Of a stretch of DNA of 38,976 nucleotides, positions 1 to 38,976 are shown in pieces. Below the pieces are notes generated by a model. The model was not told the DNA's origin, did no database searches, and saw nothing but the letters and a program-made list of their open reading frames with translations. The stretch comes from Candidatus Omnitrophota bacterium (GTDB lineage: Bacteria; Omnitrophota; Gorgyraeia; Gygaellales; Profunditerraquicolaceae). The position numbers and the translations under genes are program-made. How positions within the stretch are numbered: the stretch's first letter is position 1; the number at the start of each line of letters is the position of its first letter. Location of the stretch: positions 1 to 38,976 of the forward strand of contig JAKLQX010000034.1 of NCBI GenBank assembly GCA_022013085.1, in the 5' to 3' direction.

Positions 1-47
1 CTTATGAAACCAATCCTTAATACTAAAGGGCTTACCTTATGTCCCAT
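1..47 (-). CDS. rpsC: 30S ribosomal protein S3, N-terminal fragment (continues beyond the window)
   Basis: Reverse complement of 1-47 reads ATGGGACATAAGGTAAGCCCTTTAGTATTAAGGATTGG = MGHKVSPLVLRIGFI, an S3-like N-terminus (MGQKVNPxxxRLGI). It follows rplV and overlaps its stop by 11 nt. Not in the ORF track. Confidence 0.88.
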   Translation of the reverse strand, partial: MGHKVSPLVLRIGFI

Positions 48-390
48 GAATTATGCTCTCCTGTTTTAAATCTAACTCAATTTTTATATGCACAGTGCGT
101 TTACGAATTGATGCAGCGCGGCCAAACGCAGCAGCCTTAAATCTTTTCCAAACCGGCCCCGGATTAGCCACAATTTTGGAAACATATAACTTGTCTACTT
201 GAAAACCTTTTATTTTAGCATTGGCAATTGCAGATCTCAATATCTTTATTAAATATTCCTTCGGCCTTTTATTAATAGTACGTAAAATCGCTTCTGCTGT
301 CCCCGCGTCTTTTCCGCGGATTAAATCTAAAACCAAGCGAACTTTACTTGGAGATAATCTTAAAAATTTCCCTTCAGCTTTTGCAATCAT
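37..390 (-). CDS. rplV: 50S ribosomal protein L22
   Basis: ORF 37..459; likely start is MIAKAEGKFLRLSPSKVRLVLDLIRGK (390), just after the rpsS stop (392). L22 family motifs and S10 operon order. Confidence 0.95.
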   Translation of the reverse strand: MIAKAEGKFLRLSPSKVRLVLDLIRGKDAGTAEAILRTINKRPKEYLIKILRSAIANAKIKGFQVDKLYVSKIVANPGPVWKRFKAAAFGRAASIRKRTVHIKIELDLKQESIIHGT

Positions 391-391
391 T

Positions 392-679
392 TTACGTCTT
401 CTCCAGCGCTTTCTTAGCTTTGATACCGCCGTGCTTCCTAAATATTCTCGAAGGCGCAAATTCGCCTAACTTATGGCCTACCATATTTTCGGTAACAAAC
501 ACCGGAATATGCCTTTTGCCATCATAAACCGCAAAAGTAAGGCCGACAAAATCCGGAATAATTGTAGAGCGGCGGCTCCAGGTTTTAATCGCCTGACGCA
601 ACCCAGCTTGAGTCTGTTTTTTAATCTTCCTTAATAAACTTTCCTCAACATATGGACCTTTTTTCAGTGATCGCGGCAT
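392..679 (-). CDS. rpsS: 30S ribosomal protein S19
   Basis: [19 protein letters not shown]...[13 protein letters not shown]...[13 protein letters not shown], canonical S19. Confidence 0.97.
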
Positions 680-680
680 A

Positions 681-1517
681 TTATGGTTTCCTTCTCTTTA
701 CAATAAATTTGTTAGAATATTTTTTACGATTTCTAGTGCGGTATCCTTTGGTAGGTTTACCCCAAGGCGTAACCGGATGAGGATTACCTTGGCCGGATTT
801 ACCTTCGCCACCACCGTGTGGATGGTCAACAGGATTCATCGCCACACCTCTTACCGAAGGCCTGATCCCAAGCCAGCGGCTTTTTCCTGCCTTCCCTAAA
901 GTAATTGCTTCATGATCAATATTACCAACCTGGCCGATGGTAGCATGACAATCCAAACTTACTAATCTTATTTCTCCGGAAGGTAAGCGCACATGCGCAA
1001 ATTCACTTTCTTTAGCCATAATCTGAGCACTCGTTCCGGCACCGCGTACAATCTGGCCGCCTTTACCTTGAAATAACTCAATATTATGTATTAGGGTTCC
1101 AGAAGGGATATTACGCAAGAGAAGGCAATTGCCTACATTAATCTCGATGTCTTTCTGATTACTAGAAACAATTATATCATTTACATTCAGCCCTACCGGA
1201 GCAACAATATATCTTTTCTCTTTATCCGGATATTCAACTAAAGCAATTCTAGCTGATCGGTTAGGATCATACTCAATAGCAAGAACCTTTGCCGGCTGAT
1301 CATAGATATTACGTTTAAAATCAATTATACGCAACATCCGCTTATGCCCGCCTCCTATATGCCTGGTAGTTATACGGCCATGCGCGTTCCTTCCACCGGT
1401 TTTCTTAAGCGGAAGCAGTAATGAACGCTCAGGCTTATGTTTAGTGATCTCTTTAAAATCCGGGCCGCTCATATGCCTGCGGCTAGGTGTAGTTGGCTTA
1501 AATTTAATGATTCCCAT
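681..1517 (-). CDS. rplB: 50S ribosomal protein L2
   Basis: Canonical L2, including [39 protein letters not shown]. Confidence 0.98.
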
Positions 1518-1523
1518 TAAATG

Positions 1524-1635
1524 AGCGCTTAATTTACGATTCGCCGTAGGCGAAGAGTAAGTTAATGCGCGAATTTATCCCGACGAATATGTGGAAATTG
1601 TCGAAGATAATTTCCACATATCTTATGAGTCGGGA
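1524..1635 (+). repeat. Bipartite two-hairpin palindromic element, copy 1 (rplW-rplB intergenic)
   Basis: Hairpin 1 GCGC-TTAATTTAC...GTAAGTTAA-T-GCGC; linker GAATTTAT; hairpin 2 CCCGAC-GAA-TATGTGGAAATT...AATTTCCACATA-TCTTATGA-GTCGGG. Architecture shared with 18886-18993 (opposite strand) and 29488-29593. Confidence 0.8.
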
Positions 1636-1649
1636 ACTTCCTTGTTTAA

Positions 1650-1916
1650 CTAATTAACCTCAATTTTCTGCCCAGCAACTAAAGTAACTACAGCCTTTTT
1701 AGTATCAGCTGTCCTGCCTAATTGATGCCTAACTCTTTTAAGTTTGCCCATGGAAACAAAAGTATTAACATTCTTTACCTTTACTTTATAAGCTAGCTCA
1801 ACTGCCTTCTTAATCTGAATCTTATTGGCAGAGTTAATTACCAGAAACAAATATTTATTTTGCGGCTGGTAACTTGTTGATTTTTCCGTCTGTAAAAGGG
1901 CTTTGATTATATTCAT
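1650..1916 (-). CDS. rplW: 50S ribosomal protein L23
   Basis: 88 aa L23 (LLQTEKSTSYQPQNKYLFLV...VKNVNTFVSMGKLKRV), between rplD and rplB. Confidence 0.95.
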   Translation of the reverse strand: MNIIKALLQTEKSTSYQPQNKYLFLVINSANKIQIKKAVELAYKVKVKNVNTFVSMGKLKRVRHQLGRTADTKKAVVTLVAGQKIEVN

Positions 1917-2560
1917 TACTTTAACCTCTTAACTAAATCCGCTAAGCCTGCTTTAGTAATAAGCAGCTTGCTATTATTCATCACTTCATAAACATGAGTA
2001 TCAGTAGCCAAGTTAGAAGTTAAAAAACTTATATTCTTTAAAGCAATCTTTAATTTACTTTCTACTTTATTTGTTATAAATAAAACCTTATTTTCTTTTT
2101 TAGATTTTAAAGAAGATAACTTAAGGTTTCTCAATACCGCCATTGCGAACTTTGTCTTAGGTTCAGCTATCTTAAATTCATCTAAAATAATTAAATTATT
2201 TTCTTTGGCTTTTGCATTTAAGCTGGTCCTTAAAGCCAGAGACTTAATTTTCTGGGGGATATCATAAGAAAAATCCCGAGGATGTGGGCCAAAAACTACA
2301 CCACCATGCCTCCAAAGAGGAGATCGAGTTGAACCTACGCGGGCGCGGCCTGTCCCCTTCTGCTTCCAGGGTTTTTTACCGCCTCCAGAAACTTCACCGC
2401 GTGTTTTAGTTGAAGCTAACCCTTTTCTCTGGTTAGCGCGGTAAGACTCAATTGCTTGATAAAGACAAGCGGTATTTTGAACTCCATCAAAAACAGAAGC
2501 ATCTAATTCTATTTTTTCAATTTCCTTGCCTTCGCTATTATAAACAGGTAAAGTTAACAT
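1916..2560 (-). CDS. rplD: 50S ribosomal protein L4
   Basis: RGEVSGGGKKPWKQKGTGRARVGSTRSPLWRHGGVVFGPHPRDFSY motif. Confidence 0.97.
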   Translation of the reverse strand: MLTLPVYNSEGKEIEKIELDASVFDGVQNTACLYQAIESYRANQRKGLASTKTRGEVSGGGKKPWKQKGTGRARVGSTRSPLWRHGGVVFGPHPRDFSYDIPQKIKSLALRTSLNAKAKENNLIILDEFKIAEPKTKFAMAVLRNLKLSSLKSKKENKVLFITNKVESKLKIALKNISFLTSNLATDTHVYEVMNNSKLLITKAGLADLVKRLK

Positions 2561-2561
2561 A

Positions 2562-3227
2562 TTATTTTTTCGCCACTATCTTTTTTCCACCGGAGGCTAA
2601 TCCGCCTGCGGCGGAAGCCTTCTTTTTTATGGCTTTAGTAATTACGATATAACCATTTTTGTGTCCCGGTACTGCCCCCTCAACTAATATAATATTATTC
2701 TCTAAATCTACTTTAATAACTTTTAAATTCTGAACTGTTACTCTCTCCGCACCCATATGACCGGGCATATGATGCCCGCGAAAAACTCGGCCGGGAGTAG
2801 TACTTGACCCAATAGAACCAACTCGACGATGCGAAGTAGAACCATGAGTTCTCGGCCCACCTTGCCAATGCCAACGTTTCATGCCGCCCTGGAAACCTTT
2901 ACCGATAGAAATACCGCAGACATCTACAAAGTCTCCCTCAGCAAAAAGATCAACCTTCAGCTCATCACCAACCTTATATTCAACATTAGCTTCTTTAGAA
3001 AGATCTTTAATTACTTTACGCGGAGCAATATTTAATTTCTTAAATAGCCCTAATTGAGGTTTTTTTAAATTCTTTTCTTTAGCCAATTCAAAGCCTAGCT
3101 GAATATTCTTATCCATAATCCTAAGGATAGGACAAGGGCCGGCCTCCAAAGCCGTAACTCCCACTTGACTTGAGTCGCTGGCAAACACTTGCGTCATTCC
3201 GATTTTTTTTCCAATTAATCCAATCAT
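2562..3227 (-). CDS. rplC: 50S ribosomal protein L3
   Basis: [13 protein letters not shown]...[33 protein letters not shown]-terminal tail carries a palindrome (2601-2615). Confidence 0.97.
2601..2615. repeat. GC palindrome inside the rplC coding sequence
   Basis: TCCGCCTGCGGCGGA; translated within ..[16 protein letters not shown].. at the L3 C-terminus. Confidence 0.7.
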
Positions 3228-3252
3228 TTCAATTTATCCGTTTTTTGATTTA

Positions 3253-3558
3253 CTACTTGATTTCTACATCCACTCCTGCAGGCAGGTTTAATTTCCTTAA
3301 TGAATCGATGGTCTTAGCTGTGGGTTCAAAGATGTCAATAAGGCGTTTATGGGTAGACAAATCAAACTGTTCACGTGATTTTTTATCCACGTGTGGAGAA
3401 CGCAATACCGTATAAATTTCCCTTTTTGTAGGAAGCGGTACGGGGCCGGAAATCTTGGCCCCAGTGCGCTTAAGCGTCTCCACGATCTCAATTACTGCTT
3501 GATCTAAAAGTCGGTGATCATATGCTTTTAGCTTTAAACGAATCTTTTGTGTATTCAT
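3253..3558 (-). CDS. rpsJ: 30S ribosomal protein S10
   Basis: [20 protein letters not shown]...[28 protein letters not shown]. Confidence 0.98.
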
Positions 3559-3617
3559 AAATCAAACACCCTTAATCCTTTATCTAATGAAATCCCTGCG
3601 AACAAAGCAAACAGAGA

Positions 3618-4820
3618 TTACGCAATAACCTCAGTAACTACTCCTGCTCCAACTGTATGGCCACCTTCGCGAATAGCAAAACGTGATTCTTTTTCTATGG
3701 CGATAGGAGTGATTAACTCCACATCTAGCGCAATATTATCACCAGGCATAACCATCTCTACGCCTTCTGGAAGAGTAGTTGCACCAGTAACATCGGTAGT
3801 ACGGAAATAAAACTGCGGACGATAACCTTTAAAGAAAGGTGTATGCCTTCCACCTTCTTCTTTAGTCAAGATATAAACCTGTGCTTTAAACTTTGTATGC
3901 GGTAAGATTGATTTCGGAGCAGCAATAACCATGCCGCGCTCAATATCATTCTTTTCTACACCTCTTAACAAAAGGCCAACATTGTCACCGGCTTGGCCTT
4001 CATCCAGTAATTTACGGAACATTTCGATCCCGGTAACTACTGATTTTTTAATTGCTGGCCTTAAGCCGATTATCTCAACTTCTTCGCCAACTTTAACTTT
4101 ACCGCGTTCGATTCTTCCGGTACCCACTGTACCTCTACCTTCAATACTAAAAACATCTTCTACCGCCATAAGCAAAGGCTTATCTAATTCTCTAGGAGGA
4201 AGCGGAATAAACTCATCAACTGCTTTCATTAAATCCATAATACACTTAGCATCTGCGCCATTAGCATCAGCAGCAGTATAAGCCTTATTGGCACTACCAC
4301 GAATAATCGGAGTTTTATCTCCCGGATAACCATATTTAGTTAAAAGATCTCTAATCTCCATTTCAACTAAATCCAAGAGCTCTTTGTCATCGACCAAGTC
4401 AACCTTATTCATAAATACAACCATTGATGGAACATTAACCTGACGCGCTAAAAGAATATGTTCTCTAGTCTGAGGCATAGGGCCATCAGCTGCAGAAACT
4501 ACTAATATGGCTCCGTCCATTTGCGCGGCACCAGTAATCATATTCTTAATGTAATCAGCATGGCCCGGGCAGTCAATATGCGCGTAATGGCGAGCATCTG
4601 TTTCATACTCAACATGGGCAACTGAAATAGTAACTACTTTTGTTTCGTCTCTAACAGTTCCACCCTTAGCAATATCCGCATAGTCTCTATGTGCGGCTTT
4701 ACCGAGTTTTGATAAAACATTACAAATGGCAGCAGTAAGCGTAGTCTTACCATGGTCAATATGGCCAATGGTTCCAATATTTACATGCGGTTTACTTCTT
4801 ACAAATTTTTCTTTAGCCAT
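3618..4820 (-). CDS. tuf: Elongation factor Tu
   Basis: 400 aa; [77 protein letters not shown] upstream. Confidence 0.98.
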
Positions 4821-4846
4821 TTCTTATCCTCCTTGCCCCTAAGGGT

Positions 4847-4878
4847 ACACCCGCGCAACTCTTTTAAGCGCGGGGTGT
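4847..4878 (-). repeat. Bulged GC hairpin between fusA and tuf
   Basis: Minus strand ACACCCCGCGC-TTAAAAGAGTT-GCGCGGGTGT; near-identical plan to the rplJ-rplL hairpin, including the unpaired C. No U-tract follows. Confidence 0.7.
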
Positions 4879-4884
4879 TACTTT

Positions 4885-6981
4885 CTAAAAAGTTTTCCTT
4901 GCGTTTGCATTTGATGAACCTGCAACAATTTTCTCCGCTACATGCGCAGGAACCTCGCTGTAAAACGAAGGTTCCATTGTATACGATGCACGGCCTTGTG
5001 TCAAGGACCTTGTTATAGTTGCATAATTAAAAACTTCAGACAACGGAACGTTCGCTCGGATAGTACGTAAATTTAATCTCTGGCCCAATGCAATAATTTT
5101 TGCCCGACGGCTACTTAAATCTCCAATAATTTGTCCCATAAATTCTTCCGGCACAATTACCTCAATATCCATAATCGGCTCAAGTAATACTGGATTTGCT
5201 TTCTTCATTCCATCTTGAAAAGCAATGGATCCTGCCATTTTAAATGCTAGTTCCGAAGAATCAACTTCATGAAATGATCCGTCAACTAAAACTACTTTTA
5301 CGTCGGTAACCGGATAACCTGCCAGAACGCCATTTTTGGCTGCCCCCATTATACCTTGTTTTACCGCCGGAATAAATTCACGCGGAATAGAACCACTTTT
5401 TATTTTATCCTCAAAAGTAATACCTGTACCAGGAACTTCTTGTGGGCTCATTTCAATAACACAATGGCCATATTGTCCGCGGCCACCAGATTGCGAGATA
5501 AATTTGCCGACGCTAGGAACGCTTTTTCTAATTGTCTCACGATAAGCAACCTGGGGAGCGCCAACGGTAGCCTCGACATTAAACTCGCGTAAAATTCTAT
5601 CAATAATAATTTCTAGATGCAATTGCCCCATACCCGCGATAAGAGTCTGGCCAGTTTCCTGATTATAGGTGACCCTAAATGAAGGATCTTCGTCTTCAAG
5701 TTTATGCATAGCCAACCCTAATTTTTCCTGGGCATCTTTTGATTTAGGCTCAATTGCCTGCTGAATAACTGGTTCAGGAAAACGCATAGCTTCAATAAGA
5801 ATTGGATTTTTTTCCGTGCAAAGCGTATCTCCCGTCTTAGTATCTTTTAAACCAACAAGAGCCGCAATATCTCCGGTTGAAATACTATCAATCATCTCCT
5901 GATGGTTAGCATGCATTTTTACAATTTTAGTAACACGCTCTCTTTCTCTTTTAGAGGCGTTATAAATATAAGTTCCGGCATCAAGCGTGCCAGAATACAT
6001 TCTTGTAAAATATATCTTTCCAACAAAAGGGTCTGTAGCAACCTTAAAACATAGAGCAGTAAAAGGGGCTAAATCATCCGCAGCCACTTCTTCAAATTCT
6101 CCGGTATCCGGATGAGTGCCTTTTACTGGTGGCACATCAACTGGAGAAGGAAGATAATCTTTTACAGCGTCTAAAACCAGCTGCACTCCTTTATTTTTAA
6201 AAGCCGAACCACAAAGTACCGGCACAAATTTATTAGCAATCACTGTCCGGCGTATTGCTTTCTTTAGCTGTTCATTAGTTACAGCCTTTCCATGTAAATA
6301 ATCCTCGGCTAACAAATCATCCCCATCAGCAACTTTTTCTATTAAAATCATACGGTATTTTTCGCAATCCGCCAACATATCGCCAGGCACCTCGAGAATT
6401 TCCATCTCTTTACCCAGATCATCCTTATAATGCACTAACTTTTTATCAACCAGGTCTACAACGCCGCTAAAATCTGATTCTTTGCCAAAAGGAAGCTGAA
6501 TCGCCGCGACATTCGCGCCTAATCTTTCATGCATCTGCGCGATACAATCAAAAAAGTTTGAACCCGTGCGATCCATCTTATTCACAAAAGCAATACGCGG
6601 CACATTATAACGATCTGCTTGGCGCCATACAGTTTCTGATTGCGGCTCAACTCCGCCAACTCCGCAAAAAACAACTACTGCGCCGTCTAAGACCTTTAAT
6701 GATCTTTCTACTTCAATAGTAAAATCAACATGGCCCGGGGTATCAATTAAATTAATGGTTATATCTTTCCAAACGCAAGTGGTTGCAGCAGCGGTAATCG
6801 TGATACCTCGCTCCTGCTCTTGAACCATCCAATCCATAGTCGCGGCGCCATCATGAACTTCACCTAATTTATAATTCTTACCTGTATAAAATAGCACACG
6901 CTCGCTAGTAGTAGTTTTACCCGCGTCGATATGTGCAATTATCCCAATATTCCTTATTCTTTCTAACGGTATTTTTCTCAT
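4885..6981 (-). CDS. fusA: Elongation factor G
   Basis: 698 aa; [59 protein letters not shown]. Confidence 0.98.
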
Positions 6982-6984
6982 ATC

Positions 6985-7455
6985 TTACCAGCGGAAATGC
7001 GCATAGGCTTTGTTACTTTCAGCCATTTTATGTGTATCATCTCTCTTTTTAATCGAAGAACCCTCGCCTTTGTATGCTGCGATAATCTCATCAGCCAATT
7101 TTTCCTGCATAGGTTTTCCTTTTCTATTCTGGGAAAAATCCCTGATCCAGCGCAAAGCAATAGAAGTACCTCGCTCCGGCCTTACTTCAATAGGAACCTG
7201 GTACGTTGCCCCACCAACCCTACGCGGTTTTACTTCTAAGCGCGGACGGGCATTATCCAATGCTTTATAAAATACTTTTAAAACATCTTCTTCATTTAAA
7301 TTCTTCTGCACAATATCAAAAGCGCCGTAAACCATCTTCTCGGCGATTGACTTCTTACCTGCCAACATCACCATGTTAATAAATTTGGCAACTATTTTAC
7401 TGTTAAACTTAGGATCGGATAAAATATTTCTTTCTTGCGCTTTTCTTCTTCTCAT
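6985..7455 (-). CDS. rpsG: 30S ribosomal protein S7
   Basis: MRRRKAQERNILSDPKFNS...VGGATYQVPIEVRPERG...AESNKAYAHFRW. Confidence 0.97.
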   Translation of the reverse strand: MRRRKAQERNILSDPKFNSKIVAKFINMVMLAGKKSIAEKMVYGAFDIVQKNLNEEDVLKVFYKALDNARPRLEVKPRRVGGATYQVPIEVRPERGTSIALRWIRDFSQNRKGKPMQEKLADEIIAAYKGEGSSIKKRDDTHKMAESNKAYAHFRW

Positions 7456-7496
7456 CCTTCGACACTCCCCTTATCCGTTTCGTTATTTACTTAAGA

Positions 7497-7523
7497 TGAC
7501 CCTGAGCGAAGTCAAACGGGTCA
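7497..7523. repeat. TGACCCTGAGCGAAGTCAAACGGGTCA palindromic repeat (rpsL-rpsG gap)
   Basis: TGACCC/GGGTCA stem with inner TGA...TCA; the rpsL stop codon lies in one arm (7521-7523). I recall GACTTCGCTCAGG as a common dispersed repeat in many bacteria. Confidence 0.6.
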
Positions 7524-7901
7524 TTGTTTATCCTTTGGTTTCTTTGCTCCATACTTTGAACGCGATCTTCTGCGGGCATTAACCCCTGAAGCATCCAGTG
7601 TTCCTCTGACAATATGATATCTAACACCCGGCAAATCTTTAACTCTACCGCCTCTGACTAAAACAATCGAGTGCTCCTGAAGGTTATGCCCTTCACCCGG
7701 TATGTAAGCAGTAACCTCGATACCAGTAGTAAGCCTAACCCTGGCGATCTTTCTCAAAGCAGAGTTGGGTTTCTTAGGTGTCATAGTACGCACCTGCAAA
7801 CAAACCCCTCTTCTCTGAGGACAGGATTTTAAAGCCGGTGATTTACTTTTCTTATTTTTAGAAACTCGACCAAATCTGATTAGCTGAGCAATTGTTGGCA
7901 T
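7521..7901 (-). CDS. rpsL: 30S ribosomal protein S12
   Basis: [12 protein letters not shown]...[34 protein letters not shown]. Confidence 0.98.
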
Positions 7902-7904
7902 ATA

Positions 7905-10900
7905 TTATTCCTTTAGGCTAGCTTTAACTTCCTCTTTATCCTCTGCGCTTTTTCCAGCGCCAATTTTGACTACTTCAATATCGCGGTGAGCCCTAAATCC
8001 GGTTCCTGCAGGGATCAGATGCCCCACGATAACATTTTCTTTCAATCCAAACAGCTCATCACGTTTGCCACTGGTAGCAGCTTCGGTTAAAACACGAGTA
8101 GTTTCCTGGAAGCTAGCTGCAGAAATAAAACTTTCAGTAGTAAGCGAGGCTTTCGTAATACCTAAAAGTAAAGGTGTTGCCTGTGCAGGCTTTTCGCCTT
8201 TTTTAATTACCCGGGTATTTTCTTTTTGAAACACCCACTTATCCACCTGTTGAGTAGCTAAGAATTCTGTATCGCCTGGATCCTCAATCCTTACTTTCTT
8301 AAGCATCTGGCGAATAATTAACTCAATATGCTTATCATTAATACGCACGCCTTGTAAACGATAAACTTCCTGCACCTCATTTACCAGATACTCCTGCAAA
8401 ACTTTGTCTCCGCAAACACGTAGAATATCCTGTAAAACTACCGGGCCATCAGTAAGCTGCTGGCCGGCGCTAACCTTATCCCCTTTGTAAACATTCGGAT
8501 GTTTACCGTGCGGGATAGCATATTCCCTGCTCATACCAGTAGTGGATTTAACAATCATTACTCTCTGGTTTTTCTTAGTCTCACCGAATTCCACAAATCC
8601 GTCAATTTCACTAATAACCGCAGGATCTTTCGGCCGCCTGGCTTCAAAAAGTTCAGCTACGCGTGGAAGGCCGCCAGTAATATCGCGAGTTTTTACAACT
8701 GTGCGCGGAATCTTAGCCAAAAGATCTCCGCCTCCTACCTTTTCGCCATCCCTGACAATGATGTGCGCACCGATAGGTATAGGATAAATCCCCAAAACTT
8801 CATTTTTAGTATCTAAAATAACGACTTGAGGATGATACTCTGGCTTATGCTCAACAACTACGCGCTCAGCTAATTTAGTTACTGAGTTCACCTCTTCATG
8901 CATAGTAATATTTTCACGCAAGTCTTCAAAACGAACTACGCCGCCGACTTCAGTAAGTACTGGAATCGTATAGGGATCCCAGTGCACAAAAGAGATACCT
9001 TTAGCTACCTCTGCACCATCAAGGATAGTAATAAACGCACCTTGCGGGATAGGATATCGCTCAAGCTCACGGCCTTGCGCATCATTAACACTGATTGCGC
9101 CATTTCTATTTAAGACAACATTCTCTTTATTTTTAAGCGTGACTCTCAAATTATGATATTTAACCAACCCCTTATTCTTAGATTTAATAAAAGATTGTTC
9201 AATAGTTCTAGAAGCTGTACCACCGATATGGAAGGTTCTCATGGTTAACTGCGTACCGGGTTCGCCAATACTCTGAGCAGCTATAACTCCCACTGCTTCT
9301 CCAAGCTCTATCAATCTTCCAGTTGACAGGTTACGGCCATAACATTTAGTACATACGCCTCTACCAGATTCACAGGTTAAAACACTGCGAATACGAATCT
9401 TCTCAATACCTAATTTTTCAATTTGATCAGCCTTCTCTTCTGTAATCTCATGGGCCTGCTCAGCAATAACTTCATCAGTAATAATATCCACAACGTTATC
9501 TAAGGCTACTCTTCCGATAATGCGATCTTTAAGGCTAACCACCTCTTCATCGCCTTCAATAATCGCCGCGACAGTAATACCATTTAAAGTACCGCAATCA
9601 TCCTCGCAAACAATTACCTCTTGAGCAACATCAACTAACCTACGGGTTAAATAACCCGCATCTGCGGTTTTAAGTGCGGTGTCTGCCAAACCTTTACGCG
9701 CACCGTGAGTAGAAATAAAATACTCCAAAACATTTAACCCCTCGCGGAAATTAGCAGTAATCGGGTTTTCAATAATCTCGCCTGATGGTTTAGCCATAAG
9801 TCCGCGCATACCTGCAAGCTGCCTAACCTGTAAACGCGAACCACGCGCACCTGAATCAGCCATCATAAAAATAGGATTAAAAGAATCCATCCCTTTAAAT
9901 AATAAATCAGAGATTCTATCAGTGGCATGCGTCCAAATATCAATAACCTTAGATTTACGCTCGCTATCAGTAATAATACCTTTACGATACTGATCTTCGA
10001 CTTTAGCTACTTCTTCCTTTGATTCTTTTAAAACTTGCGGTTTATCTAACGGGATAGTCATATCATCTATGCCAATAGAAATGCCTCCCAATGTACCCAT
10101 CTCAAAACCTAAGCGCTTAATATCATCAAGCAACTTAATAGTCGCAGCATGCCCAAACCTTTTATAAACGCTAACCACTATATCGCTAACCCTTGCCTTA
10201 TTTAATTCCCGATTAACAAACCCGAATTCAGGAGGCAAAATTTGGTTAAACATTACACGGCCAACAGTAGTAGTAATTAATTGTTTTCCTGATAAGACTA
10301 TCTTCTGGTCAAAATCATAGACTCCCTCAACGCGAATCTTAATCTTAGCATGCAAAGCTACCGCTTTATCATCATAAGCTATTGAAACCTCATCAAAACT
10401 TGAAAAAACTTTGCCTTCGCCTAATGCCCCTGTCTTTTCTTTACTCATATAAAAAACCCCTAAAACAATATCCTGAGTAGGAGAAATTACCGGGCGGCCA
10501 TCAGCTGAAGAAAATATATTATTTATAGCCAACATCAACACCTTGGCCTCTAACTGCGACTCGAGTGACAACGGCACATGTACTGCCATCTGGTCACCAT
10601 CAAAATCTGCATTAAAAGCAGTACACACTAACGGATGTATCTTTATAGCTTTACCTTCGATTAATAATGGCTGGAACGCCTGAATACCCAGGCGGTGCAA
10701 CGTAGGCGCGCGGTTCAGCAATACAGGGTGATCTTTGATTACTTCATCCAGGATATCCCAAACCTCAATCTTGCCACGCTCCACCATTCTGCGTGCACCT
10801 TTAATTGTATGCACAAAACCTTTTTCTCTTAATTTTTTAATAATAAACGGTTCGAATAATTCTAAGGCCATTTGCTTAGGCAAGCCGCATTCATGTAGCT

Positions 10901-11954
10901 TCAATTCCGGCCCAACAACGATGACGCTTCTACCGGAATAATCTACACGTTTACCCAATAGATTCTGACGGAACCTTCCCTGCTTTCCTTTAAGCATATC
11001 AGAAAGCGACTTTAATGGGCGATTGTTTGCTCCATTTACCGCTTTACCATGGCGGCCATTATCTAGGAGCGCATCCACTGCCTCCTGAAGCATACGCTTT
11101 TCATTGCGGATAATAATTTCTGGAGCATTGAGATCCATCAATTTTTTCAGGCGATTATTACGATTTATTACACGGCGATATAAATCATTAAGATCGCTAG
11201 TTGCAAACCTTCCGCCATCAAGTGGAACTAACGGACGCAGATCAGGCGGGATAACCGGCAAAATCTCTAAAATCATCCACTCCGGTTTATTACCGCTTTT
11301 CTTAAAATCTTCGGTAATCTTTAAATTTTTAGTCGCTTTGCGATTATTTAAAACATCTTTAGATTTCTCTAAATCTTTTCTAAATTTACGACAGAGCGCA
11401 TCTAAATCCAGCTCTTTTAATAAATCACTAATTGCCTCAGCACCGATTTTGGCTTTAAAAGTTGCGCCATATTTACTCAATGCTTCCTGATATTGCTCAT
11501 CAGTAAGCAACTCTTTTTTCTTCAAAGCAGTTGTGCCTGGGTCAACTACAACATACTCCTCATAATAAATAATCCTCTCTAAGTCTCTTAAACCAATATC
11601 TAAAAGCGCGCTCATTCTGCTAGGCACAGATTTAAAAAACCAGATATGCGTAACCGGAGCAGCCAAATCAATAATACCCATACGCTCACGCCGCACACTA
11701 GAACGATCAACCGTAACTGCGCAGCGATCACAGGTAATTCCCTTGAATTTTATACCTTTATATTTTCCGCAATTACACTCCCAATCGCGAACCGGGCCAA
11801 AGATCTTTTCACAAAATAAACCATCTTTTTCTGGCTTTAATGTGCGGTAATTAACGGTTTCCGCTTTCTTCACCTCGCCCTTAGACCAGGATTTAATTAC
11901 CTGAGGGCTGGCAATTTTTATTGAAATACTATCAAACGAAACGATTTCTTCCAT
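7905..11954 (-). CDS. rpoC: RNA polymerase subunit beta'
   Basis: [12 protein letters not shown] catalytic motif; start taken at [17 protein letters not shown], with TAATG overlap with the rpoB stop. Confidence 0.98.
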
Positions 11955-14900
11955 TAGTGAGCCTTTTCTGTCCTGATATCGAGACATAAGCCTTGCAACT
12001 CTTTAATTAAAACATTAAATGACTCTGGGGTCCCATGGGTTAGACGCTGCTCTCCTTTAACAATCGCTTCGTAGATACGCGTCCTTCCGTTTACGTCGTC
12101 GCTTTTCACAGTAAGCATCTCTTGCAAACTGAATGCTGCGCCGTATGCCTCAAGCGCCCAAACTTCCATTTCTCCTAGGCGCTGGCCGCCAAATTGCGCT
12201 TTGCCACCTAATGGCTGCTGTGTAACCAAAGAATAAGGGCCAATAGAACGCGCGTGGATTTTTTCATCGACCAGATGGATCAACTTCAAAATATACATAT
12301 ACCCTACGGTAACCTTCTGATCAAAAGGCTCCCCGCTATAACCATCGAAAAGCGTAATCTTACCATCTTCCGGTAAACCCGCCTTCTTAAGCAACTCCTT
12401 AATCTCGCCTTCTTTGGCTCCATCAAACACAGGACAGCTGACATTTAAACCTAAAACTTTAGCTGCCCAACCTAAATGGCACTCCAAAATCTGGCCAACG
12501 TTCATACGCGAAGGCACACCTAACGGATTCAAAACTACATCTACCGGTGTCCCATCTGGCATATAAGGCATATTCTCTTCCGGGATAATCCTGGCAACTA
12601 CGCCCTTGTTACCATGGCGGCCAGCAAGTTTATCGCCTTCAGAAAGTTTACGTTTTGTGGCAATGTAAACAACAACTCTTTTTAAGATACCTGCGGGCAA
12701 TTCATCCCCACGGCGTACCTTCTCAATCTCTTGCTCTTCTTCAGATAATAACTCCTGCATCTGTTCATCAAAAGAAGCAGCTAAAATCTTAGCCTCTTCG
12801 TTATCGCTTAAATCATACTTTTCTACTTTTTTCTTATCTATTCCTAACACTTGAGCTAAACGTGCAGTTTTCTCAGTGGCCAAGAATTCAATCTCTTGCT
12901 TATAATAAGCCTTAAGCTCACGAATTTTAGCCAACTCTTTCGTCTTTTCTTCTTTTGATTTTCTGCCACGATCTTTACGCTGAAATACATGCACATCAAT
13001 AACCACGCCTTCAACTCCTGGAGGCACAATTAATGAAGTATCACGCACATCGCCGGCTTTTTCACCAAAAATTGCACGTAATAATCTTTCCTCAGGGCTA
13101 GGCTCAGAATCAGTCTTAGGAGTAATTTTACCTACTAAGATATCCCCGGCGCTTACCTCTGCCCCAATGCGAATAATACCTGCCTCATCCAAATTTCCTA
13201 ATGCTTCTTCGCTAACATTAGGAATATCGCGCGTAATTTCTTCATTACCCAACCTGGTTTCAGCAGCTTCAATATCAAACTCTTCTATATGTATAGAAGT
13301 AAAAGTATCATTTTTAATTAATCTTTCACTCATAAGAATAGCGTCTTCAAAGTTGTAACCTCTCCATGGCATAAAAGCTACCAATACATTTTTACCTAAA
13401 GCCAACTCACCGCCCTTTGTGGCAATTCCATCAGCAATGGCCTGGTGAGCATCTACATGCTCGCCTAATCCCACTAAAGGCCTTTGATTTAAAGAAGTAT
13501 CCGCATTAGTGCGCAAGAATTTCTTAAGATGATATATCTTTTTACCTATAGTAATTGATGAAGCATCTACGCTAGTTACTTTTCCTGAATCAACAGCTAT
13601 AATCACAGTACCAGAATCACAAGCCACCTTTGCTTCCATGTCCGTTCCTACTAAAGGCGCCTCAGTGATCATAAGCGGTACGGCTTGTCTTTGCATATTT
13701 GAACCCATCAAAGCACGATTAGCATCATCGTGCTCTAAAAAAGGTATTAAAGAAGCAGCAACAGAAACCAATTGCTTAGCGGAAACATCCATATACTGCA
13801 CTTCTTGAGCCTTTACCTTTGGGAAATCGTCTTTGTAGCGGCAAATAACAAACTTATCGACAAAGCGACCTTCACTATCTAAAGGAGCGTCTGCCTGCGC
13901 GATAGTTTTATCTTCTTCAATATCTGCAGTTAAATACTCGATCTTTTTGGTTACTCTACCATCTTCTACCTTGCGATACGGAGTCTCAATTAAACCTAAT
14001 GTATTTATACGCGCAAAACTGCTAAGCGAGGCAATCAAACCAATATTCGGTCCTTCGGGAGTTTCAATAGGACAAACTCGGCCATAATGCGAGGGATGGA
14101 TATCTCTTACTTCAAACCCAGCTCGTTCGCGTGATAAACCTCCGGGGCCTAATGCGCTGAGCCTTCTTTTATGCGTCATCTCGGCTAAAGGATTAATCTG
14201 ATCCATAAACTGAGAAAGCTGGCTACGGCCAAAAAAATCACGAATTTGATTAGATAAGAGCTTAGAATTAATTAGGTAATGCACATTTAGGTTATCAAAC
14301 TCACCCAATAGGCTTAACCGCTCTTTGATTGAACGTTCCACGCGCGATAAACCTATGCGTACCTGATTTTGCACTAACTCGCCAACACTTTTAACGCGGC
14401 GATTGCCTAAATGGTCAATATCATCGATCTTACCAGCCCCACTATTTAATTTAATCAAATACTCCATTACCTTTATTACTGTATCAGAATCAAGTATCCT
14501 TTTTTCTAAAGATACATCCATTCCCAATTTACGGTTTAAAATAAAACGTCCCGCTCTCTCCAAATCATATCTAGCGGGATCAAAAAATAATCTATAGAAT
14601 AAGCCTTCCGCAGCTTCTTTAGTTACGGGCTCAGTTGGCCGCATTTTACGGTAGAAATCAAGATAAGCCTCTTCTTTATTCTTAGTGTAATCTTTCTTTA
14701 AGGTATTAACAATTTCCGGATATTCCTTGCCAAAAGCAGCAAAGATCTGGTTGTCTTCGGAAAAACCTAGAATTCTTAAAATTTGCGTTGCGGGAAAATT
14801 TCTGCGGCGGTCCACATAAGCGGTAATCGTTTCGGTAAGATCATATTTAAATTCAAGCCACGCTCCACGATAAGGGATAACCCTACCATAAAAAATCTTT

Positions 14901-15358
14901 TTTCCAGTAGGATGCAGTTCTTCTTCAAAAGAAACTCCTGGAGAACGCTGTAACTGGCTGACCACCACACGTTCATCTCCATTAATGATAAAAGTACCTG
15001 TTTCTGTCATTAAAGGGATTTCGCCAAAATACGCATCCTGCTCTTTTGTTTCCCGAGGCGTAGTTAAACGAAATTTTACTTTTAAAGGAGCGGCATAAGT
15101 TAATGAGCGATTCTTAGATTCGCTCATTGTGTATTTAGGCTTACCCAAAGAGTAACTAACAAACTCTAACTTTATCGAACGATCGGGACTTTCTATAGGA
15201 AAGATCTCTCCGAAAACTTCTTGCAAACCCTGGTTCTTTTTTTCGTTTGCAGGAACATCCATTTGCAAAAACTCAAAATAAGTTTCAAGTTGCACATCTA
15301 ACAGATTAGGTAAATCGTAAACTTCTTTTAACTTAGCAAAGCTTTTACGTTTAATCAT
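11954..15358 (-). CDS. rpoB: RNA polymerase subunit beta
   Basis: [76 protein letters not shown]. Confidence 0.98.
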
Positions 15359-15390
15359 TATTCTTATGGCTAAATTAGCCTAGTTAACTT

Positions 15391-15490
15391 ACTTAAACTT
15401 ACTTTAGTTTACTCTAAATTACCTTAATTATTAAATTCTTACTTACTCAAACTTCTCTATACTTAACCAAACTTACTTATACTTACTTCA
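15391..15490 (-). repeat. 10-nt phased degenerate AAGT repeat between rplL and rpoB
   Basis: Ten consecutive 10-nt blocks on + strand: ACTTAAACTT ACTTTAGTTT ACTCTAAATT ACCTTAATTA TTAAATTCTT ACTTACTCAA ACTTCTCTAT ACTTAACCAA ACTTACTTAT ACTTACTTCA; seven start with ACTT and two more with ACTC/ACCT. Confidence 0.75.
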
Positions 15491-15863
15491 ATTCTACGGT
15501 TGCACCCGCTGCTTCTAATTTCTTTTTAATCTCTGCAGCTTCATCTTTAGTAGCACCTTCTTTTATTGCTTTAGGAGCAGCATCTACTAAATCTTTGGCT
15601 TCTTTCAATCCCAAATTAGTAATGGTACGTACTTCCTTAATTACCGCGATTTTATTAGCACCACAGCTAACCAAAACAACAGTAAATACGCTCTTTTCTT
15701 CAGCAGCAGGGGCAGCAGCAGCTCCAGCAGCAGGGGCAGCCATCATAGGCATATTAGCGCTAACACCAAACTTTTCCTCTAAAGCTTTAACTAAATCAGC
15801 AAGCTCCAGAACACTCATCGTCTCTATTGATTTAATTAGTTCATCCAATTTTGCAGTTGCCAT
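15483..15863 (-). CDS. rplL: 50S ribosomal protein L7/L12
   Basis: Ala-rich hinge and [62 protein letters not shown]. Confidence 0.97.
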
Positions 15864-15894
15864 TTCTTCCTCCTTGTCTACTTAGACCTGCCTC

Positions 15895-15957
15895 AACACC
15901 CGCGCAATTTTCGCCGCCTGGCGAACACCCGCACAATTCTGATAAGCGCGGGGTGTT
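15895..15957 (-). repeat. Alternative-pairing hairpin region between rplJ and rplL
   Basis: + strand: AACACCCGCGCAATT (15895) and AACACCCGCACAATT (15924) are direct repeats; both complement the single arm GCGCGGGGTGTT (15946-15957). TTCGCCGCCTGGCGAA lies between them. Confidence 0.65.
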
Positions 15958-15965
15958 TTTGACTG

Positions 15966-16493
15966 TTAACTTGATTTTGTCTTTTTGATTTGATCTAAAC
16001 AATAAACAAACTTCTTTATTGTCTGGTTTAATACAATTACAAATCCTAAAATTGGCGCATTTAATGTCATCACTACCTGAGCTCGCAACATATCTTTCGA
16101 AGGAAGTTTGCTCATTATTTCGATATCTTTCTGTGTTAATAGTTTTTCAGCCAGGAACCCGCCTTCTAATATAAGCTTTTCGTGACCTTTACGAAAAGCA
16201 CATAACGCCCTAGATGTATCTACAGGCTCATCCTTAAAAAAGACCATTGCGCAAGGAGTCTCAACTGAGGGAATTAAATCTTTAATGCCTAAATCTTTTA
16301 GCACCCTTCTGGCTATGCTATTCTTGACTACAAAAAGATTAGCCCCTGCAACCCTTAAGGTTTTACGTAAAGAACTCATATCCGGGCTAGATACGCCGGA
16401 GTATTTTACAATAATCAATCCCTTGGATGTTTTAAAACTATTCTTTATACGATTTTCAGATGTTTCTTTAACTAACAATCCAATTTTCTTCAT
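15966..16493 (-). CDS. rplJ: 50S ribosomal protein L10
   Basis: L10 family: KGLIIVKYSGVSSPDMSSLRKTLRVAGANLFVVKNSIARRVL; between rplA and rplL. Confidence 0.93.
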   Translation of the reverse strand: MKKIGLLVKETSENRIKNSFKTSKGLIIVKYSGVSSPDMSSLRKTLRVAGANLFVVKNSIARRVLKDLGIKDLIPSVETPCAMVFFKDEPVDTSRALCAFRKGHEKLILEGGFLAEKLLTQKDIEIMSKLPSKDMLRAQVVMTLNAPILGFVIVLNQTIKKFVYCLDQIKKTKSS

Positions 16494-16494
16494 T

Positions 16495-17175
16495 TTAGCA
16501 AATAATCCTTAATCCCGGGTTCATGGAAGCATTGATACTCAAGCTCTTCACAAACTTCCCTTTTACTGATACAGGCCTAGCCTCATTAACCGCCTCAATA
16601 ACCTTAGAGGCATTGTCATTTAGTTGATCTTCGGTAAAAGACACCTTCCCTACTGATAAGTGCATTCCTCCCTGCTTATCTACGCGGAATTCAACTTTAC
16701 CTTTTCTTACATCTTCGATTGCTTTTGCGATATCATTAGTAACTGTTCCGGTTTTAGGGCTAGGCATTAGGCCACGGGGCCCGAGCACCTTACCAAGCTT
16801 ACTTAAATCCTTCATCATCTCTGGACTAGCAATAGCACAATCAAAATCAAGAAATCCCGCAGAAACTTTATCTATTAACTCTATACCCCCCACTAAATCT
16901 GCTTTTGCCTCTCTTGCCTGGCGCTCATGCTCACCTTTACAGAATACCGCTACACGCACCTTTTTCCCAGTTCCATGGGGCAATACAACTGTCCCGCGGA
17001 TCATCTGGTCACTCTTCTTAGTATCCACGCTTAAATTAAAATGCAGGTCGATAGAGCCATCAAACTTTGGCTTAGACAACGACTTCAATATTACAATAGC
17101 TTCTTTTAACTGATAAATTTTGTCTTGCTCTACCTGTTTGACTGATTCTTTATATCTCTTGCTTTGTGTTTTCAT
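16495..17175 (-). CDS. rplA: 50S ribosomal protein L1
   Basis: GTVVLPHGTGKKVRVAVF...VLGPRGLMPSPKTGTVT. Confidence 0.97.
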   Translation of the reverse strand: MKTQSKRYKESVKQVEQDKIYQLKEAIVILKSLSKPKFDGSIDLHFNLSVDTKKSDQMIRGTVVLPHGTGKKVRVAVFCKGEHERQAREAKADLVGGIELIDKVSAGFLDFDCAIASPEMMKDLSKLGKVLGPRGLMPSPKTGTVTNDIAKAIEDVRKGKVEFRVDKQGGMHLSVGKVSFTEDQLNDNASKVIEAVNEARPVSVKGKFVKSLSINASMNPGLRIIC

Positions 17176-17276
17176 CCCGCACCTTCTTTGTTATTCATTC
17201 GTTTTAATCCTCTACGCCTTTAAACATCTGAATATTCCACACCCCAAACATATTGAATTTTTAGAAGGTGCGGGAT
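17174..17276 (-). repeat. Start-codon-sequestering inverted repeat, copy A (rplK-rplA)
   Basis: Minus strand: TGA-TA-ATCCCGCACCTTC...(77 nt)...GAAGGTGCGGGATG; the final ATG is the rplA start. Confidence 0.8.
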
Positions 17277-17278
17277 TA

Positions 17279-17701
17279 TCATTCAACTGCAATACCCATA
17301 CTGCGGGCAGTGCCTTCAATAGTCTTCATCGCTTGTTCTAAATTATCAGTATTTAAATCCGGAAGCTTAAGCCTGGCAATCTCTTCAACTTGCTTTTTAG
17401 TTACCTTACCAATCGTCTCTTTACCACTAATACCAGAGGCCTTGGCTAAATTTGCTGCCCTTTTAAGTAAAATTGATGACGGCGGGCTCTTTATAATAAA
17501 GGTAAAGGTTCTATCCTCAAAAACGCTGATTACTACAGGCAAGATTAACCCATCCCGGCCTTTAGTCTGATCATTAAACTGTTTACAAAACTGCATGATA
17601 TTAACTCCATGCTGGCCTAACGCTGGGCCTACTGGAGGCGCAGGATTTGCCTGAGCTGCTGGAACGTGCAATTTAATCTGCGCCTTCATTATTTTTGCCA
17701 T
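17279..17701 (-). CDS. rplK: 50S ribosomal protein L11
   Basis: [43 protein letters not shown]; start set at 17701 (SD AAAGGT). Confidence 0.96.
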
Positions 17702-17703
17702 AG

Positions 17704-18231
17704 CTATACCTTTTCCACCTGCCAATACTCTAATTCTACTGGCGTTGAACGGCCAAAAATAGATACACTGACCTTAACTTTACCTTTTTCAGGATAAACT
17801 TCTTCAATTGTACCGTTAAAATTCAAGAATGGGCCTTCGTTGACTCTTACCTGTTCACCTTTTTCAAAAACAACTTTCGGGGATGGTTTAGCTGCAGTTT
17901 CTTTAGTTCGCTTAAGAATACTATCCACTTCTTCTTTGGGTAATGCAACTGGCTTCTTGCCTAATCCGATAAAACCGGTAACCCCAGGAGAATTTTTAAC
18001 AAAAAGATAAGTCTGCTCACTTAAATCCATCTCAACCAATAAATATCCTGGGAAAAATTTTCTTTGGGTAATCTTCTTTTTACCAGAACGGACCTCTGAA
18101 ACCTGCTCCGTAGGAATAATCACGCTAGTAATTAAATCCTGCAAACCTTCCGCAGAGATTTTCTTCTCCAAAGACGCTTTTACCTTTTCTTCTATGCCAG
18201 TCTGCGTATGTATAACGTACCAGTTTTTCAC
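17704..18231 (-). CDS. nusG: Transcription termination/antitermination protein NusG
   Basis: [20 protein letters not shown]...FPGYLLVEM...PGVTGFIG...[21 protein letters not shown] start (plus strand cac 18229-18231). Confidence 0.97.
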
Positions 18232-18301
18232 CCCGCACCTTCTCCTTTATTCTTACCACCCCAACACCTTTTAGTATTTAAATATAAAGAAGGTGCGGGG
18301 T
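18230..18301 (-). repeat. Start-codon-sequestering inverted repeat, copy B (secE-nusG)
   Basis: Minus strand: TGA-ACCCCGCACCTTC...(46 nt)...GAAGGTGCGGGGTG; final GTG is the nusG start. Confidence 0.8.
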
Positions 18302-18493
18302 TCATTTAAAAATAGCGCTTAAAAACTTAGATAATCCTAAATCTACCACTCCTATAAAAACTGTCATTAAAGCTGTAACTACAATTACTAATCCCGTAGA
18401 TGCCAAAAGTTCGTGTCTAGTTGACCAAGAAACTTTATTTAATTCGCTTCTTACTTCTTTTAAAAAATTTACTGGTTTTGCTAAGATATTCAT
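18302..18493 (-). CDS. secE: Preprotein translocase subunit SecE
   Basis: 63 aa; FLKEVRSELNKVSWSTRHELLASTGLVIVVTALMTVFIGVVDLGLSKFL, between tRNA-Trp and nusG. Confidence 0.95.
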   Translation of the reverse strand: MNILAKPVNFLKEVRSELNKVSWSTRHELLASTGLVIVVTALMTVFIGVVDLGLSKFLSAIFK

Positions 18494-18515
18494 AAACTAA
18501 AACTTTCCAAGCTCC

Positions 18516-18544
18516 ATTATACTACAGGAGCGGCAGGACTTGAA
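18516..18544 (-). promoter_or_regulatory. Possible promoter for secE-nusG overlapping tRNA-Trp
   Basis: Minus strand TTCAAG-(17 nt)-TATAAT; the -35-like box is in the T-loop of tRNA-Trp, the -10 is a perfect consensus. Confidence 0.35.
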
Positions 18545-18595
18545 CCTGCAGTCACGGTTTTGGAGACCGTTGGTTTGCCATTAACCGACGCCCCT
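18525..18595 (-). tRNA. tRNA-Trp (anticodon CCA)
   Basis: AGGGGCG/CGCTCCT acceptor, CGGTCTCCAAAACCG anticodon arm, GCAGGTTCAAGTCCTGC T-arm, discriminator G; CCA not encoded. Confidence 0.95.
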
Positions 18596-18614
18596 AAGTT
18601 TAACTCTATCTTTT

Positions 18615-18720
18615 TAACCTCGCCCATAAACTTACCTAAAAATTTAATAAATTTTTAGGTGTTCGCACTTGATAAGTGCGGCCATGCAACTTATGTTTAC
18701 TTCGTTAATAAGTTGCGGCC
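18615..18720 (-). repeat. Bipartite-like element, degenerate copy (tRNA-Trp/rpmG gap)
   Basis: Minus strand: GGCC-GCAACTTAT-TAACGAAGTAAAC-ATAAGTTGC-AT-GGCC, then ACCTAAAAATTT/AAATTTTTAGGT, then AAGTTTATGGGCGAGG. Hairpin 1 matches copy 2; the outer stem of hairpin 2 is not preserved. Confidence 0.55.
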
Positions 18721-18873
18721 TTACTTAATTTCCTTATGCGGGGTGTGCTTATGACAGGCTCTATTGCAGAACTTGCTAAGCTCAAGTCTATCCTGATGCA
18801 ACTTTTTATTCTTAGTCGTCGTATAATTTCTATTTTTGCAAACCGTACATTCTAAAGTTATAGTTTCACGCAT
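18721..18873 (-). CDS. rpmG: 50S ribosomal protein L33
   Basis: Below the ORF-track cutoff; translates to [50 protein letters not shown], a canonical L33 with CxxC...CxxxC, between tRNA-Trp and tRNA-Thr. Confidence 0.95.
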
Positions 18874-18885
18874 ATATATCTTTCT

Positions 18886-18993
18886 TCCCGACTCATAATC
18901 TTGTATAAAATTTTATACTAAAATTTTATACATTCGTCGGGATAACTTCGGCCATCAAACTTATGTTCACTATTCGTTCCATAAGTTTGGGCC
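18886..18993 (-). repeat. Bipartite two-hairpin palindromic element, copy 2 (tRNA-Thr/rpmG gap)
   Basis: Minus strand: GGCC-CAAACTTATG...CATAAGTTTG-AT-GGCC-GAAGTTAT-CCCGAC-GAATG-TATAAAATTTTA...TAAAATTTTATA-CAAGATTATGA-GTCGGGA. Confidence 0.8.
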
Positions 18994-19001
18994 TCACTTA
19001 A

Positions 19002-19074
19002 AGCTGGAGACGAGAATTGAACTCGTGACCCCGTCCTTACCAAGGACGTGCTCTGCCAACTGAGCTACTCCAGC
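19002..19074 (-). tRNA. tRNA-Thr (anticodon GGT)
   Basis: GCTGGAGTAGCTCAGTTGGCAGAGCACGTCCTTGGTAAGGACGGGGTCACGAGTTCAATTCTCGTCTCCAGCT; complete cloverleaf, CCA not encoded. Confidence 0.97.
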
Positions 19075-19111
19075 AAAAATGGATTTGCTCCGTTGACAAA
19101 AGCTATAAAGT

Positions 19112-19157
19112 AAAAAAAACCACTCCCAAAGAAATTTTTCAAATTTCTCTCTTGGTT
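19112..19157 (-). terminator. Possible leader attenuator/terminator between promoter and tRNA-Thr
   Basis: Minus strand AACCA-AG-AGAGAAATTT-gaa-AAATTTCTTT-GGGAG-TGGTTTTTTTTA: stem with internal loop followed by an 8-U tract. Confidence 0.45.
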
Positions 19158-19211
19158 GTAAATATTATTAAATTAAAGTATTTTAAACGCAGATATTATT
19201 GTAAACGATAG

Positions 19212-19240
19212 AGTTTATACTACCTTGCGTTGATTGTCAA
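19212..19240 (-). promoter_or_regulatory. Sigma-70-type promoter upstream of tRNA-Thr/rpmG/tRNA-Trp/secE/nusG
   Basis: Minus strand TTGACA-(17 nt)-TAAACT (TATAAA overlaps); located in the only long gap before the translation superoperon. Confidence 0.7.
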
Positions 19241-19283
19241 GATATTTTTTAGATATTTTAAGCCACATAATAATTCAGCGAAA

Positions 19284-19340
19284 TCCCGCGGAGTGCGCCA
19301 AATTTGTTTTTAATAATTTGGCTCATATTACGAAGCAGGA
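19284..19340 (+). repeat. Hairpin-2-only copy of the bipartite element, downstream of rsmA
   Basis: TCCCGC-GGAGTG-CGCCAAATT...AATTTGGCTCA-TATTACGAA-GCAGGA, matching 29540-29593. Confidence 0.6.
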
Positions 19341-19345
19341 TATAT

Positions 19346-20143
19346 TTAATTTGATGTTTTCATGAGATCCGCAAACTCTTCAAGAGAAAGATCCTCCGGT
19401 CGCACATTCTTATCAATGCCTTTTTGGATAAAGAATGCATCGAGTTTTTCTTGGGGCACGAAACCTTCTAAACTATTCCTTAATGTTTTTCTTCTTTGGT
19501 TAAAAGCTTTACGAATTAGTTTAAAAAACGCATCTTCATCCTTAACTAAAACCCGTGGCTTTAGCCTCTTTCTTAAAGCCAAAAAGCAGGAATCCACCCT
19601 AGGTGCTGGGAAAAATGAGTTTCTCTTAATTTCAAAAATAATTTTAGGTTCTAAGTAATACTGCACAAAACAACTGAACGATCCATAATCTTTTGATCCC
19701 GGTGAAGCGGCTACCCTTTTGGCAAACTCTTTTTGCACAGTAATAAAAATTTCATCAATATAGTCGCGGTAGCCAATAAGACGCTGGATAATCGGGCTAG
19801 ATATATTGTATGGTATATTACCGATTACCTTTATTTTTTTCTTTATCTTATTATCAAGTAAAAACTTCTCAATATCAAATTTTAATATGTCCGCCTTGAT
19901 AACCTGACTATTTGTAAAACTAACCAACTGCTTATCTAGGATTGGATATAAACGATTATCGATCTCTAAAGCATAAACTTTTGCTGCTTCGCGCGCAAGC
20001 TCAACTGTTAAATCGCCTCTTCCTGCACCAATTTCTAAAATAATATCCTCAACCTTTAAATTGCAAGCGCGGATTATTTTTTTTTGGATATTTTTATCAA
20101 TAAGAAAATTTTGGCCTAGGCTTTTATTTGGTTTTGCGTACAT
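19346..20143 (-). CDS. rsmA: 16S rRNA (adenine1518/1519-N6)-dimethyltransferase
   Basis: KSLGQNFLIDKNIQKKI...ILEIGAGRGDLT...VIGNIPYNISSPI; KsgA/RsmA family. Confidence 0.95.
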   Translation of the reverse strand: MYAKPNKSLGQNFLIDKNIQKKIIRACNLKVEDIILEIGAGRGDLTVELAREAAKVYALEIDNRLYPILDKQLVSFTNSQVIKADILKFDIEKFLLDNKIKKKIKVIGNIPYNISSPIIQRLIGYRDYIDEIFITVQKEFAKRVAASPGSKDYGSFSCFVQYYLEPKIIFEIKRNSFFPAPRVDSCFLALRKRLKPRVLVKDEDAFFKLIRKAFNQRRKTLRNSLEGFVPQEKLDAFFIQKGIDKNVRPEDLSLEEFADLMKTSN

Positions 20144-21177
20144 TTTACGGCAAGCTTTATTGCTGCAATAAGTGAGTTTGCATTGGCTAATCGAGGATTA
20201 CCTGCAATATTAAAGGCAGTGCCATGTAAAGGCGAAGTACGCACAAAAGGCAAGCCTAGAGTAAGATTCACACCGCGATCAAAACCTGTCAACTTTAAGG
20301 GAATAAGTGCCTGATCATGGTATAAAGCAATCACGCAATCAAATTTCCCTTTGGCTGCTTCGGCAATAGCTACATCAGCAGAAAGCGGGCCAGTAATAGT
20401 CGCAGTTTTAATTTTTCTTCTTAAGCGCTTAATTGCCGGGATGATTATCTTTTTCTCCTCTACCCCGATTAACCCATTATCAGAAGCATGGGGATTGACT
20501 GCGCATACAACTAATTTTGGTTTTTTAATGGAAAACAAATACTTTAACCCTTTAATTGTATTTAAAATATTACTTTCCAGATTATTTTGCGTAAGTTTAC
20601 TACAAACATCCTTAAGCGGAATATGCCTGGTTACTAAACTAAATTTAAAATGGTCATTTATAAGCATCATCACCAAATCATTGCATCCAAAACGATTAGC
20701 TAAGTACTCAGTATGCCCGGAAAATTTTGCTCCGGCTAAATTAATCGCCTCTTTTGAAATAGGCCCAGTAACCAAACAATCAATCTTCTTCTCTTTGAGC
20801 AACTCTAACGCCATATCAAGATAATCCAGAGAAGCTTTACCAGTAGCTGCGCTTAATTTACCAAATACAAAATTTTTTGATTTAAGATTAATTAAATCAA
20901 CTAATAATCCCTGTTCTGATGTAATAGATTTAACCCCCCTACGCAGAGAACTGCTTCGGGGGATTTCGCTAAACGGAAAGTTTTGGGGCTCAATCTTTAA
21001 CAGTTTAGCTGCTTTAGCTAAAACAAGCCTATCGCCAATAATTGTAAAATTAAATTTGTTTTTTAGCTGCTTAACTGCTTTTAAAACAATAGCTGGCCCA
21101 ATACCTGCAGGATCCCCTATGGTAAGCCCGACTCTAACTAGCGATGATTTTAATGTAAGATTGTTTTTTAAGTTCAT
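20116..21177 (-). CDS. pdxA: 4-hydroxythreonine-4-phosphate dehydrogenase
   Basis: GLTIGDPAGIGPAIVLKA, VTGPISKEAINLAG...FSGHTEYLA, ALYHDQALIPLK. Confidence 0.95.
   Translation of the reverse strand: MNLKNNLTLKSSLVRVGLTIGDPAGIGPAIVLKAVKQLKNKFNFTIIGDRLVLAKAAKLLKIEPQNFPFSEIPRSSSLRRGVKSITSEQGLLVDLINLKSKNFVFGKLSAATGKASLDYLDMALELLKEKKIDCLVTGPISKEAINLAGAKFSGHTEYLANRFGCNDLVMMLINDHFKFSLVTRHIPLKDVCSKLTQNNLESNILNTIKGLKYLFSIKKPKLVVCAVNPHASDNGLIGVEEKKIIIPAIKRLRRKIKTATITGPLSADVAIAEAAKGKFDCVIALYHDQALIPLKLTGFDRGVNLTLGLPFVRTSPLHGTAFNIAGNPRLANANSLIAAIKLAVKCTQNQIKA
20932..20965. repeat. Palindrome inside the pdxA coding sequence
   Basis: Minus strand AATCCCCC-GAA-GCAG-TTCT-CTGC-GTA-GGGGGGTT; encodes IPRSSSLRRGV. 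Confidence 0.7.
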
Positions 21178-22066
21178 CTAAATACTTGGCTAACCTTTCT
21201 TGCAATCTCTTCTCAAATAAATACGCCTGAATCTTTTCCTGGGACTGGGATAGATTTAACTGCTGACTGCCTAAAATATTCTCTAATTTAAATACATAGA
21301 ACTGCCCGTCAATCTTTACTGGATTACTAACCTCCCCTAACTCAAGCTTAAATACGGTTTGCTCTATCTCTTTACGTAAATTTTCACCCTGCCAAGCAGA
21401 TAATTTATCAACGGTAAAAGGATATTTCGAAGCCAAATCTTCCAATTTATCTCCTCGACGCAAATTATAACTAACCGCGCTAGCCACGGAGTCATCCTGA
21501 ATGACAATAACCGTAAGCTGCCGCTCTTCAGGTTTTAAAAACTGCTGTTTATTCTCATTAAAAAAAGAAGTGATCTCATCCGGACGAATAATTATTTTAA
21601 CGCGCACCTTCTCTTCAACAACGGCATACATAAGCATCTGCTCGCGAATTTTATTCTCTAAATCTACCTGTGCCAAGCCTTGCTTAGCTAAATCATTTTC
21701 AAACTCCGCCTCTGTGCCATAGCGCTTCTTAATATCATTAATTTTTGCCTGAATCCTAGCACTCTCAATAACTATCTTTTCATTTCTAGCCTGCTGAAGC
21801 ATGAGGCGATCTTCAATCAAGCGCTGTAATAAATCCTGCTTCATTGCACTAACTTTCTCTTCTAATTCTTTGCCTTTAAATTCCCGAGCAAACTGCACAC
21901 GTATAAAACTTGAGAAATCATTCAGGTCTTTTTGCGTGATGACGTCATTATTCACTACTGCTACTACTTTGTCTTCAGCAAAAAGGCAGTAGCTAGGGAT
22001 CAACACACAAAATAAGATAAAAAAATGTAACCCTAAAAATAACTTAAAACTAACTTTCCTCTTCAT
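21134..22066 (-). CDS. SurA/PpiC-type periplasmic peptidyl-prolyl isomerase
   Basis: Signal peptide MKRKVSFKLFLGLHFFILFCVLIPSYCLFA, VAVVNNDVITQKDL (SurA_N), rotamase-like tail FKLELGEVSNPVKIDGQFYVFKL. Start set at 22066. Confidence 0.85.
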   Translation of the reverse strand: MKRKVSFKLFLGLHFFILFCVLIPSYCLFAEDKVVAVVNNDVITQKDLNDFSSFIRVQFAREFKGKELEEKVSAMKQDLLQRLIEDRLMLQQARNEKIVIESARIQAKINDIKKRYGTEAEFENDLAKQGLAQVDLENKIREQMLMYAVVEEKVRVKIIIRPDEITSFFNENKQQFLKPEERQLTVIVIQDDSVASAVSYNLRRGDKLEDLASKYPFTVDKLSAWQGENLRKEIEQTVFKLELGEVSNPVKIDGQFYVFKLENILGSQQLNLSQSQEKIQAYLFEKRLQERLAKYLDELKKQSYIKIIAS

Positions 22067-23957
22067 TAAACACACCTGCTTTCTTAAAATTAACAATTGC
22101 TTCCTTAAGCAACCTACAGTAAAGATCAAAACCTACAGCGGCAATGAAACCATGCTGTTGCTGGCCCAGAAGATTCCCGGCGCCACGAATCTCAAGATCT
22201 TCCATAGCAATATTAAATCCTGCTCCCAAATCACTATTGCTCTCTATCGCCTGCAACCTTTTCTTAGCAACCGCTTCCAACGGAGCATTATGAGGAATCA
22301 TAAAATAAGCGTAAGCCGAACGGTTAAACCTGCCCACCCGGCCGCGTAGCTGATGCAGGTCTGACAAACCAAACATATGCGCGTTATTCACAATGATGGT
22401 ATTGGCATTGGGAATATCGATTCCAGATTCAATAATCATTGTGGAAACTAAAACATCAATATCCCCGTTTATAAAATCCGACATTACCTTTTCTAATAGC
22501 TTAGCGTTCATCTGGCCATGCGCAATAGCAATACGTACATTAGCCCCCAAGCCTTGTGTAACCTTCTGCTTAACTTTTTCCAGGCCAAGAATACGATTAT
22601 GCAAAAAAAACACTTGGCCAGAACGCGCCAGCTCCCGCGAAATTGCCTGAAAGACTAAATCAGCGTCATATTCTACCACAACCGTCTTAATAGGCAATCT
22701 ATTTTGCGGCGGCGTATTGATTACAGAAAAATCTTTTGCCCCCATTAAGCTCATATATAAAGTACGCGGAATTGGCGTAGCAGTCAAAACAAGTATATCT
22801 GTAGAAAGTTTAAGCTTCTTTAATTTTTCTTTAGCCTTAACTCCAAAACGCTGTTCCTCATCAACAATAACCAGGCCCAAATCCTTAAAACTTACATCTT
22901 CAGAGAGAAGCCTGTGTGTGCCTATAACAATATCTACATTACCAGTTTTTAAGTTTTTAATAATCTGGCCTTGCTCGACTTGAGTTTTAAAACGGGAAAG
23001 CATCTGCACATTAACCGGAAAATTCTTTAAACGCATAGTAAAATTCTTATAGTGTTGTTCAGCTAAAATAGTCGTGGGCACTAAGTAGGCCACCTGCTTG
23101 CTATCCATCACCGCCTTAAAAGCAGCACGCATAGCTACTTCAGTCTTGCCGTATCCAACATCACCACAAAGCAAGCGGTCCATAGGTTTAGCTGATTGCA
23201 TATCGGTTTTAACTTCCCGCATTGCTTTAGCCTGATCAGGAGTTTCTTGGTAGGGGAATGTCTTTTCAAAATCTAACTGCCAATCCGTATCGCAAGAAAA
23301 CTTAAAACCTGAGCTTGCCAAACGCATTGCTTGCAAACTCAATAACTCCCAAGCTAACTTCTGGATACCTTTACGTGCACGCTGCTTAATCCTCTGCCAC
23401 TCCTTATTTCCTAGACGGTAAAGTTTAGGCCTACGCGCGCAAAATGCGATATACTTTTGCACCAAGTGCATCGCCTCAACCGGAACATAAAGTTTTTCAT
23501 TTCGATCGTATTCAATTACTATATGATCTTTAAGATGATCCTGAAATTTAACTTTTTGAATGCCTAAAAATTTACCGATACCATGCTGATTATGCACCAC
23601 AAAATCACCAACACTTAAATCTACAAAATTTTTTATCGGAAACTCTTCGCTAAATACCGATCTTTTAATACTAGTTGGCTTCTTAAGCGGCAAAATAATA
23701 ACAATATTATGCTGCCAAAGCGCCTCGCCGTTATCAGGATTAAATGTCTTAAGAGTTAACACTGTTTGATTATCTAATTCAATACGAATGGGCAACTCAA
23801 AAGACACCGGAAAGATGTCAATAATCATTCCGCGACGCGCGAAATCACCCTCCCCTAAAACCTCATCTTGCCTCTTATAACCAAAATCAACCAGGTTTTT
23901 AGATAATACCTCTAAATCAATATCTTGTTGGGAATATAGTTTGAGGGATTTAAACAT
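22050..23957 (-). CDS. mfd: Compact transcription-repair coupling factor (Mfd)-like translocase
   Basis: RID-like SVGDFVVHNQHGIGKFLGI, helicase motifs LLCGDVGYGKTEVAMRAAF, VIVDEEQRFGVKAKEKLK, LTATPIPRTLYMSLMGAKD, STMIIESGIDIPNANT, QLRGRVGR, GAGNLLGQQQHG. Start set at MFKSLKLYSQQD; lacks much of a canonical Mfd. Confidence 0.9.
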   Translation of the reverse strand: MFKSLKLYSQQDIDLEVLSKNLVDFGYKRQDEVLGEGDFARRGMIIDIFPVSFELPIRIELDNQTVLTLKTFNPDNGEALWQHNIVIILPLKKPTSIKRSVFSEEFPIKNFVDLSVGDFVVHNQHGIGKFLGIQKVKFQDHLKDHIVIEYDRNEKLYVPVEAMHLVQKYIAFCARRPKLYRLGNKEWQRIKQRARKGIQKLAWELLSLQAMRLASSGFKFSCDTDWQLDFEKTFPYQETPDQAKAMREVKTDMQSAKPMDRLLCGDVGYGKTEVAMRAAFKAVMDSKQVAYLVPTTILAEQHYKNFTMRLKNFPVNVQMLSRFKTQVEQGQIIKNLKTGNVDIVIGTHRLLSEDVSFKDLGLVIVDEEQRFGVKAKEKLKKLKLSTDILVLTATPIPRTLYMSLMGAKDFSVINTPPQNRLPIKTVVVEYDADLVFQAISRELARSGQVFFLHNRILGLEKVKQKVTQGLGANVRIAIAHGQMNAKLLEKVMSDFINGDIDVLVSTMIIESGIDIPNANTIIVNNAHMFGLSDLHQLRGRVGRFNRSAYAYFMIPHNAPLEAVAKKRLQAIESNSDLGAGFNIAMEDLEIRGAGNLLGQQQHGFIAAVGFDLYCRLLKEAIVNFKKAGVFNEEES

Positions 23958-23978
23958 AATTTTTAAAAAAGAGGGAAA

Positions 23979-24045
23979 AATAGGGGACGTCCTGTTAAGG
24001 GACACCCTATTTTATAGGGTGTCCCTTTTTAGGACGTCCCCTATT
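23979..24045. repeat. 67-bp nested palindrome between secDF and mfd (REP-like)
   Basis: AATAGGGGACGTCCT-gtt-AAGGGACACCCTAT-ttt-ATAGGGTGTCCCTT-ttt-AGGACGTCCCCTATT. Confidence 0.85.
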
Positions 24046-24047
24046 TT

Positions 24048-26249
24048 CTACTTGGAACCCTTGCGGCTCCAAGCAAGCACTAAAGGTGAAGCAATAAAAA
24101 TTGTAGAATAAACTCCGGAAATAAAGCCTACAAATAAAGCAAACGCAAAATTACTCAAAACCTCTCCCCCGTAAAATAATAACGCTAATACAATTAAAAG
24201 CGTTACTCCGGAAGTAAGTAAAGTTCGAGCTAGTGTCTGATTTACACTTAAATTGATCAATTCCTTTAACGAGAGCTTACGATAAAGACGAGCATTTTCA
24301 CGCACACGATCATAGATAACAATAGTATCATTAATAGAATAACCCGCGATAGTTAAAAACGCAGTAACGCTCAAGAGGTCAACCTGCCGATTAGTAATAA
24401 CTAAAAAACCTAACGCCACTAATACGTCATGCAAAATAGCAATTACACCTGCGGCGGCAAAGTTTACATGTTTAAACCTAAAACTAACATAAATCAAAAT
24501 ACCTGCCAATGACCAGATTAAAGCTGCTAGAGCTTTACTCTTCAGGTGTTTTCCAGCAACAGGGCCAACTCGCTCAATTCTTAATATTTGGATATCCTCA
24601 TTCGGAAAATTTTCTTTTAGCTTATCAGTTAGTATCTGATTTTTATCCTCCGAGGTACGGATCAATATAACCTTTGGGTTATCCTTAAACTGCTGAATAG
24701 CAGAGTCTGCTAAATTTATATCTTTTAATACCTGACGCACCTTATCAACTGAAGGAGGATTCTTAAAACTATATTCCTGCAGCTGACCTCCAGCAAAATC
24801 AATGCCATATGCCGCCGGCCCTTTCTTAAAATATGAAAAAAGCCCAACAGCAATGACAATAATTGATAAAAGATAGAATATTTTTCTTTTGCTAATAAAA
24901 TTTATCCTAGTTTCACCAATAAATTTGAGCATTGGCAAGCTCTTAATCCAACCCAGGTTAAGCAAGAGCTCAAAGATTACCCGAGTGACCACAATAGCAG
25001 TAAACATACTTGCCAGTAAACCAATGGTTAAGGTAATCGCAAAACCGCGAATAGGCCCTGTGCCAAACTGAAACAATAAAAATGCCGCAATTAAAGTAGT
25101 GAGGTTAGAATCAAATATCGCGCTAAAAGCACGCGCATAACCATTGCCTATGGCTGTGCGCAGGTTCCTTCCTGCAGTGATCTCTTCTCTGATGCGTTCA
25201 TTAATCAAAACGTTAGCGTCCACTGCCATACCTAAAGATAAAGCAATGCCCGCAATACCTGGAAGAGTCAAAGTTGCTGATATTCCCGGGAATAGAACAG
25301 GCAATAAGCCCAACCCGCCAAGAATCATCAAAAGGTTTAATAACAGAGCAACATCACTCACTAACCCCGCCAGTAGATAATACCCTGCCATAAAAATAAA
25401 AACTAAAAGCCCCCCGACAAGAGCAGCTTTTACGCCTTTATTTATAGAATCCTGGCCCAATAGCGGGCCAACAGTTCTTTCCTCTTCAACATACATAGGC
25501 GCAGGTAATGCCCCAACTCTTAAAATAAGAGCTAAATCCTGCGCAGCTTGGACGTCAAACCTTCCGGTAATCACTGCTTCGCCTGAAGGAATAGCTTCTC
25601 TAATGCGTGGGGCTGATTGCACCTTACCATCTAGCACAATCGCCAAACGACTACCTACATTAGCCGCAGTTACCTCAGCAAATTTCTTAGCACCAGCAAC
25701 ATTAAACTGTAAAGCAACAATCGGCTCATTAAATTGACTCTGGTCAAAACGTACTGAGGCATTAGTTAAAGCATCGCCTACTAACACCGCCTGTTTAACA
25801 AGCAACAACGGCTCATTCTCATCAAGAGTATATTTTAGTTCAAAACCATCAGCGACATTACCTGCTATAGCATCTTTAAGTTTATTCGCATCGTTAGAAA
25901 CAATTTTAAACTCAAGCATAGCAGTTTTACCAATGAGCTCAATAGCGCGTTGTCGATCGGTAATGCCAGGCAATTGCACAACAATCTCATCAATACCTTG
26001 TTTTTGGATAGAAGTTTCCCTAACCCCAAACTCATCAATACGGTTGCGGATTATCTCTACTGCCCGATCGCAAGCATCAAGCTTTGCCTGTCCATCAAGA
26101 TGACTAGTATCAACTTTAAGCAAAAGATGCATCCCGCCTTGCAAATCAAGCCCTAGATTAATGCGTTTAGATAAAGGAAAAGTATAAAACGCGCACAACC
26201 CCACAACCCCTAAGATAAGCAGTATTTTGTAGATCAGTTTTCTTTCCAT
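24048..26249 (-). CDS. secDF: Fused protein translocase subunits SecD-SecF
   Basis: 733 aa; SecD LGLDLQGGMHLLLKVD...GMAVDANVLINERIREE, then SecF-like YGIDFAGGQLQEY...TIAGYSINDTIVIYDRVREN. Confidence 0.95.
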   Translation of the reverse strand: MERKLIYKILLILGVVGLCAFYTFPLSKRINLGLDLQGGMHLLLKVDTSHLDGQAKLDACDRAVEIIRNRIDEFGVRETSIQKQGIDEIVVQLPGITDRQRAIELIGKTAMLEFKIVSNDANKLKDAIAGNVADGFELKYTLDENEPLLLVKQAVLVGDALTNASVRFDQSQFNEPIVALQFNVAGAKKFAEVTAANVGSRLAIVLDGKVQSAPRIREAIPSGEAVITGRFDVQAAQDLALILRVGALPAPMYVEEERTVGPLLGQDSINKGVKAALVGGLLVFIFMAGYYLLAGLVSDVALLLNLLMILGGLGLLPVLFPGISATLTLPGIAGIALSLGMAVDANVLINERIREEITAGRNLRTAIGNGYARAFSAIFDSNLTTLIAAFLLFQFGTGPIRGFAITLTIGLLASMFTAIVVTRVIFELLLNLGWIKSLPMLKFIGETRINFISKRKIFYLLSIIVIAVGLFSYFKKGPAAYGIDFAGGQLQEYSFKNPPSVDKVRQVLKDINLADSAIQQFKDNPKVILIRTSEDKNQILTDKLKENFPNEDIQILRIERVGPVAGKHLKSKALAALIWSLAGILIYVSFRFKHVNFAAAGVIAILHDVLVALGFLVITNRQVDLLSVTAFLTIAGYSINDTIVIYDRVRENARLYRKLSLKELINLSVNQTLARTLLTSGVTLLIVLALLFYGGEVLSNFAFALFVGFISGVYSTIFIASPLVLAWSRKGSK

Positions 26250-26276
26250 TTATTCCTACTCCTGTTTTTAAGCGTC

Positions 26277-26564
26277 CTAAGCGTTTTGCGGCTTTTTGAT
26301 ATAAGCTACGCTGCTTTTCTCAATCTCCATCTTGACATTATCATCAATACGCAACGTTAAAGTCTTATCCTTAACATTCACTACTGTACCGTGGATACCT
26401 CCTAAAGTGACAATTTCATCATTCTTGTTTACCCCTTCAAGCATCTTCCGGTGTGCCTTTTCTTTTTGCTTTTGCGGACGAATCAGCAGAAAATAAAAAA
26501 TAATAAAGATTAAGGCTAATGGAAAAAGCTGCACTAACGGATTAGCTACAGTTTGCTGTGGCAT
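26277..26564 (-). CDS. yajC: Preprotein translocase subunit YajC
   Basis: FYFLLIRPQKQKEKAHRKMLEGVNKNDEIVTLGGIHGTVVNVKDKTLTLRI, next to secDF. Confidence 0.95.
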   Translation of the reverse strand: MPQQTVANPLVQLFPLALIFIIFYFLLIRPQKQKEKAHRKMLEGVNKNDEIVTLGGIHGTVVNVKDKTLTLRIDDNVKMEIEKSSVAYIKKPQNA

Positions 26565-26582
26565 CTTATTGCTCCTTTTATT

Positions 26583-26819
26583 TTATTTATCTTTTTTTAA
26601 TAAACTCTTCACGGTCACAGATAGCTGCGCCCCGTTTTTTACCCAATGCGCAATACGCTCTTTCTTAAGCACAGCCACTCCAGTTGTAGGCTTATAATAG
26701 CCTAACTCTTCAATCATCCGGCTGTCCCGGCCTTTGCGCTCATCAAATACCGTCACGCGAAAATGCGGTTTACCTTTGGGGTTTTTCCCGATTCTTCTTA
26801 AACGAATATGTACTGCCAT
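26583..26819 (-). CDS. rpsP: 30S ribosomal protein S16
   Basis: MAVHIRLRRIGKNPKGKPHFRVTVFDERKGRDSRMIEELGYYKPT. Confidence 0.97.
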   Translation of the reverse strand: MAVHIRLRRIGKNPKGKPHFRVTVFDERKGRDSRMIEELGYYKPTTGVAVLKKERIAHWVKNGAQLSVTVKSLLKKDK

Positions 26820-26834
26820 TAAATTGCTCCTTTC

Positions 26835-28313
26835 TTATCCCTTAATTGCTTCCATCATAGCTTTAGCTTTATTCACTGATTCCTGATATTCATTTTCCGG
26901 AACAGAGTCAGCGACAATCCCTGAGCCAGCCTGAACATAAGCAAAGCCATCCTTTAGGACTATTGTACGAATGGCAATGCAAGTATCCATATTATGCGAA
27001 AAACTAAAATAACCTATTGCGCCGGCATACAACGAGCGCCTTAAATTCTCCAGTTCGTCAATAATCTCCATGGCGCGAATCTTCGGGGCCCCGGAAACAG
27101 TACCTGCTGGAAAAGCGGATTTCAGTACATCATAGATATCAAACCTTTTTTTGTCAAGTACCGCGCTTACTTCGCTAACTAAATGCATGACATGCGAATA
27201 TTTTTCTATACGCATAAAATCATTTACTTGAACTTTCCCTAGCTTGCTTATGCGGCCTAAATCATTTCTGCCTAAATCCACTAACATCAAGTGTTCAGCT
27301 CGCTCTTTTTCATCGTTAGCCAGTTCTTTCGCAAGGCGCAGATCTTCTTGAATATCTTTACCCCTAGGACGTGTTCCAGCAATAGGGCGAGTTTGCACTA
27401 AACCATCCTCGCAACGCACAAGCATCTCTGGGCTTGAGCCCACAATAGAAAAATCCTTAAGCTTTAAAAAATACATATACGGTGACGGATTAAGCCTGCG
27501 CAAAGCGCGATAAATTTGAAAAGGATCTTTTTGCGTCTTAATTTTAAAACGCTGGGATAATACAACTTGGATAATATCCCCTTTTTTTATATACTCTTTA
27601 GCCTGCTTAACTATTTTAATAAATGCGGATTTTTTGAGATTGCTGCTTGGCAATGAACTTTCAATTTTAGCAACCAACTTACCCTGAATAGCAAAACGAT
27701 TAAAATCATTATGTACTGATTCAATCTTTTTAATTGCACATTCGTAAAGTTTCTTTTTATTCAGGCTGCTTAAAGATCTTGGCAAGATAACATTATTCAC
27801 AATCTTGATTGTATGATTAAGCCGATCAAAAATAAGCAGGAAATTAGTTAAAATTAAAAGTATATCTGGAATTTTAAGTGTATCTTTATTTTTATCAGGA
27901 ATATTCTCAACGAATCTCACTGCATCATAACCGATATACCCTACCAAGCCTCCGTAAAAACGCGGTAAGCCTGCAACTTCAACAGTACGGAAATCCCGCA
28001 TTATTTTTTTAATCTCTTCAAATGGAGTTTCGCCAGTTGTGAAACTCCGGATTTTATTATTCTTACAATCAATAATTTCAATATGCTTGCCCCTGCTTTT
28101 AAAAATTAGTTTCGGCTCAAAGCCTAAAAAAGAGTACCGGGCAATCTTTTCCTGGCCTTCCACAGATTCCAATAGAAAAGCGTAGTCCCCCTGTTGAATC
28201 TTTAAAAAGGCAGAAACCGGCGTATCCAGGTCAGCATTTATTTCTTTATAAACTGGAATTACGTTTGCCTTTTTGCTATATTTTAGAAATTCACTTAAAC
28301 TCGGTTTTATCAT
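26835..28313 (-). CDS. trpE: Anthranilate synthase component I
   Basis: RPIAGTRPRG, LVDLGRNDLGRI, FPAGTVSGAPKIRAMEII, QAGSGIVADSVPENEYQE. Confidence 0.93.
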   Translation of the reverse strand: MIKPSLSEFLKYSKKANVIPVYKEINADLDTPVSAFLKIQQGDYAFLLESVEGQEKIARYSFLGFEPKLIFKSRGKHIEIIDCKNNKIRSFTTGETPFEEIKKIMRDFRTVEVAGLPRFYGGLVGYIGYDAVRFVENIPDKNKDTLKIPDILLILTNFLLIFDRLNHTIKIVNNVILPRSLSSLNKKKLYECAIKKIESVHNDFNRFAIQGKLVAKIESSLPSSNLKKSAFIKIVKQAKEYIKKGDIIQVVLSQRFKIKTQKDPFQIYRALRRLNPSPYMYFLKLKDFSIVGSSPEMLVRCEDGLVQTRPIAGTRPRGKDIQEDLRLAKELANDEKERAEHLMLVDLGRNDLGRISKLGKVQVNDFMRIEKYSHVMHLVSEVSAVLDKKRFDIYDVLKSAFPAGTVSGAPKIRAMEIIDELENLRRSLYAGAIGYFSFSHNMDTCIAIRTIVLKDGFAYVQAGSGIVADSVPENEYQESVNKAKAMMEAIKG

Positions 28314-28645
28314 TACTTAATCTTTCTATAAAAACAACTTCTGTTGCCTGTGTGGCATGCTGGCCCTAGCTGCCGCACTTTGATTAAAAGCGCATCCATA
28401 TCACAATCATAAGCTATTGATTTTATAAATTGGAAATGCCCGCTAGTCAGCCCTTTGACCCAATATTCTTTTCTTGAACGCGACCAAAAACAACTTTTTC
28501 CTAATTTTAAACTCCTGCGCAATGATTCTTTATTCATATAAGCAACCATTAATACTTCGTTGTTCTTATAATCCTGAATAACCGCAGGTATTAATCCGTT
28601 TTTATCAAACTTTAAACTTGACAATTTAAATGTTGCTTTTTTCAT
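28313..28645 (-). CDS. hisI: Phosphoribosyl-AMP cyclohydrolase (no HisE domain)
   Basis: [25 protein letters not shown]...[18 protein letters not shown]...[27 protein letters not shown]. Confidence 0.95.
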
Positions 28646-28718
28646 CCCGCACCTTCCTTTTTAATTAATTCATTAAACTTTATACCTTTAATAGTTGAAT
28701 ATTTTGAAGGTGCGGGAT
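28644..28718 (-). repeat. Start-codon-sequestering inverted repeat, copy C (hisF-hisI)
   Basis: Minus strand: TGA-ATCCCGCACCTTC...(49 nt)...GAAGGTGCGGGATG; final ATG is the hisI start. Confidence 0.8.
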
Positions 28719-29474
28719 TCATAATCTTACACCTACTCCTCTTTGGCTTAAATACTCCTTTACTTGTTTTACAGAAAACTCACTGTAATGAAAAAGTGAG
28801 GCGGCCAAAGCAGCATCTGAACCGGTTTTAGTAAAAACATTATAGAAATCTTCAAGCTTCCCTGCGCCTCCAGAAGCAATCACTGGAATATTAACTTTTG
28901 CGGTTATTGCCTTAGTCAACTCCAAATCATAGCCATTTTTTGTACCATCATAATCCATGCTGGTCAAAAGGATTTCGCCTGCTCCCAGCCGGGCAGCTTT
29001 TTCTGCCCATATCAAAGCGTTAATTCCCGTAGGAGTTCTACCGCCATTAATATAAACCTCCCAGATGTCACCCTCTTTTTTAGCATCAATGGCCACCACA
29101 ATACATTGGCTACCAAATTTCTTTGCTGCGCTGCTAATTAACTCTGGGAACTTAACTACTTGAGTATTTATGGATACTTTTTCTGCACCCGCATTTAGAA
29201 TATTTTTTATATCTTTGATATCCCCAACTCCGCCGCCGACTGTAAAAGGCATGAAAATATTTTGGGCTATTTTTTCAACTAAAGCAAGTAAGGTTTTTCT
29301 ATTCTCAAAACTAGCGGTAATATCCAGGAATACTAACTCATCAGCTCCTTGCGCGTCATAAACCTTGGCCACCTCGACCGGATCCCCGGCATCGCGCAAG
29401 CCTAAAAACTTAACTCCTTTAACTACGCGGCCTTCTTTAATATCCAAACATGGAATAATACGTTTAGTCAGCAT
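28719..29474 (-). CDS. hisF: Imidazole glycerol phosphate synthase, cyclase subunit
   Basis: [37 protein letters not shown]. Confidence 0.97.
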
Positions 29475-29487
29475 TTAATGTTAATGA

Positions 29488-29593
29488 ACGCTTAACTTAC
29501 GAGCACGTTGTGTGGGTAAGTTAATGCGTGAATTAATCCCGCTGAGTGTGCCAAAATTATTTACATAATTTTGGCACATATTACGAAGCGGGA
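29488..29593 (+). repeat. Bipartite two-hairpin palindromic element, copy 3 (lipoprotein-hisF gap)
   Basis: ACGC-TTAACTTAC...GTAAGTTAA-T-GCGT-GAATTAAT-CCCGC-TGAGTG-TGCCAAAATTAT...ATAATTTTGGCACA-TATTACGAA-GCGGGA. Confidence 0.8.
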
Positions 29594-29598
29594 AAAGT

Positions 29599-30033
29599 TT
29601 ACTTTACTTTCTTATTAAGATATTCTTTTAAAAGCGCCCAAGTTCTTTTACCTATTTTACCATCAGCTGAAAGATTATTAGCTTTCTGAAAAGCCTTTAT
29701 TGCTAAAATAGTTTTTCTGCCGATCTTGCCATCAATAGTTCCCTGATAATATCCGGCATTTACTAAAGCCAGCTGAACCTGCTTATTATTCGGGCGTTCT
29801 TTCATTTCACCGGCATCCTGAACATTGAGATTAATTTCCTGGTCACTTTTTGCTATTGATTCCTTTAAACTATTTATCTCATTATCTTTTTCATTTAATT
29901 GCGTCTGGAGCACCAAAATCCTATTGCGTAATCCCTGATTTAACAACCCATCATTTTTACTTACCGTAGTACATCCACTTAAAATAAAAATACCCATCGT
30001 TGCTAACCCTAACCACAAAACTTTCTTTGCCAT
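29599..30033 (-). CDS. Lipoprotein with C-terminal peptidoglycan-binding (PG_binding_1-like) domain
   Basis: Lipobox LSGC after a hydrophobic N-terminus; coiled-coil; VQLALVNAGYYQGTIDGKIGRKTILAIKAFQKANNLSADGKIGKRTWALL. Confidence 0.88.
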   Translation of the reverse strand: MAKKVLWLGLATMGIFILSGCTTVSKNDGLLNQGLRNRILVLQTQLNEKDNEINSLKESIAKSDQEINLNVQDAGEMKERPNNKQVQLALVNAGYYQGTIDGKIGRKTILAIKAFQKANNLSADGKIGKRTWALLKEYLNKKVK

Positions 30034-30064
30034 GCTCTCTCCCCTTTCGTTAGTTACAAATAAA

Positions 30065-30790
30065 TTAAGCGTTCATTATTTTCAACGCTTCTACTAAAGT
30101 AAACTTACCTTCATACAAAGCTTTACCAACTATAGCTGCGACCACTCCCTTTTTTTCAAGTTTTTTTAACTTAAGCAAGTCTTCTAAATTAGAAACTCCA
30201 CCGGATGCAATAACATTTAATCCCGTTGCTTTAAGCAACTCTTTGATCCCTGAAATATTCGGGCCAGATAAAGCCCCATCCCTGGAAATATCTGTATAGA
30301 TTAACTGCTTAAACCCCACCTCCTTTAACTCTTTAGTAAAATCCAATATCGTTTTAGAAGCCGAGCTATTCCATCCCTGCGTTAAAACCTTAGTTTTCAA
30401 AACATCAATACTTACAATAATCTTTTCGCCAAATTTCTTCCAAGCCTTTTTCAAAAATTGCGCATCATTAGCTGCCCGCGTACCCAAAACAACTCTTTGT
30501 ATCCCTAAATTAAGCAGCTCTGATATTGTTTCCATGCTTCTAACTCCTCCCCCAAATTCAAGAGGAACGCCAACTTTATGCACAATTTCTTTTATTACTG
30601 ATAAATTCTTGATGGTTCCGCTAGAAGCACCATCAAGATCCACAATATGTAAAAATTGCGCGCCCTGTTTAGCCCAATGCTTAGCCACTTTTAGCGGATC
30701 GCGAGAATAAACTTTCTCACTATTAAACTTACCCTGGAAAAGCCTGACTACTAAACCATTTCTTAAATCTATTGCTGGTATAATTAGCAT
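30065..30790 (-). CDS. hisA: ProFAR isomerase
   Basis: MLIIPAIDLRNGLVVRLFQG...FGGGVRSMETI...SRDGALSGPN; HisA family. Confidence 0.96.
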   Translation of the reverse strand: MLIIPAIDLRNGLVVRLFQGKFNSEKVYSRDPLKVAKHWAKQGAQFLHIVDLDGASSGTIKNLSVIKEIVHKVGVPLEFGGGVRSMETISELLNLGIQRVVLGTRAANDAQFLKKAWKKFGEKIIVSIDVLKTKVLTQGWNSSASKTILDFTKELKEVGFKQLIYTDISRDGALSGPNISGIKELLKATGLNVIASGGVSNLEDLLKLKKLEKKGVVAAIVGKALYEGKFTLVEALKIMNA

Positions 30791-31398
30791 AGTTGGACAA
30801 AATTCTTAATTATCCTAAGCCCTATTGCCTGGCTTTTTTCAGGATGAAACTGCACCCCATAAATATTATCTTTGCACAAAACGCAAGGAAATTCTATGCC
30901 ATAATCAGTAGTCGCGGCAATAACAGATTGATCGGTAACTTGAGGATAATAGGAGTGACAAAAATAAACCTGCTCGTTACCGATAATCCCATCTAACAAA
31001 GCGCAATCCCTAGAAACAACCTTAAGATTATTCCATCCCATATGCGGGACCTTTTGAGAAGATTTCGCGCTGAATTTAACAACTCTACCCTTTAAAAGGC
31101 CTAATCCCTTATTTTCTTTAGCCTCTTGGCTTTCTTCAAGCAAAAGTTGCAACCCCAAACAAATTCCCAGAAACGGCTTGCCTTTTTTTACCTGCTCTTT
31201 AATTATTGCAACCAATCCTTGCTTTTCTAATTCGCCTACCGCATCATCAAAAGCGCCTACTCCCGGTAACACTATCTTATCAGCTAAATCTATCTCGCTT
31301 TTCTTATTAGTTACGCTTGTCTTAGCCCCAAAAAATTCCAAGGCCTTGGCCACACTATGAATATTACCCATACCATAGTCAATAATCGCAATCTTCAT
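30784..31398 (-). CDS. hisH: Imidazole glycerol phosphate synthase, glutamine amidotransferase subunit
   Basis: IAIIDYGMGNIHSVAKALE, GICLGLQLL, GVQFHPEKSQ. Confidence 0.97.
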   Translation of the reverse strand: MKIAIIDYGMGNIHSVAKALEFFGAKTSVTNKKSEIDLADKIVLPGVGAFDDAVGELEKQGLVAIIKEQVKKGKPFLGICLGLQLLLEESQEAKENKGLGLLKGRVVKFSAKSSQKVPHMGWNNLKVVSRDCALLDGIIGNEQVYFCHSYYPQVTDQSVIAATTDYGIEFPCVLCKDNIYGVQFHPEKSQAIGLRIIKNFVQLC

Positions 31399-31402
31399 TC
31401 AG

Positions 31403-31430
31403 TAGTTAGTGGATAGTAGGTAGTAGTTAG
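31403..31430. repeat. Heptanucleotide tandem repeat in the hisH-hisB gap
   Basis: TAGTTAG TGGATAG TAGGTAG TAGTTAG (+ strand). Confidence 0.6.
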
Positions 31431-31439
31431 ATTAGGCAC

Positions 31440-32054
31440 CTAGTCGATAACTCCTTTTGTCGAGGGAACTCCTTTTCGACGAGAATCTATCTGCGTTGCC
31501 TGATCCAAAGCTTTTCCTAATGCCTTGAAAATAGGTTCTAACGTAGTATGCAAAGCTGAACTAACGGAATCCATTTTTATATTTAAGTCCATACTTAATT
31601 GTTTGGCAAAAGATTCTAGAAAATGTTCAGCATCCTTTAAGCTATATCCCTCTTTGTCATCCAGAACTTGAGGATAGGCTTGTAAAGGCATCAAGAATTT
31701 AAAAGATGGACGGCCGCTAATGTCAACCCTGACATTAGCAGTTGCTTCTTCCATAGACCAAGAGGCAAAACCATTTCGACAGATTCCTTTTTTGTCACCC
31801 AGGGCTTCTTCAAAAGCCTGGCCCAAGACTATGCCCACATCTTCATTAGTGTGGTGAATGTCAATATTAAAATCGCCTTTCTTGACAATTATTTCTAAAT
31901 TAAAGTGCCCCCAATAAGCAAATAAATCCAGCATATGGTCAAGAAGGCCAATACCAGTGTTAATTTTTCTTTCTTCTGTGCCATCAATATTCAGTTTAAT
32001 AAATATTTCTGTTTCACTTGTTTTTCGTGTCTTTTCTGATATTCTCTGAGCCAT
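31440..32054 (-). CDS. hisB: Imidazoleglycerol-phosphate dehydratase
   Basis: TGIGLLDHMLDLFAYWG, DIHHTNEDVGIVLGQAF, DSRRKGVPSTKGVID. Confidence 0.97.
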   Translation of the reverse strand: MAQRISEKTRKTSETEIFIKLNIDGTEERKINTGIGLLDHMLDLFAYWGHFNLEIIVKKGDFNIDIHHTNEDVGIVLGQAFEEALGDKKGICRNGFASWSMEEATANVRVDISGRPSFKFLMPLQAYPQVLDDKEGYSLKDAEHFLESFAKQLSMDLNIKMDSVSSALHTTLEPIFKALGKALDQATQIDSRRKGVPSTKGVID

Positions 32055-32066
32055 TTTTCTCCTTAC

Positions 32067-32098
32067 CTACATTCTACCTGCTATCTACCTACCCTATA
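32067..32098. repeat. CTAC/CTAT-rich short tandem repeat in the hisB-hisD gap
   Basis: CTACATT CTACCTG CTATCTACCTACCCTAT: initially 7-nt spaced CTAY units. Confidence 0.45.
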
Positions 32099-32105
32099 CT
32101 TACAA

Positions 32106-33332
32106 TTAAATAAACCTGCTCTTTACAGAATCCACGTGTTTTTGCAAGCCCTCAATACCAGCAATCTTCTCTATTGGCTCACGCATCTTTTCAAGTGCTT
32201 TTTTTGAATAACTAATAATATGGCTACTTTTTATAAAATCAAACACAGATAATCCAGAGAAAAACCTAGCTGTGCCGCTTGTTGGTAAAACATGGCTTGG
32301 CCCAGCTACATAATCTCCTACAGCTGTCGGGCTATAAGGCCCCAGAAATATTGCTCCCGCATTCTTTATAGATTTAACCAGACGATTAGGATTCTGCACC
32401 AAAATCTCCAAATGTTCAGGAGCTATTTTATTAGCAATTTCGCAAGCCTGCTCTAAATTCTTAGTCAAAATAATATAACCATTATCCCCATCGGCTTGAG
32501 CTTTCACTTCGCGAGCCAAGCTCTTAGAATTAGTAATTAATATAGCTAATCCTTTAGCGTGCTCAGTTTGCGCACGCAAATCTGCAATAATAAATTTCGG
32601 GTCGCTAAAACGATTGGCGATAATCACTAATTCCGTGGGCCCGGCAATCATATCAATATCCACACGGCCAAAAACCTGGCGTTTAGCTTCACTTACATAA
32701 ATATTCCCCGGTCCAACAATCTTATCTACTCTCGGGATAGTTTTAGTCCCATAAGCTAAAGCTGCAATTCCTTGCGCTCCACCAACGCGATAAATTTCAT
32801 CTACTTTTAAAAGATCAGCAATTACTAAAATATGCGGATTGATGAACCCAGATTTATCTGGAGGGCTTATTAGAATAACTTTCTTTACCCCGGCCAACTT
32901 CGCCGGTAATACAGTCATATAAACAGTAGAAACTAGTGGCGCAGTTCCGGCTGGGATATAAACCCCAACTTTTTCTAAAGCTGTATAATTTTCACCTAGT
33001 ACGACTCCTTCAGGGCCCTTGATCCTCCAGGATTTACGCAACTGTTTACGATAAAAACGGTTTACATTATCAATAACAACTTTTAAAGAGGCAACAAAAT
33101 TCGGGCTGATATTCTGATAGGCACCACTTATTTCAATCTCAGAAACCTTCAATTGCCGTAAACTAAGTTTAACCTTATCAAATTTACGCGTATATTTAAC
33201 CAAAGCATCGTCGCCAAAAAGACGCACATCATCTATAATCTTTTTAACCCTATCTTCTACACGCGCATTTCGCGCTAAACCGCGGTTATAAATCTTCTCT
33301 AATTTTTTACTGCTAGCTTTTATAATTTTCAT
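32106..33332 (-). CDS. hisD: Histidinol dehydrogenase
   Basis: GVYIPAGTAPLVSTVYMTVLPAKLAGVKKVI, RVGGAQGIAALAYGTKTIPRVDKIVGPGN, AGPTELVII, HVLPTSGTARFFSGLSV. Confidence 0.97.
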   Translation of the reverse strand: MKIIKASSKKLEKIYNRGLARNARVEDRVKKIIDDVRLFGDDALVKYTRKFDKVKLSLRQLKVSEIEISGAYQNISPNFVASLKVVIDNVNRFYRKQLRKSWRIKGPEGVVLGENYTALEKVGVYIPAGTAPLVSTVYMTVLPAKLAGVKKVILISPPDKSGFINPHILVIADLLKVDEIYRVGGAQGIAALAYGTKTIPRVDKIVGPGNIYVSEAKRQVFGRVDIDMIAGPTELVIIANRFSDPKFIIADLRAQTEHAKGLAILITNSKSLAREVKAQADGDNGYIILTKNLEQACEIANKIAPEHLEILVQNPNRLVKSIKNAGAIFLGPYSPTAVGDYVAGPSHVLPTSGTARFFSGLSVFDFIKSSHIISYSKKALEKMREPIEKIAGIEGLQKHVDSVKSRFI

Positions 33333-33354
33333 TTTATTTCCCTACATTCTATAA

Positions 33355-36027
33355 CTAACTGTTTATTATATCCTTTAATTTCTCAAATACCAATGTAAAA
33401 TTATTCAGATTTGTTCCACCTGCCTGGGCAAATTCCTGCCTACCTCCACCTGATCCGCCAATAAGTGGCGCCAATTGGCAAATCAATACTCCAGCATCTA
33501 TATTTTTAGATAATAAATCCGGCGTAACAGCAATAACTAAAAAAGCCTTTTTCTGCTGCTTATTAGCCGAACCTAAAACAATCACAACAGAAGATAGCTT
33601 TTCTTTTATTTTATCCGCCAAAATCCTTAAGACATGCATATCCAAATCATCTTCCAACGAAAAAATAACATTAATACCGTTAATCAATGCACTTTTCTCT
33701 ATGATTCTTGGTAATGCATCAATCAGGCTAATTTCTACTTCAGCACTGCGTTTCTTTTCATCTTTCTTTAATTCCTTTAACCTTTGCATCTTCGTAACTT
33801 CTGCAATCGCCTTTTCTTCTTCATCTTTAATGAACCGCTCTGCAAAACCGCTAGTTGCGCCCTCAATCCTTCTTATGCCACTGGCTACTGATCCTTCACT
33901 AATTATTTTTATTAAACCAATTTCTTTTACATTAGTTAAATGCGTGCCGCCACAGAGTTCATTTGAAATTTCACCTATCATAATCACGCGGACAATTTCA
34001 GAATACTTTTCTTCAAAAAAAGCTAATGCCCCTGTTTTCTTAGCATCAACAAACGCCATCTCTTTACTGTTTACCGCGCAATCATTAACAATAAAACTAT
34101 TAGCCACCTCTTCAACCCGGGCCAGCTCCTCTTTAGTCAAACCTTTAAAATGCGTAAAATCAAAACGGAATTTTTCTTCTGAAACTAAAGAACCTTGCTG
34201 CTGGACATGATTCCCTAAAACCTGCCTTAAAGCTGCCTGCAATATATGCGTCGCTGTATGGTTGCGGGCAATGTTCAGCCTACGCTGGGTATCTATCTGC
34301 GCAACTACCGCATCCCCTTTTTTAAAGCTGCCAGAACTAATCGTGCCAATATGTAAAATAACATTACCGATTTTTTGCGTATCCGAAACAATAAATTTAT
34401 TTTCACCTTTAGTTAAAATACCTATGTCACCAACTTGGCCACCGCTTTCAGCGTAAAAAGGCGTTTCATCTAAAATTATTGCGCCTTTCATACCTAGGCT
34501 TATTTCAGTTAATTTTTTATTCTTTTCATGAGAATCAATTATTTCTATTATCTTAGCTTTTACAGAAGTACTCTCATAACCTAAGAATTTTGTATCTTTT
34601 AACCCTAACTCTAACCCTTTGGCATCAAAAACATCGCCTTTCATCTTACTAAATGATTTTGAAAGGTTCTTCTGTTTATCCAGCTCATGCTGATAAGCCG
34701 CTCCAAAATTCTCGCCAACTTTAATAAATCTTATATTTAATTCATCCTTGGTTATTTCCAGCGGAATTCCATTAGTATCATATAATTTAAAAGCAGAAAT
34801 ACCTAGGATCCCAGAAGTACCTGCACTAGCGATAATAAAACCTTCTATCTTTGGATCATTTTCTAAATCTTTTTTAACTTTCTCAATCTCATTATCTATT
34901 AAAGTACTGCTCAAACTAAGTGTATTAATAAAATTATTTTCTTCATTTAAAATAATCCGGGCAATATCCTCCTTCCTGCTTAATAAACCAGGATAAGGCT
35001 TGTGCATAATTTGAGCAACTACGACAACCAATTTATACAGGAAAGGCTTATCTATTCCTAAACTTTTCAGATGTAAAACACTCTTACGGATAATTTTTCT
35101 TACGATATACCCACGGCCTTCGTTGGAGGGCGCTATCCCGTCATAGATCGAAAAAACCACTGCCCTTATATGGTCTGCAACAGCATAAAGAAGCTTTTTT
35201 TCGGGGATTGCCTGCCTGCAGGTAGGCAGGTCCCCGCAATGGGACTGTCCCCGAATTATCTCTTTAATTATCGGCTGAAATAATTCTGTCTCAAAATTAT
35301 TCTGCTTACCCTGCGTTAGGGCAGTTAATCTCTCAAGGCCCATCCCAGTATCAATATTCTTATTTGGCAGCGGCTCTATGCTTGCATCAAGCTTACGGTT
35401 AAACTGCGTAAAAACTAAATTCCATATTTCTACAAACCTTCCGCAGGAGCAAGATGGATTACAATTTTTTTCTTTACAGCCAATATCTTGGCCAAAATCA
35501 TAAAATATCTCTGAGCAGGGGCCACATGGCCCATTTGGCCCTTTAGCTTTAGCTTCCGCGGGCCAAAAATTATCTTCATCTCCCAGCTTTACAATCTTTT
35601 CAACCGGAATGCCTATTTTATCTTTCCAAATCTTATAAGCTTCCTCATCATCTTTATAAACTGATATCCAAAACTTCTCTTGGCTTAAATTCAACTCTTT
35701 CGTCAAAAATTCCCATGCCCAACTGATTGCTTCCTCCTTAAAATAATCTCCAAAAGAAAAATTGCCCAGCATTTCAAAAAAAGTATGGTGCGCACTTGTT
35801 TTGCCTACCTTTTCCAAATCATCTGTACGCAAACAACGCTGTGCTGTTGCGGCGCGCTTAAATCCAGAATCCCGCCCCATAAACTCTTTCTTAAACTGAT
35901 TCATCCCTGCAGGAGTAAATAATACGGTAAGGTCATCTTTAGGAACCAAAGAATCACTTTCAACAATCTTATGTTTCTTGGCTTTAAAAAAATCCAAAAA
36001 TTTTTCTCTTAAAATATCCGCTGTCAT
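33355..36027 (-). CDS. alaS: Alanyl-tRNA synthetase
   Basis: FLDFFKAKKHKIVESDSLVP...TPAGMNQFKKEF, HHTFFEMLGNFSFGDYFK, NHTATHILQAALRQVLG, GGSGGGRQEFAQAGG. Confidence 0.97.
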   Translation of the reverse strand: MTADILREKFLDFFKAKKHKIVESDSLVPKDDLTVLFTPAGMNQFKKEFMGRDSGFKRAATAQRCLRTDDLEKVGKTSAHHTFFEMLGNFSFGDYFKEEAISWAWEFLTKELNLSQEKFWISVYKDDEEAYKIWKDKIGIPVEKIVKLGDEDNFWPAEAKAKGPNGPCGPCSEIFYDFGQDIGCKEKNCNPSCSCGRFVEIWNLVFTQFNRKLDASIEPLPNKNIDTGMGLERLTALTQGKQNNFETELFQPIIKEIIRGQSHCGDLPTCRQAIPEKKLLYAVADHIRAVVFSIYDGIAPSNEGRGYIVRKIIRKSVLHLKSLGIDKPFLYKLVVVVAQIMHKPYPGLLSRKEDIARIILNEENNFINTLSLSSTLIDNEIEKVKKDLENDPKIEGFIIASAGTSGILGISAFKLYDTNGIPLEITKDELNIRFIKVGENFGAAYQHELDKQKNLSKSFSKMKGDVFDAKGLELGLKDTKFLGYESTSVKAKIIEIIDSHEKNKKLTEISLGMKGAIILDETPFYAESGGQVGDIGILTKGENKFIVSDTQKIGNVILHIGTISSGSFKKGDAVVAQIDTQRRLNIARNHTATHILQAALRQVLGNHVQQQGSLVSEEKFRFDFTHFKGLTKEELARVEEVANSFIVNDCAVNSKEMAFVDAKKTGALAFFEEKYSEIVRVIMIGEISNELCGGTHLTNVKEIGLIKIISEGSVASGIRRIEGATSGFAERFIKDEEEKAIAEVTKMQRLKELKKDEKKRSAEVEISLIDALPRIIEKSALINGINVIFSLEDDLDMHVLRILADKIKEKLSSVVIVLGSANKQQKKAFLVIAVTPDLLSKNIDAGVLICQLAPLIGGSGGGRQEFAQAGGTNLNNFTLVFEKLKDIINS
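35200..35255. repeat. Complex palindrome inside the alaS coding sequence
   Basis: TTCGGGGATTGCCTGCCTGCAGGTAGGCAGGTCCCCGCAATGGGACTGTCCCCGAA; encodes FRGQSHCGDLPTCRQAIPE-type residues (RGQSHCGDLPTCRQAIPEK) between KEII and the ADHIRA motif. Confidence 0.75.
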
Positions 36028-36044
36028 AATTAAATTATCAACAA

Positions 36045-36074
36045 CAGTAGGGGAGGTTTAAACCTCCCCTACTG
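36045..36074. repeat. 30-bp perfect palindrome spanning the recX stop codon
   Basis: CAGTAGGGGAGGTTTAAACCTCCCCTACTG; recX TAA at the centre. Confidence 0.85.
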
Positions 36075-36606
36075 CGTTCCTAACTGTATCCAGTGAAAAT
36101 CCACGACGCATCAAATACGCATATAAGCGCGCCTTTGCCTTAAGCGGTTCTACGCCTTTTAGCCTGCAAAATCTTTGCTCCGCCAGTTGCCTGACTATAG
36201 CGCCTTCGTCGTAATCCTCTTTTGCCTGTGCAAGAGTTACTTCAATAATCTCTTTATCTAAACCCTTCTGAACTAATTCCTGCTTTATCCTTCTTAAGCC
36301 AAATGGCCGCTTAAGCCGGAAAGCTACCCAACCTTGAGCAAAGATCTGGTCATCGATGAATTGCTTATCTTTAAGGAAATTTAAAGTAACTTGAATTATT
36401 GCTTCAGAGAATTTTTTTTGTCTTAAGCGTGAAGCTAACTCTTTTTCGCTGCGTAAACGAAATTTAAGCAGTAAAAAAGAATACTCCTTCGCCGCTTGAA
36501 GATCATGGCTTTGCCTATCGGCCCCGCCGTAGGCGGGGTCGGAAGGCAAACCATTGCCTCCTGGCTTATTCGGCTTGGCTAAATTTTTTACGTACAGCTT
36601 TTTCAA
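36058..36606 (-). CDS. recX: Regulatory protein RecX
   Basis: [68 protein letters not shown]; recA-recX-alaS order. True start uncertain: an in-frame TTG near 36549 follows AGGAGG. Confidence 0.9.
36508..36552. repeat. Palindrome at the recX 5' end
   Basis: GCTTTGCCTATCGGCCCCGCCGTAGGCGGGGTCGGAAGGCAAACC; encodes the [15 protein letters not shown] segment. Confidence 0.7.
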
Positions 36607-37627
36607 TATCTTCCTGCAACTTTGGATTCTCTTTTAAGAATTTTATCGCTGCGTCTCTGCCTTGGCCCAACTTCTTGTCCTCAAACGAAAGCCATGTCCC
36701 TGACTTAGCGATTACCTCAAGATTAACTCCCGCGTCAATAACAGCTCCTGTCTTGGAAATCCCTTCATTATGCAGAATATCAAACTCTGCCTCACGAAAA
36801 GGCGGAGCAATTTTGTTTTTAACTACCTTTACTCTGACATGACTACCAATGACTTTATCCCCTTCTTTTAAGTAAGCAATTCTACGTACATCTAACCGTA
36901 CTGATGAATAAAATTTTAGCGCTCTGCCGCCAGGAGTTGTTTCCGGTGAACCAAACATAATCCCGATTTTTTCTCTCAATTGATTAATGAAAATTACCGT
37001 AGTGCGTGATTTGCTAATCGAGCCGGTCAGTTTACGCAAAGCCTGTGACATAAGCCGCGCCTGAAGCCCCATATGTGAATCCCCCATCTCGCCTTCAATT
37101 TCAGCGCGCGGGGTTAATGCTGCCACTGAATCAATCACCACTAAATCTACGGCGTTAGATCGCACTAAAGTTTCTGTGATCTCTAAAGCCTGCTCCCCAG
37201 TATCAGGCTGAGAGATTAAAAGATCATCCAGATTTACACCAATTAATTTGGCGTAAGTTGAATCAAAAGCATGCTCTGCATCAATAAATGCCGCTATTCC
37301 GCCTTTTTTCTGGTTTTCTCTTATTGCTGTTAACGTCAGTGTAGTTTTTCCGGAAGCTTCCGGGCCAAATATCTCCACAACCCTACCACGCGGGAGCCCA
37401 CCCACACCTAAAGCAAGGTCAAGAGTAAGCGCGCCAGTTGGAATAATCTCAACATTTGCCTTAGTGTGCGCGCCCAGCTTCATAATTGAGCCCTTGCCAA
37501 ACTGTTTCTCTATCTGCAAAAGCGCCAGATCTAATGCCTTTTGACGATTTAACGTATCTATTGACTCTTCTTTCCCCGCCTTCGGCGGGATCTCGAATTT
37601 AGGTTGTGACTTCTTATCTACTGTCAT
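36566..37627 (-). CDS. recA: Recombinase RecA
   Basis: [56 protein letters not shown]; start set at MTVDKKSQP (SD GAGAGGA), not the longer ORF. Confidence 0.97.
37575..37590. repeat. GC palindrome inside the recA N-terminal coding sequence
   Basis: CCCGCCTTCGGCGGGA, encoding IPPKAG. Confidence 0.65.
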
Positions 37628-37680
37628 TTTAATCCTCTCTGCCTGCCGAACAGGCAAGCACTTTTTAAATTTAAAGTAAT

Positions 37681-37709
37681 ATTATAACCCGCCCATATTT
37701 CCCTGTCAA
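37681..37709 (-). promoter_or_regulatory. Consensus sigma-70 promoter for recA
   Basis: Minus strand TTGACA-(17 nt GGGAAATATGGGCGGGT)-TATAAT: perfect hexamers and spacing. Confidence 0.88.
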
Positions 37710-37713
37710 ACAA

Positions 37714-37758
37714 TAAAAATCCCTCCTTTCTATTTCAATAGACGCAGAAAGAAGGGAA
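37714..37758 (-). terminator. Intrinsic terminator of the epimerase gene
   Basis: Minus strand TTTCCCTTCTTTCT-loop-AGAAAGGAGGGATTTTTATT: 11-bp stem with one wobble followed by U-rich tail. Confidence 0.75.
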
Positions 37759-37784
37759 ATCTAACGCACTCCTTTACACAAATT

Positions 37785-38822
37785 TTAAAGTTTTCTTAAC
37801 CTTGCCTCATTATTTCTAATCCAGTTAAAGATACCATTCAGGATCATTACTGCCGTCTTCTGAGGTTTCCATTTTAATTCTCGAGTAACTTTCTTGTTAT
37901 CCGTAAGATATACCGGAATATCTCCCGGACGGTTACGCAGGTCTCGGCCCACTTTAATCTTGTTACCGGTAATTTCCCGGCAAAGCGCGGTGGTTTCTGA
38001 TAAAGAAAGGCTTACCTCTATTGCGCCTCCGACATTATAAGTATTACCGCTTAACTTAGAAAGGCTATTTACCTGCAAGTCAATTAGCTGACAAAGATCA
38101 TCAACATGTAAAAGATCACGTACCTGCTTACCCTTGCCGCCAAAACCGATATATTTAAGCGATTTTTTAAAATAGTGAGCCAGCATCCAGTAAGTAAATA
38201 CACCCTGGTCAACTTTACCAAATTGCCATGGCCCGGCAACAACCCCGCAGCGATTCACAACCGCGTTAAGGCCGTATGCGGCAATATACTCATGAAGAAT
38301 AAATTCCGACGCAAGCTTAGTCACGCCATATAAAGTCTTTGGGCCGATTAAAGAAAAATCCGTGCTGATACCGGCAAAATGCGGCCATTGGAACCTGCTC
38401 TTTGATTCAAGCCGCCTGATCGCGTTTATTTTTTCATAGGGATAAACTCTGCTTGTAGAAAGAAAGACCATCCCCGCTTTACGCTTGCGACACAGCTCAA
38501 GGCAATTAACAGTGCCCATCAGGTTTGTATCAATAATATAAGCCGGATTCTGATAACCTACTAATACCGAAGGCTCAGCTGAGCATTCCAAAATTAAATC
38601 TATATCAAATTTCAGGCCTAAGTCTTTGAGGCGCCGGACATCCCCACGGATAAATTTAATGTTGTTTTCTTTAAGCCGCGGCAAATTTAATTCACTTCCC
38701 TGGCGGACTAGATTATCTAACGCATAAACTTTTAAGTTAGGATATTTGTGCTTAAAATAGACAGCGAGGTTACTTCCGATAAATCCCGCACCACCAGTAA
38801 TTAAAATATTATTATATTCCAT
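37785..38822 (-). CDS. NAD-dependent epimerase/dehydratase (CDP-paratose 2-epimerase-like SDR)
   Basis: ILITGGAGFIGSNLAVYFK, LSTSRVYPYEKINAI, YGVTKLASEFILHEY, RDLLHVDDLCQLIDLQ. Confidence 0.85.
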   Translation of the reverse strand: MEYNNILITGGAGFIGSNLAVYFKHKYPNLKVYALDNLVRQGSELNLPRLKENNIKFIRGDVRRLKDLGLKFDIDLILECSAEPSVLVGYQNPAYIIDTNLMGTVNCLELCRKRKAGMVFLSTSRVYPYEKINAIRRLESKSRFQWPHFAGISTDFSLIGPKTLYGVTKLASEFILHEYIAAYGLNAVVNRCGVVAGPWQFGKVDQGVFTYWMLAHYFKKSLKYIGFGGKGKQVRDLLHVDDLCQLIDLQVNSLSKLSGNTYNVGGAIEVSLSLSETTALCREITGNKIKVGRDLRNRPGDIPVYLTDNKKVTRELKWKPQKTAVMILNGIFNWIRNNEARLRKL

Positions 38823-38917
38823 ATTTTCAACCGTATTTGTTCCATAACTGTTTATTTTCTATGGACTTACATACACTGTCGTTAGGTTCAAGGAACTAAT
38901 GCAACACCTTAATCTGC

Positions 38918-38923
38918 TATAAT
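38918..38923 (+). promoter_or_regulatory. Possible -10 box for a divergent plus-strand gene
   Basis: TATAAT 22 nt before an ATG; no good -35 seen. Confidence 0.35.
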
Positions 38924-38944
38924 AGTAGAAGAAAGGGGTTGCCA

Positions 38945-38976
38945 ATGATTGAATATCAAAGAATTACGCTAATGGA
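38945..38976 (+). CDS. Possible N-terminus of a divergent plus-strand gene (truncated by window end)
   Basis: AGAAAGGGGTTGCCA-ATG ATT GAA TAT CAA AGA ATT ACG CTA ATG: open frame with an SD-like AAAGGGG; too short to identify. Confidence 0.35.
   Translation, partial: MIEYQRITLM

Follow-up and report, generated by a model that had tools for sequence, protein, structure and literature searches.

A two-hairpin intergenic repeat family of Omnitrophota, probably a mobile DNA element of the REP or IS200/IS605 kind

Why does the gap between the ribosomal protein genes rplW and rplB of an Omnitrophota bacterium contain two tandem hairpins, and why do similar hairpins recur nearby with different sequences in their stems? 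The window that we analyzed is a whole contig of 38,976 bases (G000:C16) from a genome of 1.39 Mb (108 contigs, 91% complete). An initial annotation, made from the sequence alone, described three such elements in the window. All three are real, lie where it placed them, and have the skeleton that it described. But its total of three was too low: there are five recognisable copies, at 1524–1635 (+ strand), 18886–18994 (−), 29487–29593 (+), 18620–18721 (−), and 19228–19340 (+), which we will call copies 1, 2, 3, 5, and 4, respectively. The neighbors of copy 1 are rplW and rplB, and copies 2 and 5, as read from the sequence, flank rpmG.

Copy 1 is an element as annotated, but it reaches further 5' than had been proposed. 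An outer stem of hairpin 1 has its 5' arm, TAAAT, at 1518–1522 (+), next to the rplB start codon; this arm pairs with ATTTA at 1573–1577, the two arms co-vary over copies, and the 5' arm is probably host target DNA. Hairpin 1 proper (1523–1570, +; identified from DNA folding, the covariation of helices 1 and 2, and motif counts) consists of GA (1523–1524), the stem S1 (GCGC), the stem TTAATTTAC/GTAAGTTAA, an apical GA..GA mini-hairpin, a bulged T (1566), and S1'. The next segment (1571–1577, +; from DNA folding and outer-stem pairing), which had been taken for a plain linker, is GA and then ATTTA, and the guide-like ATTTA is the 3' arm of the outer stem. Hairpin 2 (1578–1635, +; from the covariance model, covariation, motif counts, and DNA folding) reads TCCCGAC, GA, AT, stem 2 (ATGTGGAAATT at 1589–1599 and AATTTCCACAT at 1609–1619), the bulge ATCTT, AT, GA, and GTCGGGA. 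The initial annotation was right that the internal loop of hairpin 2 is asymmetric, but not about its makeup, which is a GA/GA tandem mismatch, 2 base pairs, and a one-sided bulge of 5 nucleotides.

With its outer flank, copy 2 spans 18886–19000 (−), in the gap between a tRNA gene and rpmG; its outer stem is imperfect (TAAGT/AGTTA), and its structured strand is the sense strand of the neighboring genes. Copy 3, upstream of hisF, spans 29481–29593 (+) if we include its outer flank TTAAT (29481–29485), which is paired with ATTAA (29532–29536). Copies 2 and 3 were identified with the covariance model and by folding. Copy 5 (18620–18721, −; covariance model E = 9.5e-9) is a diverged copy in the gap between rpmG and tRNA-Trp, a site with orthologs in 24 genomes, and its outer stem (TAAGT/ACTTA) takes in the last codons of rpmG. 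In copy 4 (19228–19340, +), which adjoins the gene for rRNA adenine dimethylase (19346–20143), hairpin 1 is eroded and hairpin 2 is intact (19283–19340); it is a 75% repeat with copy 3, matches the element's pattern, and has E = 8.9e-7 with the covariance model. Folded as single-stranded DNA, each of the three main copies is more stable, on either strand, than every one of 200 dinucleotide shuffles (z = −8.0 to −10.0). The folding energies of copies 1–3 are −32.8, −25.9, and −32.4 kcal/mol on the annotated strand and −29.4, −24.0, and −30.6 kcal/mol on the other strand.

The initial annotation suggested a covariance-model search, and a model built from the three copies that it described found several strong copies elsewhere in the same genome, as well as matches in 48 of the 58 genomes of our search of relatives (counting the source genome). 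An exact pattern had matched nothing else in the genome, which would imply a cluster limited to the window, but the copies found by the covariance model show that this was an artefact of the pattern. In an even sample of 155 genomes from across the phylum, 56 carry copies, including families outside the class of the source genome, and many genomes of the source family lack the element. Three further genomes have 101, 66, and 56 copies; the maximum of 101 is in Hainich-H51-bin333. When we ran a degenerate pattern over 85,462 species genomes, it matched 88 stretches; nearly all carry Omnitrophota or Omnitrophica in their titles, a few have just "bacterium", and two records have Nitrospirota. Two genomes with a Nitrospirota title have 27 copies (L273, in G063) and 3 copies (L279, in G064), which could reflect mislabelling, mixed bins, or transfer. 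As a control, the best covariance-model score in 98 kb of E. coli was 18.9 bits, versus 118 in the window. We also considered that the element might be carried by viruses, but its pattern is absent from the viral contigs.

The initial annotation did not recognise a described family, and neither did we: with the covariance models of Rfam 15, only tRNAs reach the gathering score, and there is no meaningful match at E ≤ 1. Our search of the literature on repeats of Omnitrophota or Omnitrophica found nothing relevant. As far as that literature shows, this phylum-wide family of Omnitrophota has not been described before, and the phylum would have had no described repeat family of its kind until now.

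We read the layout of the element from 168 distinct copies (on the annotated strand). It is about 75–165 nucleotides, with two hairpins in tandem. Hairpin 1 has, in order, an outer stem (N5), GA, S1 (4 base pairs), an upper stem (often TTAACTTAC), GA, an apical mini-hairpin, GA, the other arm of the upper stem, a bulge (T, AT, or TT), S1', GA, and N5'. Hairpin 2 has a TCCCG-type stem, GA, 2 base pairs, stem 2 (xxxxAAAATT), a loop, stem 2', a bulge of five nucleotides (ATNTT), 2 base pairs, GA, and the closing CGGGA. The bulges of both hairpins are one-sided and conserved. The GA/GA pairs are strand-specific and have a pyrimidine-GA-purine context. They are found at the foot of hairpin 1 (126 copies), at its top (53 copies, with GA/AA in another 18), and in hairpin 2 (91 copies). 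These motifs predict a specific protein that binds single-stranded DNA. A kink-turn reading of the GA pairs does not fit, as by inspection, 2 base pairs separate the bulge from the GA. The 2-base-pair step of hairpin 2 is AT/AT (43), GT/AC (20), or GC/GC (2), that is, compensated, or else half paired (AT/TT, 11). In nearly all copies, the 5' foot is TGAG or RTGA(N). The ends of a typical copy are unlike (GA followed by GGCC or GCGC at one end, CGGGA at the other), without terminal inverted repeats. Variants include short forms that lack stem 2 and others with a simple GC hairpin in place of hairpin 1.

Some loci have more elaborate arrangements. At L155 (1340–1492), L187 (350–539), and L252, a single hairpin 2 has a hairpin 1 on each side, which makes a symmetric composite; the composite at L155 has the GCGC type on the start side and the GGCC type on the stop side. 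At L292 (2145–2359, in G059), two copies form a direct tandem. And in the copies of G058 at L313, L317, L319, L322, L323, L324, and L327, an extra hairpin starting ACCCTCTGSAATT is nested in hairpin 2, after TTAC or near the loop.

That the paired sequences change yet stay complementary, as the initial annotation stated, holds across 114 distinct copies: 31 of the 32 base pairs vary on both sides and remain paired. Changes on both sides account for 656 cells of the alignment, versus 157 ± 14 in shuffles. The covariation score is 0.462, versus 0.126 ± 0.004 for shuffled alignments, and sliding the partner over by one, two, or three columns removes the signal (0.03–0.05). Since the alignment follows the covariance model, these numbers lean towards structure, but they differ from the controls by a very wide margin, and the sequences range far beyond the three copies of the model. 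Covariation this strong could lead to the element being confused with a structured RNA.

The outer stem, which is outside the model, extends hairpin 1 into the host flank and co-varies as well (TAAAT/ATTTA, TTAAT/ATTAA, TCAAT/ATTGA). All five bases are paired in 116 of 145 copies, versus 35 ± 5 if the linkers are shuffled, and none of 2000 linker shuffles gave more than 54, with the proviso that the copies are related and hence are not independent events. The guide could come to match each flank in several ways: the flank may itself belong to the element, there may be selection of the target, or one arm may be copied onto the other by template switching. Because linker and host flank match copy by copy, hundreds of natural examples are available for testing the guide/target idea from IS200/IS605.

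Comparing syntenic regions, as the initial annotation had also suggested, showed that presence is patchy at orthologous sites. Between rplW and rplB, 3 of 24 readable genomes have an element, of differing types. Upstream of hisF (26 genomes), there are four clear elements and two remnants, and one of these is in the opposite orientation. Between rpmG and tRNA-Trp (24 genomes), there are 12 filled sites, 4 partial or degenerate ones, and 8 empty ones. In two of the partial copies, hairpin 1 is gone almost exactly, and G007 and G004 have hairpin 2 in common but differ in hairpin 1. (At this site, the orthologous copies L353 and L354 have near-identical versions of hairpin 2 and different versions of hairpin 1: a module exchange.) The ends can be read by comparing the empty site of G014, which is AAATGA followed by TCAAGAATATAGAGCAAATTT, to the filled site of G009, which is AAGTGA followed by CTTATCCCG...GTCGGGA and then TCAAGGATATAGAGCAAATTT; there is no target duplication beyond a common GA. 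Between rplJ and rplL, clear copies are present in only 2 of 30 genomes. A congeneric pair differs here: G072 is filled and G073 is empty, with an insert of about 90 nucleotides just before the conserved Shine-Dalgarno sequence. The ends of the G072 copy are TAATGA...TCATTA, with a possible TAA duplication.

G047 has 17 near-identical copies at unrelated loci, with unrelated outer flanks. Their common block runs from the complement of the Shine-Dalgarno sequence and fades about 20 nucleotides past CGGGA; in these copies the right boundary is extended. The Shine-Dalgarno sequences vary from copy to copy, so they are most likely the host's. We considered that the element brings its own Shine-Dalgarno sequence, but this seems unlikely: the motif after CATTGA varies, and the empty site of G073 has its own.

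By these data, the element is mobile: it has been gained and lost, and in at least one genome its amplification was recent. A single pair of sites does not fully distinguish insertion from precise loss. The copies are dispersed between genes and are absent from most orthologous sites, and they keep strict Watson-Crick helices, GA/GA pairs, and bulges while the sequences of the helices diverge. That some copies lie between ribosomal protein genes also bears on how well operons tolerate insertions.

We propose that this is a non-autonomous mobile DNA element, akin to REPs and IS200/IS605 elements, whose two tandem hairpins are recognised as folded single-stranded DNA; we consider this to be probable. 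The strand with the GA motifs would be recognised, in trans, by an HUH/Y1-type or similar nuclease. Cleavage on the side of hairpin 1 would come after RTGA, at the end of the host flank (TTAATGA, TTAAATGA, or TCAATGA), and on the side of hairpin 2 it would follow CGGGA. By analogy to the guides of IS200/IS605, pairing with the internal linker would select the flank, and pairing with CCCG would select the right end. Later deletions would remove hairpin 1, or sometimes the entire element.

Like IS200/IS605 elements and their non-autonomous derivatives (PATEs), the element has two hairpins on one strand, unlike ends, and no inverted repeats or evident duplication. At G009/G014, one strand has a hairpin at each end, and we see no terminal inverted repeats, no target site duplication, and a retained 5' target; at G072/G073, there may be a TAA repeat. 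Also as in these elements, the left-flanking target is retained and the right end is arranged as putative guide, hairpin, and putative cleavage site. Guide-like internal bases may pair with the putative cleavage sites: the outer stem co-varies, but the flank could be either a target or part of the element. In IS608, cleavage sites are selected by pairing with guide tetranucleotides (PMC8266576, PMC6006769). In contrast to these families, the left guide would lie 3' of hairpin 1 instead of 5', few nucleotides separate the hairpins, the putative guide changes together with its target between copies, and we found no parent element.

The element also resembles REPs, BIMEs, and REPINs, which go with RAYT (TnpA_REP) transposases: these are extragenic, have tens to about a hundred copies, and form imperfect hairpins in which a bulge or mismatch is conserved, and the bulge of the E. 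coli REP is needed for TnpA_REP activity (PMC8266576, PMC6006769). Other shared features are a tetranucleotide at the 5' foot, strand-specific features, and the occurrence of both singlets and inverted composites. Unlike REPs, our element has two different hairpins per unit, tandem GA/GA mismatches, far more covariation among the copies of one genome, and no transposase gene beside its copies, and its tag is TGAG rather than GTAG or GTGG. In other words, it is a high-copy extragenic imperfect palindrome with a conserved mismatch, and we found neither the GTAG/GTGG tag nor a flanking RAYT (at 46 Y1 loci). The CGTC-tagged REPs are also dispersed palindromes with no dedicated adjacent transposase, but each is a single short palindrome with the CGTC tag, and the relevant passages of that report do not name Omnitrophota (PMC3733652). 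Integron attC sites are also folded single-stranded recombination sites with unpaired bases that mark the strand, but our element lies beside housekeeping genes and outside of cassette arrays, and by visual inspection of the copies and the neighboring genes, we saw no attC cores (RYYYAAC/GTTRRRY). The best reading is a mobile hairpin of the REP or IS200/IS605 kind with an unusual copy-by-copy match of flank and linker.

Which enzyme might mobilize it? The initial annotation suggested looking for a Y1/RAYT transposase. The genome does encode one Y1 (IS200-like) transposase, but a partnership with the element is not supported: no copy lies alongside this gene, and none of the 46 Y1 loci that we examined had a copy within 1.5 kb on either side. 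(The Y1 gene of the source genome, at L002 2900–3690 in G000:C18, has direct repeats TTTATAGACAGTGTACGTAAT...GGTGGTTAC on both sides, probably its own repeat family.) A scan for GA/GA hairpins at 31 of the 46 loci found nothing relevant. Between neighboring copies, the longest reading frames were only host-like genes and no transposase, and we found no autonomous relative with the same ends and encoding TnpA, either between copies or at the 46 Y1 loci. Y1 genes are present in 49 of the 58 genomes from the search of relatives. The number of copies is not correlated with the number of Y1 genes (Spearman −0.001), and no Y1 was detected in G037 (94% complete), which carries 10 copies; the presence or absence of the two is associated (p = 0.005), with confounding by completeness and kinship. 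We rejected linkage to RAYTs given that none of the 46 Y1 loci examined has a copy. Together with the absence of the GTAG tag and copy numbers that are not correlated with the number of Y1 genes, this gives no support for membership in the REP/RAYT family.

A variation on this proposal is a DNA-guided element whose internal 5-nucleotide guide pairs with the adjoining host target and is rewritten or re-selected for each new target; the enzyme that moves the element would not be part of the known pairing of REPs and RAYTs. We think that this is unlikely.

No more likely, in our judgment, is a cis-acting RNA in operon mRNAs (a leader or an element for processing or stability). Most copies are directly upstream of a Shine-Dalgarno sequence or a start codon, and one orientation dominates: 114 copies have hairpin 1 towards the start and hairpin 2 towards the stop, and 26 are reversed. 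This would be natural for an RNA, but both orientations do occur, and the element is patchily present at the same gene. Furthermore, since most copies have the one orientation and the neighboring genes mostly point the same way, the GA-bearing strand, which is the more stable one, is antisense to the neighboring genes in about 80% of copies. Mispairs also argue against RNA. In the columns of the model, there are 3086 Watson-Crick cells, 55 G·T, and 48 A·C; as distinct contexts, there are 38 G·T and 29 A·C. Counts per copy are 48 versus 20 in a first set and 13 versus 11 in a second set, so parity is imperfect. tRNA stems from the same loci gave 36 G·T versus 11 A·C, a control with register noise. 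Because G·T and A·C mispairs are about equally rare and the GA strand is mostly antisense, we argue for a role at the level of DNA; selection on RNA is unlikely. The initial annotation had preferred a mobilised single-stranded DNA hairpin or a protein-binding DNA structure over an mRNA element, and the numerous copies, their patchiness at orthologous sites, their recent amplification, the strong covariation, and the slight preference for G·T all agree with this. The findings that it had named as refuting did not turn up: there are further copies, covariation is strong, and no Rfam family matches. Our preferred reading, a mobile hairpin, accounts for neither the 114:26 bias towards starts nor the exact adjacency to Shine-Dalgarno sequences, and the extended right boundary in G047 also counts against it.

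The element might instead be a chromosomal protein-binding or cruciform site that is selected in place, with a BIME-like function, and is not presently mobile. This would explain the strict palindromy on both strands, with its conserved mismatches, and the old copies at rpmG that are common to several species. However, gain is seen (the 17 near-identical copies in G047 and the filled and empty sites of the congeneric pair), and many genomes of the family do without the element. So we consider this to be slightly less plausible than an RNA.

Less likely still is a MITE that has terminal inverted repeats, duplicates its target, and depends on a DDE transposase. The symmetric composites at L155 and L187 and the ends of the G072 copy, with their possible TAA duplication, would fit, but typical ends are unlike and lack terminal inverted repeats, and G009/G014 shows no duplication beyond the common GA. 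Equally improbable is that it is mainly template switching, and not selection, that keeps the arms complementary, by correcting quasi-palindromes as the DNA replicates: double-sided changes do dominate and wobble intermediates are rare, but correction would erase the GA/GA mismatches and the bulges, and both are conserved. Such correction may be an addition to the mobile-hairpin explanation, not a replacement for it.

The window contains other hairpins. A second hairpin repeat, ACACCCGCRCAA...TAAGCGCGGGGTGTT, occurs in the intergenic gaps at 4847–4879 and 15925–15957 (88% alike), and similar hairpins are found upstream of rpmG and rplL in relatives, so this might be a second small repeat family. 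Three long-range intergenic hairpins, ATCCCGCACCTTC...GAAGGTGCGGGATT, at 17169–17277, 18225–18302, and 28639–28719, resemble an element with hairpin 2 only. Finally, at 23977–24047, at the start of the reading frame at 22050–24005, there is an inverted repeat (AAAATAGGGGACGTCC...) whose 34-nucleotide arms are 91% complementary, with a 3-nucleotide loop.

Follow-up and report, generated by a model that had tools for sequence, protein, structure and literature searches.

Most of what is known about palindromes that code for protein comes from Rickettsia, and outside this genus there are scattered intragenic REPs. The Rickettsia palindromic elements (RPEs) are about 150 bp long and fall into ten families (PMC10969869). 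Translated intragenic REPs have been described in housekeeping genes, tRNA synthetase genes included, and in Xanthomonas recB different REPs occupy about the same site (PMC3733652). The terminal repeats of TIRtrons (TIRYT repeats), located beside Y1 transposase genes, share the consensus GGGGWSAS (PMC3733652). Here, we describe a comparable element in an uncultured phylum.

The window, a stretch of 38,976 nucleotides analysed as a whole, corresponds to contig C16 in a draft genome of 1.39 Mb from Candidatus Omnitrophota, the source of nearly all alaS relatives as judged by named records. Its alaS gene for alanyl-tRNA synthetase (33355..36027, minus strand) is an ORF of 890 aa with the Pfam domains PF01411, PF07973 and PF02272 (tRNA-synt_2c, E 2.7e-176) and a fold match to AlaRS structures. 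A composite palindromic element lies in frame at 35200..35255 (minus strand) within IRGQSHCGDLPTCRQAIPEK, AlaS residues 258-277. The coding strand reads TTCGGGGACAGTCCCATTGCGGGGA-CCTGCCTACCTGCAGGCAGG-CAATCCCCGAA in frame, and the open frame suggests that the element is translated. The preliminary description had reported an in-frame palindromic element in alaS, and we confirm its sequence, position, frame and peptide. On the plus strand, the outer left piece TTCGGGGATTG (35200-35210) is followed by an inner 20-bp palindrome (35211-35230), TCCCCG (35231-35236), CAA and the outer right piece TGGGACTGTCCCCGAA (35240-35255). The outer pieces belong to a repeat that we call REP-A (GGGGACAGTCCCCnnCGGGGACAGTCCCC) and the inner palindrome to a second repeat, PAL20 (CCTGCCTGCAGGTAGGCAGG, assigned to neither strand). 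On the minus coding strand, the first REP-A arm CGGGGACAGTCCCA spans 35240..35253 and is also present in three related alaS genes (L019, L027 and L034) and in dispersed copies. The second arm, CGGGGA ... CAATCCCCG, spans 35202..35236 and, as comparison of linkers reveals, is split by PAL20, which is itself recognised by its dispersed relatives. The composite measures 52-56 bp and its component units 20 and about 31 bp. We regard it as two unrelated dispersed repeats nested in a tolerant alaS linker and read in frame at no use to AlaS, a reading to which we assign a probability of roughly 0.8.

The nested architecture emerges from comparison with close relatives. The linkers of L019, L027 and L034 contain REP-A alone, CGGGGACAGTCCCCTTCGGGGACAGTCCCCG (with one change in L034), read as RGQSPSGTVPE. 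The window linker exceeds this REP-A-only form by 7 codons, made up of the 20 nt of PAL20 and a single additional loop nucleotide in REP-A, and the frame holds because these add up to 21 nt. As close relatives with a similar linker bear REP-A alone, the structure is a two-step one. In the first step, REP-A occupies the variable stretch that joins AlaS helices 251-260 and 277-295, and in the second, PAL20 is found within the second REP-A arm in the window lineage; the comparison shows both steps. A second copy of the full composite was not found in the own genome, and nesting thus most likely occurred in situ. The single palindromic insertion proposed in the preliminary description is indeed a palindromic repeat but not a single one, as a GGGGAC-type repeat is interrupted by an unrelated 20-bp palindrome. 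The lineage-specific insertion that was expected from an AlaS alignment is PAL20, nested in a REP-A that relatives with a similar linker carry on its own.

Both components are dispersed, as genome-wide pattern searches revealed. REP-A was present in 16 of 39 related genomes, with no match in the controls. Among 49 distinct REP-A sites, 36 fall within ORFs of 150 aa or more. Of these intragenic copies, 33 share one register, in which the two strands encode GQSPxGTVP and GLSPKGTVP, respectively. The binomial probability of this bias (4e-13) is overstated as several sites are shared by descent. REP-A contains no stop codon in any of its six frames, as read from its sequence. In its usual register it would contribute a short, turn-rich peptide (GQSPxGTVP / GLSPKGTVP) suited to loops. 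Stop-free frames together with this peptide may explain, by filtering, why REP-A persists in genes. Its hosts, according to Pfam, include two class I (ValS-like) tRNA synthetases, fumarase alpha, a glycosyltransferase of family 9, NAD-dependent or nucleotide-sugar epimerases/dehydratases and a C39 peptidase. The fumarase alpha gene is an independent check on the in-frame behaviour of REP-A: the repeat occupies one site in four genomes, and the proteins are 8-14 aa longer than relatives with an empty site. The site is empty in most genus relatives, whose fumarase alpha has roughly 273 aa.

PAL20 has a different distribution. The own genome contains about 20 copies with at most 3 mismatches (reversed control pattern: 0), in line with the expectation that the palindrome would recur in intergenic regions; in the window, no chance match to the 20-mer is expected even at 3 mismatches. 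The search also covered 56 related genomes and detected copies in 43 of them, with none for the control; only 15 of 82 sampled copies lie inside an ORF of 120 aa or more. PAL20, which has the ends CCTG...CAGG, is thus a multi-copy, mostly intergenic short palindrome, as is characteristic of REP-like dispersed repeats. It also enters other reading frames. A decayed in-frame copy resides in an IspE-like kinase gene of the same genome, and relatives carry in-frame copies in PrmC-like and ArgC-like genes and in an NAPRT-isochorismatase fusion gene. In the latter (L153:3-1238, plus strand), the C-terminal domain of a nicotinate phosphoribosyltransferase is fused to an isochorismatase domain, and the junction holds PAL20 nested within a GGGACA...GTGTCCC repeat. 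Among putative viral contigs (L314-L346, IMG/VR), 33 stretches contain a perfect 20-mer of the PAL20 type, CCTGCCTGCCGGCAGGCAGG, with up to several copies per contig. Hairpins of the form ACACCCGCGCAA...GCGCGGGGTGTT are found in the window at 4847-4879 and 15925-15957 between genes of the ribosomal/rpo cluster, and a related hairpin at L048 is interrupted by PAL20. A general rule that PAL20 always targets hairpins was rejected: complementary flanks are only modestly enriched, with a complementarity score of at least 6 after removal of PAL20 at 7 of 82 copies against 2% of random positions, and some of these are tandem PAL20 copies. One copy on contig C26, whose flanks had suggested a cobalamin riboswitch, gave no Rfam match at the gathering threshold.

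The dispersed copies bear on the simplest alternative, an ordinary hypervariable protein linker in which the palindrome is a coincidence. The linker is indeed variable, as the preliminary description had held, and its sequence as well as its length vary across all AlaS proteins compared. Yet the dispersed DNA copies, set against controls with zero counts, refute coincidence, and the same elements recur in other genes. Moreover, L019, L027 and L034 have not only residues but also the palindromic codons in common with the window, which is not the pattern of like residues on unrelated codons that had been put forward as the mark of a common protein loop. We therefore consider coincidence extremely improbable.

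Relatives use the alaS linker in many ways. We read 71 distinct linkers, and a palindromic element, intact or decayed, is present in 22 of the 66 included in the tree, about a third as judged by reading. The elements represent at least five families. In 12 of 65 alaS genes, no other hairpin in the gene is as strong as the one in this linker, compared with 1.7 such genes expected. REP-A, present in either orientation, occurs alone, with a nested element C in both orientations, with a further element D and with a spacer. L023 carries REP-A with the nested CCCGCCACTGGTGCGTCGGCGGG element (C) and L029 the inverted form of this composite, while L212 has REP-A with a larger nested repeat and L235 REP-A arms with a spacer. 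CCCCCCTACCTCCCTTTGAAAAAGGGGGGAGAGGGGGG is found in the linkers of L026 and L041, CCGGTTATCCGG repeats in L040, GTAGGGGCGGGTTTCAAACCCGCCCCTGC in L271 and a TTCGCGTCCTCGCAATGAC repeat in L200. The CCCTTT, CCGGTTAT, GTAGGGG and TTCGCGTCCTCGCAATGAC repeats are unrelated to REP-A, and several linker families recur at other places in the DNA or genomes that were fetched. Element C was dismissed as an abundant independent family as its near-exact form was found in two alaS genes only, with looser variants elsewhere. A palindrome between alaS and recX in the window (36048-36073, GTAGGGGAGGTTTAAACCTCCCCTAC), the central TAA of which is the recX stop codon, belongs to a family also found in the L271 alaS linker.

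How often REP-A arrived in alaS is a separate question. In a tree of AlaS built without the linker and containing many supported forks, 25 changes are required to account for the linker states. Carriers of REP-A are mixed with ordinary EVEPKD-like linkers, a pattern readable as gain or as loss. REP-A-only linkers have 36 aa compared with mostly 33-35 aa in empty ones. REP-A thus replaces linker residues rather than being simply added, so that alaS offers no clean insertion with a target-site duplication. At the filled sites of both alaS and fumarase, some target residues are replaced with no clear duplication. Some codons next to the repeat are common to the carriers (GAGATAATHC..., GAAAAGAAGCTTCTT), suggesting one ancestral arrival and later homogenisation rather than many insertions. 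A single ancestral insertion, homogenised by gene conversion and moved or lost between lineages by short-tract recombination, would account for the identical register and junctions of most carriers with their shared flanking codons, for both orientations at the same junctions and for the interleaving of carriers and non-carriers on the tree. However, synonymous identity between carrier pairs is not clearly raised past the nearest codons. Any transferred tract must therefore be very short, and a long recombination tract as the vehicle of the alaS REP-A allele was discarded on the same grounds. In addition, families without similarity to REP-A use the same site. We give this history a real chance, somewhat short of even. 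It differs from the nested-repeat explanation in the number of arrivals and is compatible with it. One old arrival refreshed by conversion and repeated arrivals at a preferred site both fit the data, the identical REP-A core of L019 and L027 included. As the same spot holds at least five other repeats in relatives, it is a recurrent landing place, and the AlaS loop is probably a tolerant site, at which elements of this kind arrive, are inverted or eroded and give way to others. A bolder proposal is that the linker is an active docking site where, as soon as it holds a near-perfect palindrome, hairpin or cruciform processing lets other palindromes invert, nest or replace it in place, and that the repeats persisting in genes have a register encoding a loop-compatible peptide and are in effect adapted to translation. 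Taken jointly, we consider these two claims rather unlikely.

Alternatively, the hairpin might be a selected RNA element acting in the alaS message by pausing, attenuation or mRNA stability instead of being selfish DNA. The 81-nt alaS segment has a strong predicted fold (−30.4 kcal/mol, z = −3.15). Between distant species, conservation of the REP-A core far exceeds that of synonymous alaS codons: L019 and L027 have identical cores, but in the rest of alaS only about 50% of their synonymous codons match. On the other hand, the hairpin is missing from the linker in about two thirds of the relatives, many alaS copies are decayed (L016, L022, L025 and L032), unrelated palindromes occupy the same site and the same REP-A repeat is found in unrelated genes. 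A selected RNA element is thus improbable, and tolerated selfish DNA is the most likely interpretation of the AlaS element.

The predicted protein structure is consistent with tolerance. In an AlphaFold2 model of AlaS residues 1-480 (mean pLDDT 83.5), which matches crystal structures of AlaRS catalytic fragments, residues 261-276 form a coil between helices 251-260 and 277-295. The PAL20-encoded residues 265-273 have pLDDT values below 50, and alignment of the window AlaS to the 1RIQ sequence leaves a gap at the element site. The model fits a tolerated and probably exposed loop. Of the surface loop proposed earlier, the coil between two helices was recovered with low confidence, and its exposure is only probable. 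The element would be of no use to AlaS, which corresponds to a neutral or selfish reading.

Shared GGGGAC ends suggest that REP-A derives from the Y1/HUH elements (IS200-like, RAYT/TIRYT) of these genomes, probably as a miniature, non-autonomous form. It begins with GGGGACAG and ends with GTCCCC, and GGGGACAG fits the GGGGWSAS motif. GGGAC/GTCCC motifs reach 7.3 per kb beside Y1_Tnp ORFs versus 0.86 elsewhere, an about eightfold enrichment, and are present on both sides of 11 of 21 Y1_Tnp ORFs. In the Y1_Tnp loci fetched, no exact REP-A copy flanked a transposase gene. Y1 transposases may mobilise REP-A, a link that stays inferential because of this absence. PAL20 was absent from all 30 Y1_Tnp loci examined, and its association with Y1 transposases was rejected on this basis. 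Other palindromes were noticed in the window. One with 34-bp arms (AAAATAGGGGACGTCCTGTTAAGGGACACCCTAT..., 23977-24047), between a secD/F-like ORF and mfd, resembles the joined ends of the Y1_Tnp elements L114 and L117 without a transposase, a REPIN/MITE layout. The mfd ORF (22050-24005), which starts at this palindrome, has UvrB-interaction, RID, DEAD and helicase domains but gave no hit to a further N-terminal domain. Another palindrome, GGCCCCGCCGTAGGCGGGGTCGG (36520-36545), falls within the coding sequence predicted for the N-terminus of recX, before the first RecX domain, where the true start of recX is uncertain, and CCGCCTTCGGCGGG (37576-37589) lies in the N-terminal coding region of recA.

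In this uncultured phylum, in-frame repeats have entered essential enzymes, and one alaS codon site holds unrelated families in about one third of the sampled genes. The range from filled through inverted, nested and decayed to empty sites provides a natural series on the survival of selfish repeats in essential genes. It is also a warning against taking loop insertions in metagenome proteins for protein features, as peptides such as GLSPKGTVP or LPAGRQ can stem from repeat DNA.

Among the known systems, RPEs resemble the composite as palindromes in frame in many unrelated protein genes that use a stop-free frame, and this in-frame behaviour is the part of the proposed Rickettsia resemblance that stands. 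Class identity does not: with 52-56 bp and units of 20 and about 31 bp, an Omnitrophota host and a GGGGWSAS-like outer unit, the composite differs from RPEs, which were compared by description only. A true RPE acquired horizontally would explain an in-frame palindrome in an essential protein gene, as RPEs generate them (PMC10969869). However, about 54 bp stand against the described length of about 150 bp, both units are dispersed across Omnitrophota, and the GGGGAC ends fit Y1-transposase terminal repeats; such an origin is hardly credible. With TIRYT/RAYT repeats, REP-A shares the GGGGWSAS-type start, palindromic structure, dispersal, occurrence in dimers and the enrichment of GGGAC motifs beside the Y1_Tnp genes of these genomes. 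In contrast to them, it is mostly intragenic and in one register, with no exact copy beside a transposase. Like intragenic GTAG/CGTC REPs, the repeats are palindromic and in frame in housekeeping genes including tRNA synthetases, but neither REP-A nor PAL20 bears a GTAG or CGTC tag, and here two families are nested and several share one codon site. REPINs and MITEs are likewise short, non-autonomous repeats probably mobilised in trans, although no clear target-site duplication was seen for REP-A or PAL20. Among open-licence papers we found none naming these repeats or peptides, and a search for Omnitrophota and palindromic yielded nothing relevant by title and abstract. Intragenic REPs with tRNA synthetase hosts had been described before (PMC3733652), and the classic protein-coding palindromes are RPEs (PMC10969869). 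To these, the Omnitrophota repeats add nested in-frame palindromes, the turnover of multiple families at one codon site of an essential gene and the fixed register of REP-A.
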